A DNA stretch of 64,000 nucleotides from Candidatus Bathyarchaeota archaeon. Lineage in GTDB: Archaea > Thermoproteota > Bathyarchaeia > 40CM-2-53-6 > DTGE01. Made by a program: the position numbers and the translations under genes. Within the stretch, counting starts at the first letter, position 1, and every line of letters starts with the position of its first letter. Location: positions 1-64,000 of the forward strand of contig JAGTRC010000006.1 in NCBI GenBank assembly GCA_018396725.1, given 5' to 3'. Below the pieces are notes generated by a model. It saw only the letters and a list, made by a program, of their open reading frames with translations. It was not told the origin of the DNA and did not search any database. Below, in pieces: positions 1 to 64,000 of this stretch.

Positions 1-193
1 CTAAGCCGCCCACCGTGGGGCCGAACACGGCTGCGAACACCGCGGGTACCACTACGGCTACGCCCCAGAACCTCACCACCCCCACGATGGGGGCGAATAC
101 CCCGAGGTATGTGAGCAATCCCACCCCCGCGTAGAGGGCCGCGTTCACGGCTGTGGCCGTGGACTTCAGGGCCGTACTGGCATTGTACGCCAT
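1..193 (-). CDS. ECF-type transporter S component-like membrane protein (5' part only)
   Basis: The first 64 codons are visible, read from ATG at 193 toward the window edge; the rest lies outside. The peptide is hydrophobic, with an AALYAGVGLL helix, then VRFWGVAVVVPAVFAAVFGP ending in a TVGGL turn. This arrangement resembles the N-terminal helices of ECF vitamin-transporter S components, membrane proteins that bind a small substrate and dock on a shared energising module. The substrate cannot be inferred. A TATA-like TTTAAATAT run sits just upstream. The reading frame is clear; the family call rests on a short segment. Confidence 0.6.
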   Translation of the reverse strand, partial: MAYNASTALKSTATAVNAALYAGVGLLTYLGVFAPIVGVVRFWGVAVVVPAVFAAVFGPTVGGL

Positions 194-349
194 GGTCCTT
201 CTTTAAATATCTACGGCTAAAAGAAGCTTATCTCTAAATACTTTATAGAAGATGGAGGCTTCCAAGAAAAACCAGGCGGATACCAACCCATATGAATCGG
301 GGACGGCCTGGGCTAAAAGCCCCAGGAACCCACGAAGCCCCGTGGGCGG

Positions 350-1258
350 CTACAAAGGCCCCCGCCGCACGCATTTAACGACGGCGCCGCCCACCTCCCC
401 CACGCCCAATTCACGGGCTATCAGCTCACACTTAACCACTAGGAGGTAGGCTATTACGCCCCTTAAAAGCCCCTCGATCTCTGAGAGCTCCTCGTAGTTG
501 GCCTGTCCCTTGCATATTATCAGATCCGATTCCTTCAACGCCGCCTCGAGCTCCCGATCCAGCTCGTGAACGCCCAGCCCGCAAGTGTTGGATCCCGTGG
601 ATACGAGCCTGTCCACCGCCTTATCCAAACCTACCTCCATGGCCTCCCGGATCGTGGCGTCGTTCAGGCATGGCCTTTCCTTCACCACGGCGGTCACCCC
701 GCACCCCATACCCTTCAACTCCCTCATCAGGAGGATGTCGAAGACTATCTCACCGCAATTGTCGAGCAGGTAAAGGACGGAGCCTCCCCTCGAGGCGTAT
801 TCGTAGAGGAGGTCTACCTCATCCAATGCCAAGCCCTTATCCATGAACGCCCTCAGCTGAGCTCCTAGATCGCCCCTGTACATGAAGCCGCCCATCAGTA
901 CGCCGTAGTCCGCCGCGTTAGCGGCCACGCTGTACTCCACCGCGAGCCTAAACCTTCGATAAGGGGTTTCAGCCTTTGAGAGGAGCCTCTCCAAATTCCT
1001 CGCCAGCTCGAGGGCAACCCTATCATCCTCAGCCTTCAGCCTCCTGTAGGGGTCTTCGACCCGGCAAGCCCTGCTTAAAGCCTCGAAAACTAAACCGCTC
1101 AGGCGGCACGACGTGGATTCAGGGCTGATCCTCCTCCCCAGCTCCATCGAGGCCAAACGCATCAACTCCAGCCTCCTAGCCCTATCTTCGGCGACCATCG
1201 CAGCCATCCTGTAAGCGGCGGCGAGGATGCACGGGATGCACCGCGGATCAACCTTCAT
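350..1258 (-). CDS. DUF89 (ARMT1-like) damage-control phosphatase family protein
   Basis: 302 aa from ATG at 1258. The frame stays open further upstream, but the extension is unlike the family, whose archaeal members start just before a CxxC motif, here CIPC at residues 7-10. Other family motifs are LDNCGEIVFD in the middle and ICKGQANYEEL near the C-terminus, which carry the metal and phosphate ligands in characterised members. Characterised DUF89 proteins are metal-dependent phosphatases acting on damaged or reactive sugar phosphates; the substrate of archaeal members is unknown to me. The gene stands alone, convergent with nothing and separated by about 600 bases from the VapBC pair. Confidence 0.85.
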   Translation of the reverse strand: MKVDPRCIPCILAAAYRMAAMVAEDRARRLELMRLASMELGRRISPESTSCRLSGLVFEALSRACRVEDPYRRLKAEDDRVALELARNLERLLSKAETPYRRFRLAVEYSVAANAADYGVLMGGFMYRGDLGAQLRAFMDKGLALDEVDLLYEYASRGGSVLYLLDNCGEIVFDILLMRELKGMGCGVTAVVKERPCLNDATIREAMEVGLDKAVDRLVSTGSNTCGLGVHELDRELEAALKESDLIICKGQANYEELSEIEGLLRGVIAYLLVVKCELIARELGVGEVGGAVVKCVRRGPL

Positions 1259-1869
1259 CCCCCATACCCCTCCTCCAACCCGGGCACAGAGACCGATGAA
1301 CCCGATCCAACAGAGAAGGATAACCATATAATTTAAATCCTCATCGCCGGATGGGGGCTGAGGCGAAAGCCCCGCCAATCTCCCCGTTTTCCCCACAGTT
1401 TTTAGGGCGTTTTAGGGGTATTTTAGGGGGGAGATGGCGGTTTTCTCCTCGGCATCGAGCGGCTCGACGGCGTTAAAAGTTGGGGAAGCCTTAGGGAAAC
1501 AGGCGGAACAGTTGTGGAAGCCACAAGGATGAAGGGAAATAACCTATGAAACCTTAGTATCCCCCGCACCCCCCGGGGGGGTCCATGGGGTGAGCGTTCC
1601 TGCGGAGGGGCCTTCCCATGGATTTGGAGACGTTGATCGGCCAGCCGCTTAACTTTCCCATCCCCGATCAGGCGACGTCAAGCCTCCATCCCTTCGGGAA
1701 GTAAGGAAGTTTCCAAATAGGGGCGATTTTCCGTTACGTGACTCCAGTTTTGTATACATGAAAATCAGGAGGTTCAGCCGAAAAATTCACCTAGGAGCGA
1801 TCCAGAAACAGAGTATTTAAAATATATTTATATGTTGGGTTATTATATTACCCATATAGGTAATAAATT
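1259..1869. other. Intergenic stretch with a possible hairpin
   Basis: No coding sequence is convincing here. A pair of 8-base arms, TCCATGGG at 1582-1589 and CCCATGGA at 1615-1622, could form a stem with a GC-rich loop. The last 70 bases turn AT-rich (TTTAAAATATATTTATATG around 1815-1833) and are the probable promoter of the VapBC pair. Confidence 0.4.
1847..1864 (+). promoter_or_regulatory. Inverted repeat abutting vapB, probable autoregulatory operator
   Basis: ATTACC, a 6-base spacer and GGTAAT form a perfect inverted repeat ending five bases before the vapB ATG and following a TATA-like run. AbrB-type antitoxins commonly bind such repeats to repress their own operon; binding here is inferred. 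Confidence 0.5.
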
Positions 1870-2094
1870 ATGGGCAAAGTGATAGTTGAGAAGAGGGGGA
1901 GAATAACAATACCTTCCCAGATCAGGGCGATGCTGGGCATAAAGGAAGGCACAGAACTTGAATTATGCTTCGACAGCGGAAAGTTGATCCTAAAGCCCAT
2001 ATTGAGGGTTTCTGCCAAAGATTTATACGGCGTCGCTGGGGGGGAACACGTGAAAATCGAAGAAATAGAGGAAGCTTTAGGAGACGAAGGATAG
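1870..2094 (+). CDS. vapB: AbrB/SpoVT-family antitoxin VapB
   Basis: 74 aa. The N-terminal half is a swapped-hairpin AbrB domain (VEKRGRITIPSQIRAMLGI, then a GTELEL strand and KLILKP). The acidic C-terminal tail (residues 55-74) would be the toxin-wrapping segment. The antitoxin should bind DNA at the operator just upstream and neutralise the PIN toxin encoded 13 bases downstream in the same transcript. Confidence 0.85.
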   Translation: MGKVIVEKRGRITIPSQIRAMLGIKEGTELELCFDSGKLILKPILRVSAKDLYGVAGGEHVKIEEIEEALGDEG

Positions 2095-2107
2095 GAGACG
2101 AGACTTC

Positions 2108-2521
2108 ATGCCCGAAACCAGCTTCATAGACTCCAACATTTTCATTTACGTCATGTTCAAAGATCCATTGTACGGTGACATCGCACTTGACATATTGGAA
2201 AGGCTCGAGAGGGGAGGGGAGTTCGGCATAGTCTCAACCTTAATTCTAAGCCAAGTCTTTGCGCATTTAGCCAGGAGGAAGAAGTGGAATGCGATGGATA
2301 AATTCCTCGAGTACATCGGGGAAGTGCCGATGAGAGTAGTTGAGACGACGCTCGAGGATTTCCGAAGGGCGGGGGAGCTGGGGAGGAGGCTAAAACTAAA
2401 TTGGAGGCCCTGGGATGATTTGATAATAGCTTCACAGATGAAGAGGCTTAAAGTTAAGAAGATATACTCCAACGATGCGGACTTCGACGCGATAAGCGAC
2501 GTGGAGAGGATGTTTCGATAG
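2108..2521 (+). CDS. vapC: PIN-domain toxin VapC
   Basis: 137 aa. FIDSNIFIYV at residues 6-15 supplies the first acidic residue of the PIN active site. The middle acidic position probably lies in the helix after residue 40, and the C-terminal part WDDLIIASQMKRL followed by YSNDADFD gives the remaining acidic residues. VapC toxins are Mg-dependent ribonucleases, usually cutting tRNA or rRNA. All expected acidic positions appear present, so the toxin is probably functional. Paired with the AbrB-type antitoxin before it. Confidence 0.85.
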   Translation: MPETSFIDSNIFIYVMFKDPLYGDIALDILERLERGGEFGIVSTLILSQVFAHLARRKKWNAMDKFLEYIGEVPMRVVETTLEDFRRAGELGRRLKLNWRPWDDLIIASQMKRLKVKKIYSNDADFDAISDVERMFR

Positions 2522-2726
2522 ATGAATTATTACGTGAGTTACGTGAGCCCAGTGATCATGTCATCGGATTGGTTAATTAGCCCCTGTTTCCGTCATCGAT
2601 AATGGTTAAGCAGCCAAATTGCCCTTAGATAAGAGCGTTGCGGCTGGACCTTTATCAAAATATAGGATGAATAAAGTAAAGGATTTAAGGGGGGCGTGGA
2701 GCGCTCTCTTGATCTCCGGTAAGTGA

Positions 2727-3567
2727 AGCACCGCCCGAGTATTTGGCTGGGAGCCAACCATACATCCTAATGTCAAGGAATTATTTGAATTGATGAAGAA
2801 ACACAACATCAAAGGATCACTAATTACCAATGGACTGTTCGATAGAAATTTTCTAGAGATACTTGATTCAGAAGTTATCGCTCATGTTCAAATAAGCTAT
2901 AATGACTCTAATCAAAGGGGTGTTTGGGAGGAAAATTTGAAAAGATTGAAAGGGATTATGCCAAATATTTGTTTGAGGTTCAACATAGGATCGCTTGATG
3001 ATTCATATGAAGATGTTTTGAATGTGGCCAAAAATATAAAATAAACGAGCTCAGCTTTTCTTTAATGGCTCCTAACCCTCATGAGAACAATGTGTATATT
3101 CCATTCAAAGACTTGTTCAAGTTTTCCAAATACATAACAGATCTGATAAACGATGCCAAAGATTCAGGAATAAAGAAATTCCATGCTGGTGTATGTCTGC
3201 CGTTGTGCATATTTGATAAAAAACTAGGAGTTTTTTAATAAGCAATGTGAAATTTTCTGGTATCTGTTCTGCCGGTGCTATGGAGATGATAATTAATCCT
3301 GATCTTTCTTCTTTCCCCTGTCCAATAATGACTTTGCTAGGATCCAAGGATAGTATTGATATTCCATTTAATAAACTTAGAGAATTGTACGGTCCTATTA
3401 TAAACAGGATGAGATGACAGCTGCTGGCAAAAGAAGAATGTGAAAAATGTGTTTATTATCTAAGGAAGAGATGCCAGGGTGGCTGTTTAATCTACAAGTT
3501 TTTGAATCATAAAGAAGAAATTAACCAACTCCATAAAAAACAACTGAAAAGTATCAATAAGGATTAA
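2727..3567 (+). pseudogene. Decayed radical SAM/SPASM peptide-modifying enzyme
   Basis: Four blocks in shifting frames reconstruct the middle and C-terminal parts of a radical SAM/SPASM protein. The first (2727-3044) has GWEPTIHPNVKELF, matching the GGEPT motif, then SLITNGLF. The second (about 3040-3239) encodes APNPHENNVYIPF and an LPLC motif. The third (about 3234-3417) has GICSAGAMEMIINPDLSS and SFPC. The fourth (about 3426-3567) has CEKC, a six-residue gap and CQGGC, the terminal SPASM cysteines. The N-terminal CxxxCxxC motif is missing and at least three frameshifts separate the blocks, so the gene is dead unless the sequence is badly in error. SPASM enzymes typically modify ribosomal peptides; a peptide gene follows 52 bases downstream. 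Confidence 0.75.
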
Positions 3568-3581
3568 TAAGAATAATAAAG

Positions 3582-3589
3582 TTTAAATA
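3582..3589 (+). promoter_or_regulatory. TATA box of the peptide gene
   Basis: TTTAAATA lies 30 bases ahead of the ATG at 3620 in a very AT-rich stretch. That spacing suggests a nearly leaderless transcript, normal in archaea. Confidence 0.5.
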
Positions 3590-3619
3590 AGTCCAAATCA
3601 AAATTAATTATTAGATAGA

Positions 3620-4062
3620 ATGCTGCCTAAATTCAAAAAACACATCAGGGATTTCCTCGTAGGTGAAGAAGGTAAGATCTCCAAGAAGTCCGTAGTAGTT
3701 GGTTCAATAGTTCTCGGTGCAGTCGCAGCTAGCGTTGGACAGAAGGCAGCCGCCTTTACCTACACAACGAGCACTACCTCTGCTCCATGCGTAAACACTA
3801 CCTCGGCAGCACCACTTCTATCACGACATCAACTACTTCTACAACTACTGCACCCTGTGTTAGTACCACTTCTGGTCCCACCACTTCTAATCCCTGTGTT
3901 AATAGTTGTGTGTTTCCTTGTGTTCATAGTCCGCCCAACCCATGTGCTGGATGTGTTAGTGCTGGCACGACCGCTGGAACTACGTCTGGTACAACTGGTC
4001 AGTCTATAACAGAAATAGAATATAGAGATGGGAAAATAATTGGAAGGCACCGTATACGATAA
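3620..4062 (+). pseudogene. Thr/Cys-rich RiPP-like precursor peptide gene with one frameshift
   Basis: The first frame encodes a basic and then hydrophobic leader (FLVGEEGKISKKSVVVGSIV, residues 12-31) that ends in Ala-rich sequence and enters TYTTSTTSAPCVNTTS. About 3805-3820 the theme continues only in the -1 frame, as a run of Thr/Ser punctuated by TAPCVSTTSG, SNPCVNSCVFPCVHS and PNPCAGCVSAG, closing with the basic tail IIGRHRIR. The repaired product is about 146 aa with seven cysteines, all in the C-terminal core. Leader plus cysteine-repeat core beside a SPASM enzyme is the usual form of a thioether-type RiPP precursor. I do not recognise a named family. The frameshift may be decay or a sequence error; no clear slippery site is seen. 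Confidence 0.5.
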
Positions 4063-4072
4063 GCATTAAATC

Positions 4073-4891
4073 CTAATCTGGATATTGTGGATCGTTGTCT
4101 TTTGTCCACCAAGACAAAGATGAGGGGTCAGTTATATCTCTATAAGGATCTATACGAGATTTTCCAAAACCTCCGAATTGGAAATGTAAATGAGCATATG
4201 GTCCAGTCAGTTTCCCTGTATTGCCAGAAAGTCCTATCATATCTCCCCTCTTTAACTTGGTGCCTTCCTCCACTTTTCTTGAATTTAAATGACAATATAT
4301 TGTGAGTCGTTGGTCGAAGTGCTGAATAGTAATTCGATGACCATCATCATTATCATATTTACTTTCCACAACTTTTCCAGAAGCTGCTGACAAAATTTCT
4401 GTGTTTTGTCTTAGGAAAAAGTCTGTGCCTAAATGGTTATCATAGGTTTGGAATGAAGCTTGGATTCCCATCCAATCTTTTACTACTCCACGTCGCATAT
4501 CTACATCGACGTAACTCCTATGTCGCGTCTCTACAGTACGACTAGAAAACGGGAGTGTCAAATATCCTTCCATCAGTCCAACATCAAACTTTTGCGGCTT
4601 ATCCCTAGCAACAACATCATACCCTTTACTGATCTGTCTCACTTCTGCTGCAGATGTGCACATGTGCCTGAATTTCTTGTCCGCGGCTATGTCCAATCTG
4701 TACGGTCCGTCCTTTGCGTCCAGTCCATATTTGCCGTAATTATCGGTCTTAGTCTCGCATACGACTCTGTTAGATCTGTCCTTTAACAGAACGGTAGCGT
4801 TTGCGATGAACGGCTCCCCTGGGTTTACTGTCCCATTACCGTTGTAGTCGAAGAAGAGCTGTCCGTGAAGAGGGTAGAGGTCGTACTCGGT
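4073..4891 (-). pseudogene. 5'-truncated M23 family metallopeptidase with an SdrD-like B domain
   Basis: The open frame runs from 4891 to a stop at 4073, but its N-terminal 65 codons contain no ATG, GTG or TTG, so the gene start is lost. Those codons encode FFDYNGNGTVNPGEPF and TKTDNYGKYGLD, the pattern of the SdrD/Cna-B-like beta-sandwich of surface proteins. The C-terminal half is an M23 (LytM) peptidase: NHLGTDFF gives the first zinc ligands, and HLHFQF the HxH motif. M23 enzymes cut glycyl bonds in peptidoglycan or proteins outside the cell. A surface-type M23 protein is unexpected in an archaeon without murein. The truncation point lies next to duplicated tRNA-Leu sequence, and base composition is AT-rich, both suggesting transfer. 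Confidence 0.7.
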
Positions 4892-4905
4892 TTATTTTAC
4901 TTTTA

Positions 4906-4943
4906 CCATTTTACCGCACCATTTTACCGGTAAAATGGTGCGG
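4906..4943. repeat. Inverted and direct duplication of the tRNA-Leu 3' end (att-like scar)
   Basis: Positions 4914-4943 are a perfect 30-base palindrome made of the tRNA 3' terminal GCACCATTTTACC region and its inverse. CCATTTTACCG also occurs as a direct repeat at 4906-4916 and 4919-4929. The repeats include the last bases of the tRNA gene and its CCA. Integrases of archaeal elements often use tRNA 3' ends, so this is read as a rearranged attachment site; a terminator hairpin is an alternative. Confidence 0.5.
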
Positions 4944-5066
4944 GGGGTGGGATTCGAACCCACGAACCCCTTCGGGACAGGCGCCTCTTGCCAGCCTCTC
5001 CTCCTTATCCTTGTCCTCGTCGAGTCCTACAGGCCTGCGCCTTTGACCTGGCTTGGCAACCCCCGC
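4936..5066 (-). tRNA. tRNA-Leu (GAG anticodon) with a 43-base intron
   Basis: The acceptor stem is GCGGGGG (5066-5060) with CCCCCGC and an encoded CCA at 4938-4936. The T-arm GTGGG-TTCGAAT-CCCAC, a 14-base variable arm and the D-arm GCCAAGCCAGGTCAAAGGC are typical of archaeal tRNA-Leu. The anticodon stem CAGGC/GCCTG is interrupted. Removing 5030-4988 (43 bases) restores the loop CT-GAG-GC, a Leu anticodon. The intron then lies between positions 33 and 34 (one base either way is equivalent), not at the usual 37/38. Splicing at 37/38 would instead give a GTA anticodon, incompatible with the long variable arm. The mature tRNA is 88 bases with CCA. Confidence 0.85.
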
Positions 5067-5189
5067 CCCAGCAGGCACCCTCCACCTTGAACACAGCCAT
5101 ACGTAACCGATAAATCCTTTTCCCATCCATCGATGATTAATTAAATCTATAATTGAGCCCTCATATAAATTTGAGGATGGAGGTGCGAT

Positions 5190-5615
5190 ATGGCGATGGT
5201 TGTGGTGTCGAGGGAGGTCCGCCTGGAGTCTAGGCGTGAGCTCGACATCATAGATGTGTCCGATATGGTTCAGAGGGCCGTTTATGAGTCGGGCCTCGAG
5301 AACGGCATCGTGACCATATTCGTATCGGGCTCCACCGGGGCCCTGACCACCATAGAGTACGAGCCGGGCCTCCTGAGGGATCTCCCCGAGGCCCTGGAGA
5401 GGATCGCCCCCAGGGACATACCCTACGAGCATGAGAAGAGGTGGCATGACGGGAACGGCCACTCCCACGTGAGGGCGTCCCTGCTGGGTCCAAGCCTCAC
5501 CGTGCCCTTCATAAACCGCAGGCTCGCATTGGGGACCTGGCAGCAGATAATATTCATCGAGCTCGACGTGAGGCCCCGCTCGAGAAACCTCATCCTCCAA
5601 ATAATAGGGGAATAA
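5190..5615 (+). CDS. YjbQ/UPF0047 family protein
   Basis: 141 aa, the normal length of this compact trimeric beta-fold family. The diagnostic HDGNGHSHVRASLLGPS stretch is at residues 86-102, and TWQQIIFIELD near the C-terminus forms the last strands. Bacterial YjbQ has been linked to weak thiamine phosphate synthase activity, but the physiological role is unsettled. ATG at 5190 follows GGAGGTGCG, a good ribosome site. It stands alone between tRNA-Leu and gltX, convergent with the latter. Confidence 0.9.
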   Translation: MAMVVVSREVRLESRRELDIIDVSDMVQRAVYESGLENGIVTIFVSGSTGALTTIEYEPGLLRDLPEALERIAPRDIPYEHEKRWHDGNGHSHVRASLLGPSLTVPFINRRLALGTWQQIIFIELDVRPRSRNLILQIIGE

Positions 5616-5638
5616 CCCATCCAGGGCTTGTTTATTCT

Positions 5639-7411
5639 CTATTTGTGGGCGTAGTAGAGGTGTATGGATTCCCCGTCTATCCCGTCGACCCGGGCGAACC
5701 CGAACCGTACGAGTTGAACCGTCTCGTCCACCCTGGCCTCGAGCAGGGCCCTCTCACCCTTACCCTTGGAGGTGTGGGCGGAGGGCATGGTGACCGCCGC
5801 TTCCACGCATTCTTCAGGGTTGACCCATTGGATTATGGGTATGCCCCGCTCCCTAGCCTCTTCATGTCCCCTGCCCTCATAGGAGGCGTATGCTTCGCCG
5901 GGGCCGGCTCCCATGTAACGGGCGTTGAGCAGCCCCATCAGCCTGAAATGCTCCGAATCCTCTATGAGGCTTAGGTCGCTCCCCGCTATGAGGAGCCTGA
6001 TGGATCCGTCGGCTCCAGGCTTCACATGGATGGTCCTGGATCCCATCTCCGGATGGCTCGGATGATAGGGTATCTTAGCCTCCAAGCCTCCGGGCGCACC
6101 CTCCACGACCAAGTGTATGGGATCCTCCACGTAGAGGTACCTCTTGGAGGATGGCTCCAGGATCCTCCTGTTGTAGGCGTAGATGTTCTCCCAGCTTATC
6201 GTGGCGTCCACGGGTCTAGGCCCTATCTCCATTATGAGCTGCCTCAGGGCTTGGGGGGATATCCCCCTCCTCCTCAAGGCTTTAAGGGTCGCCAGCCTCG
6301 GGTCGTCGAACCCTGAAACCTCCCCTGACTCCACTTTCCTGAGGATCGTGGACTTGCTCAGGTCGGCGTCCAACATCCTCAGCCGGCCGTAATGCATGGT
6401 CTCAGGATACCTCCATCCGAAGTGATGGTAGAGGTACCTCTGCCTCACCGTGTTGGTGAGGTGCTCCTTACCCCTTATGATGTGGGTCACGGATAGGAGG
6501 TGGTCGTCTACGCCGCACGCGAAGTTGTATAGGGGCCACACCCTATACCTTCCCCCAACCCTGGGGTGGGGATGCCTCTCGGGATCTATTATCCTGAGGG
6601 CGGGCCAATCCCTCACGGCCGGGTTGGGATGGTTCAGCTCCGTCTTAACCCTCAGGACGGCCTCCCCCTCCCCGAACTCCCCGTTGAGCATGAGATGCCA
6701 CCTCTCCTCCTGGACGCTCCTCGGGAGGTCCCTGCAGGGGCATGGGAGGCCCCTCGAGACCCTAGACTTGAAGTACTCCCCGTCGCAGGTGCATACGTAG
6801 CCTCCCCCGAGGGCTAGGAGCCTAGCCGCATACTCGTAGTATATGGGGATCCTGTCGCTCTGGATGTACTCCTCATCCCACCTGCAGCTGAGCCATTCCA
6901 AATCCTCCCTTATGGCCTGGTAGAACTCCAGGGAGGCTTTCTTCAACCTGGGATCCGTATCCTCGAACCTCAGGATGAACCTTCCATCGTACATCCTAGC
7001 GTATTCATGGGATAGTATTATGGCCCTGAGGGAGCCCAGGTGGAGCACGCAGTCCGGGTTCGGGGAGAAACGGGTCGTAACCCTCCCGTAGCTGTAGGCG
7101 CTGGGGAGCGGCGGCAGCATCCTCTCCCCCTCCCTCTCCCTCCCCCGCGTCTCGGGCTCCCCGGCGCCTAGCAGGTGGGGATACCTCGCCTTGAGCTCCC
7201 TCTCCTGCTCCCCGAGGGGTTTAGCGTTCACCTCCTCGATCACACCCTCGACTATCCGGATGAGATCCTTCACCCTATCCCTGAGCGCGGGGTCCTCGGC
7301 GAGCAGCTTGGCCAGCACGGGTTTAAGCTCAGCCTTCCCCCCGTGCCGGACCGCGTTGGCCAGAGCGTATCCCCTGACGGCCTCGACTATATCCGGTTCT
7401 CCTCCAGGCAA
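5639..7411 (-). CDS. gltX: Glutamyl-tRNA synthetase, archaeal type
   Basis: 590 aa, TTG start at 7411 preceded by GGAGGGGAGGGGG. The N-terminal extension of about 100 residues with YALANAVRHGGKAE is characteristic of archaeal and eukaryotic GluRS. The class I catalytic core has the HIGH-like PNPDCVLHLGSLR and FEDTDPR near residues 115-155, a zinc-knuckle-like pair CTC and CPC around 210-230, and the KMSKS equivalent LSKSTI. The C-terminal third is the beta-barrel anticodon-binding region rather than the bacterial alpha-helical cage. Archaeal enzymes charge tRNA-Glu and often tRNA-Gln when GatDE is present. It is last of three co-directional genes after the lipid reductase and DUF2070. Confidence 0.95.
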   Translation of the reverse strand: MPGGEPDIVEAVRGYALANAVRHGGKAELKPVLAKLLAEDPALRDRVKDLIRIVEGVIEEVNAKPLGEQERELKARYPHLLGAGEPETRGREREGERMLPPLPSAYSYGRVTTRFSPNPDCVLHLGSLRAIILSHEYARMYDGRFILRFEDTDPRLKKASLEFYQAIREDLEWLSCRWDEEYIQSDRIPIYYEYAARLLALGGGYVCTCDGEYFKSRVSRGLPCPCRDLPRSVQEERWHLMLNGEFGEGEAVLRVKTELNHPNPAVRDWPALRIIDPERHPHPRVGGRYRVWPLYNFACGVDDHLLSVTHIIRGKEHLTNTVRQRYLYHHFGWRYPETMHYGRLRMLDADLSKSTILRKVESGEVSGFDDPRLATLKALRRRGISPQALRQLIMEIGPRPVDATISWENIYAYNRRILEPSSKRYLYVEDPIHLVVEGAPGGLEAKIPYHPSHPEMGSRTIHVKPGADGSIRLLIAGSDLSLIEDSEHFRLMGLLNARYMGAGPGEAYASYEGRGHEEARERGIPIIQWVNPEECVEAAVTMPSAHTSKGKGERALLEARVDETVQLVRFGFARVDGIDGESIHLYYAHK

Positions 7412-7438
7412 GGAAGCGGCGACCCCCTCCCCTCCTTT

Positions 7439-9262
7439 CTACGGGATCCATCCAACCATTAATGATAGCAGGGTTATGGATGAGGCTATCAGGGGTATCA
7501 TTGAGGCCGCTATGAAGCGGCCCGTGGAGTGCATGAAGGATGCCAGCTTGCTGAATAGGGCTAAGCCCAGGGTCTTAACCCTCACCTCCCCCACGCTATA
7601 GGAGGCCTCAGCCTCAGCCATGGAGGCTTTCGCCCTCGCCGCCGCATCCAGTATTCTCCGTATCAGGTCCTCATGGGGGATGGCCCCCCCTATGGGATGG
7701 TATCCCAGCTCAGACGTGACTATCCCGTTCACGGCGTGGGTGTCCGTGGTCATGGTCTCCACAGGGGTTATACCCTCAAGCGTCAGGGCCTTATGGATCT
7801 TCTCCCTCAACCCGCTCGCCATGTTGTTCCCGTCCAGGATCAGGTAGGAGTAGATTTTATCTCGGATCCCTATTAGGAGTATGTATCCCGTGCCGGGGCC
7901 TACTCCATGCCTTAACCCGTAATCTTTAAGGTCCACCTCGGCCACCCCGAGCTTGAAGGGGTTCTCCCTCATCCCGCTCGCGCGTCTTATGGCTTCCTCG
8001 GCCGCCCCCCTCAGGTTCTCCACGTCCCCTCCGTTGAGCACAGCCACCCTGCTTATGGAGTTGTGGGCATCCACCAGGGCGGCGTGCCGGAAGAACCTTT
8101 CAGAGTAGGCGAGGATCTCCTCCTCCAGCTCGGGTGGTATATCCTCCGAGTCTCCGGGTGCCAAGGTTAAGGTCACCAGGGCGCATCCATGGAAGACCTG
8201 GCATCTGGATGAGGCATTGGCCTTCGCCGCCTCAACGGGCTCCGTCACACCCCCCCAGGAGCCCTCCTCCTCGAGGAGCTCAACCACCTTGGATATCACC
8301 TTCTCGTTCTGAGCCTGGGATACCAGGTTCCTCTCGTGGCCTGAGATCCCATGGGGCACCATTATGGGCGCGTTGAACCTCTCCTTCACGGCCTCCTGGA
8401 TCCTGCATGGGAGGATGCTGCTCCCAATGTTCAGTAGGGGTCCTGGATGGAAGTTGGCCACGGCCACTGCCGCCCTAAGATCGGCGTGGGCTTTATCCCT
8501 GAACTTTATGACGGTCACCTTCACCGTGTCCTCCAGGCTGAGCTCCTCGAGGTGCCTCTCCACTATCCGGTTATCCCCCTCGAGCCATTCGAGGAGGAAA
8601 CCCCTGAATAGCATGGATGGGGATATTGAGAGCTCCCTCCTCCCCTTGGATTCCATGTAAATCCCTATCGAGGAGGCGTAGGCTATGGCTAAGGCTGCGG
8701 CGGCGAGGAGGACTTGGAGGACCTCCCGGATCGGCGCCCCAGCCACCACATGGGCCGCTGAGAGATACGATCCAGGCTCGATGAAGGACGCGGCGAACTT
8801 CCTCCAAGGGCTCTGGGAGGATATGGAGGTGACCGCCAGCGTCCTTATAGGGGTTATCAGGAGCGCCGCCGCGTAGAGGGGATACGATGGGAACCTGAAG
8901 GAGCTGTGAAGCCTCCCCAGGACTCCCCCCAGGAAGCCCGTGACAGCCCATAATATGGATGAGAAGAGGGCTAAGGCTAGGCTCCTCCTCAAGTTCAGGA
9001 TGGGATCCCTCCCGATAATCTTTGAGGCCGCTAACCCCGCCCCTATCAAGGGCAGGAACACCCCCGAGAACCCGTAGAAAACCCCTTTGAAAAGGCTGGC
9101 TGGATCGAAACTGTAGGCTAGGAAGGAGGAGGCTCCTCCCAGGAGGGATACAGCTAAGACCTCCCCTACTATGCGCTTATGGGAGGGGAACCTGAACCTC
9201 CTCAGGAGGTCGTAGTAGGGCTTGGTCCCCTTAACGTTCAGGTAGTTCTCGGCTTCGCTCAC
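7439..9262 (-). CDS. DUF2070 family integral membrane protein
   Basis: 607 aa. Several hydrophobic helices fill the first 190 or so residues, followed by a large soluble domain with FHPGPLLNIGSS and PHGISGHERNL, and a final hydrophobic segment near residues 575-605. This architecture and the histidine-rich soluble motifs match the archaeal DUF2070 family, which has no established function. It sits 23 bases after the geranylgeranyl reductase gene and 27 before gltX on the same strand, implying co-transcription. A membrane-lipid-related role is only suggested by neighbourhood. Confidence 0.85.
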   Translation of the reverse strand: MSEAENYLNVKGTKPYYDLLRRFRFPSHKRIVGEVLAVSLLGGASSFLAYSFDPASLFKGVFYGFSGVFLPLIGAGLAASKIIGRDPILNLRRSLALALFSSILWAVTGFLGGVLGRLHSSFRFPSYPLYAAALLITPIRTLAVTSISSQSPWRKFAASFIEPGSYLSAAHVVAGAPIREVLQVLLAAAALAIAYASSIGIYMESKGRRELSISPSMLFRGFLLEWLEGDNRIVERHLEELSLEDTVKVTVIKFRDKAHADLRAAVAVANFHPGPLLNIGSSILPCRIQEAVKERFNAPIMVPHGISGHERNLVSQAQNEKVISKVVELLEEEGSWGGVTEPVEAAKANASSRCQVFHGCALVTLTLAPGDSEDIPPELEEEILAYSERFFRHAALVDAHNSISRVAVLNGGDVENLRGAAEEAIRRASGMRENPFKLGVAEVDLKDYGLRHGVGPGTGYILLIGIRDKIYSYLILDGNNMASGLREKIHKALTLEGITPVETMTTDTHAVNGIVTSELGYHPIGGAIPHEDLIRRILDAAARAKASMAEAEASYSVGEVRVKTLGLALFSKLASFMHSTGRFIAASMIPLIASSITLLSLMVGWIP

Positions 9263-9285
9263 CTGCTCTACCTCTTCATCCCAGC

Positions 9286-10476
9286 CTATCTCAAGAGGGA
9301 ATATGCGACTTTGAGGGCTAGGGTGGGGTGCCTCATAAGCTTCTTAGCCACTCCCTCCAGGTTCTCCCCGTTCGCCAAGTTCACTACATCCCTACCGTTG
9401 ACGAGGGATGCCAGGGTGTTCAAGTCTTCATCGCTCAGGTTCTCTATGACCCTTAGAGCCTTCAGGCTCCTCTCGATCCTCCTCCCGTAGATCCGATGAT
9501 ACTCTAATGGGTATCTTTGAAGTGGCTCCTCCGCCTCCCCGCCCAGCTCCCCTAGTGACTTGGAGACCGCCTCGGCCGCGAGCTTCCCGGCGACTATGCT
9601 CGTGTGGATCCCAGCCCCCGTCAAAGGTATGACCTGGCCTGCGGATTCGCCGCATAGGAGTACGGAATCCCCCACTATCCTATCCAATTGTCCACTTATG
9701 ACGACGGGGGCTCCCCCCACCTTCACTATCTCGGCGGACCTAAACTTTTCGGAGTGATCCCCTATGAACCTGTCCAGATAAGTCTTCGGGGAGCCTCCCC
9801 TGACGCCTATCCCCACGTTGGCCACGCCTCCCCCCCTCGGGAATATCCAGGCGTATCCCCCGGGGGCCACCCTACGCCCCACGTAGAACTCCATGACGTG
9901 TTCATCCTCCAATTCACAGCCAGTCATAACGTATTGGATGCATGAGATCATCTCCATCCTTGAAGGCTTGAAGAACCCTCTCCTAACGGCTGAGGCGTAT
10001 CCATCGCAGCCCAACAGGAACCTGCACTCCACAGCCTCAAATCCTCCAGGTCTCCCCATATCCTTCACCGCGACTTTGAAGCGCGACCCCATCCTTGAAG
10101 CCCCCTCCACGTTCCAGCCCAATTCGATCCTCGCACCCTCCGCCTCAGCCCTCTCCCCTAAGGCTTGGAGGAACCCTGGCTTATCGAGGATGTATCCAAC
10201 CCCCATGAACTCGGAGCCTCTCTCTATAGTTATAGGGTTGGCCTCATCCGGAGGGTAGACGAGGGCCCCCTTAATCTCGTTCCTGACGAACCTGGGTGAG
10301 GGCTCGAGGCCAGCGTCCCTTAAAGCTCCCTCTGATACGGCTTCGCCGCAGGGCTTCCTCCCGAAGGCCGTGTCCCTCTCAAAGACCGCCACGTCCAGGC
10401 CCTTCTCAGCCAACACCCTGGCGGCCGTAAGCCCTGCGGGGCCGCCGCCCACCACGACTGCATCATAATACTCCAT
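9286..10476 (-). CDS. Geranylgeranyl reductase family protein (archaeal lipid saturase)
   Basis: 396 aa. The FAD-binding Rossmann motif VVGGGPAGLTAARVLAEKG is at residues 8-26, followed by FGRKPCGEAVSE, which carries the family's conserved cysteine. The LLCGESAGQVIPLTGAGIH motif near residue 280 is the second FAD-contact region of the GGR family. These enzymes saturate the double bonds of geranylgeranyl chains in digeranylgeranylglycerol phospholipids at the membrane. It is the first gene of a minus-strand unit and is divergent from a UbiA prenyltransferase of the same pathway, with a shared 102-base promoter region. Confidence 0.88.
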   Translation of the reverse strand: MEYYDAVVVGGGPAGLTAARVLAEKGLDVAVFERDTAFGRKPCGEAVSEGALRDAGLEPSPRFVRNEIKGALVYPPDEANPITIERGSEFMGVGYILDKPGFLQALGERAEAEGARIELGWNVEGASRMGSRFKVAVKDMGRPGGFEAVECRFLLGCDGYASAVRRGFFKPSRMEMISCIQYVMTGCELEDEHVMEFYVGRRVAPGGYAWIFPRGGGVANVGIGVRGGSPKTYLDRFIGDHSEKFRSAEIVKVGGAPVVISGQLDRIVGDSVLLCGESAGQVIPLTGAGIHTSIVAGKLAAEAVSKSLGELGGEAEEPLQRYPLEYHRIYGRRIERSLKALRVIENLSDEDLNTLASLVNGRDVVNLANGENLEGVAKKLMRHPTLALKVAYSLLR

Positions 10477-10578
10477 TTCCCACCCGCACCTTAAGCCCCT
10501 TCACCGGAGACGGAAATATAGAAACGTCTATTAAGCATATATTAATTAAGCGTATCCGCCCTCCCCCATTATGGCCGG
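10477..10578. promoter_or_regulatory. Divergent promoter region between two lipid genes
   Basis: An AT-rich core (CATATATTAATTAAG, 10536-10550) lies in otherwise GC-rich DNA between the reductase and the UbiA gene. It can supply TATA elements in both directions; exact start sites are not determined. Confidence 0.45.
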
Positions 10579-11433
10579 GTGAACCCCATGGGTACGGATA
10601 GGATCAGGGGCAGCCTCAGGCTTATAAGGCCTGTGAACTCCGCGATGATGGGCTTAGCCGTCGCGATAGGCGTTTTCATGGCCTCCAAAGGGGCTGCCCC
10701 ATGGACGAGCTACATCCTAGGGTTCTCCGTCGGCTTCCTCTTAACCGCGGGCACCATGTGCATAAACGACTACTACGACAGGGGGATAGACGCGGTGAAC
10801 GCCCCTGGGAGACCTATACCATCAGGCCAGGTAACCCCCGGATACTCCCTGGGGCTGGGGGTGCTCCTCGCAGCCTCAGGCTTAGCCGTCTCGGCCCTGA
10901 TAAACATCCCCGCCCTTATGATAGCCGCCGCATCCGTGGCCCTGATGGCCTATTACAACGTCCATGGGAAGCGCACCGGCCTCCCGGGAAACCTCATTGT
11001 GAGCATATGTGTGAGCCTCCCCTTCCTATTCGGGGGCGCTGTCTCCAACAGGATATCAGGGGTTTTAACCGTCTTCTCCCTCATGGCCTTCCTGGCGAAC
11101 ACCGGCCGCGAGGTGGCTAAGGGGATAGCCGACGTGGAGGGGGATAGGGGGGGCGGCGTCAAAACCCTGGCTGTGGAGCGTGGATCCAGGTTCGCGGGGA
11201 GGGTTGCAGCACTCTTCTACCTTGCAGCCGTGGCTTTAAGCCCCATCCCATTGGCTATGGGGTGGCTCTCCCCGATGTACGGGCTCACGGTATCGGTGGC
11301 TGATCTAGGGTTCCTCCACTCCTCCATGAGACTCTTCAGAGGGGTTTCCCCGAGGGATGCATGGTCGGTGAAGTCCCAGTCCCTGATATGGATGGCCCTA
11401 GGGTTGGCCTCATTCCTCATAGGGGGGCTTTAA
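10579..11433 (+). CDS. UbiA-family prenyltransferase, probable digeranylgeranylglyceryl phosphate synthase
   Basis: 284 aa from GTG at 10579 (ATG at 10588 is equally possible). Hydrophobic throughout, with about eight or nine membrane helices. The first aspartate-rich motif NDYYDRGIDAVNAPGRPIPS (from residue 63) and the second DVEGDRGGGVKT (near 190) bind prenyl diphosphate through magnesium. Archaeal proteins with this first motif add the second geranylgeranyl chain to geranylgeranylglyceryl phosphate. The divergent reductase gene acts later in the same pathway, which supports this over a quinone or heme role. Confidence 0.85.
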   Translation: MNPMGTDRIRGSLRLIRPVNSAMMGLAVAIGVFMASKGAAPWTSYILGFSVGFLLTAGTMCINDYYDRGIDAVNAPGRPIPSGQVTPGYSLGLGVLLAASGLAVSALINIPALMIAAASVALMAYYNVHGKRTGLPGNLIVSICVSLPFLFGGAVSNRISGVLTVFSLMAFLANTGREVAKGIADVEGDRGGGVKTLAVERGSRFAGRVAALFYLAAVALSPIPLAMGWLSPMYGLTVSVADLGFLHSSMRLFRGVSPRDAWSVKSQSLIWMALGLASFLIGGL

Positions 11434-11479
11434 CCGGGTGGAGAAGGGGTTCAGCCCCTCTCTTCCAGGTTTCAACGGT

Positions 11480-12742
11480 TCAGGTTTTGAGGCTTTGGAG
11501 GAGCTCCTTGGCCCTGTCTATCCTTATGTTCCCCTCTTCAACCATCCTCTTAGCGATCAGGTCTATTAGGGATCCCTCCGCTCCAGCCATGGCCGCGATG
11601 TTCCTGGCGTGGAGCTTCATATGCCCCCTCTGGATACCCTCCGTCGCGAGGGCCCTGAGGGCGGCTAGGTTCTGGGCTAACCCCACCGCGGCCATGACCT
11701 CAGCCAGCTCCCTCGCCGTTTTAACTTTCAGGATCTTCCTGGAGATCCTCGCTATGGGATGGGTGGATGTGGCGCCTCCCACGACCCCCACGGCCATGGG
11801 CAGCTCTATGGTGCCCGCCAAGTCCCCTCCATCGGTCTTCTCCCAGACGGTCAGGGGCTTATAGCCTCCGTGGAGGGCCGCGTAGGAGTGGGCCCCCGCC
11901 TCCAAGGCCCGGGTGTCGTTCCCGGTGGCTAAGGCCACGGCTATTATCCCGTTCATGACGCCCTTATTATGGGTGGCGCATCTATAGATGTCGGATGCCG
12001 CGAGCGTGTAGGCCTCTACTACGCCGTCCACAACCTCCTCGCCGCCTATAACCTCCTTCCTTATGGTGACGGAGGCCCTCGCCAGACGCTCCACGCAAAG
12101 GTTCGACACTATCCTCAGGAGCACGTCTCCCCCTGTGGCCTCCTCTATTATGGGCGCCACGGCCTCAGCCATGGTGTTAACTATGTTCGCCCCCATGGCG
12201 TCCCTGCAGTCCACGTGGAGCTCCACCAGGAGCATGGGCTTAGGGGATCCCGGGATCACCCTCGCCGTCACCCTCTTAACCCCTCCGCCATGGGCGATGA
12301 GCACGGGGTCTCGCCTATTCGCCTCCTCCATGATCCTCTCCTCCTCCATCAGGACTGAGAAACGGGCCCTGTAGGGGTCCCTGAGCCCCGTAACCTGTAT
12401 CTGCCCTATCATTATGGATTCCGTGCTCTGGGCTTGGAAGCCCCCCGATTCCCTGGCCAGCTTGGCGGCGTTGCTCGCCGCGGCTATGACCGAGGGCTCC
12501 TCTATGGCCATGGGTATCAGGTAATCCCTCCCGTTTATGAGGAAGTTGACGGCTACTCCGAGGGGGATCTGTAGGACGCCTATGACGTTCTCCACCATCC
12601 TATCCGCCTGATCCAATGGTAGGGCCCCCGTGTTCTTCAAGGCCTCAACCTCCTCGTCGGTGAGCTCCGCATACTCCTTGACGATCCTCAACCTCTCGTC
12701 GGGCGATAGGTTGTAGAATCCCGGTATCCTAGAGGTCTTCAC
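11480..12742 (-). CDS. hmgA: Hydroxymethylglutaryl-CoA reductase, class II type
   Basis: 420 aa, making mevalonate from HMG-CoA. The sequence is of the class II form: NVIGVLQIPLGVAVNFLING near residues 51-70 and EEPSVIAAAS (catalytic Glu) near 80. Further on are DCRDAMGANIVNT, THNKGVMNG (Lys), GNDTRALEA (Asp) and RGHMKLHARN (His). Most archaea carry class I enzymes; class II is chiefly bacterial but known from some archaea such as Archaeoglobus, where transfer has been proposed. It overlaps the IPP isomerase gene by four bases (ATGA), so the two are translationally coupled in a mevalonate gene set. Confidence 0.93.
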   Translation of the reverse strand: MKTSRIPGFYNLSPDERLRIVKEYAELTDEEVEALKNTGALPLDQADRMVENVIGVLQIPLGVAVNFLINGRDYLIPMAIEEPSVIAAASNAAKLARESGGFQAQSTESIMIGQIQVTGLRDPYRARFSVLMEEERIMEEANRRDPVLIAHGGGVKRVTARVIPGSPKPMLLVELHVDCRDAMGANIVNTMAEAVAPIIEEATGGDVLLRIVSNLCVERLARASVTIRKEVIGGEEVVDGVVEAYTLAASDIYRCATHNKGVMNGIIAVALATGNDTRALEAGAHSYAALHGGYKPLTVWEKTDGGDLAGTIELPMAVGVVGGATSTHPIARISRKILKVKTARELAEVMAAVGLAQNLAALRALATEGIQRGHMKLHARNIAAMAGAEGSLIDLIAKRMVEEGNIRIDRAKELLQSLKT

Positions 12743-13869
12743 GACAAGCCCCTCCTAGCATATTTACCAGGGTCTAATCCCCTGAGGGAGAGCCATTCAC
12801 CGGTCCTCCCGAGGATTATCAAGGGTTTACATCTAAGCTCCCTTATATTCCTTGAGCCCGTCAGGAACATGGCCAGCTTCAACTCCCTTATCATCCCGTC
12901 GATGAGGCCTGAAACCGTCTCCCTGGATTTAACAGCCGCCTTCAGGAAGGGCAGCGCCGCCCCAGCCGCCTCGGCGCCTAAAGCCACGGCCTTAGCCAGG
13001 TCGATCCCGCTCCTAACCCCGCCCGACGCGATCGCCTTCATAGAGGTGAACTCCAAGACCTCGAGGAGACTTACAATAGTGGGTATTCCCCAGTCCCAGA
13101 AGACCTCCCCCAACCTGGCCCTCGGGGAATCCCCCACCGATAAAGCCCTATAATACTCGACTCCAGCCCAGGATGTCCCTCCCACACCCGATACATCGAT
13201 GAATCTAACCCCCTGCCTTTCAAGCCTGATAGCTGTCTCAGCGGAGATCCCAGCCCCCGTCTCCTTGACGATCAGGGGAACCTTAAGCTCCCGGGCCAGC
13301 CTCCCCAATTCCCCGTATATCCCCTTCATGGAGGTCTCCCCCTCCGGCTGGACGGCCTCCTGGAGCGGGTTTAAGTGGACCGTTAAGCCGTCGGCCTCCA
13401 CCATATCCACGGCCCTCTCAGCAGCCTCCAAAGGGTCCCCTTGGAGGAGCTGGGCGCATCCAATATTGGCTAGGATGACCGTGTTAGGAGCGGCGTCTCT
13501 CGCAACCCTATAGGTATCCTCCAACCCGGGATCCTCCAGGGCCGCCCTCTGGCTCCCCACGGAGAGGATCACTCCATGTTCCTCAGCGGCCTCAGCCAGC
13601 CTCCTATTAATCTCCAAAGCATCCTCAACTCCCCCGGTTATAGGCTCTATCACCAGGGGGGCTTTAACACTCCTCCCGAGGAACTCATAGGATGCATCCA
13701 CCTCGCTTAGATCCAGGTCGGGCAGGCTGTCATGAACCAGGATCACCTCGTCGAAGCCCGATCCCACATGGGATTCAACCTCCTCCTCTAGGCATATCCT
13801 GATATGCTCATGTTTCCTGGCCTTAGTCCCCTCATCCTTCACCTTCAAAGGGATATCCCCCTCCACCAT
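12739..13869 (-). CDS. fni: Isopentenyl-diphosphate isomerase, type 2
   Basis: 376 aa, an FMN-dependent TIM-barrel enzyme that interconverts isopentenyl and dimethylallyl diphosphate. The N-terminal RKHEHIRICLEEEVES is the family hallmark. LTVHLNPLQEAVQPEG near residue 180, IVKETGAGIS near 210 and IASGGVRSGIDLAKAVALGA near 270 form the FMN and substrate sites. The start overlaps the end of the mevalonate kinase gene by 38 bases and the stop overlaps hmgA, a tight operon. Type 2 isomerase is the usual archaeal form. Confidence 0.93.
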   Translation of the reverse strand: MVEGDIPLKVKDEGTKARKHEHIRICLEEEVESHVGSGFDEVILVHDSLPDLDLSEVDASYEFLGRSVKAPLVIEPITGGVEDALEINRRLAEAAEEHGVILSVGSQRAALEDPGLEDTYRVARDAAPNTVILANIGCAQLLQGDPLEAAERAVDMVEADGLTVHLNPLQEAVQPEGETSMKGIYGELGRLARELKVPLIVKETGAGISAETAIRLERQGVRFIDVSGVGGTSWAGVEYYRALSVGDSPRARLGEVFWDWGIPTIVSLLEVLEFTSMKAIASGGVRSGIDLAKAVALGAEAAGAALPFLKAAVKSRETVSGLIDGMIRELKLAMFLTGSRNIRELRCKPLIILGRTGEWLSLRGLDPGKYARRGLS

Positions 13870-14863
13870 CTAATGTCCCTGTGACCGCGCCCTCCTCATC
13901 CAAGTCGACTATGAAGGGTTCAAAACCTAGGCTCCTCATCTGGATGTATATCTCCTCCTCGGAGCCCCTCCTGGGGAGGACCACCGCGCATCCTCCTCCG
14001 CCGGCCCCTGTAAGCTTAGCTCCAAGAGCCTTGAGGTCCCTGGCCGCCTCGACTATCAGATCCAGCTCCCTGGAGGAGACCCCCAACTCCCTCAGGAGCT
14101 CATGGTTCCTGTACATGAGATCGCCCAGGGTCTCCAAGTCCCCTCTATCCAGGGATCTAACAGCCTCTGAGACGATCCTCTCGGCCTCGGATAACATGCG
14201 CCTCCTCCCAGCTGGATCCCCATCCAGATATTCCAGGGCCTTGGCCACAAGCCCCCCGGTCGACCTGAACCTATGGGTGTTGACGACCACCAATCTAAGC
14301 CTTGGGGAGGGGAGGGGTTTGAAACCCTCCCCGGGCCTATAGAGTATCACGCCCCCGAGGGTTACGACCGTGTGGTCGATCCCCGAAGGCCTCCCATGAA
14401 CCATCCTCTCAGCTTCGGAGGCCAAATCCATAACGGTATCCTTATCGAAGGGGATCCCGTATGCCGTGAGCAGGGAAGCGGCCGTGGATACGGCGGCTGA
14501 GGCCGAGGATCCCAGCCCTGAAGCCATGGGGATCTCCGAGCGGATCCGGACGTCCACCCCCCTCCCCTCCTTGAAGCGCCTCCGAGCCTCCTCCACCAGG
14601 ATCCTTAGAGGGTTCAGGGCCTCCGCCCTGGATCCGCCGCCTTGGACCATCGATCCCCCATCCCAATATGTAACCCTTACGCCCAGCTCCTCGGAGCCGA
14701 TGCTCACCCGTCCATCGATCCTAAGTCTCGCATAGGCCGTGGTCCTCAACCTTATAGCGGCTGCTACGGCGGGGTTCCCCGATACCACGAAATGCTCGCC
14801 GAAGAGGATCACCTTACCCGGAGCCGCACCGTAGGATATCACTCCATCCACAGCCCCACCCAC
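13832..14863 (-). CDS. mvk: Mevalonate kinase
   Basis: 343 aa, GHMP-kinase fold. GKVILFGEHFVV near the start, the ATP-binding loop PMASGLGSSASAAVS around residues 112-126, HGRPSGIDHTVV with a catalytic Asp, and the C-terminal GAGGGGCAVVL motif identify mevalonate kinase rather than homoserine or galactokinase. The start is GTG at 14863; in-frame GTGs at 14851 and 14842 are also possible, and the last lies nearest the conserved core. A TATA-like TTTTATATC lies about 30 bases upstream, so the three lipid genes may have their own promoter even though they follow MEMO1 on the same strand. Confidence 0.92.
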   Translation of the reverse strand: MGGAVDGVISYGAAPGKVILFGEHFVVSGNPAVAAAIRLRTTAYARLRIDGRVSIGSEELGVRVTYWDGGSMVQGGGSRAEALNPLRILVEEARRRFKEGRGVDVRIRSEIPMASGLGSSASAAVSTAASLLTAYGIPFDKDTVMDLASEAERMVHGRPSGIDHTVVTLGGVILYRPGEGFKPLPSPRLRLVVVNTHRFRSTGGLVAKALEYLDGDPAGRRRMLSEAERIVSEAVRSLDRGDLETLGDLMYRNHELLRELGVSSRELDLIVEAARDLKALGAKLTGAGGGGCAVVLPRRGSEEEIYIQMRSLGFEPFIVDLDEEGAVTGTLDGGGGYPFEGEG

Positions 14864-15017
14864 GCCTAAAACTTAAACCAACCAGAGATATAAAATATGA
14901 AACGGGAGAACGAAGTAAATGGGGTGGCCTGGTAAACGCTTATCACATTGGTGGTTGATCAGCCATCGATTGGCCAGCTGGCTGAGCCTTTATGGATCCG
15001 GGTTTAGGATGGATGGG

Positions 15018-15866
15018 CTACCTCCTGAATACGGCTGAGGCGTATCCCACTACGGCTCCGAAATCTCCCGTGACGTCGCCGCTGGTTTTATACGCTTCTA
15101 TCGAGGCCCTCTCCACCCCTGAGGTCCTCGCGTAGTGCATGAGGGCTGCTACGGGGCCGTATCCGCACATGGATATGTTCTCGCCCTCTATAGCCCTGTA
15201 GAGGCCCTCGACGTTCAGGGATTCTATCATATCCAGGGCTATCCTGTCCTTCCTCTCAGCGGATCTCTGGGGCTCGTAATGGGTCATATCCGAGGATGCT
15301 ATGACGGTTATGTTCCTTCCTTTGGAGGCTTCAAATATCGCTGAGCCCACCTCCATGCTGGTCTCCATGTCCTGCATCATCATGCATAAGGGGACTATCT
15401 TAACCCTTCCATCATATAGATATTGGAGGAACGGCAACTGTACCTCTATGGAGTGCTCCAGGATGTGGGCTTCATCGTCCACATCTATGATCCTTGAGGC
15501 TTTCACTATGGCGTCGGCCGTCTCCGAGTCCACTCTAACCCTCCCCATAGGAGTCTCCCATTCGCCCTCGTTCATTATGGATACCCCGCTCCCCATGCCC
15601 GTGTGGTTGGGCCCTAATATTACGGCCGTCTCCGGCTCCCCGTCCTCGGCTAGGGCCTTATAGGAGAACGCCGCCACCGGGCCTGAGTACATGTAGCCTG
15701 CGTGGGGGGATAATACGCCCACTATCCTTCGGGGGCCTTGGACGACGGTTTTAGGAAGCTTGCCCGGTCCAAGGCTGTGGGTGAAGCACCGTTCTATCTC
15801 GGCGGCTAACTCCTCCCTGGAGCGGGGATAGAACACCCCCGCCTGGCAGGGCCTCCTAACCTTCAA
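15018..15866 (-). CDS. MEMO1 family protein (AmmeMemoRadiSam system B)
   Basis: 282 aa. RRPCQAGVFYP at the N-terminus, SPHAGYMYSG near 53, ILGPNHTGMG near 86, HSIEVQLPFLQY and SSDMTHYEP match the MEMO family, related to class III extradiol dioxygenases with conserved metal-ligand histidines. Its exact function in archaea is unknown. MEMO genes commonly sit beside rps2 and mevalonate kinase in archaea, as here. It overlaps rps2 by 11 bases, so it is translated from the ribosomal-protein transcript. Confidence 0.92.
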   Translation of the reverse strand: MKVRRPCQAGVFYPRSREELAAEIERCFTHSLGPGKLPKTVVQGPRRIVGVLSPHAGYMYSGPVAAFSYKALAEDGEPETAVILGPNHTGMGSGVSIMNEGEWETPMGRVRVDSETADAIVKASRIIDVDDEAHILEHSIEVQLPFLQYLYDGRVKIVPLCMMMQDMETSMEVGSAIFEASKGRNITVIASSDMTHYEPQRSAERKDRIALDMIESLNVEGLYRAIEGENISMCGYGPVAALMHYARTSGVERASIEAYKTSGDVTGDFGAVVGYASAVFRR

Positions 15867-16515
15867 GGCGGACCCCCGCCTGCACAGCCGCCGTTAACTT
15901 CGTCTCGAAGTCGTCTATCGTATAGGGGATCTCCCCGTCTCTGGGTATCACGCCCCGCTCCCTCATGACCTGCCTGGCTAGAAGCCAGTATATGGCGGCT
16001 AGGGCCCTCCTCCCCTTGTTGTTTGTGGGGATGGCCAGATCCACCTTTGAGAAGGTGTTATCCGTGTCGCATAGAGCCACGACGGGTATCCCGGCCGAGG
16101 AGGCTTCGCTTATGGCCTGCCAGTCGGCTCTGGGATCCGTCGCGACCAGCACCTGGGGCTCTAAATGATATGGATGCAACGGGTTCGATATGTATCCGGG
16201 TAGGAAACGCCCCACCACGTATTTGGCCCCGGTCACCTCGCAGAACCTCCTCACTGGCGTGTGTCCGTAGAGCCTCGACGATACCACTAGAACCCTAGAT
16301 GGATCGAACCTCGCTATGAACCTGGCTGCGACCCTAAGCCTCCTATCCGTCTCGCCCACGTTGAGTATGAAGAGGCCGTCGGGCCTAACCCTGTATATGA
16401 AGGGCTCCATGTGCTCCGTCTTGATGCGGGTCCCGATGTGGAGGCCCGCTGCCAGTAGCTGCTCCAACGGGAGTAGGAGCTCCTGTTCCCTAACCATCTC
16501 CTGGTCCTCACTCAA
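15856..16515 (-). CDS. rps2: 30S ribosomal protein S2
   Basis: 219 aa. LLAAGLHIGTRIKTEHMEPF, FIARFDPSRVLVVSSR, GRFLPGYISNP and ATDPRADWQAISEA are the conserved S2 blocks of archaea. GIPVVALCDTDN and IPTNNKGRRALAAIYWLLAR close the core. The protein binds the head-body junction of the small subunit. It follows rpoN after only 44 bases; rpoK, often found between them, is not present. Confidence 0.96.
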   Translation of the reverse strand: MSEDQEMVREQELLLPLEQLLAAGLHIGTRIKTEHMEPFIYRVRPDGLFILNVGETDRRLRVAARFIARFDPSRVLVVSSRLYGHTPVRRFCEVTGAKYVVGRFLPGYISNPLHPYHLEPQVLVATDPRADWQAISEASSAGIPVVALCDTDNTFSKVDLAIPTNNKGRRALAAIYWLLARQVMRERGVIPRDGEIPYTIDDFETKLTAAVQAGVRLEG

Positions 16516-16559
16516 CCCGACTCGCCCTCACTTTCACCGTTCGATTGGGAGAGCCTCCC

Positions 16560-16766
16560 TCATTTGGCTTCTCCTCCTCCGTAGAGGAGGAGCTCATCCA
16601 TCAGTTCCACATGGGAGATCATCATGCGCCTGCAACAGTATCTCTCGAGGCCTAGGCTGTCCAGGACCTTCGAGGCCTCCTCCCCCGAGTCCACCCTCCG
16701 CTTAAACTCCTCCCATTTATCCCCTATAAGCTTCCCACACGTGAAGCATCTAACAGGGATTATCAT
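16560..16766 (-). CDS. rpoN: DNA-directed RNA polymerase subunit N (Rpb10)
   Basis: 68 aa, the usual length. [20 protein letters not shown] at the N-terminus and [19 protein letters not shown] carry the four zinc-binding cysteines (CxxC and CC) of archaeal subunit N, a small scaffold between RpoD/RpoL and the large subunits. Lies in the conserved ribosomal/polymerase cluster after S9. Confidence 0.96.
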
Positions 16767-16809
16767 TCCCCATCGATCCTCCTTTCCAACCCATCTTCAC
16801 CTGGGCCGT

Positions 16810-17220
16810 CTACCTGTAGGATTTCTGTCTCCTACGCCTGGGGCCTGGGCCCCCGAACTTCTTAGGCTCGGTCCTCCTGGGATCCCCGGCCAGCATGGTC
16901 CTGTCGTAGGCTAGCAGCCTCTTCTTCAGGTCCAGGCTCTTACTCCATTTCACCAGGGCCCTCGCTATGGCGGTTCTAACGGCCTCCGCCCGGCTTATGA
17001 TCCCTCCCCCCTTCACATTAACGGCTATATCCACCTCGGAGGCCTTATCCCCGGCTATGCTCAGGGGCTCCGAAACTTTAACTTTAACCAGGTCTGGCTC
17101 AAGCGCCTCCACCGGGACGTTGTTAACGGTTATTAGGCCCCGCCCCGGCTTCAGGATCGCCTTAGCCACTGCAGTCTTACGTTTCCCGGTGGCGAACACC
17201 ATCTTCCTCTTATCTATCAT
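16810..17220 (-). CDS. rps9: 30S ribosomal protein S9
   Basis: 136 aa. Begins VFATGKRKTAVAKAILKPG; GGGIISRAEAVRTAIARALV in the middle and the basic C-terminal tail GPGPRRRRQKSYR that reaches into the ribosomal P site are typical. The gene starts four bases after the L13 stop, so it is coupled to L13. Confidence 0.95.
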   Translation of the reverse strand: MIDKRKMVFATGKRKTAVAKAILKPGRGLITVNNVPVEALEPDLVKVKVSEPLSIAGDKASEVDIAVNVKGGGIISRAEAVRTAIARALVKWSKSLDLKKRLLAYDRTMLAGDPRRTEPKKFGGPGPRRRRQKSYR

Positions 17221-17224
17221 CCCA

Positions 17225-17665
17225 TTATGCCCCCCCTATCTCCCGGGCTAGGTCCCCGATCCTAACCCATGGATACTTAAGCCTATAGGCGGAGTCTTCG
17301 CGGCTCACCTTCACGACCTCCCTCCCAGCCAGTCCGGGGGGAATCCCCATATAAACCTTGACGCGCCTATAGGCTTCCCTGCCTTTAGCCTGTTTCCAGG
17401 GGAGCATTCCCCTCACCGCCCTCCTCACGTACCTGTCGGGGCGGCGGTAATGGACGGGGGATTTCTCCAGGGATCCAAGCGTCCTAGTCCTGAACCTCCT
17501 CCTCGCATCCCTTAGGATCCTCTCCTTGGTGCCCGATACCGCCACCTTCTCAGCGTTCACGATTATTACTTCCCTTCCCTCCAAAGCCTTCTTAGCGGCT
17601 AGGCTCGCCAACCTCCCCAGTATGGCGTTCTCCCCGTCTATTATTATTGGCTCCCTAGCCTCCAT
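17225..17665 (-). CDS. rpl13: 50S ribosomal protein L13
   Basis: 146 aa. IDGENAILGRLASLAAKKAL, EVIIVNAEKVAVSG, RTRTLGSLEKSPVHYRRPDR and VRGMLPWKQAKGREAYRRVK match archaeal L13. It binds 23S rRNA early in subunit assembly. Flanked by L18e and S9 in the canonical order with seven- and four-base gaps. Confidence 0.95.
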   Translation of the reverse strand: MEAREPIIIDGENAILGRLASLAAKKALEGREVIIVNAEKVAVSGTKERILRDARRRFRTRTLGSLEKSPVHYRRPDRYVRRAVRGMLPWKQAKGREAYRRVKVYMGIPPGLAGREVVKVSREDSAYRLKYPWVRIGDLAREIGGA

Positions 17666-17672
17666 ATACTCT

Positions 17673-18026
17673 TCACCCTATGATTATGAGGTTTGAGGGC
17701 TTGTATTCTCCTTCCATGAGCTCCCTGAGGGTGAGGCACCTGCCCCCCGCCTCCCTTATCTTCCTCTCAGCCTGTCCTGTAAAGCTTAATGCCGCCACCG
17801 TCACGGGTTTATTAAGCCTGCCTGAGCCTAGGACCTTCCCCGGGACCACCGCTACTTTGTCTCCGTCGACGTATCTGGCGATGCGTCCAAGGTTCACCGC
17901 CACCCTGCGGCGGCGGGGCCTCTCAAGGATCTCGGCTACGGCCCTCCATATTCCAGCCTTCTCCCTACGGTACTTCTTCTCGGAGAGTAGCACCGCCTCG
18001 TATAATACGGGGTTACGCCTCTGCAT
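17673..18026 (-). CDS. rpl18e: 50S ribosomal protein L18e
   Basis: 117 aa, archaeal and eukaryotic only. ILERPRRRRVAVNLGRIARY, VAVVPGKVLGSGRLNKPVTV and ALSFTGQAERKIREAGG are the conserved blocks. Its start overlaps the end of rpoD by 14 bases, so translation is probably coupled. Confidence 0.95.
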   Translation of the reverse strand: MQRRNPVLYEAVLLSEKKYRREKAGIWRAVAEILERPRRRRVAVNLGRIARYVDGDKVAVVPGKVLGSGRLNKPVTVAALSFTGQAERKIREAGGRCLTLRELMEGEYKPSNLIIIG

Positions 18027-18849
18027 CGGGTTCCCCCTCCAGCCTGTTCGACATCAGGTTTTTAAGGTTCTCAACTTTCTCGGCGAGTATTCGAGCCGCC
18101 TCTACTATGATCCTGTCTATCCTCAGGGATCCGGTGGATTCCACGTTGAATATGAAGGTGGTGTCGTCCCATGAGATCCTGATCCCCGGGGGATCCTTGG
18201 GGCAGTGGCGGACGCATTCGCTGCACATGGTACATTTAAGCTCCTCCGAGACCCTGAGCCTCCCGTCCTCGACGGCTAAGATCTTTTTGGGGCAGTATTC
18301 CACGCATCTCCCGCACGCGTTACATATCTCATCGTCGACGGTGATTATGGGATAATACTTATAGGCGCAGGCGGAGACCGGCTGCCACTTGGCGTGTTCC
18401 CTTCCCCTCCCAAGCCTGGCGTAGGCTTCCAGCTTAATCTTCTGTCCGGGGGCCAACTTCACCAGGGGTATCCCAGGGCTGACCGGATGGATCCTTGGAT
18501 CCTGCGGTTCAAGATCCCCGGAGTATATGGTTCTCGCTCCTCCATCGGCTTCAGCCTCCAGGGTTAGTGTGGCGCGGCATCTGGAGCATCCCAGCTCAGC
18601 CCCGCAGCTGCACTCCTCAGGCAGGTTATACGAGTCCAGGTCCGTGGTTAGAGGGATCAACCCTAACCTATGCGCCAATATCTCATCGTACATGGGGGAG
18701 GTGTTCTCGAGGATCATCACGTCCTCTATGGCCATCGTTGGAACCTCGGCTATCATGGCCCTCCTCAGAGCGTTGGCCATGGCGGCGTCCACCCCCCTGA
18801 GGATGAAGGAAACCTTATCCCCATCCACCCTCAATATCGTGACGTCCAT
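18013..18849 (-). CDS. rpoD: DNA-directed RNA polymerase subunit D with two Fe-S cluster motifs
   Basis: 278 aa. The alpha-like dimerisation domain begins DKVSFILRGVDAAMANALRR and has HRLGLIPLTTDLDSY. An inserted ferredoxin-like domain at about residues 170-220 has two complete motifs, CNACGRCVEYCP and CTMCSECVRHCP, so two [4Fe-4S] clusters are likely. Such domains occur in RpoD of some archaea, with one or two clusters, and are thought to stabilise the D-L heterodimer. A further cysteine set (CSCGAELGCSRC, near 82-93) resembles a zinc site. S11, normally between S4 and this gene, is absent. Confidence 0.96.
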   Translation of the reverse strand: MDVTILRVDGDKVSFILRGVDAAMANALRRAMIAEVPTMAIEDVMILENTSPMYDEILAHRLGLIPLTTDLDSYNLPEECSCGAELGCSRCRATLTLEAEADGGARTIYSGDLEPQDPRIHPVSPGIPLVKLAPGQKIKLEAYARLGRGREHAKWQPVSACAYKYYPIITVDDEICNACGRCVEYCPKKILAVEDGRLRVSEELKCTMCSECVRHCPKDPPGIRISWDDTTFIFNVESTGSLRIDRIIVEAARILAEKVENLKNLMSNRLEGEPDAEA

Positions 18850-18923
18850 TTCTAGGAGCCCCCTAGGACCATGGGTCTCCCATCCAACCCATCCATATCT
18901 TCGGCGATCCCTCCGTGGGCGGT

Positions 18924-19445
18924 TCAGGCCCTCTGGCTTGCCAAGGCTGGATGCTCCGGCTCGTTGAACGGGCTCCCCGGGGCGTAGGAGATGGAGGACT
19001 CCTCATCCCTTTTAACGAGGTATCCCGGCACCGTCACCCTCCTCTCCCCGACTAGGATGTGGCCGTGGGCCACCATCTGCCTCGCCTGATGTATGGTCTT
19101 GGCGAGGCCCCTCCTATAGACGATTGTTTGAAGCCTCCTCTCCAACAGGTCCTTCACATCCAGGTCTAGGACGTCGTCTATGGTGGCGCCCTCCCTGAGC
19201 AATCCCAGTTTGACGAGCATCCCGAGGTACTCCGCCTGCCGCTCCCTGCGCTCCTCCTCGGCCATCCCGAGGAGGGCCCTGGCTATCCCCCTGATCTTCG
19301 AGAGCATGGTCTTCAACCGCCAAAGCTCCCTTTTATTCCTCAGCCCATACTCCCCTACGAGCCTGAGCTCGGCCTCGAGTTGATCCAGCTGCCATGGATG
19401 GCGGGGGCCTTCGTATTTTTTACGCCGCCTCTTAGGATCCCCCAT
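18924..19445 (-). CDS. rps4: 30S ribosomal protein S4
   Basis: 173 aa. Starts with [20 protein letters not shown], as in archaeal S4/eukaryotic uS4. The S4 RNA-binding domain near residues 105-150 reads [20 protein letters not shown] followed by [17 protein letters not shown]. It is a primary 16S rRNA binder. The gene follows S13 by seven bases. Confidence 0.95.
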
Positions 19446-19452
19446 AAGGCTG

Positions 19453-19959
19453 TCACCTAACCATCTTCTTCCTCTTCACACCGACGGTTTTACCCTTCCT
19501 TCCGGTGGTCCTGGTCCTCTGCCCCCTAACCTTGAGGCCCAGCGCATGCCTTACGCCCCTCCAACTCCTAATTTCCTTCATTAAATCTATGTCGGCTCTA
19601 ACCCTCAGATCCAGATCCGACCCTACAAGGTGGAGGTCCCTACCGGTCTCCAGATCCTTCCGGCGGTTCAGAAGCCATGAGGGCAACCCGTATTTGATGG
19701 GATCCCTTATGGCGTCCTCGATCTTGGAGACCAGGTCATCGGATAACTCCCCCGCCCTAAGGTTAGGATTTAAATTTAAAGCGTTGACTATGGCGTGGGC
19801 TAGGTTCATCCCCACCCCCCTTATCTTGGTTAGGGCGTAGGCTACCCTCTTGGATCCGTCGAGGTCGGTTCCCAGCACCCTCACTATATGCCTATATTCG
19901 CTCGACAAAGCCCATGCAACCAGCCAGCTTTCTCTTCTAATCTGGGGGACAGCGGCCAT
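19453..19959 (-). CDS. rps13: 30S ribosomal protein S13
   Basis: 168 aa. [18 protein letters not shown] near residue 22 and [20 protein letters not shown] are the helix-two-turn-helix core; the C-terminal [20 protein letters not shown] and basic tail contact the P-site tRNA. The N-terminal 20 residues before the conserved core are slightly longer than usual. First gene of the long minus-strand cluster; TTTAAAGATGACCTTTAAAA immediately upstream provides TATA-like elements, implying a short leader. Confidence 0.95.
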
Positions 19960-20084
19960 ATTTAAAGATGACCTTTAAAAAGAATCTTTAATAGACGAAG
20001 GAGCACCGGATGGAGATCGAGGAGGACCGCGTAGATCCTCCTTTTAAGGGTTCTCAGCGGGCCCTCCCACTCCATCGGCGTCGG

Positions 20085-20414
20085 CTACTTGAACAGCCTC
20101 CCATAAATATCGGATAGAAAGGATTCGGCTTCCCTTAAAAGGTTTAATCCTTTCTCGGTGATCCTGTAATATTTCCTTTTGGGACCTGTTAGGCTGCGCA
20201 TGGTGCCAGCGGACTCTATGTATCCATCCTGTTCAAGCGTGTATAGGACCATATAGGAGGTTACTTGTCCGGGTTTAAAGCCGAAACGGCTCCGGATCTC
20301 CTCCCTTATCTCGTATCCATATTTAGGGCTATCCCTCAGAAGGCTTAATATGTAGATCCACAGGTTCTCCACAGTGAGTTTCCTAATCAACCTTTTGAGG
20401 GGCAATTTCATCAA
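20085..20414 (-). CDS. PadR-family winged-helix transcriptional regulator
   Basis: 109 aa. WIYILSLLRDSPKYGYEIRE is the typical first helices of PadR, followed by FKPGQVTSYMVLYTLEQDGY for the recognition helix and GPKRKYYRITEKGLNLL for the wing. The C-terminal dimerisation helix is short, as in PadR-s1-like proteins. It sits alone upstream of the ribosomal cluster on the same strand, and its target is unknown. Confidence 0.85.
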   Translation of the reverse strand: MMKLPLKRLIRKLTVENLWIYILSLLRDSPKYGYEIREEIRSRFGFKPGQVTSYMVLYTLEQDGYIESAGTMRSLTGPKRKYYRITEKGLNLLREAESFLSDIYGRLFK

Positions 20415-20666
20415 CCCGCCCCTATCCGGTTAATTTACAGCGCTCATCCAACCGTTTACCTAACTATTTTTAGGGTGCGAACCATTTTTTAGGGCGTAGA
20501 GCAGCCTTATAAAGCTGCTCACCCCGAGATGGCTCAGCTTCAACGGGGCAACTGGGTCGGCGCCGGAGAATAGATTGTACCCTTCCATTTGAACCTCAAA
20601 CGAGGGTGAGCTGCACGTGTTGCTAAGAAAGCTCAACGTTGATTAGCAGAAAAGTTTATGTTTTTG

Positions 20667-20692
20667 TCCCACATTTCCCAATTTTTGTGGGA
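20667..20692 (+). promoter_or_regulatory. Inverted repeat touching the vapB start, probable operator
   Basis: TCCCACA (20667-20673) and TGTGGGA (20686-20692) form a perfect 7-base inverted repeat whose second arm includes the first base of the vapB ATG. The placement mirrors the repeat before the antitoxin at 1870. Confidence 0.45.
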
Positions 20693-20994
20693 TGGATTTG
20701 AGGGCTGGACAAACGGAGATAATCAAGATGGATTCAAAAGGGAGGGTTTCCATACCCAAGGTGCTGAGGGAACAACTCTGCCTAAACCGGGGAATGGAAC
20801 TTGAAATCTCTGAAGATAAAGGAAGGATCGTGTTGACACCACTTACAGAGGACCCTGTTGAGACAATCTTTGAAGTGTTAAGTCAAACCCTACCCGAGGG
20901 GAGGACAGCCACAGAGGTTCAGCGGGAGTTAAGAGGCGAATGGAATCGAGGTCTCGATAAAGAGGTATCTCGCATTTGCGGAGCCGAGGATTAA
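20692..20994 (+). CDS. vapB: AbrB-family antitoxin VapB
   Basis: 100 aa. The AbrB swapped-hairpin domain covers residues 8-52 (IIKMDSKGRVSIPKVLREQL, then GMELEISEDKGRIVLTPL). The longer C-terminal half, with LPEGRTATEVQRELRGEW, probably binds the toxin. It overlaps the vapC start by 19 bases, so the two are co-translated. Confidence 0.85.
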   Translation: MDLRAGQTEIIKMDSKGRVSIPKVLREQLCLNRGMELEISEDKGRIVLTPLTEDPVETIFEVLSQTLPEGRTATEVQRELRGEWNRGLDKEVSRICGAED

Positions 20995-21407
20995 AGGTTG
21001 TCCTCGACACCTGGATCTTCCTTGACCCCTCAGAACCCTCCAAAGCCCTTCTAAATCAGGCTCGGCTTAGAAACCTAGAAGGACTCGTTAGCACAGTCAC
21101 TTTCGCCGAACTTTACTCCCTCCTCTACAAAAGAGTTAACGAAAAGGAAATTGAAAGGTTTAGGAGGAGCATGGAACGGCTCAACCTGAGGGACGTTCCG
21201 GTCACCAGGGATATCGCTGAAGAGGGCGGGAGATATAAAGCTAAATACGGCTTTTCCATTGCAGACGGGATAATCCTAGCCACAGCAGTTATGGAGCATG
21301 CGAAAATACTCGTAACCGGAGATCCAGACTTCGAGAGAGTTATGGAGGTTAAAGTTGCCAACCCAGAGGAGGCCATGGAAGTTCTCAGATCAAAGGGAGA
21401 AGGCTAA
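20976..21407 (+). CDS. vapC: PIN-domain toxin VapC
   Basis: 143 aa from TTG at 20976 inside the end of vapB. VVLDTWIFLD at residues 8-17 gives the first acidic residue, TFAELYSLLYKR the second, FSIADGIILATAVMEH and VTGDPDFERV the others. Expected to be a Mg-dependent RNase held by the AbrB antitoxin. No truncation is seen. Confidence 0.85.
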   Translation: MRSRGLKVVLDTWIFLDPSEPSKALLNQARLRNLEGLVSTVTFAELYSLLYKRVNEKEIERFRRSMERLNLRDVPVTRDIAEEGGRYKAKYGFSIADGIILATAVMEHAKILVTGDPDFERVMEVKVANPEEAMEVLRSKGEG

Positions 21408-21810
21408 AACTCCCTAAGAAAACCTAATCCCGGCTTTCTCAAATTCGTGAACCCATATTTTCTAGAAGAAACTTCCCTGTCCCCTCAAGGGTCTTCCATA
21501 TGCGACCTCTGGGACTTCATTTGTCTTCAGCGGTGCCTGTAAAGAGGGCCCTTAACAGTCTTCTCAGCAATATCTGTCTCCTTAACTATCCCTCTATAGG
21601 ACTTATCGCCAGTAAGCGAGTATTCCCGCTCGTGTAATCCATTCCTTTCCCCGCTCGATTTTTATTCCCCGGGATGACAGGTGCCGTCCCCCCCTTTAAA
21701 TGGAGCTCAAACCCAAAAGTAAATTAGCCCTGTAACGTAAAAATCGAGCGGATATTTTAGCAACTTTCAAGCGAAAAAGAGCCCAATTCCGGCTTTTTAG
21801 CCTTTAGAAA
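21408..21810. other. Intergenic stretch, possible coding debris on the minus strand
   Basis: No intact gene is seen. On the minus strand around 21531-21640 a short open stretch encodes GDKSYRGIVKETDIAEKTVK, which looks like part of a helix-turn-helix but has no recognisable start or partner. The remainder is unassigned. Confidence 0.3.
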
Positions 21811-21920
21811 TGGCGCCGGGAGTGGGATTCGAACCCACGAGGCCCGTGAGGGCCACAGGCTCGCCGTCCCGTTCGGTGGATGCTCCAGGCCTGCCCCGTA
21901 CCAGGCTCGGGAATCCCGGC
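21811..21920 (-). tRNA. tRNA-Ser (GGA anticodon) with a 21-base intron
   Basis: Acceptor stem GCCGGGA/TCCCGGC, discriminator G, encoded CCA at 21813-21811, D-arm CCC-GAGCCTGGTAC-GGG, T-arm GTGGG-TTCGAAT-CCCAC and a 17-base variable arm identify a type II serine tRNA. The anticodon stem is CAGGC/GCCTG with loop CT-GGA-G interrupted after position 37. The intron is 21882-21862 (21 bases), at the canonical 37/38 site. The mature form is 89 bases with CCA. Confidence 0.9.
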
Positions 21921-22120
21921 TCCCATCAGCACAACTAATCTTGTATGAGGATCAAGATTAGTTTTACTATGAGTTGAACCGTGGGCTTGGACGGCCTCAA
22001 GCCCGGCGGGCTCAACCCTTAGAGAGAGGTAGCCTAGGCCTCCTAGGATCCGTCCCTCCTCCGAAATCGATAAATGAAGGCGTTGAAGCCATCATTAACC
22101 GCGTCCATGGTGGGGCATCC

Positions 22121-23143
22121 TTGAGGATCGTCATGGTGGGTTTCGGCTGCGTAGGGCAGGCTTTCCTGAGGATGGTCTCGGAGGGGGCCGCCCCCCTCTC
22201 CGATTTCTGGATCCATCCCAGAGTGGTGGCCGTGGCGGATAGAGGCGGCGCCTTAGTGGACGAGAAGGGCCTGAACCCTAGGGAGATCCTCGCGCTTAAG
22301 AGCCGTCGCGGGAGCGTGGCGGCGGATCCCACCCGTGGGAGGCCCGGCTTAACCGGCTTGGAGCTCCTAAGGGACGTGGAGGCCGAGGTCCTGGTGGAGG
22401 TCACACCCACCAATATAAGGGATGGGGAGCCGGGTTTAAGCCATATAAGGGAGGCTTTGAGGCGGGGATTCCACGTCGTAACGACTAATAAGGGGCCGCT
22501 GGCCTTGGCCCTGCCCGCCTTGATGGAGCTGGCTGAGTATAATGGGGTGCAGCTCAGGTTCAGCGGCGCCGTGGGCGGGGGCACCCCTATACTCGACTTG
22601 GGGAGGGAGGGGTTATTCGGGAACCGCGTGGAGAGCGTGAGGGGGATATTGAACGGCACAACGAACTACATCCTTACCCGGATGGCTGAGGCCGGCCTCT
22701 CCATGGATGAGGCTCTGAGGGAGGCTCAAACCCTGGGCTACGCGGAGGCGGATCCAAGCATCGACGTCGAGGGCTTAGACTCCGCATGTAAGCTGGTCAT
22801 CATAGCCAACTGGGTGATGCGTATGGACTGCTCCCTCGGAGATGTGAAGGTTAGGGGTATATCCGATGTAACCCTGGAGCAGGTTAGGGGGGCTGAGGCT
22901 GAGGGTATGAGGGTGAAGCTTGTGGCGTCCGCAGCCGATGGGAGGCTCGAGGTTAAGCCCGAGCTTGTGTCTAGGGGGGAGCCCCTATGCGTCGATGGAA
23001 CCCTTAACGCTGTAACCTTCAGGGCTGAGCCGGCTGGGGAAGTCACCATAGTGGGGAGGGGGGCTGGGGGCCCGGAGACGGCGAGCGCGATAATCAGGGA
23101 CCTAGCCAAGATAAGGATGGAGGCCGCTAAGCTAATAGCCTAG
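22121..23143 (+). CDS. hom: Homoserine dehydrogenase
   Basis: 340 aa from TTG at 22121, chosen because LRIVMVGFGCVGQAF is the first strand and NAD(P)-binding loop and GGTGGGG precedes it; the frame is open back to 21974 but that extension is unlike the family. TTNKGPLA near residue 120 has the catalytic Lys, and FSGAVGGGTPI, GILNGTTNYIL and GYAEADPSIDVEG complete the substrate site. There is no C-terminal ACT domain. It reduces aspartate semialdehyde to homoserine and begins a threonine gene group with ask, thrC and thrB. Confidence 0.93.
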   Translation: MRIVMVGFGCVGQAFLRMVSEGAAPLSDFWIHPRVVAVADRGGALVDEKGLNPREILALKSRRGSVAADPTRGRPGLTGLELLRDVEAEVLVEVTPTNIRDGEPGLSHIREALRRGFHVVTTNKGPLALALPALMELAEYNGVQLRFSGAVGGGTPILDLGREGLFGNRVESVRGILNGTTNYILTRMAEAGLSMDEALREAQTLGYAEADPSIDVEGLDSACKLVIIANWVMRMDCSLGDVKVRGISDVTLEQVRGAEAEGMRVKLVASAADGRLEVKPELVSRGEPLCVDGTLNAVTFRAEPAGEVTIVGRGAGGPETASAIIRDLAKIRMEAAKLIA

Positions 23144-23210
23144 ATGGGGGAGGATTGAATGAGACGTGCGGAGATGGGGCGGGTCGGCTAGGCTGGAGGC
23201 GGATTAGGTC

Positions 23211-24605
23211 TTGATCCTCGTGGTAGAGCTCGGCGGATCGAGTATAGCGGATCCCGGGAGGCTCTCCAACGCTTCACGGATCGTCGCGGATAGGGTGGCT
23301 TCCGGGGATAGGATCGCCGTGGTCGTCTCAGCGTTGCCCGGGGTGACCGACAAGCTCCTAGAGGCGGCTGAGCACGCCTGTACCGGGGATCAGAACCACG
23401 TCAAGGATCTCGTCGAGGATGTTAAGAGCCTGCATCTAGGGATCGCCGCCGCATGTGTAGAGGGGGGTTTCGGGGAGGATTCCATCCGCAGCCTAAGGTC
23501 CCTATGCGAAGACCTGAACAGGATCTTGATAGGCATCTCCTATCTGAGGGAGTTGACGGCTAGGTCGAGGGATTATGTGCTCTCATTCGGGGAGAGGCTT
23601 TCAACCACCATAGTCTATTATCTCCTGAGGTCCAAGGGTTTGGAGGCGGAGTACTTCCTGGGAGGAGACTGCGGAGTCATAACCGATGGGAACTACGGCG
23701 ACGCCTCACCCCTCTACAACGTCTCTAAAGTGGAGATTAGGAGGATACTGGGGCCCCTCCTGGACGCGGGAATAGTCCCCGTGGTGACAGGTTTCGTAGG
23801 GAAGACCCAGGAGGGGGTTGTCACGACCCTCGGCAGGGGCGGCTCAGACTACACGGCTACGCTCATAGGGGCTGCGTTGAAGGCTGATGAGGTTTGGATC
23901 CTCGGGGAGGTTGGAGGGTTGATGACAGCGGATCCCAGGATAGAGCCTAACGCCAGGATCATCCGTAGATTATCCTATGAGGAGGCTATGGAGATGGCCC
24001 ATTTCAGGGCTAAGTCCATCCATCCCAGGGCTTTAGAGCCTGCGGCCCTCACGGGTATACCCGTGAGGATCAGGAGCATATATGAATGGGATGATCCTGG
24101 AACGGTCATCTCCAGGGAGGGGGGAAGCCCCATGGTTAAGGCTGTGACCATGATCGACAACGCCTCGATGATCACGGTCAGCGGGGGAGGGATGATGGGG
24201 GCCCCTGGGACGGCGGCTAAGATATTCAGGGTGCTGGGGGATCAGGGCATAAATATACTCATGATATCCCAGAGCTCCTCGGAGGTGAACATATCCATGG
24301 TGGTCCCCGAGGAGGACCTGGATAGGGCTGTGAGCATCTTGGAGATGGCTATGCTTGGAAAGGAGAACGTGAGGGAGATAAAGCCTGAACCCAGCATCTC
24401 GGTCATATCGGTTATAGGTGAGGGGATGAAGGGCACCGTCGGGATAGCCGCCAAGGTGTTCGGGGCTGTGGCTGAGAATAATATAAACGTGAAGATGATA
24501 GCCCAAGGCTCCTCGGAGACCAATATATCCTTCGTGGTCGATAGGAGCCTGGGGGCTAAAGCCGTCAGGGCGCTGCATTCAAGGTTTAACCTGGATAAGA
24601 TTTAA
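23211..24605 (+). CDS. lysC: Aspartate kinase
   Basis: 464 aa from TTG at 23211, with an amino acid kinase domain to about residue 300 and two ACT domains at the C-terminus (ITVSGGGMMGAPGTAAKIF and VISVIGEGMKGTVGIAAKVF), suggesting feedback control by threonine or lysine. LGRGGSDYTATLIGAALKAD and KSIHPRALEPA confirm the family. Several normally invariant positions differ. The opening motif is VELGGSSI instead of the K-F-G-G-T/S form, so its Lys is Glu. The TDVDG-type nucleotide loop reads GEVGG, and FGAK reads FRAK. The enzyme may be divergent or impaired. Its end overlaps the convergent thrC end by 20 bases. Confidence 0.9.
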   Translation: MILVVELGGSSIADPGRLSNASRIVADRVASGDRIAVVVSALPGVTDKLLEAAEHACTGDQNHVKDLVEDVKSLHLGIAAACVEGGFGEDSIRSLRSLCEDLNRILIGISYLRELTARSRDYVLSFGERLSTTIVYYLLRSKGLEAEYFLGGDCGVITDGNYGDASPLYNVSKVEIRRILGPLLDAGIVPVVTGFVGKTQEGVVTTLGRGGSDYTATLIGAALKADEVWILGEVGGLMTADPRIEPNARIIRRLSYEEAMEMAHFRAKSIHPRALEPAALTGIPVRIRSIYEWDDPGTVISREGGSPMVKAVTMIDNASMITVSGGGMMGAPGTAAKIFRVLGDQGINILMISQSSSEVNISMVVPEEDLDRAVSILEMAMLGKENVREIKPEPSISVISVIGEGMKGTVGIAAKVFGAVAENNINVKMIAQGSSETNISFVVDRSLGAKAVRALHSRFNLDKI

Positions 24606-25836
24606 CCCGGAGACGCTGAGCCCTAAGGAGCTTGAGGATCTCAGCGGCGTCCCCTTTAACCCTCCTGAACCTGGCGTTTCTCAGGACTATCTCCGGGTCC
24701 TTGAGGCCGTGGCCCGTGGCTATACATAGGATCTCCATATCCCCCTGGACTACGCCATCCCTTAACAGTTTGCGTATCCCGGCTATGGGAGCGGCGCTGG
24801 CGGGCTCCACGAACAACCCTTCAAGCCTGGCTAAGAGGCGTTGAGCCTCCAGTATCTCCCTGTCGCTCACGGTCTCCATCAGGCCCCCGGACTCCCTGAC
24901 GGCGTTTAAGGCCTTTCTCCAGCTCACGGGGGCTCCGATCCTTATGGCTGTGGCGATGGTTTCAGGCCTCCCCCACGGCCTGATCTTATCCAGGCCTTGC
25001 TTGAAGGCCTCGGCTATGGGTGAAGCCCCCTCCGCCTGGATCCCGACCAGCCTCGGAGCCCCATCCTCCAAGCCTAGGGTCTTGAGCTCCTGGAAGCCCT
25101 TCCATAGGGCGCTTATGTTCCCGGCGTTCCCTACGGGCAGGGCAACCAGGTCTGGAAGCCTCCCCAGCTGATCCCTCGCCTCGAAGGCCAGGGTCTTCTG
25201 CCCCTCGATCCTGTAGGGGTTTATGGAGTTCAGGAGGTATATCTCACGGGACCTCTCGGATATATCCATCACCAGCCTTAAAGCCTCGTCGAAGTTTCCC
25301 TCCACCTGGAATATCTCGGCTCCATGGGCTACCGCCTGGGCCAGCTTCCCCCTGGCAACCCTTCCCGAGGGGACTAGGACTATCCCCCTCAAACCCGCCT
25401 TAGCGGCGTAGGCGGCTAGGGATGCAGAGGTGTTCCCTGTGGAGGCGCATGCCACGGCCTTCACCCTGTGCTCCAGGGCCTTGGAGACGCCCACGGTCAT
25501 CCCTCGATCCTTGAATGAGCATGTAGGGTTATCTCCCTCCATCTTAACCCATAGATCCCTGACGCCTAGCATCTCCCCTAGACGCCTGCAACGGTGTAGG
25601 CGGGTCCCTCCCTCTCCGAGGGAGACTATGCATGCATCGTCATTCACGGGCAGGAGCTCCCTGTAACGCCACACCGATAAGCTTCTGCGCCTGATCCCCT
25701 CATGGTCGAGCCTGTCCCCCAGCTCCTCATAGTCGTATGCAACCTCTAGGAGCCCCCCGCATCTCCCGCAGCGATAGATGAGGCTGGCCCCGGGATGCTC
25801 CCCTCCACACTCTACACATCGAAGCCAGTGATTCAA
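24586..25836 (-). CDS. thrC: Threonine synthase
   Basis: 416 aa. A zinc-ribbon-like N-terminus (CVECG and CGRCGG) precedes the PLP domain with SFKDRGMTVG around residue 107, whose Lys binds PLP. ASTGNTSASLAAYAAKAG, PVGNAGNISALWKGF and CIATGHGLKDPE follow. It converts phosphohomoserine to threonine. It shares the ATGA overlap with the upstream homoserine kinase gene, giving a thrB-thrC transcript facing hom-ask. Confidence 0.94.
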   Translation of the reverse strand: MNHWLRCVECGGEHPGASLIYRCGRCGGLLEVAYDYEELGDRLDHEGIRRRSLSVWRYRELLPVNDDACIVSLGEGGTRLHRCRRLGEMLGVRDLWVKMEGDNPTCSFKDRGMTVGVSKALEHRVKAVACASTGNTSASLAAYAAKAGLRGIVLVPSGRVARGKLAQAVAHGAEIFQVEGNFDEALRLVMDISERSREIYLLNSINPYRIEGQKTLAFEARDQLGRLPDLVALPVGNAGNISALWKGFQELKTLGLEDGAPRLVGIQAEGASPIAEAFKQGLDKIRPWGRPETIATAIRIGAPVSWRKALNAVRESGGLMETVSDREILEAQRLLARLEGLFVEPASAAPIAGIRKLLRDGVVQGDMEILCIATGHGLKDPEIVLRNARFRRVKGDAAEILKLLRAQRLRVKSYPG

Positions 25837-26792
25837 GGTTCATCACCTTCCCCTGGGAGTATCCTGGCTCCATGGGCCGGCCTGGCAACCCTGACTTCAG
25901 GGGTGAAGCCCTGCTCCCTGTAAGCCTTCCTCACCGCTTCAGCCACCCCAGTAGCCTCCTCGCCGGTCAACGCTACGAGGGCGGGGCCTGCGCCGCTTAT
26001 GGATACGCCGTAGGCCCCAGCCTTATATGCGGCCTCCCTAACCTTATGGTACCCCGGGATCAGGGGTATCCTAGCCTTCTCAACCACGCCCTTACCCATG
26101 GCCTTCCCTATGAGCTCGAGATCCGAATGGATTATACCCGTTACCAGGAGGGCTAGGCAGCCTAGATCTGAAACGTGGTCCCTTAACGTTATGCTTCTGG
26201 GGGCCGCAGCCCTTGAGGCTTCGGTCTTCCTCCTGGAGGGGGCCTCCCATGGGAAAGCCACCACGAACCTCAGATCCTCCGATGGGACCAGTTTAACTAC
26301 CTCCAATGGATTGTAGGATCCTATCAGGGTCAGGCCTCCCAGGAGCGATGCGGATACGTTGTCGGCGTGCCTCGCCCCCGAGGCGGCGTACTCTCCCTCC
26401 ATGGCCAACTGTATGAGCTTCGCATAATTCCATCCTAGGTCTAGGAGGATGTTTAAGGCGAGGGCACAGGCGGCTGAGCTGGCTCCGCTACTCCCTAAAC
26501 CCTTACCCACAGGGATGTTCTTGGTGAGCTCTATCCTGACCCCTCCTTCGAATCCAGATTCCCTCAAGACCTTCTCAGCCACGATCGTCACAGCGTTCCC
26601 CTCGGGGGGCTCAGACAAATCCTTCGCGTACGGCCCCTTGACTATCGTGGATACCCCATGGCCCCTCTCCAAGGAGACCTCCACGAGATCTCTGTAGGCG
26701 TCTAAGGCCAAGCCTAACACGTCGAACCCCGGCCCCAAATTGGCCGTGGAGCACGGGGCCTCAACCCTAACCCCCCGCGAACGGGGATTCAT
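25833..26792 (-). CDS. thrB: Homoserine kinase
   Basis: 319 aa, GHMP-kinase. PCSTANLGPGFDVLGLAL at residues 13-30, the ATP loop PVGKGLGSSGASSAACALAL near 93-112, and GAYGVSISGAGPALVAL near the C-terminus are diagnostic of ThrB. It phosphorylates homoserine for the threonine synthase encoded immediately after it with a four-base overlap. Confidence 0.94.
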   Translation of the reverse strand: MNPRSRGVRVEAPCSTANLGPGFDVLGLALDAYRDLVEVSLERGHGVSTIVKGPYAKDLSEPPEGNAVTIVAEKVLRESGFEGGVRIELTKNIPVGKGLGSSGASSAACALALNILLDLGWNYAKLIQLAMEGEYAASGARHADNVSASLLGGLTLIGSYNPLEVVKLVPSEDLRFVVAFPWEAPSRRKTEASRAAAPRSITLRDHVSDLGCLALLVTGIIHSDLELIGKAMGKGVVEKARIPLIPGYHKVREAAYKAGAYGVSISGAGPALVALTGEEATGVAEAVRKAYREQGFTPEVRVARPAHGARILPGEGDEP

Positions 26793-27175
26793 CTATCTAA
26801 ACGTCCCTCCCCGCCAGGTTAGCTGGAAGTTTCTTTAAGGGTCTTAAGCCACTCCTATCCTTTTTAACCCTTCTATTAAATGAACCGGGTTCATGGAGGT
26901 CTTCTAAGCCGCCCCACCGGCCCCCCTCACCCAGGCTGACGGACGGAGCAAACTCAAGGAATAGGAGGGAGACCATAGCCACGCCCACAGCCGTGAAGAA
27001 CGGGGTTGAAGGCCAGCCGCGCTGGTGGTATATCGGACCGGAAACCCCCAATTAGGCGGGAGCAGCCGGATCCCGATGGATTCAGGCTTCCCGGGGCTGA
27101 GGCGGAGCATTGCTTTAAGGAGGGGGAGCCACGCGAGAAGATTTGAAGGGCAGATGGATGATCAATGAACATCTT
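26793..27175. other. Intergenic stretch upstream of thrB
   Basis: A minus-strand open frame of 84 codons (27051-26797) ends four bases before thrB and contains one hydrophobic segment (FFTAVGVAMVSLLFLEF), but it has no recognisable homology and weak initiation context. Nothing else is supported. Confidence 0.3.
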
Positions 27176-27820
27176 TTAACCATGAGATGTAACCTGTTCC
27201 GGGTCCTGTTTTTGAGGGTGGTCCTCCATGGAGGATTGGATCCGTTCCCGTTCAATTTGACGGGTCGGCGACTCCATGGATCTCTGCACCTTCCCGAGGA
27301 AGTTCTCCAGGATGCTGCTCCGCAGATCTGTTACCGAGTCGAGCCTTGACCTGTACATTCCCCGTACGACCAGGAGATCCGGCCTCTGATATATCCCCAC
27401 CTCTATGGGCTCCATCCCCTCCTCCACTATGGATCTCCTCATGAGCTCCTTCAGGAGGCCGATGTCATGACATGGATATTTCACGTAGGCCACCACCTCG
27501 TCGACGTAGTCGTCCTCCCTATAGATTAGGACGGGGTTGCTCATGAGCAGCATATTAAATATCTGTAGGATCCTTCCCGTGCGGATGCTGGGAAGCCGCT
27601 CCCCATCCCCAACCTCTATCAAGCTCGTCCTGAACAAGCCTACCTTGATGACGTCTCCTTTAATCGGAGGGGTGGTAAACACTTTTATCCTCCGGCCGGG
27701 CCTTATCTGCCTAACAATCCTGATGATCAAGCCCGCTAAGAGGGAGGCAATGTAATCCTTAACTATCCATGAAACGCCCAGGGTACTAGCCAATATGCTT
27801 ATAACTACTAAGGCCTCCAA
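27176..27820 (-). CDS. Small MscS-like mechanosensitive channel domain protein
   Basis: 214 aa from TTG at 27820. Residues 1-35 form one amphipathic or membrane segment ending in VKDYIASLLAGLIIRI, equivalent to the pore helix TM3 of MscS. The following beta domain has RPGRRIKVFTTPPIKGDVIK and a TSLIEVGDGERL strand pattern. The usual two upstream membrane helices are absent, so this is a minimal version. MscS proteins open under membrane tension to release solutes. The last 25 residues are charged and low-complexity. Function is by homology to the core domain only. Confidence 0.7.
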   Translation of the reverse strand: MEALVVISILASTLGVSWIVKDYIASLLAGLIIRIVRQIRPGRRIKVFTTPPIKGDVIKVGLFRTSLIEVGDGERLPSIRTGRILQIFNMLLMSNPVLIYREDDYVDEVVAYVKYPCHDIGLLKELMRRSIVEEGMEPIEVGIYQRPDLLVVRGMYRSRLDSVTDLRSSILENFLGKVQRSMESPTRQIERERIQSSMEDHPQKQDPEQVTSHG

Positions 27821-28241
27821 AGCCGGCCACCCTCAATTGAACTCCTCAAGGATACAGTAACCACCCCACCTAATTAACTTGACCTGATCGATGATGAGCC
27901 AGGGATTAGACGGCTGAATATGGAGGAGGGTTGAACCCGCCTCTCCGAGCCGGTGATGTACTCCGAGAGGCGGGATCTAGCCTCCACATTCCGGTGAACG
28001 CCTAAAACCGAGATGTCCAGTCCACAGCCGTTATACATCCAGAGGCGCTCTTTAACAGCCGCCGGATCTCCCTAAGCCTGGAGCAGGGGAGGGGGGATAC
28101 ATGGAGGGGGCCGGGGCTCAGGGTAGGCCGATGGAAAGGTTTATGCTGTCCCCCTCCCTCACATTTACCGGGGGATCTACGGGGAGAAGAGGAACATTAA
28201 AAAGTTAGGTTTTAATTAGATCCCGTGTTGGAGGGGATTGC
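27821..28241. other. Intergenic stretch with a 10-base-pair hairpin
   Basis: CCCGCCTCTC (27936-27945) and GAGAGGCGGG (27965-27974) form a perfect 10-bp stem with a 19-base loop containing TGATG. This could be a small structured RNA or a terminator; no known RNA family is recognised. No coding sequence is supported. Confidence 0.35.
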
Positions 28242-28775
28242 TTGACCAAGACGCTTGTGGAACTCAAGGCTCAGATACCTGATCGCGAATCTGTGCGGGG
28301 GCTCCTCGTAAACAACGGAGGCGAATACGTGGGTCGTTACCACCAAGTGGACACGTATTTCAAGGTTCCTAAGGGCCGCTTGAAGGTCCGGGAGTTGGTA
28401 GGCCTCGACAAGGCCCACCTGATATTCTATGAACGAGAAGACGTGAGAGATCCAAAGGAGAGCAGGGTGTGGAAGGTGAACATACAGGATCCTGAATCCA
28501 TGAAGGAGCTTTTATCCCAGATATTCCCGGTGTGCGCAGTGGTGGACAAGAACCGGGAAATATACATGTTCGACGGGGTTCAGGTACACCTGGATAGGGT
28601 GGAGGGCTTAGGGGAGTTCCTGGAGCTCGAGAAGGAGGTTTCGGACGAGCCTGGGGCGATACTGGAGGGCCGAAGAAAGCTTGAGAGCCTACTGGAGAGG
28701 CTCGACGTAAACGTTAAAAACCTCCTGAGTAGATCCTACTGCGACATGATCATGGAGGGGGAAGCCGTTAAATAG
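28242..28775 (+). CDS. CYTH domain protein (class IV adenylate cyclase-like)
   Basis: 177 aa from TTG at 28242. VELKAQIPD at the N-terminus is the ExExK-like strand, and HQVDTYFKVPKGRLKVRE, YEREDVRD, VVDKNREIYMFDGVQVHLDR and GLGEFLELEKEV trace the CYTH tunnel with its charged residues. Archaeal homologues of this length are related to bacterial CyaB adenylate cyclases and thiamine triphosphatases; the actual substrate in archaea is unsettled. It stands alone. Confidence 0.85.
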   Translation: MTKTLVELKAQIPDRESVRGLLVNNGGEYVGRYHQVDTYFKVPKGRLKVRELVGLDKAHLIFYEREDVRDPKESRVWKVNIQDPESMKELLSQIFPVCAVVDKNREIYMFDGVQVHLDRVEGLGEFLELEKEVSDEPGAILEGRRKLESLLERLDVNVKNLLSRSYCDMIMEGEAVK

Positions 28776-29237
28776 AGGGATGGGAGAAACCCTTAGGACG
28801 TCGATCGTGCCCCTATAAACCGTCAGGCCGCGCTAGGTTGGAGAGCCAACCCCCAGTCCGAATATTCTATATGATTCTCCTATGTCGTATTAGCCGCGTG
28901 GTGGAGAGGTAAGTTAAAGCGGGGAGCGTCACTATGTGTAATAAGGTAACTTAATTTCGGTGGATTAGGCACTAAAAATTCATTCTACCATTCAATTCAT
29001 GAAATTGGCAACTTAGTCGCCTCCGCATATATGTTTAGCCTTCAATCTCGACGGTAACCCCGGAAATTTTGGCTGGAACGCTTCATTAAGACTTTGGAGG
29101 CTTTTTTGAGGGATTGTAGAATGATTCCTAACAGAAGTTTTTAGTTCATAAGCCACCGCAGGTGGGGATGCATGTAAGGTAAATTCAGATGGGAAATCCC
29201 CCATCCACGCCCTGATCGGAGCTGTGTCGGGCATCGG
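28776..29237. other. Intergenic stretch, no gene seen
   Basis: The second half is AT-rich. A 73-codon minus-strand frame (29234-29013) shows no recognisable motif and is not accepted. No clear repeat or RNA structure was found. Confidence 0.3.
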
Positions 29238-30425
29238 TTATGGTTCTATTGCCAGCATGGACTTGAGATACTCCGCGTACTCCAGGAACCTCTTATAGCT
29301 CACATCTAACGGGACTACGTGGTCTAGCCCCGGTATGTATCCGCCGGATTCCTTCATCTTCGGCACTTTTGAGTCGACCTCGCTCCTCATAGATTCTCCG
29401 CCCTCCGCTATCCTCCTCTTATCCAGGTTGCCCGCCAGGAACAGCTTCTCGCCGTACCTCTCCCTCACGAGCCTTGCATCCATGCCCGCGTTGACCTCGA
29501 GGGGCCAGAGGCCGGTGATCCCCGCTTTAACCACCAGGTCCAATATGGGGTAGAGGTTGCCGTCGCTGTCCATCATTATGCGGTCTATCTTGTTCTTGTT
29601 GAGGAAGCCTATCACCCTCTTATAGTGGGGGAGCAGGAACTCCCTGTAGAGCCTGGGCGAGATGTTCGGGCCATGCCTCGTCGCCAGGTCCTCCCACCAG
29701 AACACTATGTCTATCCTATCCTTTAGGGTCTCCACGGCGTCTCTGATCCTCTCGATGTTGAAGTATTCCCAGTAGGATGCCATGTCATGGATGAGCTCGG
29801 GATCCTTGTAGAAGGCTAGGTTGAACTGGGGGATCCCCATCAACTCGGCCCCGAACCCGTAGAAGCCTGTGATGTAGAGCATGGTGGCCCCCTCCTGGTA
29901 TTCCTCGAAGACCTCTAGGTAGGCGTCCTTATCCCAGTCTATGGGGTATCTCCTGGGATCCTCGGGGTTCAGCCTCTCCTTATATTTCTCCCAGCTCTCC
30001 ATATCCTTAACCGGGAACTCCACGAACTGGGGCATTGAATACCAGGAGTGCTCCCCTTTCAGCTTCCTGGCTATGGCTCCGCTCTCCATGAGGTACTCCT
30101 GGTACCTCTCGGATTCGCCGATCTTCCTATGCTTGAACCTGGGGATGGGCCCCCCATCCACCGGGACTATGAGCCCTCGCAGGTTCACGGCCCCGAAGAA
30201 GTTGTAGAGGTTGAATCCCTTAAATTCAGGCCAGTTCAGGAATGTGCGGGAGTGGCGGAGCCTCCACTCCGTCTCCACTATCCTATGGGCGGGCAGCCCT
30301 TCAGAAAGCCATCTTATGACCGTGTCGACGTAGAAGCTTTCATACCATGGTAGGACGTCGACTTTCCTGAAGCGTATGGTGCTCCGAATCCTCTCCCTCG
30401 GGGTCATCCCTTCAGGCTCCCCCAT
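29238..30425 (-). CDS. Uroporphyrinogen decarboxylase-like corrinoid methyltransferase
   Basis: 395 aa in the UroD/MtaA superfamily. It begins MTPRERIRSTIRFRKVD (residues 7-23), typical of the family. GATMLYITGFYGFGAEL, VFWWEDLATRHGPNISPRLY, RIMMDSDGNLYPILDL and IPGLDHVVPLDVSYKRFLEY follow the TIM-barrel order of methylcobamide methyltransferases. The gene overlaps the end of a corrinoid-protein gene by 14 bases, so its partner is almost certainly that protein. It could move methyl groups to or from the corrinoid; the methyl donor or acceptor cannot be read from the sequence. No reductive activator or MtaB/MttB-type subunit is adjacent. Confidence 0.8.
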   Translation of the reverse strand: MGEPEGMTPRERIRSTIRFRKVDVLPWYESFYVDTVIRWLSEGLPAHRIVETEWRLRHSRTFLNWPEFKGFNLYNFFGAVNLRGLIVPVDGGPIPRFKHRKIGESERYQEYLMESGAIARKLKGEHSWYSMPQFVEFPVKDMESWEKYKERLNPEDPRRYPIDWDKDAYLEVFEEYQEGATMLYITGFYGFGAELMGIPQFNLAFYKDPELIHDMASYWEYFNIERIRDAVETLKDRIDIVFWWEDLATRHGPNISPRLYREFLLPHYKRVIGFLNKNKIDRIMMDSDGNLYPILDLVVKAGITGLWPLEVNAGMDARLVRERYGEKLFLAGNLDKRRIAEGGESMRSEVDSKVPKMKESGGYIPGLDHVVPLDVSYKRFLEYAEYLKSMLAIEP

Positions 30426-31074
30426 CGGTCATCCATTCCCTACAGAATTTCACGCCCTGTACTGCGTCGACCGCCACCCCGTCCACTCCTATTCTCCTCC
30501 CGAACTCCTCAGTTACAGCGTTTCCACCCAGGAGTATCTTCACTTTATTCCTCAGCCCTTTCTCCTTAAGCCTTTTAACCACCAGCTCCACCTCGGGTAG
30601 GACCGTGGTCAGCAGGGCGGATAGGCCCAGCACGTCGGGGCTCCTCTCCGAAACTGCTTCGATGAACCTTTCAGGGTCGACGTCGACGCCTAGATCGTAG
30701 ACTTTGAAGCCGCATCCCTCAGCGAACATCTTGAAGATATTCTTGCCTATGTCGTGGATGTCCCCTCTGACGGTGCCTAGGACGATGACGCCCCTCCCAT
30801 CCGAGCCCTCAAAGTTGAGTCTTGAAGCTAGGAGACCCATGGAATCCGACATCAAGTCAGCCCCGTATAGGAGCTCGGAGAGGAAGTATTCTCCCGCCTC
30901 GAACCTCCTACCCACCTCCTCCAACCCCCTCCTTAAACCATCCTCCAATATCCTGATGGGCGGGATCCCCTCATCGAGGGCCTCCTGGATGAGCCGCCTA
31001 AGATCCTTAGAATTCAGGTTTGCAAGCGCATCTGCGATGTCGTCCAGCACCCCAGTCAAACCTAGAGCACCCAT
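30412..31074 (-). CDS. Corrinoid-binding protein of a methyltransferase system
   Basis: 220 aa. The N-terminal helical cap (residues 1-85) precedes the B12-binding Rossmann domain with GDIHDIGKNIF near residue 106, whose His ligates cobalt. DVLGLSALLTTVL and ILLGGNAVTEEFG complete the DxHxxG-SxL-GG signature. Such proteins (MtaC, MttC, MtbC) shuttle a methyl group between two methyltransferases. Coupled to the UroD-like gene that follows it. A TATA-like run CAAATATAAATC (31090-31101, either strand) is upstream. Confidence 0.9.
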   Translation of the reverse strand: MGALGLTGVLDDIADALANLNSKDLRRLIQEALDEGIPPIRILEDGLRRGLEEVGRRFEAGEYFLSELLYGADLMSDSMGLLASRLNFEGSDGRGVIVLGTVRGDIHDIGKNIFKMFAEGCGFKVYDLGVDVDPERFIEAVSERSPDVLGLSALLTTVLPEVELVVKRLKEKGLRNKVKILLGGNAVTEEFGRRIGVDGVAVDAVQGVKFCREWMTDGGA

Positions 31075-31313
31075 GATCCTTAGAGTCCATCAAATATAAA
31101 TCTCTTCTGAGATTTCTTCTGAATGGGATCCCCGAAGGGAAGTCGAGGAGAGTGGGCCTAATGGCGGATGGATCTCCCCATCCAGCCCGCCTCAACACAG
31201 CCGCGCCGCAGTTTCGGATCAGGAGTCCCCCGGATCCAGATACTCACACGGGGACGGGGCGGATGGGATGGAGCCCATGGCGGGGCCTAAACCCGGCGTG
31301 GACGGGTTACATC

Positions 31314-32333
31314 CTACCTTTCAACGCGGAGGGATATCGTCTTGAAGGCCCTGACCCCGATCTTAGATATTGGATATATCCCTATCAGATCCTCTAATAT
31401 GAGGAGGGTGCGGGCCAGTATGGCGAAGGCGAGTCCCACCTTGAGGTCGACGCCTAACAGGTATAGGACGCCCACGATCCCACCCTCCTGGAACCCTAAC
31501 CCCGAGGGCGTCAGGGGGATGAAGGAGAGGGCTGTGACCAGTGGATGGATCAGGAAGTAGCCCAGCCAGGATATCTCCCCTATGCCCAGCGCTAAGCCGA
31601 TGAAGTACCATTCGAAGCCTTTAACGATCCAGGAGGCTACCGTGAGCAGGGTTATCTCATGGATTATGCTCTTCACCTTCGCAGCCTCCCTCTGGAACTC
31701 CGAGATCTTCCCTAGGAGCGGGGCGCCGAGTCTCTCCAATAATGGGACCCTAAATATGAATCCCAGGATCCCGCCGGCCCTCCTCCACCACATGGCTGCA
31801 GCTATTAACCCGCTTCCAAGCAGCATCAGGGCCACCCCTACTATGGATAGGATGAAGAGGCTCTGAGATAGTTGAGCCGTGGATGCGAGGTATGCTATCG
31901 CCATGGCGCCGCCGAACATCTTAACCAGGAACTCGACCGATTGACAGCCGAGTATCGATGAGAGGCCGACGGTTACGGGCAGCCCCTCGCCGTTCAGGAG
32001 CACAGGGACTATGAAGTATCCGGAGCGGGCGGGTGTAAAATCGCTGGCCAACATGCCGCCGAACTGGATTAGGAGCATCCTCCAGAAGCCGATCCTGAAG
32101 CCCATGGAGCCCAGGACGCGGATCAGCCTGAAGGCGAAGAGGAGGTTCATGGCAAGGTATGCGATCAGACATAAACCTATATAAGCCGGGTTAACCGTGA
32201 CCAGCGTGGACCCCAACCCCTGCACTCCGACATACCATACAGCGGCTGCGACTATGGCTAATCCTATGAGCACCTGGATAAGGAGCATCCCCCTCGAATC
32301 CATCCTCAACCCCCTACGCACCCTCCACTCCAT
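31314..32333 (-). CDS. UPF0104/AglD-type flippase-like membrane protein
   Basis: 339 aa with about eight or nine hydrophobic helices; ATG at 32303 is an alternative start closer to the first helix. FRLIRVLGSMGFRIGFWRML, FTPARSGYFIVPVLLNGEG and the C-terminal FIPLTPSGLGFQEGGIVG match the lysylphosphatidylglycerol-synthase-TM/UPF0104 family. Archaeal members are linked to polar lipid or glycan-lipid translocation and N-glycosylation, but this one's substrate is unknown. It stands divergent from the membrane-protein gene at 32436. Confidence 0.82.
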   Translation of the reverse strand: MEWRVRRGLRMDSRGMLLIQVLIGLAIVAAAVWYVGVQGLGSTLVTVNPAYIGLCLIAYLAMNLLFAFRLIRVLGSMGFRIGFWRMLLIQFGGMLASDFTPARSGYFIVPVLLNGEGLPVTVGLSSILGCQSVEFLVKMFGGAMAIAYLASTAQLSQSLFILSIVGVALMLLGSGLIAAAMWWRRAGGILGFIFRVPLLERLGAPLLGKISEFQREAAKVKSIIHEITLLTVASWIVKGFEWYFIGLALGIGEISWLGYFLIHPLVTALSFIPLTPSGLGFQEGGIVGVLYLLGVDLKVGLAFAILARTLLILEDLIGIYPISKIGVRAFKTISLRVER

Positions 32334-32435
32334 TTCTCCATTTATCCGGTGGAGTCAACTCTATACTCTACGATCACCGTCGATTAAAGGCTTTCAGTAC
32401 AGGAAGGGTAATTAATGATTTATCCTTAACCATGG

Positions 32436-33137
32436 ATGGTTGGGGGCTTTGAGAGGATCATCCCAGCCCGATGGGCTGGATCCAGTGGGGAGGGGATGCC
32501 GGGCGTGTATCATGCGTTGAGGGGGCTCCTCGCGCGCCACGCGAGGATCTTAGCGGCGGTGATCCTAGTGGGGTTGACGCTCGGGATTTTAAGGACTAGA
32601 TGGGCTGTCTTCATAACCCTGAGCCTGGCGGGGGGATTCCCCCTAGCCATACTATATGGGGGGAGGATCGGTCTTCCCCCGTTCATATCATGCATTTTCG
32701 TGGTGGCGCTCGACTTGGCGTTGGCTTTCACTGCTTTAACAATCCTCCGCGGCCTCGGGGAATACTGGAGCAGGAGATGCGGGAGGGTTGGGTCTTATCT
32801 GGAGAGGCTGAGGAGCAGGTACATCCCCCTGGCCCGTGGGGGAGGCAGCTCCAGGCTGAGGGGGCTCAGCACCGCCGGCCTAATGATCCTAGCCACGATG
32901 TTTGTAGGATGGTGGCTTCCAGTCGTGATCTCCTATCTCCTCAACCTCGAGTTGAGGAGGGCCTTGAAACTCATAGCTTTAGGATTGGCTTTAGGGGGCG
33001 TATTCGCCTGGGCCTTATACTCTGGGCTTGCCGTGGCGATACCTAACCCGATGCTTTTAACGGTGGCCCTCCTGGGAATCTTTACGGGGTTGGCTCAGAT
33101 GCTCGAGAGGGCTATGGGTAGAGGGAAAACCCTATAA
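32436..33137 (+). CDS. Unidentified multi-pass membrane protein
   Basis: 233 aa. Four to six hydrophobic stretches are visible: ARILAAVILVGLTLGIL, WAVFITLSLAGGFPLAILY, ISCIFVVALDLALAFTALTI, then a basic loop and two or three helices around residues 150-225. I recognise no motif; its pattern recalls small export-type proteins but not enough to name. ATG at 32496, directly after a GGGGAGGGG run, is a likelier start than 32436 and would remove 20 hydrophilic residues. Possibly co-regulated with the divergent flippase-like gene. Confidence 0.6.
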   Translation: MVGGFERIIPARWAGSSGEGMPGVYHALRGLLARHARILAAVILVGLTLGILRTRWAVFITLSLAGGFPLAILYGGRIGLPPFISCIFVVALDLALAFTALTILRGLGEYWSRRCGRVGSYLERLRSRYIPLARGGGSSRLRGLSTAGLMILATMFVGWWLPVVISYLLNLELRRALKLIALGLALGGVFAWALYSGLAVAIPNPMLLTVALLGIFTGLAQMLERAMGRGKTL

Positions 33138-33310
33138 GGGGAAGCCTCGCCAATAGGAAGGGGATGTGGAGGCAGGCGTATGAAGGGAAGGGATGGAGTT
33201 CTCCCATGGATCCCTTAAAGGGTTAGGGATGTGTTCCACATCCCGTGGATGGATGCCTGCTCTACGATACGGGTCGTCTTCTATCCCGATTCACTTAGGG
33301 GGTTTTAGCC

Positions 33311-34873
33311 GTGGCTTGGAGGAGATTCCTTAGTGGATGGGGTGATGTAAGCCTACCCGAGAGGGTTAGGTTCCTGGATACGACCCTGAGGGATGGGGAG
33401 CAGACGCCGGGCGTGGCTTTACTCCCCGAGGAGAAGCTGGAGATAGCGAGGCAGCTGGATGCCCTAGGCGTCGACATGATAGAGGCGGGTTTCCCAGCTG
33501 CTTCCAAGGGGGAGTTGGAGGCTGTGAGGGCTATAGCCCGGGAGGATTTGAAGGCTGAGATAGTGGCTTTAGCCCGATCGGATAGGGGGGATATAGAGCT
33601 CGCCGCCTCGTGTGACGTGGATTGCATCCACACGTTCATAGCTACGAGCGAGATACACTTGAAGAAGAAGCTCAAGTTGTCCAGGGAGGAAGTGTTGAAC
33701 AGGGCTGTCGAGGGCGTGGAGCTGGTGAAGGAGCACGGGTTGAAATGCGAGTTCTCGGCTGAGGATGCCACCAGGAGCGACTTGGACTTCCTGGTTCAGG
33801 TTTATAGGGCGGTCACCGACGCCGGAGCGGATAGGATAGACATACCCGACACGGTGGGGGTGGCCATACCCCGCTCCATGCACAATATAGTTAAGTGCGT
33901 GAGGCAGGCCGTCCACGTGCCTGTGGCGGTCCACTGCCACGACGATATGGGGTTGGCTGTGGCCAACTCCCTCGCCGGGGTGGAGGCGGGAGCGGAGGAG
34001 ATCCATGCGACCATCAATGGTTTAGGGGAGAGGGCGGGGAACGCCAGCCTCGAGGAGGCCGCCCTAGCCTTATATGCGCTATACGGGGTTGAGACCGGCC
34101 TGAACTACGGGGAGATGTATCGCACGAGCCAGCTGGTGTCCAAGCTTACGGGTGTCAGGTTGCCCCCCAACAAGGCGGTCGTGGGGGACAACGCGTTCGC
34201 CCATGAATCTGGGATACACGCCCATGGGGTCCTCTCCTCGCCTGAGACCTATGAGCCGCTCCCCCCGGAGCTTGTGGGTCATAGGAGGAGGATCGTCGCG
34301 GGCAAGCATGCGGGCCGCCATGGGGTGGAGGCCATACTTAGGGAGATGGGCTTGATGCTCTCCCCGGCGCAGCTGGATGAGGTCGTCTCCAGGGTTAAGG
34401 AGCTGGGGGATAAGGGTAGGAAGGTCACGGAGATGGACCTCCTCTACATAGTTGAGACCGTGGCGGGCAGGATAAAGCCGGAGAAGAGGAGGATAAAGCT
34501 TAAGGATCTGATAGTCGTCACGGGCGATAAGACGACGCCGACCGCCACCATCCGCCTAGTGATAGACGGGGTTGAGTATAAGAACTCGGATTTCGGGGTT
34601 GGACCCATAGACGCGGTGATGAAGGCTTTCCAGGGCATAATGAGCAGCGTGGCTAACTTCAGGCTGGTCGACTTCAAGCTTGACGCCATAACTGGGGGTA
34701 GCGACGCCCTGGCCAACGTGGCGGTGAAGCTTGCGGACGAGGCCGGCCGGATGGCCTCCGGCAAGGGCGTCAGGGAGGATATCGTGATGGCCGGGGTGGA
34801 GGCGGTTATAGATGCTGCGAATAGGCTTTTAAATATAAGGTCCACGTTTCAGGATGCTCGAAGAACCATCTAA
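33311..34873 (+). CDS. 2-isopropylmalate synthase family (LeuA-type; possibly homocitrate)
   Basis: 520 aa, GTG start. The DRE-TIM metallolyase domain has [18 protein letters not shown] at about residues 20-37, [10 protein letters not shown], and [20 protein letters not shown] near 213-232 with metal-ligand histidines. Residues from about 390 on form the LeuA dimer regulatory domain, which favours isopropylmalate synthase or citramalate synthase over the shorter homocitrate synthases. However, the gene lies directly upstream of lysW-lysK, whose pathway needs homocitrate, and no other member of the family is in the window, so dual or homocitrate activity is possible. A T-run terminator follows. 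Confidence 0.85.
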
Positions 34874-34904
34874 TAATCCTTGAAATACATGGTTTTAAAC
34901 AGAA

Positions 34905-34912
34905 TTTTTTTT
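34905..34912 (+). terminator. Oligo-T terminator after the LeuA-type gene
   Basis: Eight consecutive T lie about 30 bases after the stop, in an AT-rich stretch; archaeal polymerase terminates at such runs. A separate promoter for lysW would lie in the AT-rich sequence around 34954-34963. Confidence 0.5.
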
Positions 34913-35035
34913 ATTTATCCATTTATCGGTGGATTTAACGTTAGCGGACAACAAAGTTTATTAACGATTCACTTATCGAGTATACTGAACCTTCAAGGCG
35001 GGTTAAACCGGAGAACCATAGGGATGAGATGGGAG

Positions 35036-35215
35036 ATGGGTAAGAAGGTGCTGTGCCCTGAGTGTGGAGCCGAATTCGAGGCGCCGGACGACGTCATGTT
35101 GAGGGAAGTGATCACCTGCCCCGACTGCGGCCTCGAAATGGAGGTCAAGGAGATCCACGAATGCGACGTTAAGGTGGAGAAGATAGTCCTTGAAAGGGAG
35201 GACTGGGGTGAATAA
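35036..35215 (+). CDS. lysW: LysW amino-group carrier protein
   Basis: 59 aa from ATG at 35036, chosen because family members start just before the zinc site; an open frame extends upstream to 34880 without homology and ATG at 35024 is possible. CPECG (residues 7-11) and CPDCG (28-32) form the zinc knuckle, and the C-terminus is EDWGE, whose terminal Glu carries alpha-aminoadipate or glutamate through an isopeptide bond. All later enzymes in the operon work on this tethered substrate. The acidic surface between is typical. Confidence 0.95.
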   Translation: MGKKVLCPECGAEFEAPDDVMLREVITCPDCGLEMEVKEIHECDVKVEKIVLEREDWGE

Positions 35216-35218
35216 GAG

Positions 35219-36073
35219 CTGACGGCATCCCTCGGCCTAATATACGATAAGATAAGGCCTGAAGAGCGCATGCTGATGGAGTCGGCTAGGAGGAGGGGGA
35301 TACCCCTAAAGCTTTACGACGCCGAACATAATTATTTCAGGCTTACAGGGGATGGAGAGGAGGACTTCGAACAGGTCGTTCTCCAGAGGTGCATGAGCTA
35401 CTTCAGGGCCCTACACCTCACAGCCTTCCTCGAAGGGAGGGGAGTCGAGGTCGTGAACTCCTTCCAGGCAGCCGTGATCTGCGGCAACAAGGCCTTAACT
35501 TCGATAACGCTGGCCAAGGCGGGGATCCCAATCCCGAGGACCATGCTGGCCTTCACGGAGGAGGCCGCCCTCAGCGCCCTGGATGAACTGGGCTACCCGG
35601 CGATACTTAAGCCGGTGATAGGGAGCTGGGGAAGGCTCATAGCCCCATTAAAGGATCCGGACTCAGCCAGGGCATTCATCGAGAACAGGGAGTACATGTT
35701 CCCCATCTACCAAGTATACTACCTGCAGGAGATGGTTGAGAAGCCCGACAGGGATATTAGATGCTTCGTCATAGGCGACCGGGCGGTGGCAGCTATATAC
35801 CGGTATCCCGCCCCCGGGGAATGGAAGACCAACGTGGCGAGGGGGGGAAGGGCGGAGCCGTGCAAGGTGACGGGGGAGCTCGAGGAGGCCGCGGTGAAAG
35901 CTGCGGAGACCGTTGGGGGAGGAGTGTTCGGAGTTGACCTCATGGAGAGCGATAGGGGACTACTAGTCCACGAGGTGAACTACACCACGGAGTTCAAGAC
36001 CACGGTCAACGCCACCGGAGTGGACATCCCAGGCCTCATAATAGACTACGCGTTAAGCCTCGCCAAGGAATAG
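35219..36073 (+). CDS. lysX: LysX, ATP-grasp ligase joining alpha-aminoadipate to LysW (apparent CTG start)
   Basis: 284 aa if begun at CTG 35219. The conserved N-terminal strand SLGLIYDKIRPEE lies upstream of the first ATG (35270) and follows the LysW stop in the same frame with no ATG, GTG or TTG between. GGGGTGA ends six bases before CTG, an ideal ribosome site, so a CTG start is likely; a start-codon mutation is the alternative. ATP-grasp motifs include YPAILKPVIGSWGRL near residue 125, LQEMVEKPDRDIRCFVIGD and the metal site VFGVDLMESDRGLLVHEVNY. The protein ligates alpha-aminoadipate (or glutamate) to the LysW C-terminus. Confidence 0.93.
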   Translation: MTASLGLIYDKIRPEERMLMESARRRGIPLKLYDAEHNYFRLTGDGEEDFEQVVLQRCMSYFRALHLTAFLEGRGVEVVNSFQAAVICGNKALTSITLAKAGIPIPRTMLAFTEEAALSALDELGYPAILKPVIGSWGRLIAPLKDPDSARAFIENREYMFPIYQVYYLQEMVEKPDRDIRCFVIGDRAVAAIYRYPAPGEWKTNVARGGRAEPCKVTGELEEAAVKAAETVGGGVFGVDLMESDRGLLVHEVNYTTEFKTTVNATGVDIPGLIIDYALSLAKE

Positions 36074-36090
36074 GAGGAGGGGGGGCCGGG

Positions 36091-37149
36091 TTGACGGTTA
36101 AAGTAGGGGTTATAGGGGCTACGGGATACGTGGGAGGGGAGCTTCTGAGGCTCCTATTAGGCCATCCCATGGTTGAGGTGAAGAAGGCGACATCCAGGGC
36201 CTACGCTGGGAAATACCTGTTTAAGCTGCATCCGAACCTCAGGGGGAGGACCGATCTGAAGTTCACACCGCCCAACCTTGAGGCCGTCGCCTCTGAATGC
36301 GACCTGGTCTTCACGGCCACTCCCCATGGAGCCGCCATGGAGTATATGCCTTCCCTGCTGGAGCGGGATGTCAGGGTGATCGATATGAGCGCGGATCACA
36401 GGCTCAGGGATCCGGAAGCCTATCCGAAATGGTATGGATGGACCCATAAGCACCCCGAACTCCTGGAGAAGGCCGTCTACGGCCTACCAGAGCTGCATAG
36501 AACCCGTATAAGATCGGCTTCACTGGTGGCCTGTCCGGGATGCATGGCCACCACCGTCATACTAGGGCTCGCACCCCTAGTCAAGGAGAAGGTGATAGAT
36601 GAAGGGCACATAGTAGCCGACTCCAAGATAGGGTCGTCGGGGGCGGGGGCCAACCCTACCCCCGCCTCCCACCATCCCGAGAGGGCTGGAGGGGTTAGAC
36701 CATACAAGGTTGTAGGCCACCGCCACATCGCGGAGATGGAGCAGGAGCTCAGCATCCTCGCAGGATCCCCCGTAATGATCGCCTTCACCCCCCACGCCGT
36801 AGGGATGGTCAGAGGCATCCTGTCCACGATCCACACCTTCACGGTGGAGCCCCTGGATACCCCTAGGGTTTGGAGGATCTACCGCTCCTCCTACGGGGAC
36901 GAGCCCTTCATAAGGCTGGTCAAGGACAGGGAGGGCGTGCATCAGCTCCCCAACCCCATGGTGATCACAGGCTCAAACTACTGCGATATAGGATTTGAAC
37001 TGGACAGCCACGCCTCTAGGCTGATAGTCTTCTCCGCCCTGGACAACCTCGTCAAAGGCGCGGCCGGCCAGGGCATCCAATGCATGAACATAATGTACGG
37101 GTTCGATGAACGGGAGGGCCTCGAACACCCAGGGCTGCATCCAGTATAG
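36091..37149 (+). CDS. lysY: LysY, LysW-tethered acyl-phosphate reductase (ArgC family)
   Basis: 352 aa, TTG start at 36091 after AGGAGGAGGGGGG. VGVIGATGYVGGELLRLLLG is the NADPH-binding loop, and ACPGCMATT near residue 150 has the catalytic Cys. GSSGAGANPTPASHHPER and VVGHRHIAEMEQEL are further ArgC/LysY motifs. It reduces LysW-aminoadipyl-6-phosphate to the semialdehyde, and may also act in arginine synthesis since no separate ArgC is in the window. Confidence 0.93.
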   Translation: MTVKVGVIGATGYVGGELLRLLLGHPMVEVKKATSRAYAGKYLFKLHPNLRGRTDLKFTPPNLEAVASECDLVFTATPHGAAMEYMPSLLERDVRVIDMSADHRLRDPEAYPKWYGWTHKHPELLEKAVYGLPELHRTRIRSASLVACPGCMATTVILGLAPLVKEKVIDEGHIVADSKIGSSGAGANPTPASHHPERAGGVRPYKVVGHRHIAEMEQELSILAGSPVMIAFTPHAVGMVRGILSTIHTFTVEPLDTPRVWRIYRSSYGDEPFIRLVKDREGVHQLPNPMVITGSNYCDIGFELDSHASRLIVFSALDNLVKGAAGQGIQCMNIMYGFDEREGLEHPGLHPV

Positions 37150-37152
37150 TAG

Positions 37153-37992
37153 ATGGCTAATGATGAATGGTGGTCTGGCTTGAGGATTGTGGTGAAGCTT
37201 GGAGGATCTATATTTGAGAGGGCTGCCTCCAAGCCCTTCATAGAAGATGTGAAAACCATATATGACCAGGGTCATAGGCTGGTGCTGATCCACGGCGGGG
37301 GTAGGATCGTGAGCGAGGTCTCCAAGAGGATGGGTAAGGAGCCCCGCTTCGTCGTCTCCCCTAAAGGGTTTAGGAGCCGTTACACCGACGAGGAGGACAT
37401 CCAGATATACTCCATGGTCATGGCGGGGAAGGTGAATAAATCATTGGTCTCAGCCTTCCTGAGCGGAGGCTTACCGGCTGTAGGGTTATCAGGCCTCGAC
37501 GGCGCCACCGTTAAGGCCAGGCGTAAGAGGGAGCTCCTCATAGTCGACGAGAACGGGAGGAGGCGCATAATAGATGGCGACTACAGCGGCAAGATAGAAG
37601 AGGTGGATCCAAGCCTGATAAACCTGCTCCTCGGGGAAGGGTACCTGCCCATAGTCTCCCCCATGGCCTTAGGGGAGCATTACGAGCCCCTAAACGTGGA
37701 TGGAGATAGGCTGGCCGCCCACGTGGCGGGCGCGTTGAAGGCGGACGCCCTCGTAATATTCACTGATGTGGAGGGCGTGATCCTGGATGGGAGAACCATT
37801 GGAAAGTTGACCTACATGGAAGCCGAGGAGGTGCTCCCCAGGATAGGGCATGGAATGACCACCAAGGTCTACGCTGCCCTGGAGGCATTGGACATGGGGG
37901 TTAAGGAGGTTAGGATCTCATCGGGTCTGAGGGATAAGCCCTTAACGGAGGCCCTGACGGGCGACGCTGGGACGCTGATCACTCATGCCTGA
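37153..37992 (+). CDS. lysZ: LysZ, LysW-tethered aminoadipate kinase (ArgB family)
   Basis: 279 aa, ATG at 37153 three bases after the lysY stop. VKLGGSIFERAAS near residue 14 and LVLIHGGGRIVSEV near 44 form the amino acid kinase substrate site. FLSGGLPAVGLSGLDGATV, NVDGDRLAAHVAGALKADAL and GMTTKVYAALEALDMGVKEV complete it. It phosphorylates the side-chain carboxylate of LysW-aminoadipate (or LysW-glutamate). Overlaps lysJ by eight bases. Confidence 0.93.
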   Translation: MANDEWWSGLRIVVKLGGSIFERAASKPFIEDVKTIYDQGHRLVLIHGGGRIVSEVSKRMGKEPRFVVSPKGFRSRYTDEEDIQIYSMVMAGKVNKSLVSAFLSGGLPAVGLSGLDGATVKARRKRELLIVDENGRRRIIDGDYSGKIEEVDPSLINLLLGEGYLPIVSPMALGEHYEPLNVDGDRLAAHVAGALKADALVIFTDVEGVILDGRTIGKLTYMEAEEVLPRIGHGMTTKVYAALEALDMGVKEVRISSGLRDKPLTEALTGDAGTLITHA

Positions 37993-39199
37993 GGATTCCA
38001 AGGGGATAATCGAGAAGGAGGACAGGTACGGCGCCAACGTATACGCTAAGAGGCCCATAGTATTGGCTAGGGGTAGGGGAGCCACTCTATGGGACATCAA
38101 CGGCGTAGAGTACATAGACTGCACGGGGGGCTACGGCACGTGCATACTGGGATACAGCCATCCAGAGGTGGTTAAGGCGGTTAACCGGCAATTGAGGCTC
38201 CTCTCATCCTGCCACGGCTACGCCTACAACGAGGCTAGAGCGGAGCTCCTAGAGTTGATAGCGGAGATATCCCCCAAGGGATTGGATAAGAGCTTCCTCT
38301 CCAATAGTGGGGCTGAAGCCGTGGAATGCGCCTTGAAGCTGGCCCGCAAATACACCGGCAGGAGGAAGATCGTAGCAGCGGTGGGGGGATACCACGGCAA
38401 GACCATGGGTGCCCTATCCGCGACGTGGAACCCCAAGTATAGGGGGGGCTTCGAACCGCTCCTCGAAGGGGTCACCCATATACCCTACGGGAAGATGGAC
38501 GATAAAGTCTATGAGAAGGTTGATGGGGAGACGGCCGCCGTTATAGTTGAGCCCATCCAAGGCGAAGGCGGGGTCAGGATCCCCCCTCCGGATTATCTCA
38601 GGGCCCTCCGGGACCTATGCGATGAGAGGGGCGTCCTCCTCGTATTCGACGAGGTTCAGACGGGGTTCGGCAGGACCGGGAGGATATTCGCCTGCGAACA
38701 CTGGAATGTGACGCCGGACATCCTATGCGCCGCGAAGGGCTGGGCGGGCGGATTACCCATAGGGATAACCGTATCCTCAAGAGAGATAATGGGCTGCCTG
38801 GGGAGGGGCGAGCATACATCCACCTATGGGGGGAACCCGGTGGTCGCAGCCGCAGCCCTAGCCTCAATAAAGGTTCTCCTAAAGGAGAGGCTCCACGAGA
38901 GGGCCTCGAGGCTGGGCGCACATCTGCTGGGAAAGCTTAAGATGATGGAGTCCAAGTACTCCATAGTGAGGGAGGGGAGGGGCCTAGGCTTAATGGCCGC
39001 CCTCGAACTCAGATTCGACGTATTAGACGTTATAATGGGGGCCATGGAGCGGCGCGTCCTAGTCCTGGATGCGGGAAGGAACGTGGTTAGATTCCTGCCA
39101 CCCCTAGTGATTAGGAAATGGCAGATAGATAGGGTAGTCCAAGTATTGGATGAGCTGATAGAGGCTAAGGAGGATGGAATACGCGGTAAAGCTGCTTGA
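37985..39199 (+). CDS. lysJ: LysJ, LysW-tethered semialdehyde aminotransferase (ArgD family)
   Basis: 404 aa, a class III PLP aminotransferase. The N-terminal GATLWDINGVEYIDCTGGYG, SNSGAEAVECALKLARKYTG, VEPIQGEGGVRIPP, LVFDEVQTGFGRTG and CAAKGWAGGLPIG (PLP Lys) give a complete enzyme. It transaminates LysW-aminoadipate semialdehyde with glutamate. It overlaps lysZ by eight and lysK by 26 bases. Confidence 0.93.
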   Translation: MPEDSKGIIEKEDRYGANVYAKRPIVLARGRGATLWDINGVEYIDCTGGYGTCILGYSHPEVVKAVNRQLRLLSSCHGYAYNEARAELLELIAEISPKGLDKSFLSNSGAEAVECALKLARKYTGRRKIVAAVGGYHGKTMGALSATWNPKYRGGFEPLLEGVTHIPYGKMDDKVYEKVDGETAAVIVEPIQGEGGVRIPPPDYLRALRDLCDERGVLLVFDEVQTGFGRTGRIFACEHWNVTPDILCAAKGWAGGLPIGITVSSREIMGCLGRGEHTSTYGGNPVVAAAALASIKVLLKERLHERASRLGAHLLGKLKMMESKYSIVREGRGLGLMAALELRFDVLDVIMGAMERRVLVLDAGRNVVRFLPPLVIRKWQIDRVVQVLDELIEAKEDGIRGKAA

Positions 39200-40262
39200 A
39201 GACATGCTCAGGATATACAGCCCCACAGGATATGAATCCAGGCTGGGCGGATACCTGGAGGAGGCTATGAAAAATCTAGGATTCCACGTCGAAACCGATA
39301 GGGTTGGGAACGTTATAGGCCGTATAGGGGAAGGAGATGTGGAGATCCTCCTATGCGGGCATATGGACACCGTCCCGGGGGAGATACCTGTCAAGCGTAT
39401 AGGATACAACCTTTACGGCAGGGGCGTCGTCGACGCTAAGGGCGCCCTAGCAGCCATGATAATGGCGGCCTACAAAGCCGGCTCAAAGGACATCGGCGGC
39501 AAGGCCAGAATAACGGTTGCATGCCTCGTGGATGAGGAAGGAGAGAGTAGGGGCGCGAGGGAATTAGCCGCCTCGGATAAGCCGCCCAGCTACCTCGTGT
39601 ACGGGGAGCCCAGCGGCGTCGACGGCATCATAATCGGATATAAAGGGGCCTTAAAGGTTTCATTGGAGGTGTCCACGGCTCCAGGCCACTCCGCGTCTCC
39701 ATGGCTTTACCCCAACGCCGTGGAGGAGGCCTTCGAGATATGGAGGATCCTCAAGAGGGAAGTGATGGGGTCGGGGAGCTACTTCGACTCGGTTACAGGA
39801 TGCCTCACGAGGATTGAGGGCGGGGAGGGCTTCAGTAGGACACCGGCTAAATGCGTTATGGAGATGGACTTCAGGGTTCCCCCAGGCATCCCATGGCGTA
39901 GAGTCCGTGCCTCCATAGAGGAGAAGGCTCTAAGCTATGCTGAGGGAAAGGAGAACTTAAGGGTTCGAGTATGGGATGGGGATGGGGTGGACGCCTTCAC
40001 GGCTTCTAAGGATTCCCCCCTGGTATCGGCGTTCTCCATAGCTGTACGAAAGGCGACGGGGAAGCGGCCCATCCTATTAAAGAAGACGGGGACCTCCGAC
40101 TTGAACATCCTAGCCCAGGTTTGGAGGATCCCCATGATCGCCTACGGCCCAGGGGACTCCAGGCTGGACCACACGCCGGACGAGCATCTAGACGTCAAGG
40201 AGTACCTCTCCTCGATAGAGGTCTTAAGGGAAGCGTTGAGGTGGCTCATAGGAATCCGATGA
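39174..40262 (+). CDS. lysK: LysK, LysW-lysine carboxypeptidase (ArgE family)
   Basis: 362 aa M20 peptidase. LCGHMDTVPGEIPVK near residue 62 with metal-ligand His and Asp, CLVDEEGESRGARELA near 120, VYGEPSGVDGIIIGYKGALK and DFRVPPGIPWRRV match the family. It frees lysine (or ornithine) from LysW and ends the operon. A broken nucleotidyltransferase fragment abuts its stop, showing that the downstream junction is recent or degraded. Confidence 0.93.
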   Translation: MEYAVKLLEDMLRIYSPTGYESRLGGYLEEAMKNLGFHVETDRVGNVIGRIGEGDVEILLCGHMDTVPGEIPVKRIGYNLYGRGVVDAKGALAAMIMAAYKAGSKDIGGKARITVACLVDEEGESRGARELAASDKPPSYLVYGEPSGVDGIIIGYKGALKVSLEVSTAPGHSASPWLYPNAVEEAFEIWRILKREVMGSGSYFDSVTGCLTRIEGGEGFSRTPAKCVMEMDFRVPPGIPWRRVRASIEEKALSYAEGKENLRVRVWDGDGVDAFTASKDSPLVSAFSIAVRKATGKRPILLKKTGTSDLNILAQVWRIPMIAYGPGDSRLDHTPDEHLDVKEYLSSIEVLREALRWLIGIR

Positions 40263-40614
40263 GAGGAGCGACCTCGACCTCCTCGTCCTCCATGAAGGCT
40301 GCGAGGTCAGGGATCCGGCTTTAAGGAGGAGACATCTATACAACCTATTGAGGGAGGCCGTTGGGAAAGAGTTTGAAGACCTCACCATCATGGATATGGG
40401 ACTTGAAGGTTTTCTTAAGCCGAAGGAGATAAGCGCGCTGCTCTTAAACATCTATTGGGATGCCATAATAGTTTATGATGAGGTGGAGGTGCTTCCGGGC
40501 TTCCTCACATGCGTCAGGGAGAGTATAGCGAGGAGTGGGTGGAGAAGAGTTAAGGATGGGAGGGCTTACCGCTGGATCTTGCCTGAGCCGATGAAGGAAG
40601 TAAGGATCCTATGA
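40252..40614 (+). pseudogene. 5'-truncated MNT nucleotidyltransferase
   Basis: The frame opens only after a stop at 40249 inside the lysK end, then reads ESDERSDLDLLVLHEG, the DxD part of the minimal nucleotidyltransferase active site. The preceding helix and most of the GS motif are lost, and there is no start codon before the TTG at 40348. The rest (FLKPKEISALLLNIYWDAII, WRRVKDGRAYRW) is the C-terminal region. It ends ATGA-overlapped with the HEPN frame that follows, as in MNT/HEPN toxin-antitoxin pairs. Confidence 0.65.
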
Positions 40615-41046
40615 GCTTCAACCCTCTAAGTGAGGCTAGATATAGATGCAGGCTAGCCCTTGAGCATCTAGGAAGGGGCTGAGAGGCTGTTCCAATTAGG
40701 GGACTGGGTTGGAACCGTATCGGCTTCCCAATTGGCTGTGGAGAACTTCGCCAAGGCGGTTATAGCGGTCTTCGAGGTCCCGACGTGGAGCCATGACCCA
40801 TCAAATCAATTAAATGACTTAATGGGTAAGCTACCCATCGACGTCGTAGATGATGCTGGGATGCTCGGCGGCCTGGCGAGGGCGATGGCTCCTGAACATG
40901 GCAGATCAACTTACGAGGAACCCAGCGCTGGATTAGCGCCGAGCGATATATACAGAGAAGACCATGCCTTAAACGCGCTGGAAAATGCTAGGAAGGCCGG
41001 AGAGGTGGCTGAGAGAATCCTTAATCGATTGAATGTTAGATTTTAA
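40611..41046 (+). pseudogene. HEPN-domain protein with one frameshift
   Basis: ATG at 40611 overlaps the stop of the truncated nucleotidyltransferase. The first 23 codons (FNPLSEARYRCRLALEHLG) end at a stop at 40680, while the continuing helix LFQLGDWVGTVSASQLAVEN and FAKAVIAVFEVPTWSHDPS proceed in another frame through 41046. Restoring one base gives a typical MNT-associated HEPN protein of about 145 aa. HEPN partners of MNT proteins are often RNases. Decay of both members suggests the pair is dead. Confidence 0.65.
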
Positions 41047-41138
41047 AGTAATAGAGTCAAAAACGCTCCAGCTCAATCAAATTCTAACTTAACTACATCG
41101 GTGAGCCATACGAGGCGGGCTATGCAACCCCACGATAT

Positions 41139-41240
41139 TCACAAGTTCCCCTCAATAGAACTTCCTATGGCATGATGTCGTTACTGTGAGAAATATGCGA
41201 AGGTTCGCTATTGGGAGGGTTAGTGGTGCTGGCGACCTGA
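41139..41240 (-). pseudogene. Scrap of a second CPBP protease gene and its 3' flank
   Basis: The stretch matches 42624-42790, the end of the intact CPBP gene, in blocks: ACAAGTTCC, GAACTTCC, GTTAC and GAGAAATAT followed by a near-identical GGTTC-CTATT-AGGGT series. On the minus strand it reads LTLPIANLRIFLT, parallel to ITLLIVNLLIFLC at the end of the intact protein. It is therefore the 3' end of a paralogue lost by deletion. Confidence 0.6.
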
Positions 41241-41334
41241 CTTTAAAGCTGAATATGGGAAAGCATAGGAGAGCGAGTCCTTCTTTGCCATTCGTTCGGT
41301 AGATTCGAGGGGTTTAAGTTTGAACATGTATGGA

Positions 41335-41580
41335 AATCCATATCTGACCCTTGAGCCCCGTCACCCTCATCTCCCTCAGGGTTCATCGGAACCCTTCACT
41401 AAACTCAGCTCCTTTCGAGGTAAACCTACATACTACATCCTAAGTAATGCATTCCATATATTCATAGATGCATCCTTCTGTCTACCAATCATAAGGCTGC
41501 ATTTATTACATTCGGATAAGCCCGTTCCCTTAAGCCTTCACCGTGATACCTGCGTTTAGGGCAGATCTTTGAAGTACTTG
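41335..41580 (-). pseudogene. IS605-type TnpB (OrfB) C-terminal remnant
   Basis: Minus-strand fragments in two frames read CPKRRYHGEGLRERAYP and then CNKCSLMIGRQKDASMNIWN followed by ALLRM and a stop, with VGLPRKELSLVKGSDEP after it. The CxxC, the D/RQ-x-NASxNI-like block and the GDEP-like tail correspond to the zinc finger, RuvC-III segment and C-terminal tail of TnpB. Stops and a frameshift interrupt it, and no TnpA or ends were found. A trace of a past insertion element. Confidence 0.6.
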
Positions 41581-41611
41581 GGCATCGTGTAGAGACCTAT
41601 TAGCAGCCGTA

Positions 41612-41950
41612 CTAATCTCCGGGTGTCTCAACTTTTCCTTCCTTTACAATTATTAGTTTACCTTCAAAATTTTTAACTTTTGCTAGTAATGATTCGAGCT
41701 CCTTTATTAGTTTCTCAGCCTTTGGGGGGTGTATGCGAAGGACTACTATGCCGTGAAATTGTTTTGGAGGATACAATATTGTGTCGGCGAAGTCGTAGTC
41801 CCTCGTTAACAGGATGTACCTTCCGTTGAGGACCCGCGAGGCTAAATCCTGGTTTTTCGCGCCCTTCGGTGGATATTCAACAACGTAACCTTTAGATTCT
41901 AAGAATTTCTTGACGAGTTTTGGAACGTTCTCGTCAAGCAGGAACCTTAT
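41612..41950 (-). CDS. DUF5615 PIN-like toxin (apparent ATA start)
   Basis: 112 aa if read from ATA at 41950, where the family's M-R-F-L-L-D start falls: RFLLDENVPKLVKKFLESKG. LLTRDYDFADTILYPPKQFH and GIVVLRIHPPKAEK complete the PIN-like fold with its acidic residues. No ATG, GTG or TTG precedes this point after the in-frame stop, so either ATA initiates or the start has mutated. Overlaps the DUF433 antitoxin gene by 17 bases. DUF5615 proteins are predicted nucleases. Confidence 0.75.
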   Translation of the reverse strand: MRFLLDENVPKLVKKFLESKGYVVEYPPKGAKNQDLASRVLNGRYILLTRDYDFADTILYPPKQFHGIVVLRIHPPKAEKLIKELESLLAKVKNFEGKLIIVKEGKVETPGD

Positions 41951-42179
41951 ATTTGACGTCGTGTTCGCCCCTGATGATCTTGGCAGCCCAATCTAAGGCT
42001 TCTCTAATCATGTCTTCGTCTAAGCTGGGATAATAGTCCCGTATGATTTCTTTGATGGAGAGACCTGCAGCGAGTAGCTCGATCACATCGCTAACTAGAA
42101 CTCTCGTGCCCTTGAAGGTGGGTTTTCCATGGCAGATATCGTCGTCGACAACTATGTATTTGCCAAATTCAGCCCTCAT
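41934..42179 (-). CDS. DUF433 family antitoxin
   Basis: 81 aa. DDDICHGKPTFKGTRVLVSD is the standard DUF433 opening (GKPxIxGTRI), then VIELLAAGLSIKEIIRDYYP and LDEDMIREALDWAA. This homeodomain-like family is paired with DUF5615 toxins, which is what follows here. A TATA-like TTTTTAAATATG (minus strand) lies about 30 bases upstream. Confidence 0.85.
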   Translation of the reverse strand: MRAEFGKYIVVDDDICHGKPTFKGTRVLVSDVIELLAAGLSIKEIIRDYYPSLDEDMIREALDWAAKIIRGEHDVKYKVPA

Positions 42180-42697
42180 GCAAGCTCCCAGTAACTTGAT
42201 GGGCGGACATATTTAAAAAGATTTCACATCTACTTTGCATGATAAGCAGCGGGCGGGAGATCCATGCGAAACGGCTGCCTAACCCAACAGTTTTCAGACC
42301 CCCCTCCAAGTTTTTGTCTTAATCATCGAGTTCATCGTGCTCGATCAGTTTGCTTGGATTCCCATTTCCGTGGAGGCATTCATGCACTCTTGTTTGAAGA
42401 TGCTTCTAATTCCATTTGTACCCGAGCGATGGAGGTAAACCCTGCTAATAGAATAAAGATGGGGGATGGGACAGCCCCAACTCACCTGCCGAGATTAACC
42501 TCCTACTGGTAGAGATGCCAGCAAGCCTCATCTTTAAAGCAGGAACCCCCACCGGTGGCGAAGAGTAGTTCATGCAGAAATGCTTTCATTACTCAACCCT
42601 TAATTACCACGACTCCATGGATCACAAGTTCCATGGAACTTCCCATAGCATTGATACCGTTACGTGAAGCCGCATCCTGCATATGGGCTGCGATCCA
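42180..42697. other. Intergenic stretch with a 16-base palindrome
   Basis: AAGTTCCATGGAACTT (42626-42641) is a perfect palindrome downstream of the CPBP gene; a looser copy with arms AAGTTC and GAACTT lies in the duplicated scrap at 41139-41240, so it belongs to the CPBP 3' flank. Minus-strand debris around 42265-42450 may be decayed coding sequence but no family is recognised. Confidence 0.4.
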
Positions 42698-43603
42698 TTA
42701 GATGCCCTCGACGACGTTTAAGGGTTTTCCCCTAATGGAATTGTCGCAGAGAAATATAAGGAGGTTCACTATTAGTAGGGTGATGAAGCCAGCCAATCCG
42801 GTGACTCCAATGGTCAGGTCGTCTCCTCCTTCAACCATCATGATCGCCAATCCTGCGGTGGCGTTGAGGGAGCCGTGGAGGATTGCGGCGGCTATGACGG
42901 ACCCCGACTTCACCCTGATATAGGTGAATATGGGGGAGAGGAGTATGCAGAAGAGCACCATCATGAACACGCCTCCCACTGGATGCTGAGGATAGTTATG
43001 TCCCTGGAGGATGATGGGGGCATGCCACATCCCCCAGATGAGACCGATGAGGACTGAGGCCCTCCAGAAGCCCATGTGGCCGAGCTCCCTCAGGAGGAAG
43101 CCGCGCCAACCCAGCTCCTCACCGAACCCGGCAACGGCGTTTACGGTGACCCCGGCGATCAAGCCTTGGACCAGGGCGATCCAGAAGATGTGGATGGGGA
43201 GGGCGGCCATCTGCTCCCTCATCCGCTGTATCTGCTCCGGAGGTACGGCTCCCCCGAGTCTCTCGAGGAACCCCGTCATCTCCGGGGAGTAGGCTACCCC
43301 CGGGATGAGGAGGCTGACCCCCATGGTGGCGAGGGCGATAACCGGTGGGAGCAGCCAAGCCACCAGCCACCACCAGTTTAACTTAAAGGAGACCCCTAGG
43401 GGCTTCCTTAAGGATCCCTTATAAATGAACCTTTGGATCAGGATGGCGGAGGTCATGGGCATGAACATAAAGGCTGTCACCGCCGCCATTGCCTGGGGCG
43501 TACCCCACCTCCCGCCGAGGGCGAGGAAGAGTACTATTATAAGCCAGCTGAGGGCATAAGTTACCCCGATGAATAACCATACCCTTTTGAGTTTTTCGTT
43601 CAT
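42698..43603 (-). CDS. CPBP family intramembrane metalloprotease
   Basis: 301 aa with about eight helices. GFGEELGWRGFLLRELGHMG near residues 164-183 has the EExxxR motif. GLIWGMWHAPIILQGHNYP gives the second motif His, and AAAILHGSLNATAGL the HxxxN motif. All catalytic positions are present. CPBP (CaaX-like) proteases cut within the membrane; archaeal targets are unknown. Intact, unlike its neighbours, and a fragment of a second copy lies 1.5 kb away. Confidence 0.9.
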   Translation of the reverse strand: MNEKLKRVWLFIGVTYALSWLIIVLFLALGGRWGTPQAMAAVTAFMFMPMTSAILIQRFIYKGSLRKPLGVSFKLNWWWLVAWLLPPVIALATMGVSLLIPGVAYSPEMTGFLERLGGAVPPEQIQRMREQMAALPIHIFWIALVQGLIAGVTVNAVAGFGEELGWRGFLLRELGHMGFWRASVLIGLIWGMWHAPIILQGHNYPQHPVGGVFMMVLFCILLSPIFTYIRVKSGSVIAAAILHGSLNATAGLAIMMVEGGDDLTIGVTGLAGFITLLIVNLLIFLCDNSIRGKPLNVVEGI

Positions 43604-43867
43604 AACATGCCACCTTTCCGATCATAGAAGTTGGGCAATAGCAAACAGGAAGCTGGGCAGATGCGGCTTCATCTTAATCCCCCATTTATTATCGCCTTCT
43701 GCTAAATAAAGAACTCACTGAATAGTCTAAGAGAAGTTTCACGCCCTAAAGAAAAATAACGGATGACGCCTAAATGGCATCGCCATTCCATCTCATCTCT
43801 AAGGGTTTTGCTTATGGGATGTGGCGAGGTTTAAATAAAGTTTCAGGTATATTCGGTATAGAAGGTA

Positions 43868-44143
43868 TTGGAAGTGGTTAAGGTAAAGACCAGCATATAC
43901 GTCGACAGGGAGCTCTGGGGAAAATATAAGTCAAGTACGGCGAAGAGCGGCCTTAAACTCAACCGGGCCCTAGAAGAGCTCATCAGGGAAGAGCTTGTTG
44001 AAGAGCTCCTCAATGAGGCTCTAAAGGGGATAGACGAAGCTGAAAGTTACGAGATAGATTTCGAGCCCGTTAAGCCGATAGGAGGGCTTGTGAGCGTTTT
44101 CGTGAGGACTATGAGGAATGAAAGGCTCGGTAGTTTACCTTGA
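43868..44143 (+). CDS. Antitoxin-like protein, probable VapB partner
   Basis: 91 aa, starting TTG or ATG near 43868. VKTSIYVDRELWGKYKSSTA followed by SGLKLNRALEELIREELVEE resembles a ribbon-helix-helix DNA-binding domain with an acidic C-terminal tail (YEIDFEPVKP). It overlaps a PIN-toxin gene by 26 bases, so it is the likely antitoxin. The promoter has AGGTTTAAATAAAG about 35 bases upstream. Confidence 0.75.
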   Translation: MEVVKVKTSIYVDRELWGKYKSSTAKSGLKLNRALEELIREELVEELLNEALKGIDEAESYEIDFEPVKPIGGLVSVFVRTMRNERLGSLP

Positions 44144-44571
44144 CTCGAGCAGTATGATGAAAAGATATGTTGAAGAGCCTGAGAGTAAGGTAGTGAGGGA
44201 CACTTACTTAAAGGCTTACTCTGAGGAATTGGTGCTCGCCTTCAGCTCCTGGGACATAGGTGAAGCTTTAGACGCTTTCGACAAGGCTAGCGCAAGGGGT
44301 ATACTCAGCTGCGAAGAGTATTTAGCCTCTAAGAGCCTCCTCCTCCTGGAAACAAGAAGGCTCATACGGCTGGGAGCTCTGACTTATCCCGGTAAGATTT
44401 AAGTTGCTCGTCGAAGCTTGGGATCTAATAGAGAAATATCACTTGTATCAGGTTAATGCTCTCCAAGTAGTATCCGCCAAAGCCGTAAATGCTACGCAGT
44501 TCTCCACAGGGGATAAAAGAGTTCATGAAGTAGCCCGCGCTGAAGGATTAAACAGCCTACTCATAACTTGA
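44118..44571 (+). pseudogene. vapC: VapC PIN toxin with one frameshift
   Basis: VVYLDSSSMMKRYVEEPES starts the PIN fold and SSWDIGEALDAFDKASARG follows; the frame stops at 44402, but from about 44398 another frame continues FKLLVEAWDLIEKYHLYQVN, ALQVVSAKAV and FSTGDKRVHEVARAEGL to a stop at 44569-44571. One lost or gained base repairs a 150-residue toxin. Either inactivated or an assembly indel. Confidence 0.7.
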
Positions 44572-44804
44572 GCTGGTCCATCCACCTCTCTCAACTTGAG
44601 AACGCATCTAATTAAAGAAAAGCCTCGAGGAGGAGCACTTGAGCGCAGAGGAGCCCGGAACCGAACCCCGCCAGTAAACATCCCTCTCGAGTCTCTCGAT
44701 CAGTTAGGGATCCGCGGCGTCATCTTTGAGCTGTATCGCGACATTATGCGGACCGATCCATGGCGATGCGATAGTGTCTTGGGGCCGTGTTTCCGCTGAG
44801 TAGG

Positions 44805-45222
44805 CTAGATGCTGAGTTGCCTGGGATCGATGCGCTTGATGCCGTGGATGCGGTCGTAGAGCCTGTCCGTTGAGACTATCATGTGGTCCAGCACCTTGTT
44901 GCTGAGCGCCGTTGCGGCGTATATGGCGTCGAATATGGATTTCATCTTATAGGTCTCCAAGAGGCTTAACGCCGTTAAATAAATGGAATAGCCAGCATCC
45001 ACAAAGGAAAGGTTCCGGATCGCCGATACCTTAGCGGCGTCGGCTAAAACTACGGATAATGGCGCGTATTCAGAAGACGTAGTAAAGCTCATGGAAGATC
45101 TCTGAGGAGGCCTCCGCCTGAAATCTCCCATCCTCGATGGCCTTTATGACGTTGGTCGCTGTTTCTTTCAACCAGTCCTCTTTCTTAAGGTAAGCAATGA
45201 ATATGTCCGACTCTAGAAGCAA
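44805..45222 (-). pseudogene. vapC: VapC PIN toxin with one frameshift
   Basis: TTG at 45222, five bases after the antitoxin stop, begins MLLESDIFIAYLKKEDWLKE and runs through EASSEIFHELYYVF before a stop near 45081. The other frame resumes SEYAPLSVVLADAA and ends IFDAIYAATALSNKVLDHMI followed by VSTDRLYDRI. Together they make a complete PIN domain of about 138 aa with its acidic residues. Single frameshift at about 45080. Confidence 0.72.
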
Positions 45223-45226
45223 ACCC

Positions 45227-45469
45227 TTAACCCTCCCAGATTTGCTTGCGCCTTCGAGCTCTCTCTAGGGCCTCCCCTCTGGCCTTCTCCTCAGCCCTGG
45301 CCTTCAGCTCGCGGAGGGAAGCCCCCACATCTATCTCGATGATACTTCTGGGAACGGGAATCAACAGGTACGATGTCCCGTAGGGTAAAATTATCGCCTT
45401 CTCGCTTTCAAACTTGACGCCTTTGGGGATGTAAAGCCGCCTCTGGGCATCCACCTTTGCTATGACCAT
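45227..45469 (-). CDS. vapB: AbrB-family antitoxin
   Basis: 80 aa. VIAKVDAQRRLYIPKGVKFE is an AbrB-type beta-hairpin; the arginine/lysine/glutamate-rich C-terminus (LKARAEEKARGEALERARRR) is a helix that would clasp the toxin. Its stop is five bases ahead of the PIN toxin start, a vapBC pair on the minus strand. Confidence 0.78.
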   Translation of the reverse strand: MVIAKVDAQRRLYIPKGVKFESEKAIILPYGTSYLLIPVPRSIIEIDVGASLRELKARAEEKARGEALERARRRKQIWEG

Positions 45470-45475
45470 ATTTTT

Positions 45476-45535
45476 CCAATAAAGACCAATTTATGGAATA
45501 ATATAAAGCTTATGGATAAAATGAACATTTATTGG
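45476..45535 (-). promoter_or_regulatory. Promoter and repeat cluster before the antitoxin
   Basis: CCAATAAA (45476-45483) and TTTATTGG (45528-45535) are inverted copies, with a CCAATTTATGG half-palindrome between and an ATAATATAAAG TATA-like core. This probably combines the promoter and antitoxin-binding sites. Confidence 0.4.
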
Positions 45536-45815
45536 TAAAAAGGGGCAGAACCCTGTAAAGCGCTAAACAGCCCCAGTCGAAATTTCAACAAAGATATGAC
45601 GGAATCCAGGGCATAGACCATTTACTCTGAGTCCTCCACGCGGGTTCAGGACCTCAAGTCGTAGGTCTAATATGGCTCCACCTTTGGCGATAGACTGAGG
45701 CACGGCGGCTACCTCTATGCATAGTAAATTTATATGCGTTATTGTTAAGAATTTAGACGGGGGGCCATATAATCACGGCCTACTCAACTGGGAGAGCAGC
45801 ATCGGATGAATTAGT
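45536..45815. other. Intergenic stretch
   Basis: Together with the promoter cluster before it, this makes a gap of about 345 bases. A TATA-like AAATTTATATGC at 45726-45737 may serve the small DUF2283 gene. Nothing else is seen. Confidence 0.35.
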
Positions 45816-45986
45816 GTGAAGGATGCGTCGAAAATAAGGTTATACCATCTATCCGAGATGGATACCTTGGATTTTTGGATCGACAATCCAGGGAAGGAAG
45901 CGGAGCCTCTGGACGATAACATCATAGTGAAGCTTGACTGCAATGGAAAACCCATAGGAGCAGAAGTGGCTTCACTTAAAAACTAG
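45816..45986 (+). CDS. DUF2283 family small protein
   Basis: 56 aa from GTG at 45816. IRLYHLSEMDTLDFWIDNPG and NIIVKLDCNGKPIGAEVASL correspond to the DUF2283 pattern (tyrosine/acidic strands then G-x-x-x-G-x-E). Members are often antitoxin-like partners of DUF4258 proteins; no such partner is seen alongside. The start codon is uncertain, as the frame lacks ATG. Confidence 0.6.
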   Translation: MKDASKIRLYHLSEMDTLDFWIDNPGKEAEPLDDNIIVKLDCNGKPIGAEVASLKN

Positions 45987-46055
45987 GTAGCGGCGAGCCG
46001 AGGAGGCTGCCGAGGGAACTATACTGAGCGTTAACGGATGCTTTGAAGAAGCTGA

Positions 46056-46268
46056 CGCAAGCAATTAGTTCTAATTAAACATGGGAAGCTTAACCTATCC
46101 ACAGAAGGGAGAGAGGCACTTAAGCTCTACGTTGATAAATATAAATACCTCTTGGAGGGGCCTCCAGGGGGTGCTGATCCATTGAGTGAGGTGATAGGGA
46201 TAATGGCTTCCCCTGAGGCTAGGGATGCCCTAAACGATATTAAAAGACTCGAAAGGGGTGAGCCATAA
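46056..46268 (+). pseudogene. Small helical, antitoxin-like remnant
   Basis: An open frame without a normal start reads HGKLNLSTEGREALKLYVDK and later ADPLSEVIGIMASPEARDAL, ending with RLERGEP and a stop at 46266. It looks like a decayed antitoxin or helical regulator. The frame ends where the opposite-strand PIN fragment begins, so a rearrangement junction is likely. Confidence 0.35.
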
Positions 46269-46269
46269 T

Positions 46270-46520
46270 ATTCCTAGATACTCTTCGGTGGACTCCAGCC
46301 TCTCCACTGTTAAAACTTTGGGTATCTTCGCCGTGCCCTCAGCCCTGTTCACGGCCTCCTGGACGGACTATCGCCCCTTTACTACGTGCTCCTTCCATAT
46401 CACGTTGTCTAACTCGTAGCGGGTTAAGCCTAGTGTGATCTTGCCTTCCAGGGCTTCAACGGGGCCCCCTCTAAGCCTTTTAAGGATTACGGCTATGACG
46501 CTGGAGTCGAGGATGCACAT
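46270..46520 (-). pseudogene. vapC: Truncated VapC PIN toxin
   Basis: ATG at 46520 begins MCILDSSVIAVILKRLRGG with the first PIN Asp, and LGLTRYELDNVIWKEHVVKG follows before an in-frame stop. The frame continues SVQEAVNRAEGTAKIPKVLT and ERLESTEEYLG, then runs into the opposite-strand fragment. The C-terminal acidic residues are gone. It overlaps the end of its antitoxin remnant by one base. Confidence 0.6.
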
Positions 46521-46700
46521 TACCTGGCCCTCCTCGCCTCCTTCACGGTTTCAACTATTTCCTCGTCCGGTATTTCGGCGAAGAATCTCCCCAGCTCGCC
46601 ACCATCCCCTTGAGCCTTTCAATCCTCCTCCTTTCGAGCCCTTTCTCAAGAGTCCTCCTCACAATCTTGCGCACTTCAACCCCACGCCCACCGAGGCCAT
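46520..46700 (-). pseudogene. vapB: Frameshifted antitoxin of the truncated VapC
   Basis: Two frames join into VEVRKIVRRTLEKGLERRRI, ERLKG and then ELGRFFAEIPDEEIVETVKE followed by ARRAR and a stop at 46520-46522. The charged helical tail next to a PIN gene marks it as an antitoxin. No secure start is seen. Confidence 0.5.
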
Positions 46701-46842
46701 CCCAAGATCTTAATCTCCTATAGCTTTCCTTGAATAGGTTGAAGAAATTTTAAAAGCGCATCGATGAAGCCGCCCCTCAATCTTATATAATAAGAGATGG
46801 ATCTTAATAGATTGAGATCGTTGGTTATAGGGGGGAGTTGTT

Positions 46843-47073
46843 TTGATATCTGCCTGCGTCCTTATAAGGACCGGGAGCGGCAGGTTCAACGAGGTCCTGG
46901 AGGCTTTGAAGCGGTTTAAGGGCGTGAGGGATGCCTTCGCTACGCTGGGTCGATACGATATAGCCGTGGATCTTGAGATGGATGACTGGCAGGGCCTGAG
47001 CTCCGCCGTGTTGCGGATGAGCCGCATAGCGGGTGTGGTGTTCACGGAGACCCTGGTGGAGGTGAAGCTTTAG
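46843..47073 (+). CDS. Stand-alone RAM (Lrp/AsnC ligand-binding) domain protein
   Basis: 76 aa from TTG at 46843. ISACVLIRTGSGRFNEVLEA, GVRDAFATLGRYDIAVDLEM and GVVFTETLVEVKL are the beta-alpha-beta RAM fold of the Lrp family without any helix-turn-helix. Such proteins bind amino acids or other small ligands and can form mixed oligomers with full Lrp proteins. A second, different copy starts 22 bases later; both precede the hydrogenase genes. Confidence 0.82.
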   Translation: MISACVLIRTGSGRFNEVLEALKRFKGVRDAFATLGRYDIAVDLEMDDWQGLSSAVLRMSRIAGVVFTETLVEVKL

Positions 47074-47095
47074 ACGGGTAGGATGGTGGTGATGG

Positions 47096-47320
47096 TTGGT
47101 TAAGGCCTGCATATTGATAAAGGTGGTTCCTACACGGGTTGAACACGTCCTCGAACGGGTGAGGGGCCTCAAGGAGACGGGGAAGGCCTACCCCGTCTAC
47201 GGGAGATGGGATATAGTCGCGTTCATAGAGGTCCCCGAGTATGGGAGGCTCAAGGAGCTTACGGGGGAGATCAACAGGTTCGAGGGTGTGAGGAGCACGG
47301 AGACCCTGGCTGAGGCTTGA
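47096..47320 (+). CDS. Stand-alone RAM domain protein, second copy
   Basis: 74 aa from TTG at 47096. VKACILIKVVPTRVEHVLER, GKAYPVYGRWDIVAFIEVPE and GVRSTETLAEA follow the same fold as the preceding protein, with clear sequence divergence. Tandem arrangement suggests a heteromeric ligand sensor. It is separated from the hydrogenase small-subunit gene by a promoter region, so it need not be in the same operon. Confidence 0.82.
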   Translation: MVKACILIKVVPTRVEHVLERVRGLKETGKAYPVYGRWDIVAFIEVPEYGRLKELTGEINRFEGVRSTETLAEA

Positions 47321-47371
47321 AATGGAACTGTGGAGAACGCCGGATGGTCCGCGGCCGATGAGGATGAATAA

Positions 47372-47381
47372 TTTTTAAATA
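47372..47381 (+). promoter_or_regulatory. TATA box ahead of the hydrogenase genes
   Basis: TTTTTAAATA lies 73 bases before the small-subunit start in otherwise GC-rich DNA, giving a leader of roughly 45-50 bases. Confidence 0.5.
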
Positions 47382-47453
47382 CCTAAACCGATCTAAGAGT
47401 AGATCTGTCCAGGAGCGGACGCGCAGCACCGGATTGTTTGGGGGGAGTATTGT

Positions 47454-47918
47454 TTGGGGCTGGTGAACTGGGCTAGGAGGAGGAGCCCGTGGCTGCTCCA
47501 CTTCAACACGGGCGGCTGCAACGCATGTGACATAGAGGTCGTCGCGGCCTTAACCCCCCGCTACGACGTGGAGAGGTTCGGGGCCCTCCTCCTGGGGAGC
47601 CCGAGGCACGCCGACATCATGGTGGTCACCGGGGCCATAACCGGCCAGGTTAAGAGGAGGCTGATAAGGGTCTATGAGCAGATGCCTGAGCCGAAGTTCG
47701 TGGTGGCCGTGGGAAGCTGCTGCATAAGCGGCGGCGTATACAGGGGAGCCTACAACGTCGAGGAGGGCCTGGACACGGTTCTACCCGTGGACGCCTACGT
47801 CTACGGTTGCCCCCCTAAGCCTGAGGCGATAGTGAAGGCCATAGCAGCCCTCCAGGAGAAGATTAAATCCATGGAGAAACGAGAGGAAAAGGAGGAGGCC
47901 GTGATATTTGAGTCTTAA
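47454..47918 (+). CDS. Group 4 [NiFe] hydrogenase small subunit (EchC/NuoB-like)
   Basis: 154 aa, TTG start. HFNTGGCNACDIEVVAALTP, RYDVERFGALLLGSPRHADI, VAVGSCCISGGVYRG and VYGCPPKPEAIVKA place the cysteines that bind the proximal [4Fe-4S] cluster in group 4 hydrogenase small subunits, and the CNACDIE form separates it from respiratory NuoB. Its end overlaps the large-subunit start by 11 bases. Confidence 0.9.
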   Translation: MGLVNWARRRSPWLLHFNTGGCNACDIEVVAALTPRYDVERFGALLLGSPRHADIMVVTGAITGQVKRRLIRVYEQMPEPKFVVAVGSCCISGGVYRGAYNVEEGLDTVLPVDAYVYGCPPKPEAIVKAIAALQEKIKSMEKREEKEEAVIFES

Positions 47919-49098
47919 GATCCCTGTGGGCCCTCAGCATCCAGCTTTGAAGGAGCCTGAATGCTTCACCTTCACCCTGGATGGGGAGTACGTGGTGGGG
48001 GTGGAGGCCCGCATAGGCTACATGCATAAGGGCGTGGAGAAACTGATGGAATCCAAGAATTATATTCAGAATATACCCCTAGTGGAGCGGATATGCGGGA
48101 TATGCAACGTAGCCCACACGTTATGCTACTGCCAGAACGTGGAATACCTCTACGAGAGGGAGATACCCCGCAGGGCCGAGTATATACGCGTGATAGTAGA
48201 GGAGTTGAACAGGATCCACAGCCACCTGTTATGGATCGGCATAGCGGCCCATGAGATCGGGTTCGACACCCTCTTCATGTACCTGTGGAGGGACAGGGAG
48301 GTGGTCATGGACCTCATAGAGCTCCTCACCGGGAACAGGGTCTCCACCGCGCATAACACGATAGGCGGTGTCAGGAGGGACATAGACGGGAGCATGGAAC
48401 ATAAGCTGAGGAAGGGCTTAGACATACTCGAGGAGCGCACCAAATACTATAAGAGGATAGCTTTGGAGGAGCCCACCCTCCTGGTGAGGCTTAAGGGCGT
48501 AGGGGTGTTAACTCCTCAGGAGGCCGTTAAATGGAGCGCTGTAGGCCCGACCCTGAGGGCCTCAGGGATAAAATCCGATGTGAGGGCGGACGACCCATAC
48601 GCGGCCCACGACGAGGTACCCTTCAACGTCATAACCTACGATACATGCGACGTCTTCGGGCGCCTAATAGTCAGGGCCGACGAGACCCTGGAATCCATAG
48701 AGATGATACGCTACTGCCTGGACCATATGCCCGGCGGCCCCATAAGGATAAGGCTTCCAAACACTCCGCCGGTGGGCGAGTCCGTGAGCCGCGTCGAGGC
48801 CCCAAGGGGGGAGGACATCCACTACGTGAGATCCAACGGGACGGATAAGCCTGCCAGGTACAAGGTGAGGGCGCCGACCCTGGGGAACATCGCCTCGCTG
48901 GTGGAGATGCTTACCTCCAAGGGAGACTACCTCGTCCACATAGCGGATATACCCGTGGTGTTGGCGGGCATAGATCCATGCATGTGCTGCATGGACAGGA
49001 CAACCCGGTTCGTGGATCCCGCCAAGGGTAAGGGATGGACGTGGACCTGGGATCAGCTGAAGGCGTACTCGAGAAAAGTCTGGGAGGAACGCGGATAG
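47908..49098 (+). CDS. Group 4 [NiFe] hydrogenase large subunit (EchE-like)
   Basis: 396 aa, TTG start. PVGPQHPALKEPECFTFTLD opens the protein; RICGICNVAHTLCYCQ near residues 61-76 and DPCMCCMDRTTRF near 355-367 supply the two CxxC pairs that hold the NiFe centre, all four cysteines being present. NuoD of respiratory complex I lacks these, so this is a true hydrogenase-type subunit. RIHSHLLWIGIAAHEIGFDT and LTGNRVSTAHNTIGGVRRDI follow the Ech/Mbh pattern. No maturation peptide extends past the last motif beyond 30 residues. Membrane partners (EchA, EchB) are not encoded nearby. Confidence 0.92.
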   Translation: MSLKIPVGPQHPALKEPECFTFTLDGEYVVGVEARIGYMHKGVEKLMESKNYIQNIPLVERICGICNVAHTLCYCQNVEYLYEREIPRRAEYIRVIVEELNRIHSHLLWIGIAAHEIGFDTLFMYLWRDREVVMDLIELLTGNRVSTAHNTIGGVRRDIDGSMEHKLRKGLDILEERTKYYKRIALEEPTLLVRLKGVGVLTPQEAVKWSAVGPTLRASGIKSDVRADDPYAAHDEVPFNVITYDTCDVFGRLIVRADETLESIEMIRYCLDHMPGGPIRIRLPNTPPVGESVSRVEAPRGEDIHYVRSNGTDKPARYKVRAPTLGNIASLVEMLTSKGDYLVHIADIPVVLAGIDPCMCCMDRTTRFVDPAKGKGWTWTWDQLKAYSRKVWEERG

Positions 49099-49170
49099 AA
49101 GACGGATCGAAGGTTTAACCGGGCAAATGAATTATTTATGATGAGATGATGAGGGAGGAGGGGATGCAGG

Positions 49171-49509
49171 TTGGCTATGAGCCCTGAAGCCTTGAAGCAC
49201 CTGCTAAAAAAGAGGGCTACAATATTATATCCCTACAGGGAGAGGGAGAGGGTTCACTTACCCGATGGGTTCAGGGGGGAGCTGGCTTTCCACAGGGGGA
49301 GGTGCATAGGGTGCGCCCTATGCTACAGGGTATGTCCCTCGGAGACCATAGAGATGGGCGAGGATGAGAAGGGGCGGAGGCCGGTCTTCTACCTGGATAG
49401 ATGCACGAGATGCCAGCAGTGCGAGGAGATATGCCCGACCCACGCGATAGAGTTGACCAAGGACTTCGAGACCGTGGGCTTTGATAGAAGCGAGAAGATA
49501 ATAAAGTAG
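49171..49509 (+). CDS. Two-cluster ferredoxin subunit (EchF/NuoI-like)
   Basis: 112 aa, TTG start at 49171 after GGAGGGGATGCAGG. CIGCALCYRVCPSETIEMG and CTRCQQCEEICPTHAIEL are two [4Fe-4S] motifs, and the N-terminal LLKKRATILYPYRERERVHL with FRGELAF is typical of EchF/NuoI subunits. It would pass electrons between a soluble donor or acceptor and the small subunit. Co-directional with the hydrogenase genes. Confidence 0.9.
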   Translation: MAMSPEALKHLLKKRATILYPYRERERVHLPDGFRGELAFHRGRCIGCALCYRVCPSETIEMGEDEKGRRPVFYLDRCTRCQQCEEICPTHAIELTKDFETVGFDRSEKIIK

Positions 49510-49555
49510 GATGAAATAAATGGGTGAAAGATACTGGCTGGGTATGGAGGAGAGT

Positions 49556-50653
49556 CTACATCTCCGCTGGGATTGAGACCCTTAGGTAGGGGGCTTCCCT
49601 ACCCCTCTTCTTAATGGATAGTTTAACGGTCTGGGGCAGCTCCTTCTCCAAGTCCTCTATGAGTTTATATTCGAGTAGGCCGTTCCTACATATCTCCCCT
49701 ATCAGGTTATCTCCTAACTCGGAGCGCGTGATTACTATGCACCATCCGTTGGGGGCGTCGACTGCGCCCACCGATATGTCGGCTAGTTCGCCTGTGAAGT
49801 CTTGGCATCTGCTGCATCCCTGGATCAGGTATGGCTCCAGCTCCTTCACGGGGGTTTCCGGGCCCTCCCGCCGCTCCCCTCCAGCTTCAACGTATACCTT
49901 GAGTTTCCCCTTCTTTATGTCCAGCTTCCCTATCTGGCTGGGGTTCATGTTTAGCTTACCCTCAACGTGGCTGGCTAAACCTTTGTGATGGAAGCTGTCC
50001 ATGCAGAACAATCCTATGGTCAGGGAGACGCGCTCCCCTCTCTTCCTGTTCCCTTTAGGGGAAAAGGTCATTCTCCTTATCCCTTGGATTTGGCATGGCA
50101 GGCCTACGAATCCTACCTTGGCGTTGGGGTAGCCTAGTTCAGCGTCCCCCAAGGGGCCCACGGATCCGCCTGGGGAGTATCTCGAGCCTGCAGCCGATAG
50201 GATCTCCTCCCTCTTGGAGGCCAGTATGGGGACGGGCTTCAAGGGGTTCCCGGGATCGGGGGCCGTGACGGCAGCCACGTCTATCAAGCCCTCCTCGAGC
50301 GCATAGATCAGTATGGTGGATGCCACTCCTCCATCCTGAGCCACCTTCAGGATCTCCTCGTCTCTGCTACGCGCCATATAGGCCTTCTTCACGATACCCA
50401 GGGGCTCATCGGGCCTCCTACTCCTCCCGAAGATCCTCTCCTCATACTCGTTGAGCGGGAGCTCCACCCTGGGACAACTGTAGTAGCACAGTTCGCATAG
50501 TACGCAGATGCCCTTGATGGTGGGCTTCTCATCCTCCGCGTAATGCAGGATGTTTACGGGGCATGACGCTATGCAGGTCCCGCAGTACATGCATAGGCCC
50601 GTCCTTATAACCTCGGCCGTCAATGACCCGAATATCTTGGGGGGTTTAGACAA
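49556..50653 (-). CDS. F420 hydrogenase/dehydrogenase beta subunit family (FrhB/FpoF-like)
   Basis: 365 aa. Two N-terminal [4Fe-4S] motifs, CMYCGTCIASCP near 21 and CVLCELCYYSCP near 50, precede the FrhB catalytic domain with VAQDGGVASTILIYALEEGL, FVGLPCQIQGIRRM, GLFCMDSFHHKGL and QGCSRCQDFTGELADISVGA. FrhB proteins carry FAD and oxidise or reduce coenzyme F420. It is convergent with the hydrogenase cluster, so it may provide an F420 entry to that enzyme, though others such as ferredoxin or sulfite partners are known. TATA-like TTTAAAGATAC (minus strand) lies 35-45 bases upstream. Confidence 0.88.
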   Translation of the reverse strand: MSKPPKIFGSLTAEVIRTGLCMYCGTCIASCPVNILHYAEDEKPTIKGICVLCELCYYSCPRVELPLNEYEERIFGRSRRPDEPLGIVKKAYMARSRDEEILKVAQDGGVASTILIYALEEGLIDVAAVTAPDPGNPLKPVPILASKREEILSAAGSRYSPGGSVGPLGDAELGYPNAKVGFVGLPCQIQGIRRMTFSPKGNRKRGERVSLTIGLFCMDSFHHKGLASHVEGKLNMNPSQIGKLDIKKGKLKVYVEAGGERREGPETPVKELEPYLIQGCSRCQDFTGELADISVGAVDAPNGWCIVITRSELGDNLIGEICRNGLLEYKLIEDLEKELPQTVKLSIKKRGREAPYLRVSIPAEM

Positions 50654-51062
50654 CTCCCATTCACCCTCGGCTAAACGTTAGAGTGAGAGTATCTTTAAAT
50701 ACTTTGAGCAGTCTCATCAAGGGTTCCTTCTCTCCTCTGGGCCGGCCCGGCAATATCCGCCTATGCGGTGAGCCTCACGGCGACCCTAAATACCAATTTT
50801 AGAATATTTAAGTTTTATCGCAGGATCGGAGCAGACATCGACGTTGGAGGTTACAAGTCGAAAAGGCTGCTCGGGAATGTTCCAGCCCCCACGGCTGGGA
50901 AACGGCTGAGGGAGACGCTTTTGAGGGCTTTGAGGGCTTGCCCATGCGACCTCTCCATGACTTGAGCTCGATGCCTTAAGGATCCCGGAGGGACAAAGAT
51001 GAAATAGTTAGGAAAGTAAATTTCGGTTCAAAGGTGGAACTTCATTATTATATGGCTGGAAT
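50654..51062. other. Intergenic stretch
   Basis: Includes the promoter of the FrhB-like gene (AT-rich core near 50692-50703). An open frame at 50768-50965 has no recognisable features and is not accepted. No repeats stand out. Confidence 0.3.
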
Positions 51063-51536
51063 TCATGATTTTCCCGGGGCGTCCGCCAAGTCTTTGATGC
51101 ATAAGATCTCGGTCACTCCCCCTCCTTTCCGCTTCAGCTCATCGTCGGCGGTCACGAGCTTGGCACCCATCCTCCTGGATACATGGAGGTAAACTGAATC
51201 GTATACGGTTAGCTTGGTGGTGTCGGCTATCTCCAAGATTTCAGGGAGCTCGCTCCAGCCCGTCGCTTGGATGTTGACGCCTAGACGCCCCATCGCCTTT
51301 AGGGCTTCAGCTCCATCCGCTGGTTTCAAGATGCGGGTCAATGCGGCTTTCCACATGACGGAGGCCAATTCGTAGAGGAGTAGGATCGGCGCGTGGGCTT
51401 CCACCTCTCCACGCGCTATCTTATCCCTTAAGGTTTTAGCCTCTTCGTCCCAAGGTTCTCCAGGGATGGCCCATTTAGCTGCCACGCTGGCGTCGACGAC
51501 TACTTTAGGCTTCTCTCCCTGTCCTCCCTCATCCAT
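51063..51536 (-). CDS. vapC: PIN-domain toxin VapC
   Basis: 157 aa. VVVDASVAAKWAIPGEPWDE at residues 12-31 has the first Asp, APILLLYELASVMWKAALTR the second acidic residue, and TVYDSVYLHVSRRMGAKLVT with ADDELKRKGG the last pair. Typical ribonuclease toxin, complete. The start lies within the end of its antitoxin gene (37-base overlap); an in-frame later start is possible. Confidence 0.87.
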   Translation of the reverse strand: MDEGGQGEKPKVVVDASVAAKWAIPGEPWDEEAKTLRDKIARGEVEAHAPILLLYELASVMWKAALTRILKPADGAEALKAMGRLGVNIQATGWSELPEILEIADTTKLTVYDSVYLHVSRRMGAKLVTADDELKRKGGGVTEILCIKDLADAPGKS

Positions 51537-51736
51537 TTCACAAGCTCCTCCGTGGGCAATTCGCCAGCCCTTTCCCGAATCTCATCTAGGAGAGTGACCG
51601 CCTCCCTAGCCATCTCCGCTCTAATTTTAGCTTCTATAGCTCCCCTAAGGTATTCGCTCCAGCTCACGTTAACCTTCTTCATTAATTTCACCGTTTCCTC
51701 TGGAACCTTAACCGATACGTTAACAAGCTTACCCAA
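51500..51736 (-). CDS. vapB: Ribbon-helix-helix-like antitoxin VapB
   Basis: 78 aa. NVSVKVPEETVKLMKKVNVS and WSEYLRGAIEAKIRAEMARE resemble the short beta strand and two helices of a ribbon-helix-helix protein. The C-terminal ERAGELPTEELVKWMREDRE would cover the toxin active site. It precedes vapC and is headed by a perfect 20-base palindrome. Confidence 0.83.
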   Translation of the reverse strand: MGKLVNVSVKVPEETVKLMKKVNVSWSEYLRGAIEAKIRAEMAREAVTLLDEIRERAGELPTEELVKWMREDRERSLK

Positions 51737-51751
51737 TTAGCTCACCATTAT

Positions 51752-51771
51752 GTAATCTCATATGAGATTAC
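51752..51771 (-). promoter_or_regulatory. Perfect 20-base palindrome before vapB, probable operator
   Basis: GTAATCTCATATGAGATTAC ends 16 bases upstream of the vapB start and lies next to a TTTATATGG TATA-like element. Its size suits a ribbon-helix-helix dimer pair repressing its own operon. Confidence 0.6.
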
Positions 51772-52016
51772 CATATAAAAGTTGTGAGGGCGCCGGCTCT
51801 CGAGTCAAGCGCCTTTAACGGCGGCCTTCGACCAACCGTAGCGGGCTTCAATCCCCAAGACCGACGGATGGCAGGATCACGCAACCACCCCCTTTAACTT
51901 AGCGAGCTGTTGAGCGAGGGGAGAGCAGAGGGGTGCAGAATCATCCAACGAAGCAGATGAAGGGAAAAACTATTTAGCCAACTCTTATTATATCAGTTAC
52001 TCGACGGTGGCAATGG

Positions 52017-52532
52017 TTGAGGCCCTGGAAGGGGCGCGGCGTCTTAGAGGCAAGCTTGGCGGCGGTCTTCACAGCCCTCGTCGCGGCCACGACCATAGCC
52101 GTAAGGATACCTGTGCCGGCTACGGGCGGATACATAAACGTAGGGGATGCCGTCATATTTGCGGCGGCCCTCTCCATGGGCTGGCTCGTAGGCGGGGCTG
52201 CTGGGGGCATAGGATCCGCGATAGCCGACATGGTGGGATACCCGGTCTTCGCCCCCTTCACCCTAGTCATAAAGGGCCTGGAGGGATTGGTGGCCGGGTG
52301 GATAGCCGACGGCACCGGCACGAGGAGGGACCTGATCGCCTGGGGCTCAGGCTCCGCGATAATGGTGGCCGGATACTTCCTCTCGGAGGCCTACCTGATG
52401 AGGCTCGGCGTAGCGGCAGCCCTGGTTGAGGTGCCGGGGAACATCGCGCAGATAGCGTTTGGAGGCCTAGTAGGGATACCGGTGGCACGGGTGATCAGGC
52501 GGAGGATCCTAGACGTAATATTTAAAAAATAA
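52017..52532 (+). CDS. ECF-type transporter S component
   Basis: 171 aa, TTG start. Six hydrophobic segments with GGYINVGDAVIFAAALSMGW near residue 37, GGAAGGIGSAIADMVGYPVF near 60 and IKGLEGLVAGWIADG near 85 match ECF S components of the ribU/queT-like kind. The embedded protein binds a vitamin or precursor and works with a shared EcfAAT module, not found in the window. Substrate cannot be read from the sequence; no riboswitch is evident upstream. Confidence 0.82.
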   Translation: MRPWKGRGVLEASLAAVFTALVAATTIAVRIPVPATGGYINVGDAVIFAAALSMGWLVGGAAGGIGSAIADMVGYPVFAPFTLVIKGLEGLVAGWIADGTGTRRDLIAWGSGSAIMVAGYFLSEAYLMRLGVAAALVEVPGNIAQIAFGGLVGIPVARVIRRRILDVIFKK

Positions 52533-52765
52533 GATATTGCACGCACCGGCACAAGCATTTACCGGCGCTGCAAGCCTTTGAAGGGGGCCGCTGTGCTTCT
52601 AAGCATGGCGAAGGGAAGCTGGAGAATGTGGAAAGCTTCATGTCCCAGAGCCTGCAGCACCCAAAGATAGGCGTTTCAAGCTTTCCCCCCAGAGCCCCCA
52701 AGTTTAGCACTTAACCTCTCAAGCGGCATGCAGGCTAAACCATTCTTTGCAGATATCTCCTCACC

Positions 52766-53560
52766 TCATCCTGTAGCTTGAGTATCGTCTCCACTATTCT
52801 CTTCGCCTCTAACCATTAACTTCTGGTAATCGACTTCCCTGTATCTATGGACTAGGGTGTGTCTAGTAGGAATTAATTCAAGCAAGTTTTCAGCGGTTTC
52901 CATGCTGATAACGCCCTTCCCCTTGCTGATTTCAACGTAATCCTTATAATATTCGGCTACTCCAAGGTTCAAACCTAATATTACATGCCTGAGCAGATCT
53001 ATGGCCCCCTCTATCGACGTTTGCATAGTCCTTTCAAAGGCCTTTCTCAGGTTCTTATCGAGCCTCACCCTTTCTGGATCCTTTTTCAGAAACTCCTTGA
53101 GGTCTTCTGTATCCTCCGATAATTGCGTGAGAATTCTTTTTAGCAGGGATTCATCTAAAGGGTTGCCCTTAAGCCAAGCTCGGAAGCTTTCCCTCTCATT
53201 TTCAAGTAGATCCACGGTTTCAGGCTCTATCTCCCTCATTAGCTCCTTCCCGTACATTCCCCTGTCGAGAAGCCTCACTCCACGACTCAAGACCTTCAGC
53301 TTAAGGATCTGGCCTGCATCCTCCAAGTTTAACACTGAAAACTTCTCCTCCGGGATGCCCAGAACCCTTGAGAGCTCCGCCGTAAGGTATGGTATTACCC
53401 TGCTCTCCCCGGTCAAGACAGCCATGTCAAGGTCGCTAGCGGGCATAGCCCTATCCTCACAATAGCTGCCAAACAGACAGGCAAACTTGATCTCACCAAA
53501 CTTGGCCAGCACTTCCCTAAGCATCTGAATGAATGTCTCCCTTTTCTTGGCGGCCTCCAA
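52766..53560 (-). CDS. Fused MNT nucleotidyltransferase-HepT (DUF86/HEPN) protein
   Basis: 264 aa as read. Residues 1-95 are an MntA-like minimal nucleotidyltransferase: ACLFGSYCEDRAMPASDLDM has the GS and DxD motifs. Residues 130-245 are a HepT-like HEPN domain with RHTLVHRY, an exact Rx4HxY ribonuclease motif, preceded by AIDLLRHVILGLNLG and GVISMETAENLLELIP. In known pairs these are separate antitoxin and toxin, the first adenylylating the Tyr of Rx4HxY. Here they are one polypeptide. After VDYQKLM the frame shifts: a second frame to a stop at 52735 encodes EAKRIVETILKLQDEVRRYL, the expected HepT end, so the C-terminus as read is aberrant. Confidence 0.8.
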   Translation of the reverse strand: MEAAKKRETFIQMLREVLAKFGEIKFACLFGSYCEDRAMPASDLDMAVLTGESRVIPYLTAELSRVLGIPEEKFSVLNLEDAGQILKLKVLSRGVRLLDRGMYGKELMREIEPETVDLLENERESFRAWLKGNPLDESLLKRILTQLSEDTEDLKEFLKKDPERVRLDKNLRKAFERTMQTSIEGAIDLLRHVILGLNLGVAEYYKDYVEISKGKGVISMETAENLLELIPTRHTLVHRYREVDYQKLMVRGEENSGDDTQATG

Positions 53561-53825
53561 CTTTCTTCAAAACTAAACTAAAACCGAACACCCTTAAAAA
53601 CATAAACTTCTAACAATTAATGGGCAGGTGGCCCCTCGCAATTCATATTGGTTCCCCTCGGAAAAGTGAAAATTTTTGCTTTACGACTTAACTATCCAGG
53701 ATGCGTAAATGCTTAAACGAGTATGCAAGCGGGGTTATCCCCTCCATGAAAATCCATTCATGAAGGGATTTCAAGCCCTGTTCGGCTTTCAGGGTCCAGC
53801 TCGAAATTGCGGCGGGCCCGGCGGG

Positions 53826-54893
53826 TTAAACTCGCGCCGCCGCGTGCCCCCCTCCCTTGGGGGATATCCTCCACAGCTCATCCATCTCGGGCCTCGCGAG
53901 ATCCAGCTCCTCACCGTTTAACGCGATGATCCTGCGGTGGCTGGGGTCCTCGACGACCTCACCTATTATGGATGCGGGCACTCCCATGCCTCCTAGATAC
54001 TCCACCAAGGGTTCAGCCTTATCCCTATCCGCCGCTATGAGCAGCGCTCCTGAACTTATCAGCCTCAGGGGATCCAGATTGAAGGCTTCACATATTATCC
54101 TGGTCTCGGGCTTTATCAGGAGCTTATCCTCGTATATTTTAAAGCCGCACCTGGAGGCGTCCGCCAACTCGTGGAGGCCCCCCGCCACCCCTCCCTCGGT
54201 GGGATCGTGCATGGCTTGAACTCCTCCGAAGTCGAAGGCTGCCAACGCCTCCTTTACGACGCTGATCATCCTGATATAATCGGATCCTCTACGCCACACT
54301 TCTTCTCCGAGGATACTCCTGACCTGCTCCGCCTTGTCGGAGCATATTATGGCGGTGCCTTCGATGGCGACGCCCTTGGTTAGTATTATCCTCCCGCCCG
54401 GCTTGGCGCCGCTGGAGGTCACGTATCTGCCTCCGGCGGCTACGCCCATGCAGAACCCCACCACCACCGGATGGCTCAGCCCCGGAGTGACCTCGCTATG
54501 TCCTCCAACCACGGCTATATCCAGCTCCTCGGCAGCCTCATGGATCTGATGGGATACGACGGCTAAGTCTTCGACGCTGCTCCCCTCAGGGAGGAGGATG
54601 CAGGAGTGGAACCATCTAGGTCTGACGCCGAGGGTGGATACGTCGTTCGCCGAGATGTTCACCGCCAACCATCCTATATGGCTTAGGGCTCCACTTATGG
54701 GGTCGCATGAGGAGGCGACCAGGGTCTTACCAGCATCAACCACAGCGGCATCCTCCCCCCTCGCCGGCCCTAGAACCACGTCGTCCCTCTCGGCGCCTAG
54801 ATACGGATAGACGTAAGCCTCCAATACCTCCGAAGGCACTTTACCGAAAGGCAGCCTCATACCCTTATCCCATCTCCTAATAATTCCTTCCAT
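53826..54893 (-). CDS. AIR synthase-related (PurM/HypE/SelD-like) protein
   Basis: 355 aa from ATG at 54893; the frame extends to 54986 with a hydrophobic, unconserved start, and ATG at 54860 (MRLPFGKVPSEVL) is also plausible. GPARGEDAAVVDAGKTL, DPISGALSHIGWLAVNISAN and DVSTLGVRPRWF are the AIRS N-domain. VVGGHSEVTPGLSHPVVVGF, LTKGVAIEGTAIICSDKAE and MHDPTEGGVAGGLHELADAS follow. It lacks the C-terminal cysteine of HypE, so it is not that maturase. Archaeal homologues of this type are of unknown function, presumably ATP-dependent. It is separate from the hydrogenase cluster. Confidence 0.85.
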   Translation of the reverse strand: MEGIIRRWDKGMRLPFGKVPSEVLEAYVYPYLGAERDDVVLGPARGEDAAVVDAGKTLVASSCDPISGALSHIGWLAVNISANDVSTLGVRPRWFHSCILLPEGSSVEDLAVVSHQIHEAAEELDIAVVGGHSEVTPGLSHPVVVGFCMGVAAGGRYVTSSGAKPGGRIILTKGVAIEGTAIICSDKAEQVRSILGEEVWRRGSDYIRMISVVKEALAAFDFGGVQAMHDPTEGGVAGGLHELADASRCGFKIYEDKLLIKPETRIICEAFNLDPLRLISSGALLIAADRDKAEPLVEYLGGMGVPASIIGEVVEDPSHRRIIALNGEELDLARPEMDELWRISPKGGGHAAARV

Positions 54894-55104
54894 AGATGGC
54901 TTTTTCGCTCCGCCACGCTGGACGCCTCCTTTAACCATAAATAACGCTAAAAATATTACTAATGCTTCCGAGAAGCCGAGAAACAAAACCAGGATAGGAG
55001 GGCGCGATGCGCCTCTGAGTTGGATCGACCGCGGCTACGGGATGAGGCTTGGGAGGCAGGGTTTAAATCTCCCAGGCTCAACCGTCTATTGGGGTTGAAG
55101 CTGG

Positions 55105-56127
55105 ATGCGTAAGGTGGCTGTACTCCCCGGCGATGGGATAGGCCCCGAGGTGGTGGATGCCGCCCTGAAGGTCCTGGATGCCCTCCAGGAGGTCTATCCG
55201 AGCCTCAGGCTAGAGTACGTCTTCGGGGAGGCAGGGCTTAACTGCGTCGAGAGGTATGGCACCAACCTGCCCGTTGAGACCATGGAGCTGCTTAAGGGTA
55301 CTGAGGCCTGCCTGAAGGGGCCCATGACCACCCCTGAGGGGGCTGGATCCCCCGCGAGCGTAGCCGTCACCATCCGTAAGGCCTTCGATCTCTACGTTAA
55401 CATGCGGCCCTGCTACAATCTTCCCAAAGTGCCCGCGATCAGGGAGGGTGTGGATCTGGTGATCCTGAGGGAGAACACCGAGGGCCTCTACGCAGGCTAC
55501 GAGTTCGAGGTCTCCCCGGGGGTAGGCATGGCGGCCAGGATTATAACGAGCAGAGCCTCGGAGAGAATAGCGAGATTCGCGTTTAAATTAGCCTTGAGGA
55601 GGAGGAGGCACGTGACATGCGTCCATAAAGGAAACATACTGAAGATAACCGATGGGATCTTCAAGGACGCCGTGTACCGGGTGGCCCGAGATTACCCCGA
55701 GGTGAGGCTCGACGAGGTACATGTGGACGCCATGGCCATGCAGCTGATTAAGAGGCCTGAAGACTACGATGTAATAGTCACGACGAACATGTTCGGGGAC
55801 ATCCTCTCGGATGAGGCTGCCCAGGTGGTTGGGGGTATAGGCGTGGCCGCCGGGGCGAACATAGGAGACAGCTACGCCATGTTCGAGCCCATCCACGGAT
55901 CAGCCCCTAAATACGCCGGAGGGAACAGGGCGAACCCCATAGCCACCATATATGCGGCGGGCATGATGCTCGATTACCTGGGAGAGACTGAGGCGTATAG
56001 GACCCTGGACAGGGCTGTGCGGGAGGTCCTGAAGGAGGGGAAAACCCTAACATACGACTTGGGAGGATCCTCCGGGACCCGGGAGATGGCTGAAGCCATA
56101 GCCGGCAAAATCCTAAACCTAATATAA
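55105..56127 (+). CDS. Isopropylmalate/homoisocitrate dehydrogenase family
   Basis: 340 aa. [58 protein letters not shown] and [14 protein letters not shown] define the decarboxylating dehydrogenase fold; [20 protein letters not shown] and [20 protein letters not shown] complete it. Short length and the R-x-N-T-E-G-L-Y pattern fit archaeal LeuB or homoisocitrate dehydrogenase rather than large isocitrate dehydrogenases. It is the only such gene in the window and may serve leucine, lysine or both. Convergent with leuD-leuC. Confidence 0.88.
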
Positions 56128-56299
56128 TCAGGGAGGCTGGAGTTACATATCTCAGATGGAATTACAACGCGTGAAACATACGCATTACATTTTAGACCCC
56201 CCACATCGCCCCTCTGCTCCTATTACCTGAGCCTGGATCGCTTAACCTCCTGATAATATAATTAAGGGGAACTCCCCCTATGTTCTACGATTTCGATCC

Positions 56300-56809
56300 C
56301 TAGCCCCATGGGAACCTGGCGTATTTTCTATAGTATTTTATGAGGCCTCCCTCCCTTAGGAGTTCCAGCAGGAAGGGTGGGGGTTTGAGGGCCCTGAACC
56401 TCTCTCCGGTGGTTAGGTCTTCTATGGTTCCATCCTCCAGGGATATCTCTATAGTGTCTCCCTGGTTTATCGATTTGGAGGCTTCGACGCTTTCCAGCAC
56501 TGGTAGGCCGAGGTTCACGGCGTTGCGGTAGAAGATCCTTGCGAAGCTCGCCGCTATGACCGCTGATATTCCGCATCCCATTATGGCGAGGGGTGCCTGT
56601 TCCCGGCTGGATCCGCAGCCGAAGTTCTTTCCCGCGACCATCACGTCTCCCTCAACGACCTTCTTAGGGAAATCCGGGTCCAATCCCTCCATACAGTGCA
56701 TACCCAGCTCCTTTGGATCTATGGTTCTAGCCTTATACTTATAGGGGATTATCACATCCGTATCTACGTGGTCGCCGAACCTCCACGCCCTACCCCTTAT
56801 CTTCTCCAA
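56300..56809 (-). CDS. leuD: 3-isopropylmalate/homoaconitate hydratase small subunit
   Basis: 169 aa, the swivelling domain. [40 protein letters not shown] and IYY-less [17 protein letters not shown] are conserved. The YKYKART loop that sets substrate choice has neither the plain leucine-type nor the best known homoaconitase sequence, so the enzyme could serve either pathway. Starts immediately after the leuC stop. Confidence 0.9.
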
Positions 56810-58105
56810 TTAGAGGTACCTCCTGGGATCCGTTATCTTCCCCTCCAGGGCGGATGCCGCCACGGTGGCCGGCGATGCGAGGTAGACCTGGGAGTCCCGG
56901 GCTCCCATCCTCCCGATGAAGTTCCGGTTGCTTGTGGATATGCATACCTCCCCTGGGCCTAGGATCCCGAGGTGGGTTCCGACGCAGGCCCCGCAGGTTG
57001 GGTTGGTGATCACCGCCCCAGCCCTGACCAGCACCTCCAAGGTCCCGTCCCTTAGAGCATCGAGGTACACTTTCTTGGAGGCAGGGGTCACTATGAACCT
57101 GACGCCTCCATGGATCCTCCTACCCTTCACTATATCCGCGGCTACCCTCAGGTCTTCAAGCCTCCCATTAGTGCAGCTGCCTAGGAACGCCTGGTCTATC
57201 TCTAAGCCCTCAACCTCCCTGATCGACTTAACGTTGTCTACCCTGTGGGGGGCCGCCACCATGGGCTCCAATCCCGAGGCGTCTACCCCCAATGTTTTGG
57301 AGTATTCCGCTTTGTCCCCCGAGTGGATCTCCAGTAGGGGTTCTCTGCCCATATCCCTCAGGAAGGCCCTGGCCTTCTCATCCACCTCTATTATCGCGGC
57401 TTTAGCGCCTGCCTCCATAGCCATGTTTGAGAGGGTGGCCCTGGAGTCCACCGATAAACCCCTGATGGCGTCGCCCTTAAACTCTATCGCCTTATAATTT
57501 GCGCCGTCTGCTCCAAGCTCCCCAACGATCTTCAAGGCTAGATCCTTGGCGGAGGCACCCCTTGGCATCCCGCCGTAAACGTCCACCTCTATGGATTCCG
57601 GGGTTCTAAGCCAGATCTTCCCCGACAACCATATGGCGGCGGCCTCGGTGCTCCCGATCCCTGTAGCGAAGGCCCCCAGGGCTCCATGGGTGGTCGTATG
57701 GGAGTCGGCCCCGGCTATTATCATTCCAGGTGAGGCGTATCTCTCGAGGATGTACTGGTGACATATGTTTCCCTCCTGGATCTCTATCCCCTGTTCCTCG
57801 GCGAAGCGCCTCATCACGAGGTGCAGATTGGCTATGGGCTCTGCAGCGGCCGGATACGTATGATCTATGTTTAAGACTATCCTCCTGGGATCCCAGACCT
57901 TACCATCCCCCATCTCCTCGAAGACCTTGATCGCCAGGGGTGCCGTGCCGTCCGTGGCGAAAGTTAAATCCACGGGTACCACCACGAAGTCCCCGGGTGA
58001 GGCGACTCCTGAGCCGTCTACGCGCCTCAGCGAGAGTATCTTCTCGGAGAACGTGAGGAGGTCGTCCTTGAGCACCCGCAGCTGCGAATCCCTAATCCAT
58101 GACAA
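56810..58105 (-). CDS. leuC: 3-isopropylmalate/homoaconitate hydratase large subunit
   Basis: 431 aa. It contains VLNIDHTYPAAAEPIANLHL near residue 77, IIAGADSHTTTHGALGAFAT near 133 and FLGSCTNGRLEDLRVAADIV near 295. TNPTCGACVGTHLGILG near 365 supplies the remaining iron-sulfur cysteines, and GRMGARDSQVYLASPATVAA closes the core. Together with leuD it forms a heteromeric hydro-lyase carrying a [4Fe-4S] cluster. With the LeuA-type and LeuB-type genes it gives a complete 2-oxoacid elongation cycle for leucine and, by dual use, early lysine synthesis. Confidence 0.92.
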   Translation of the reverse strand: MSWIRDSQLRVLKDDLLTFSEKILSLRRVDGSGVASPGDFVVVPVDLTFATDGTAPLAIKVFEEMGDGKVWDPRRIVLNIDHTYPAAAEPIANLHLVMRRFAEEQGIEIQEGNICHQYILERYASPGMIIAGADSHTTTHGALGAFATGIGSTEAAAIWLSGKIWLRTPESIEVDVYGGMPRGASAKDLALKIVGELGADGANYKAIEFKGDAIRGLSVDSRATLSNMAMEAGAKAAIIEVDEKARAFLRDMGREPLLEIHSGDKAEYSKTLGVDASGLEPMVAAPHRVDNVKSIREVEGLEIDQAFLGSCTNGRLEDLRVAADIVKGRRIHGGVRFIVTPASKKVYLDALRDGTLEVLVRAGAVITNPTCGACVGTHLGILGPGEVCISTSNRNFIGRMGARDSQVYLASPATVAASALEGKITDPRRYL

Positions 58106-58320
58106 CTCCCGCGTCAGCCTCCTCCCTGAGCTGTAAAGCCGACCGGGGATGGCGTAGCCCTGAAAGCCACATACACATGTATGGAGACTAGAAGCCCATG
58201 GGAATATTTAAGGACAACCATTAGACCGTTGGCCCCGCCAGGCTGAAGGCTGAGTGGGGGATACGGCGCCCAGCCAGCCCGGAGGCGTTAAGTCCATGAC
58301 ACAGGCGGGGAGGGACAGCC

Positions 58321-58677
58321 TTAACTCGGCGGAGTCTCCTCTCCCAGTTTAAAATCGTCCTTGAGGATTATCCCCGAATTTAAGGCCTCCACGGCGACGG
58401 GGTTCCTCTTCTTCAAGAGTTTCTCAAATTCTTTCAGGGTTAACGGTATAACCTGGAAGCCGGGGGGGACATCCAGGATGGAGAGCCTATCTACGGGACC
58501 ACCCTTGAAGTTATCCGATAGGAGCAGTATGTCCACGTCGCTCCATAGGTTGAAGTCTCCCCTGGCGTAGGATCCGATGAGGATAGCTGTAACCTTGAAG
58601 GGGAGCCCTGCAACCCATTCGGAAGCCGCCTCGACGGCCCTCTCCGCTAACTTCCTTCTCCTCCTAAGGACCTCCAA
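58321..58677 (-). CDS. Minimal nucleotidyltransferase (MNT) of a HEPN/MNT pair
   Basis: 118 aa. VTAILIGSYARGDFNLWSDV with DILLL gives the GSx10DxD active site near residues 34-52. The C-terminal half (VPPGFQVIPLTLKEFEKLLK) is typical. It overlaps the end of the HEPN gene upstream by 31 bases, the standard HEPN/MNT arrangement. MNT members serve as antitoxins by modifying the HEPN toxin. Confidence 0.85.
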   Translation of the reverse strand: MEVLRRRRKLAERAVEAASEWVAGLPFKVTAILIGSYARGDFNLWSDVDILLLSDNFKGGPVDRLSILDVPPGFQVIPLTLKEFEKLLKKRNPVAVEALNSGIILKDDFKLGEETPPS

Positions 58678-59060
58678 GAATGCTCCACCTTATCGATGAT
58701 TTTTTTAGCATAGCCGACGGCTTCCTCAGCGTCTTCCCCCGTGTAATAGTCTTCAGGGGTTCCCTCAGCCCAAGCATCAGGATACCTCGTTGGAACATAA
58801 TACTTGTCTAGGGCCTTCGCCTCCCGGAGCATCCCATGAGCCTCCAAGCCTTCAGGCAATTCCATCAGGAGCTTGGATACGCCGTGTCCATGGGCGGGCA
58901 ACCCAAGCCCATGAAGCAGTGCTTTAACGGCGAACTCCGCGGCCTGATGGGCCTTGAAGCATGCCCAGTTGTAATCGCCCCTCTCAAGGTCGCCCCTCGC
59001 CGATTCCAAAGTCATCCTGGAGGACCTCATCCACCTATGGTACTCCTCATCGTCGAGCAT
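58647..59060 (-). CDS. HEPN-domain protein of a HEPN/MNT pair
   Basis: 137 aa from ATG at 59060 (an ATG five codons earlier is possible). RGDYNWACFKAHQAAEFAVK near 29-48 and the HGHGVSKLLMEL region are the helices of small HEPN proteins; no Rx4-6H RNase motif is apparent, so it may be a non-nuclease or divergent member. Pairs with the overlapping MNT gene. Confidence 0.82.
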   Translation of the reverse strand: MLDDEEYHRWMRSSRMTLESARGDLERGDYNWACFKAHQAAEFAVKALLHGLGLPAHGHGVSKLLMELPEGLEAHGMLREAKALDKYYVPTRYPDAWAEGTPEDYYTGEDAEEAVGYAKKIIDKVEHSWRSLGGEGS

Positions 59061-59272
59061 AAAATAGCCCTTCAAGCCATCATGGATCTACAACTACCTG
59101 AACCAATCCTGATTTCCCGCATAAAAACCTTTACGCGCCACCGATAGGGCGTGTAGTCGACAGGCCATGATGGACCTCACAACACTTCTTAACAGTTAAG
59201 TAACCTAAAGCATCCCGATAAGCCCTCCCAGGGAGGATCCCTCCATCTCTCTTCCCCATACTAATGGCGTCT

Positions 59273-59716
59273 TCATCTCTGCCCTAGGGATCTATCCGGT
59301 AATCGTCCGCGGCTCTCCCCGAAGCTTTCTCCTATGGGTTTCATGGAGTCCAGTCCCTGTGCATTGATGATTTTTCCCTTCTCGATCGCCTCCCGGTATA
59401 TGGGGTTCGCCTCGGCCTCCTTCCAAGTTGCCAGATGTATCTCGAATGGATGATAGAGGGGGAGGCCTGCCTCCTCCTCTATCCTAGCTTTAATTTCTCC
59501 TCTTAACCTGAAGCTACGGGGCAGTCTTCCGGCGACCACCAGTACGTCTACGTCGCTTCCCCCTGTCGCATATCCCTCGGCGGCGCTGCCGAAGACATAG
59601 ACGCGGCTTGAACCGAGGGTCTTCTCCGCGGCTTCGGCGATGGCTTTACACCAGCTCCGCCAGTCCCGGGCAAGCTCCCTCAACTCAACCCTTGCCCTTA
59701 ACATTCTCCTCAGCAA
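59273..59716 (-). CDS. Minimal nucleotidyltransferase (MNT) of a second HEPN/MNT pair
   Basis: 147 aa. VYVFGSAAEGYATGGSDVDV near residues 39-58 gives the active site. IKARIEEEAGLPLYHPFEIH and the terminal charged tail follow. Its start overlaps the HEPN gene by 32 bases. It is not a close copy of the MNT protein at 58321, so the two adjacent pairs are probably independent arrivals. Confidence 0.85.
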   Translation of the reverse strand: MLRRMLRARVELRELARDWRSWCKAIAEAAEKTLGSSRVYVFGSAAEGYATGGSDVDVLVVAGRLPRSFRLRGEIKARIEEEAGLPLYHPFEIHLATWKEAEANPIYREAIEKGKIINAQGLDSMKPIGESFGESRGRLPDRSLGQR

Positions 59717-60086
59717 ACCTTATCGCCTCCTCGGCAAAGGCCACAAGCTCCTCAGCCTCGTCTCCCTCGTATATTCGAGGTAGATAGCGGGAGCCTATGT
59801 AGGCTTCCTCAAGCCTGATCAGTAGGCTTCTCTTCCTCCTCACGAAATCGTCGATGTCCTCGGGCTTATCTGATAGATCTCTGAGTACCCGTATCAGCTG
59901 CCTCGCGGCGTGGACGCGGGGCACCTCGCCCGTTAACTCCAAGATGGGGGATTTCAGGTAAAGCTGTAAGGCTTGTTCAGCCATGAACGCCGCGATATCG
60001 TAATCCCCGCCATGCAGACAGTTTTTAGCTGAATTGAGCATCCTTAGGGATCTATTCCTGAGAAGGCTGACTTCGTGATGACTCAT
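59685..60086 (-). CDS. HEPN-domain protein of a second HEPN/MNT pair
   Basis: 133 aa. LNSAKNCLHGGDYDIAAFMA with EQALQLYLKSPILEL, then VHAARQLIRVLRDLSD and YIGSRYLPRIYEGDEAEELV is the classic HEPN pattern of proteins that accompany MNT genes. It has no clear Rx4-6H motif. First gene of the pair, with MNT following. Confidence 0.85.
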   Translation of the reverse strand: MSHHEVSLLRNRSLRMLNSAKNCLHGGDYDIAAFMAEQALQLYLKSPILELTGEVPRVHAARQLIRVLRDLSDKPEDIDDFVRRKRSLLIRLEEAYIGSRYLPRIYEGDEAEELVAFAEEAIRFAEENVKGKG

Positions 60087-60414
60087 AAGTTTATGCCCCT
60101 AATTCATCCTTCTCCCCCCCACTAATTAAATTTAAATTCTCCGACTTATCCAAGCAGCGGTCCGAATCTGCTAGGGGAAAAGCTTCGCCGTTTTAGGGAG
60201 GTGAATTAGGTCGAGGGCAACTCCGGACCTATTCTTCACGTGATGCCGGGAACCTTATCCATGCTGGATGAGGCGGGGGCTGCTGAACGGAGTGTGGGAT
60301 CTCCTGGAGGTGCCTTTCATAGGCGGCGGATCCCGAGGTATGGCAGTCATAGTTAAGTATCGTTTGCCCCTACTTTAGGGGAGTCGAGTAGGATTTGATG
60401 GTTGTGGGGAGGTT

Positions 60415-60501
60415 ATGTGCGGGATAGTCGGCTGCGTGCTCAATGAGGGGGATGCCGCGCCCCTGATCTATCAGGCCCTTAAGAGGCTTGAGTATAGGGC
60501 C
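60415..60501 (+). pseudogene. Fragment of a GlmS-type glutamine amidotransferase start
   Basis: ATG TGC opens a 28-codon frame, [20 protein letters not shown] followed by ALKRLEYRA and a stop. This matches the first 30 residues of glucosamine-6-phosphate synthase, with Cys-2 as the glutaminase nucleophile, and breaks just where EYRGYDSAG would follow. No continuation was found. AGTTAAGTAT upstream at 60351-60360 may be a leftover promoter. Confidence 0.6.
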
Positions 60502-60696
60502 TGAGCCCGGAGATGGGCGGGGACAGCTGTTAGTAGCCTATCCCGCCGGGAGCAATTACATCGTATTATTTCGTTATGCTTTGAGGGGGAGCCCCTCATC
60601 TGGGCGTGGCCGGATGATCCTTCCTTCCGCATCTCCACGTTTACGTGTAAGGGTGCAGCTTTAACTTGGGGGATTTCCTCCGGCGATGCCGAAATC

Positions 60697-60705
60697 CTTA
60701 AATAG
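60697..60705 (+). promoter_or_regulatory. TATA box of the ligase/aminomutase cluster
   Basis: CTTAAATAG lies about 85 bases before the first ligase ATG, giving a leader of roughly 55-60 bases; GGAGAAGGA (60775-60783) is the ribosome site. Confidence 0.5.
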
Positions 60706-60790
60706 GAATTATATGTAGGCTTCTGATCTTATCGGGGATAATGAGACGTTAAAGCATGACGCATACTAGAGATGGAGAAGGATTAATAAG

Positions 60791-61879
60791 ATGCGTGTAG
60801 CGGTCTGCTACAATGAAAGGCCTGGATCCGGTTCTTCCACCGGATCCCCCGCGGAGGGTTCCTCCGAGGAGGCCTCCGAGCCTCCGCCTTTATTCTCGGA
60901 GAGCTACGCTGAATTTGACGATAGGCGTACGATAGAGGCGGTTAGGAATGCATTGGCCAGGTTCCATGAGGTGGACCTGGTCGAGGCCGACGAATCGGCT
61001 TATATGAGGTTCCTTGAAGCCCGGCCGGACATTGTCTTCAACATGGCGGAGGGGTTGAGGGGTCCTTACCGGGAAGCGTTCATCCCCTCCATCCTGGAGT
61101 TCCTTGGGATACCCTATACGGGATCTGGACCTCTCACGTTATCGATATGCCTGGACAAATGCCTCACGAAGCAGATCCTCAGCTTCCACGGCGTGCCTAC
61201 CCCTGAGTTCAGGCTGGCCCCATCGATCGGGGAGGTCGACGAGGTGGTGAGGGGTTGGGGCTTCTACCCGTGCATAGTTAAGCCGGTCCATGAAGGGTCG
61301 AGTATAGGCGTGTGGAACGATTCAGTGGTTGAGGATCCCCGCCAGCTCTCGGATAGGCTTAGGAGGGCTGTCTCCCGTTACGGGCAGCCCGCCATGGTGG
61401 AGCGCCTGCTCCCCGGGAGGGAGTTCACCGTGGGTATCCTGGGGAACGGGAGGGAGGCGAAGATCCTCCCCCTAGTCGAGATCCTGTTCGAGAGCCTGCC
61501 TGAGGGGGCTAAGCCCATCTACTCCTACGAGGCAAAGTGGATCTGGGACACACCCTTAAAACCCTTGGATATATTCGAATGCCCCGCCCAGGTGGATGAG
61601 GAGCTCTCCATAGAGGTTGAGAGGACCGCCCTGACAGCCTATAATGCCCTGGGGTGCCGCGACTGGGCGAGGATAGACATCCGCCTGGATGAGAGGGGGG
61701 TTCCGAACGTCTTGGAGGTGAACCCCCTCCCGGGGATACTCCCCGACCCCAGGGATAATTCGTGCATGCCCAAGGCGGCGAGGGCGGCTGGGATGGAGTA
61801 CGACGACCTCATCCTAACCGTCCTCGAGATAGCCTGCAGGAGATACGGGATGAGAACGGTCGAGTTGAACGCGATCTAG
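60791..61879 (+). CDS. D-Ala-D-Ala ligase-like ATP-grasp enzyme, first of the cluster
   Basis: 362 aa. The N-terminal domain has PDIVFNMAEGLRGPYREAF and GIPYTGSGPLTLSICLDKCL, the Ddl fold. FYPCIVKPVHEGSSIGVW is the ATP-binding loop, VERLLPGREFTVGILGNGR the large loop region, and DWARIDIRLDERGVPNVLEV with NPLPG carries the metal ligands. An unusual Gly/Ser/Glu-rich insert (about residues 12-32) follows the first strand. Family members join two amino acids (or an amino acid and a hydroxy acid) through an acyl phosphate. An archaeon has no murein, so cell-wall D-Ala-D-Ala is unlikely. It is followed after six bases by a lysine aminomutase. Confidence 0.85.
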   Translation: MRVAVCYNERPGSGSSTGSPAEGSSEEASEPPPLFSESYAEFDDRRTIEAVRNALARFHEVDLVEADESAYMRFLEARPDIVFNMAEGLRGPYREAFIPSILEFLGIPYTGSGPLTLSICLDKCLTKQILSFHGVPTPEFRLAPSIGEVDEVVRGWGFYPCIVKPVHEGSSIGVWNDSVVEDPRQLSDRLRRAVSRYGQPAMVERLLPGREFTVGILGNGREAKILPLVEILFESLPEGAKPIYSYEAKWIWDTPLKPLDIFECPAQVDEELSIEVERTALTAYNALGCRDWARIDIRLDERGVPNVLEVNPLPGILPDPRDNSCMPKAARAAGMEYDDLILTVLEIACRRYGMRTVELNAI

Positions 61880-61884
61880 GAACG

Positions 61885-63036
61885 GTGAGGAGATTGAGGA
61901 AGGCTAGATCTCCCAGTTCTGGTTTGGAGCTGCTGGAGAAGCGGAGGATAAGCTTCGACGTCCCCGCGGAGGATTGGGGCGACTGGCATTGGCAGCTCAG
62001 GAATAGGCTGAGAAACCTCGAGGACCTCGAGAGATACTTCCACCTCACGAGGGATGAGGTGGAGGGCGTGAAGCTCGCGCTCCAGGGTAGGACGCTACCC
62101 CTAGGGATCACCCCATACTTCGCCTCATTGATGGATCCGGTTGACCCGGGCTGCCCCCTGAGGAGGCAAGGGATACCCACCTCCAAGGAGGGCGTGGTGG
62201 GGTCATGGGATATGGTGGATCCCCTAGCCGAGGACGCCGACTCCCCGGTCCCGCATCTAGTACACAGGTATCCGGACAGGGTCCTATTGCTGGTGACGAA
62301 TAACTGCCCCATGTTCTGCAGGTATTGTACGCGTAGGCGCATCGTGGGGCAGACCGGGGAGGTACCCCTTCAGGAGCTGGAGCCCGCCTACGACTACATC
62401 AGGAGGCATAGGAGGATCCGGGACGTATTGATATCCGGCGGCGACCCATTAACCATGTCCACGGAGAGGCTTGAGGAGATATTGGGGAGGATAAGGGAGA
62501 TAAGCCATGTGGAGATAGTCCGGATAGGGACCAGGGCCCCCGTCACCCTCCCCATGAGGATAGACGATGAGCTCCTCTCCATGCTGAGGAGGTACCATCC
62601 CATATGGATGAGCCTCCACTTCACGCATCCCATGGAGATAACCCCTGAGGTGGAGGCGGCGTGCAACAAATTGGCCGATGCAGGGATACCCCTCGGAAGC
62701 CAGACGGTGCTCCTCAAGGGCATAAACGATTCGCCGCTCACCATGAAGAGGCTGGTCCATAAGCTCCTCACCATGAGGGTGAGACCCTACTACCTTTATC
62801 AATGCGACTCGGCGCGAGGCATATCCCACTTCAAAACCCCGGTGAGGAAGGGGATAGAGATAATCGAGAGCCTGAGGGGCTTCACATCGGGATACGCGGT
62901 CCCAACCTACGTCATAGACGCCCCCGGCGGGGGAGGTAAGATACCCGTATCACCGAATTACCTGTTGATGTATGAGCATGGAAGGGTCCTCCTAAGAAAC
63001 TATAAAGGGTACATATACGAGTATAGGGAGAGGTGA
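61885..63036 (+). CDS. kamA: Lysine 2,3-aminomutase (KamA)
   Basis: 383 aa from GTG at 61885, the first start after the ligase stop (TTG at 61894 also possible). TNNCPMFCRYCTRRRIVG near residues 134-151 is the radical SAM CxxxCxxC motif. ISGGDPLTMS and LHFTHPMEITPEV follow, and PTYVIDAPGGGGKIPVSPNY near 340 holds the PLP Lys. The Asp of YQCDSARGISHF and the Asp of VIDAPGGGGK match the pair that binds the lysine side-chain amine, favouring lysine over glutamate. The product would be beta-lysine. No acetyltransferase (AblB) or EF-P ligase is seen; the flanking genes are ATP-grasp ligases. Confidence 0.9.
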   Translation: MRRLRKARSPSSGLELLEKRRISFDVPAEDWGDWHWQLRNRLRNLEDLERYFHLTRDEVEGVKLALQGRTLPLGITPYFASLMDPVDPGCPLRRQGIPTSKEGVVGSWDMVDPLAEDADSPVPHLVHRYPDRVLLLVTNNCPMFCRYCTRRRIVGQTGEVPLQELEPAYDYIRRHRRIRDVLISGGDPLTMSTERLEEILGRIREISHVEIVRIGTRAPVTLPMRIDDELLSMLRRYHPIWMSLHFTHPMEITPEVEAACNKLADAGIPLGSQTVLLKGINDSPLTMKRLVHKLLTMRVRPYYLYQCDSARGISHFKTPVRKGIEIIESLRGFTSGYAVPTYVIDAPGGGGKIPVSPNYLLMYEHGRVLLRNYKGYIYEYRER

Positions 63037-63076
63037 CGCAGCTGAGCAGCCCTTAGGGGCTGGGGATGCATAGTAG

Positions 63077-64000
63077 ATGCTGGTCGCCGTCGCCTATAAT
63101 GAGCCTGCGCCTAGGATCTACGGGGAGGAACGCGACAGGATCTCCGAGGAGGCCGTCCTGGAGGAGGTCTCCGATGTTAAGAGGGTCCTCGAGGAGCTCG
63201 GCCACCGCGTCGCCCTTATACCCATGGGGGGCGATGCGGAATCGTTCATCTCCAGGCTCCTATCCCTCAGGCCCGACTGCATATTCAACCTTTGCGAGGG
63301 CGCCTACGGCTGCAGCGTCTACGAGGCTTGCTTCCCATCCCTATACGAGTTGCTGAGGATCCCATACACGGGATCCCCCTCCACGGCCTTGGGGATCTGC
63401 CTCGACAAGCCCAGGGCTAAGTATATGCTGCTGGGGGCGGGTATACCCACGCCTGAGTTCCATGTGGCCTCGAGCCTCGAGGAGCTGCATGGGCGTTCCT
63501 ATAGGTTCCCCCTCATGGTTAAGCCCAGCCGGGAGGACGCCAGCATAGGGATATCCTGGGGGAGCGTAGTATCCGACGAGTCGGCGCTCAGGGACAGGGT
63601 CGGATACCTCCTGGAAAGGTATCGCCAGCCGGCGCTTATAGAGGAGTTCATAGAGGGGAGGGAGCTGAACGTATCCCTGATCGGCAACTCTTCCCCGGAG
63701 GTCCTATCCATCTCGGAGGTGGACTTCTCGAGGCTGGATCGAAGGTTCAAGATCCTAACCTACAATGGTAAATGGGATAGGGGAAGCCGTGATTACGCTG
63801 AGACCCCCGTCATATGCCCCGCGGACTTGGATGAGCCCTTAAAGGAGAGGATAATGGAGCTCTCCAGGAGGGCTTACAGGGTACTCGGCTGCAGGGGATA
63901 CGCGAGGATAGACTTCAGGGTGGCGGACCCGGATAAACCCTACATCATAGATGTGAACCCCAACCCTGACATATCCAGGGGAGCGGGCTTCGCGAGATCC
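63077..64000 (+). CDS. D-Ala-D-Ala ligase-like ATP-grasp enzyme, second of the cluster (3' end outside)
   Basis: 308 codons visible from ATG at 63077 to the window edge. PDCIFNLCEGAYGCSVYEAC, RIPYTGSPSTALGICLDKPR, YRFPLMVKPSREDASIGIS, EEFIEGRELNVSLIGN and GYARIDFRVADPDKPYIIDV with NPNPD are Ddl-like. The N-P-N-P-D ending and the TYNGKWDRGSRDY loop differ from the first ligase, so the two are diverged paralogues and probably use different substrates. It begins 40 bases after kamA. What follows, possibly an acyltransferase or transporter, is not visible. Confidence 0.85.
   Translation, partial: MLVAVAYNEPAPRIYGEERDRISEEAVLEEVSDVKRVLEELGHRVALIPMGGDAESFISRLLSLRPDCIFNLCEGAYGCSVYEACFPSLYELLRIPYTGSPSTALGICLDKPRAKYMLLGAGIPTPEFHVASSLEELHGRSYRFPLMVKPSREDASIGISWGSVVSDESALRDRVGYLLERYRQPALIEEFIEGRELNVSLIGNSSPEVLSISEVDFSRLDRRFKILTYNGKWDRGSRDYAETPVICPADLDEPLKERIMELSRRAYRVLGCRGYARIDFRVADPDKPYIIDVNPNPDISRGAGFARS

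Follow-up and report, generated by a model that had tools for sequence, protein, structure and literature searches.

The low-GC block at positions 2745-4900 of the window, the term used here for the whole 64-kb stretch of archaeal DNA analysed, raises the question of what system its gene debris once encoded and whence it came. The GC content of the block is 0.394, compared to 0.554 for the window as a whole, and it holds three damaged genes, coding for a radical SAM/SPASM maturase, a peptide precursor and an M23 peptidase. With a probability of roughly 0.85, this island represents a decayed His-Xaa-Ser-type (HXS) RiPP cassette, in which a precursor with an HXS leader and a Thr/Ser/Cys core is accompanied by a nonfunctional accessory SPASM maturase and a truncated M23 peptidase, and it looks foreign. 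The following features were identified:

2676-2744, plus strand: uncertain, possibly what is left of the maturase N-terminus, containing an in-frame stop (tblastn with the L100 radical SAM protein)
2745-3059, plus strand: maturase piece 1, from GWEPTIHPN, lacking CxxxCxxC (tblastn with the L187 radical SAM protein: 2739-3032, frame 3)
3029-3253, plus strand: maturase piece 2, in a different frame (tblastn with the L187 protein: 3029-3223, frame 2)
3217-3564, plus strand: maturase piece 3, in a third frame, with the SPASM cysteines CEKC...CQGGC (tblastn with the L187 protein: 3220-3498, frame 1)
3582-3589, plus strand: TATA-like TTTAAATA preceding the peptide gene, weak given its very AT-rich surroundings
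3620-3736, plus strand: HXS-type precursor leader MLPKFKKHIRDFLVGEEGKISKKSVVVGSIVLGAVAASV (NF038309 and leader profiles)
3737-4062, plus strand: Thr-Thr-Ser/Pro-Cys core with seven Cys and one frameshift, its second part in the frame of ORF 3787-4062
4073-4890, minus strand: 5'-truncated SdrD_B-like and M23 peptidase gene (Pfam M23 3.7e-22, SdrD_B 2.5e-8)
4914-4943, no strand: perfect palindrome at the island edge, overlapping the 3' end of the tRNA gene
4939-5066, minus strand: tRNA gene, probably intron-bearing (128 bases; Rfam RF00005, 42.8 bits)

The island stops at the 3' end of the tRNA gene, an edge which, like the adjacent M23 gene, did not figure in the original prediction made for this DNA. 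No duplicated insertion sites were found around the island. A viral island was considered and rejected, with no viral genes seen within it. Just upstream, at 1870-2521, the window encodes an AbrB/MazE-type antitoxin and a PIN-domain (VapC-like) toxin as a pair.

The peptide gene (3620-4062) contains PCV units, seven cysteines and a single frameshift near 3790-3830, much as had been predicted, while its supposed TATA box can be matched to the TATA-like element at 3582 only as weak evidence. The NCBIfam HxsA3 model NF038309 matches residues 2-32 of the peptide with an E-value of 1.1e-5, at 25 bits against a curated cut-off of 65. A degenerate DNA pattern encoding F-hydrophobic-xx-EEG-x-I-x-[KR]-K, in which only F, EEG, I and K were fixed and the LPKxKK part, repeats and neighbouring genes were not demanded, was used to survey leaders across ~85,000 species genomes. 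Clear leaders of the HXS type made up 32 of the 68 loci recovered; the single viral match to the pattern is not a leader. These leaders start with LPKxKKxIxxFLxxEEGxIxKK, are nearly all accompanied by His-Xaa-Ser repeats (e.g. SHGSHGSHG) and occur in Patescibacteria, Elusimicrobia, Omnitrophota, DPANN archaea and other taxa, and the window leader aligns with them without gaps. An HMM of 32 other leaders, built without the window peptide and that of G028, a genome from the order of the window, detects the window leader with an E-value of 3.7e-14 as its sole match in the six-frame translated 64-kb window. The leader profile A2, which contains the window row, matches it at 6.9e-17. Judged from these alignments, the window leader is a member of the HXS family, far beyond chance. 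The HXS system is already known from NCBIfam models and from Haft and Basu, as cited in PMC9062424, and the family is little-studied.

HXS-type precursors carry a hydrophobic stretch and an Ala-rich site after the leader and, by sequence, look like exported proteins. The leader, hydrophobic stretch and Ala-rich site of the window peptide likewise resemble an export signal, and Thr/Ser-rich cores such as its own are a typical feature of glycosylated surface proteins in archaea. The peptide could accordingly be read as an ordinary secreted Thr/Ser-rich surface protein, O-glycosylated and disulfide-bonded, next to which the radical SAM debris lies by coincidence. Such a reading is very unlikely, as the leader can be assigned specifically to the HXS type, and the debris is of the same kind as the radical SAM gene following a Thr-Thr-Ser peptide in the genome G629. 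The original prediction had proposed looking for leader homologues beside radical SAM genes, and a homologue of the radical SAM enzyme HxsB does occur in 28 of the 32 leader loci when partial genes at the ends of loci are included. HxsB scores above its cut-off in L100 and L102, and also in L187. Because of this HxsB linkage, a secreted surface protein and nothing more was rejected. An exported or surface-like appearance would in any case not be exclusive of a RiPP, given that HXS-type precursors appear exported too.

The proposal that the reading frames upstream of the peptide are radical SAM/SPASM debris, clearly broken, held up throughout. The three overlapping maturase pieces lie in three frames and all match one protein. 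Since the window's own pieces, read through, served as the query for that match, tblastn with the intact L187 radical SAM protein provides the independent test, and it aligns in frames 3, 2 and 1 in succession, collinear with the window gene. Over 2745-3564 the reading frame changes at least twice and is interrupted by one in-frame stop (a TGA within piece 3, its last base at 3417), and the CxxxCxxC cluster motif is missing, the N-terminal part being lost; the motif is intact as CNLSCPYC in the relative L187:5710-6657. The L100 radical SAM protein aligns weakly to 2676-2906 (frame 3, E=1e-7), and the GC content of the uncertain remnant at 2676-2744 exceeds that of the rest of the maturase gene. 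A Radical_SAM match (2.5e-4), a SPASM match slightly below its cut-off (2.4e-5) and a weak match of piece 3 to the SPASM model TIGR04085 indicate that the radical SAM fold and SPASM cysteines are retained, and by these similarities the window maturase is a pseudogene of the radical SAM/SPASM family. It has no match to HxsB (TIGR03978) and falls below the cut-off of every maturase family model, those for sactipeptides and ranthipeptides included. Sactipeptide and ranthipeptide systems, in which SPASM enzymes form Cys thioether links, resemble the window in that a SPASM enzyme adjoins a Cys-containing precursor, but differ in that the window maturase is not captured by their models. The L187 radical SAM protein itself scores 59.5 bits against a PapB cut-off of 340.

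The best relative of the maturase is the radical SAM protein encoded directly after the Thr-Thr-Ser peptide in G629, a member of the DPANN phylum Aenigmatarchaeota (32% identity over the preserved length, E=1e-31), so that an intact SPASM gene does stand next to a peptide homologue, as the original prediction had suggested checking. The next is encoded directly after HxsA in L100 (25% identity, E=8e-18). Weaker relatives occur in several members of the window's own class; the SPASM proteins recovered by searches of the phylum and class were all distant, and the flanks read contained no HXS leader. In the maturase tree, all relatives fall in one supported group, within which the nearest neighbour is not separable from the own-class SPASM proteins. 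Searches of plasmids and viral contigs gave no relative of the maturase or the leader.

The core of the window peptide, which reads TTSTTSAPCVNTTS...TTTAPCVSTTS..., includes 12 Thr-Thr-x triplets and no His-Xaa-Ser repeats. The prediction of a RiPP system was right in kind, as leader and maturase match intact HXS-family sets. Its core was described as unrecognised, and it is indeed not of the His-Xaa-Ser type; it can now be placed among relatives. When 156 genomes of Aenigmatarchaeota, the phylum of L135, were searched with the leader profile, seven contained leaders, and HXS-leader peptides with Thr-Thr-Ser runs are encoded in four genomes of this phylum. In G629 the leader is followed by HSSSTN and a long TTS run, and the G639 peptide belongs to this type as well, its core containing masked bases and a change of frame. 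The G688 peptide combines TTS runs with a Cys-rich middle and a C-terminal TTSAPPCMVF, while that of G608 contains HTSSTN, two Hint domains and TTSTTVSTTISTTATTGGC. On sequence grounds, the window core fits best in this Aenigmatarchaeota Thr-Thr-Ser group, which is not a named family. The leader and Thr-Thr-Ser runs are shared with the group as a whole, the Cys-rich core with G688 and a window-type radical SAM gene after the peptide with G629. Unlike the window peptide, the Aenigmatarchaeota peptides are longer, some with C-terminal or Hint domains, and several of their loci have HxsB, HxsD and an A24 peptidase gene. The gene order also differs, with the radical SAM gene preceding the peptide in the window and following it in G629 and L100. 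Thr-Thr-Ser/Cys cores on an HXS leader find no mention in the titles and abstracts covered, a coverage outside which most subscription journals lie; this combination is considered new, the HXS system itself being known.

Other HXS-leader precursors show further C-terminal features. Those of L083, L099, L125 and L187 share a domain after the repeats that starts with CPFxxVWNGxxxxLENNxLP and has no Pfam match in L187. Two Hint/intein-like domains are recognised by Pfam in the precursor at L192:9061-10371 (minus strand), and one at the C-terminus of that at L189:9814-10524 (plus strand) by eye. Self-processing would be unusual in a RiPP precursor.

Compared to the known HXS system (HxsA/HxsA3, HxsB TIGR03978, HxsC and HxsD TIGR03976), the window shares the precursor leader, the adjacency of a SPASM radical SAM gene and an exported-looking repetitive core, but has a Thr-Thr-Ser/Pro-Cys core, a maturase other than HxsB and only decayed genes. 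No HxsB was identified on the island, and no ORF there matches HxsC or HxsD, for which there is no room. When the whole genome was searched for SPASM domains, two other proteins emerged, recognised by that domain and not by comparison with TIGR03978 itself. Intact relatives of the window genes sit within loci with HxsB and HxsD, as in G629, where HxsD, HxsB, the peptide and the radical SAM gene lie within ~5 kb. Counted against an HXS cassette are the HxsA3 score below cut-off, the missing His-Xaa-Ser repeats, the lack of HxsB and HxsD on the island, the differing gene order, a maturase tree that leaves the nearest neighbour unresolved and an M23 link drawn from one DPANN locus.

The latter link concerns the gene convergent with the peptide gene and 11 bases from it. 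Its open frame from 4890 contains no ATG, GTG or TTG before the TTG at 4696, which lies inside the protein. A relative is encoded in L192, ~4 kb from the G608 peptide (31% identity, E=4e-35), and aligns to the last residue. Phage and plasmid M23 matches span at most ~65% of the window protein, and viral contigs provide no match to it. This truncation also bears on whether the locus is decayed at all. The source genome is a draft assembly of 32 contigs, repetitive cores assemble badly and the G639 relative has its own masked bases and frame change in the core; the frameshift in the window peptide may be a sequencing or assembly error. That the peptide, and perhaps the maturase, are intact in the organism and all breaks are such errors is nevertheless extremely unlikely, since many independent errors would be required: the maturase lacks its N-terminal part, its frame changes and stop do not fall within repeats, and truncation affects the M23 gene as well.

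As to the origin of the decayed cassette, leader searches of 398 genomes of the phylum, with the window peptide and NF038309 as queries, gave real matches only in the window genome and G028, the other matches inspected being due to chance. Of the 171 genomes sampled from the window's class, two have the leader. Because of this scarcity, the low GC content and the tRNA edge, the cassette was probably acquired horizontally. G028 codes for an HXS leader, an 18-Cys core and HSSSTN, and none of the HXS partner genes queried was found at its contig ends, the peptide being an orphan at a contig end. The HXS-leader Cys-rich peptide in this genome of the same order, together with the distant maturase relatives in several class members, could instead reflect old vertical loss, whereby a system formerly present in the class disappeared from nearly all of its members. 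This course is unlikely, though it deserves consideration; the rarity of the leader, the low GC and the tRNA-edge position all speak against it, as do the closest maturase and M23 kin found so far, which occur in Aenigmatarchaeota. Under horizontal acquisition, these nearest kin would point to a DPANN donor. Gene exchange between DPANN and TACK archaea, with which the window's phylum Thermoproteota would be grouped, has been reported, with stress on transfer from TACK to Aenigmatarchaeota (PMC8407114), so that we infer the DPANN-to-window direction.

In intact relatives, HxsB and the second SPASM radical SAM enzyme would recognise the basic leader LPKxKKxIxxFLxxEEGxIxKK and then modify residues of the repetitive core, the type of modification being conjectural, after which the hydrophobic stretch following the leader would export the product from the cell. 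A divergent A24 (type IV prepilin) peptidase-like gene lies near HxsD/HxsB in DPANN HXS loci, including L089, L102, L186, L189, L191, L193 and the following:

L187:798-1940, minus strand: A24-like gene
L188:10330-11469, plus strand: A24-like gene
L192:13320-14348, plus strand: A24-like gene

The A24-like enzyme is a possible leader peptidase or exporter partner and, in the archaeal loci where it stands beside HxsD/HxsB, may process the leader. As the window maturase lacks the cluster motif and no HxsB was identified, the window system is taken to be dead, with the modified product not made.

The HXS system takes its name from its repeat. Thr-Thr-Ser/Cys cores behind the same leader distinguish leader recognition from core chemistry, and sets such as that of G629 provide small archaeal test cases. 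The island further suggests that a RiPP cassette has moved between a larger archaeon and members of DPANN. In a broader and rather doubtful extension, HXS-type leaders in DPANN archaea might also support another class of products, built on Thr-Thr-Ser/Cys cores, with HxsB and a second SPASM enzyme carrying out the modification and a linked A24-type leader peptidase assisting export. On this view the cassette might have moved between DPANN cells and a larger archaeal partner, which would hint at a function in contacts between symbiont and host.

A YydG-epimerase-like radical SAM gene was also observed near two Thr-Thr-Ser-type peptides (L192:6911-8410 and L188:3116-4606, both on the minus strand). 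Directly after the HxsA gene in L125, at 7150-7400, lies the remnant of a small, apparently internally deleted SPASM enzyme, the C-terminal piece of which is similar to the window maturase, representing a second case of decay for this enzyme.
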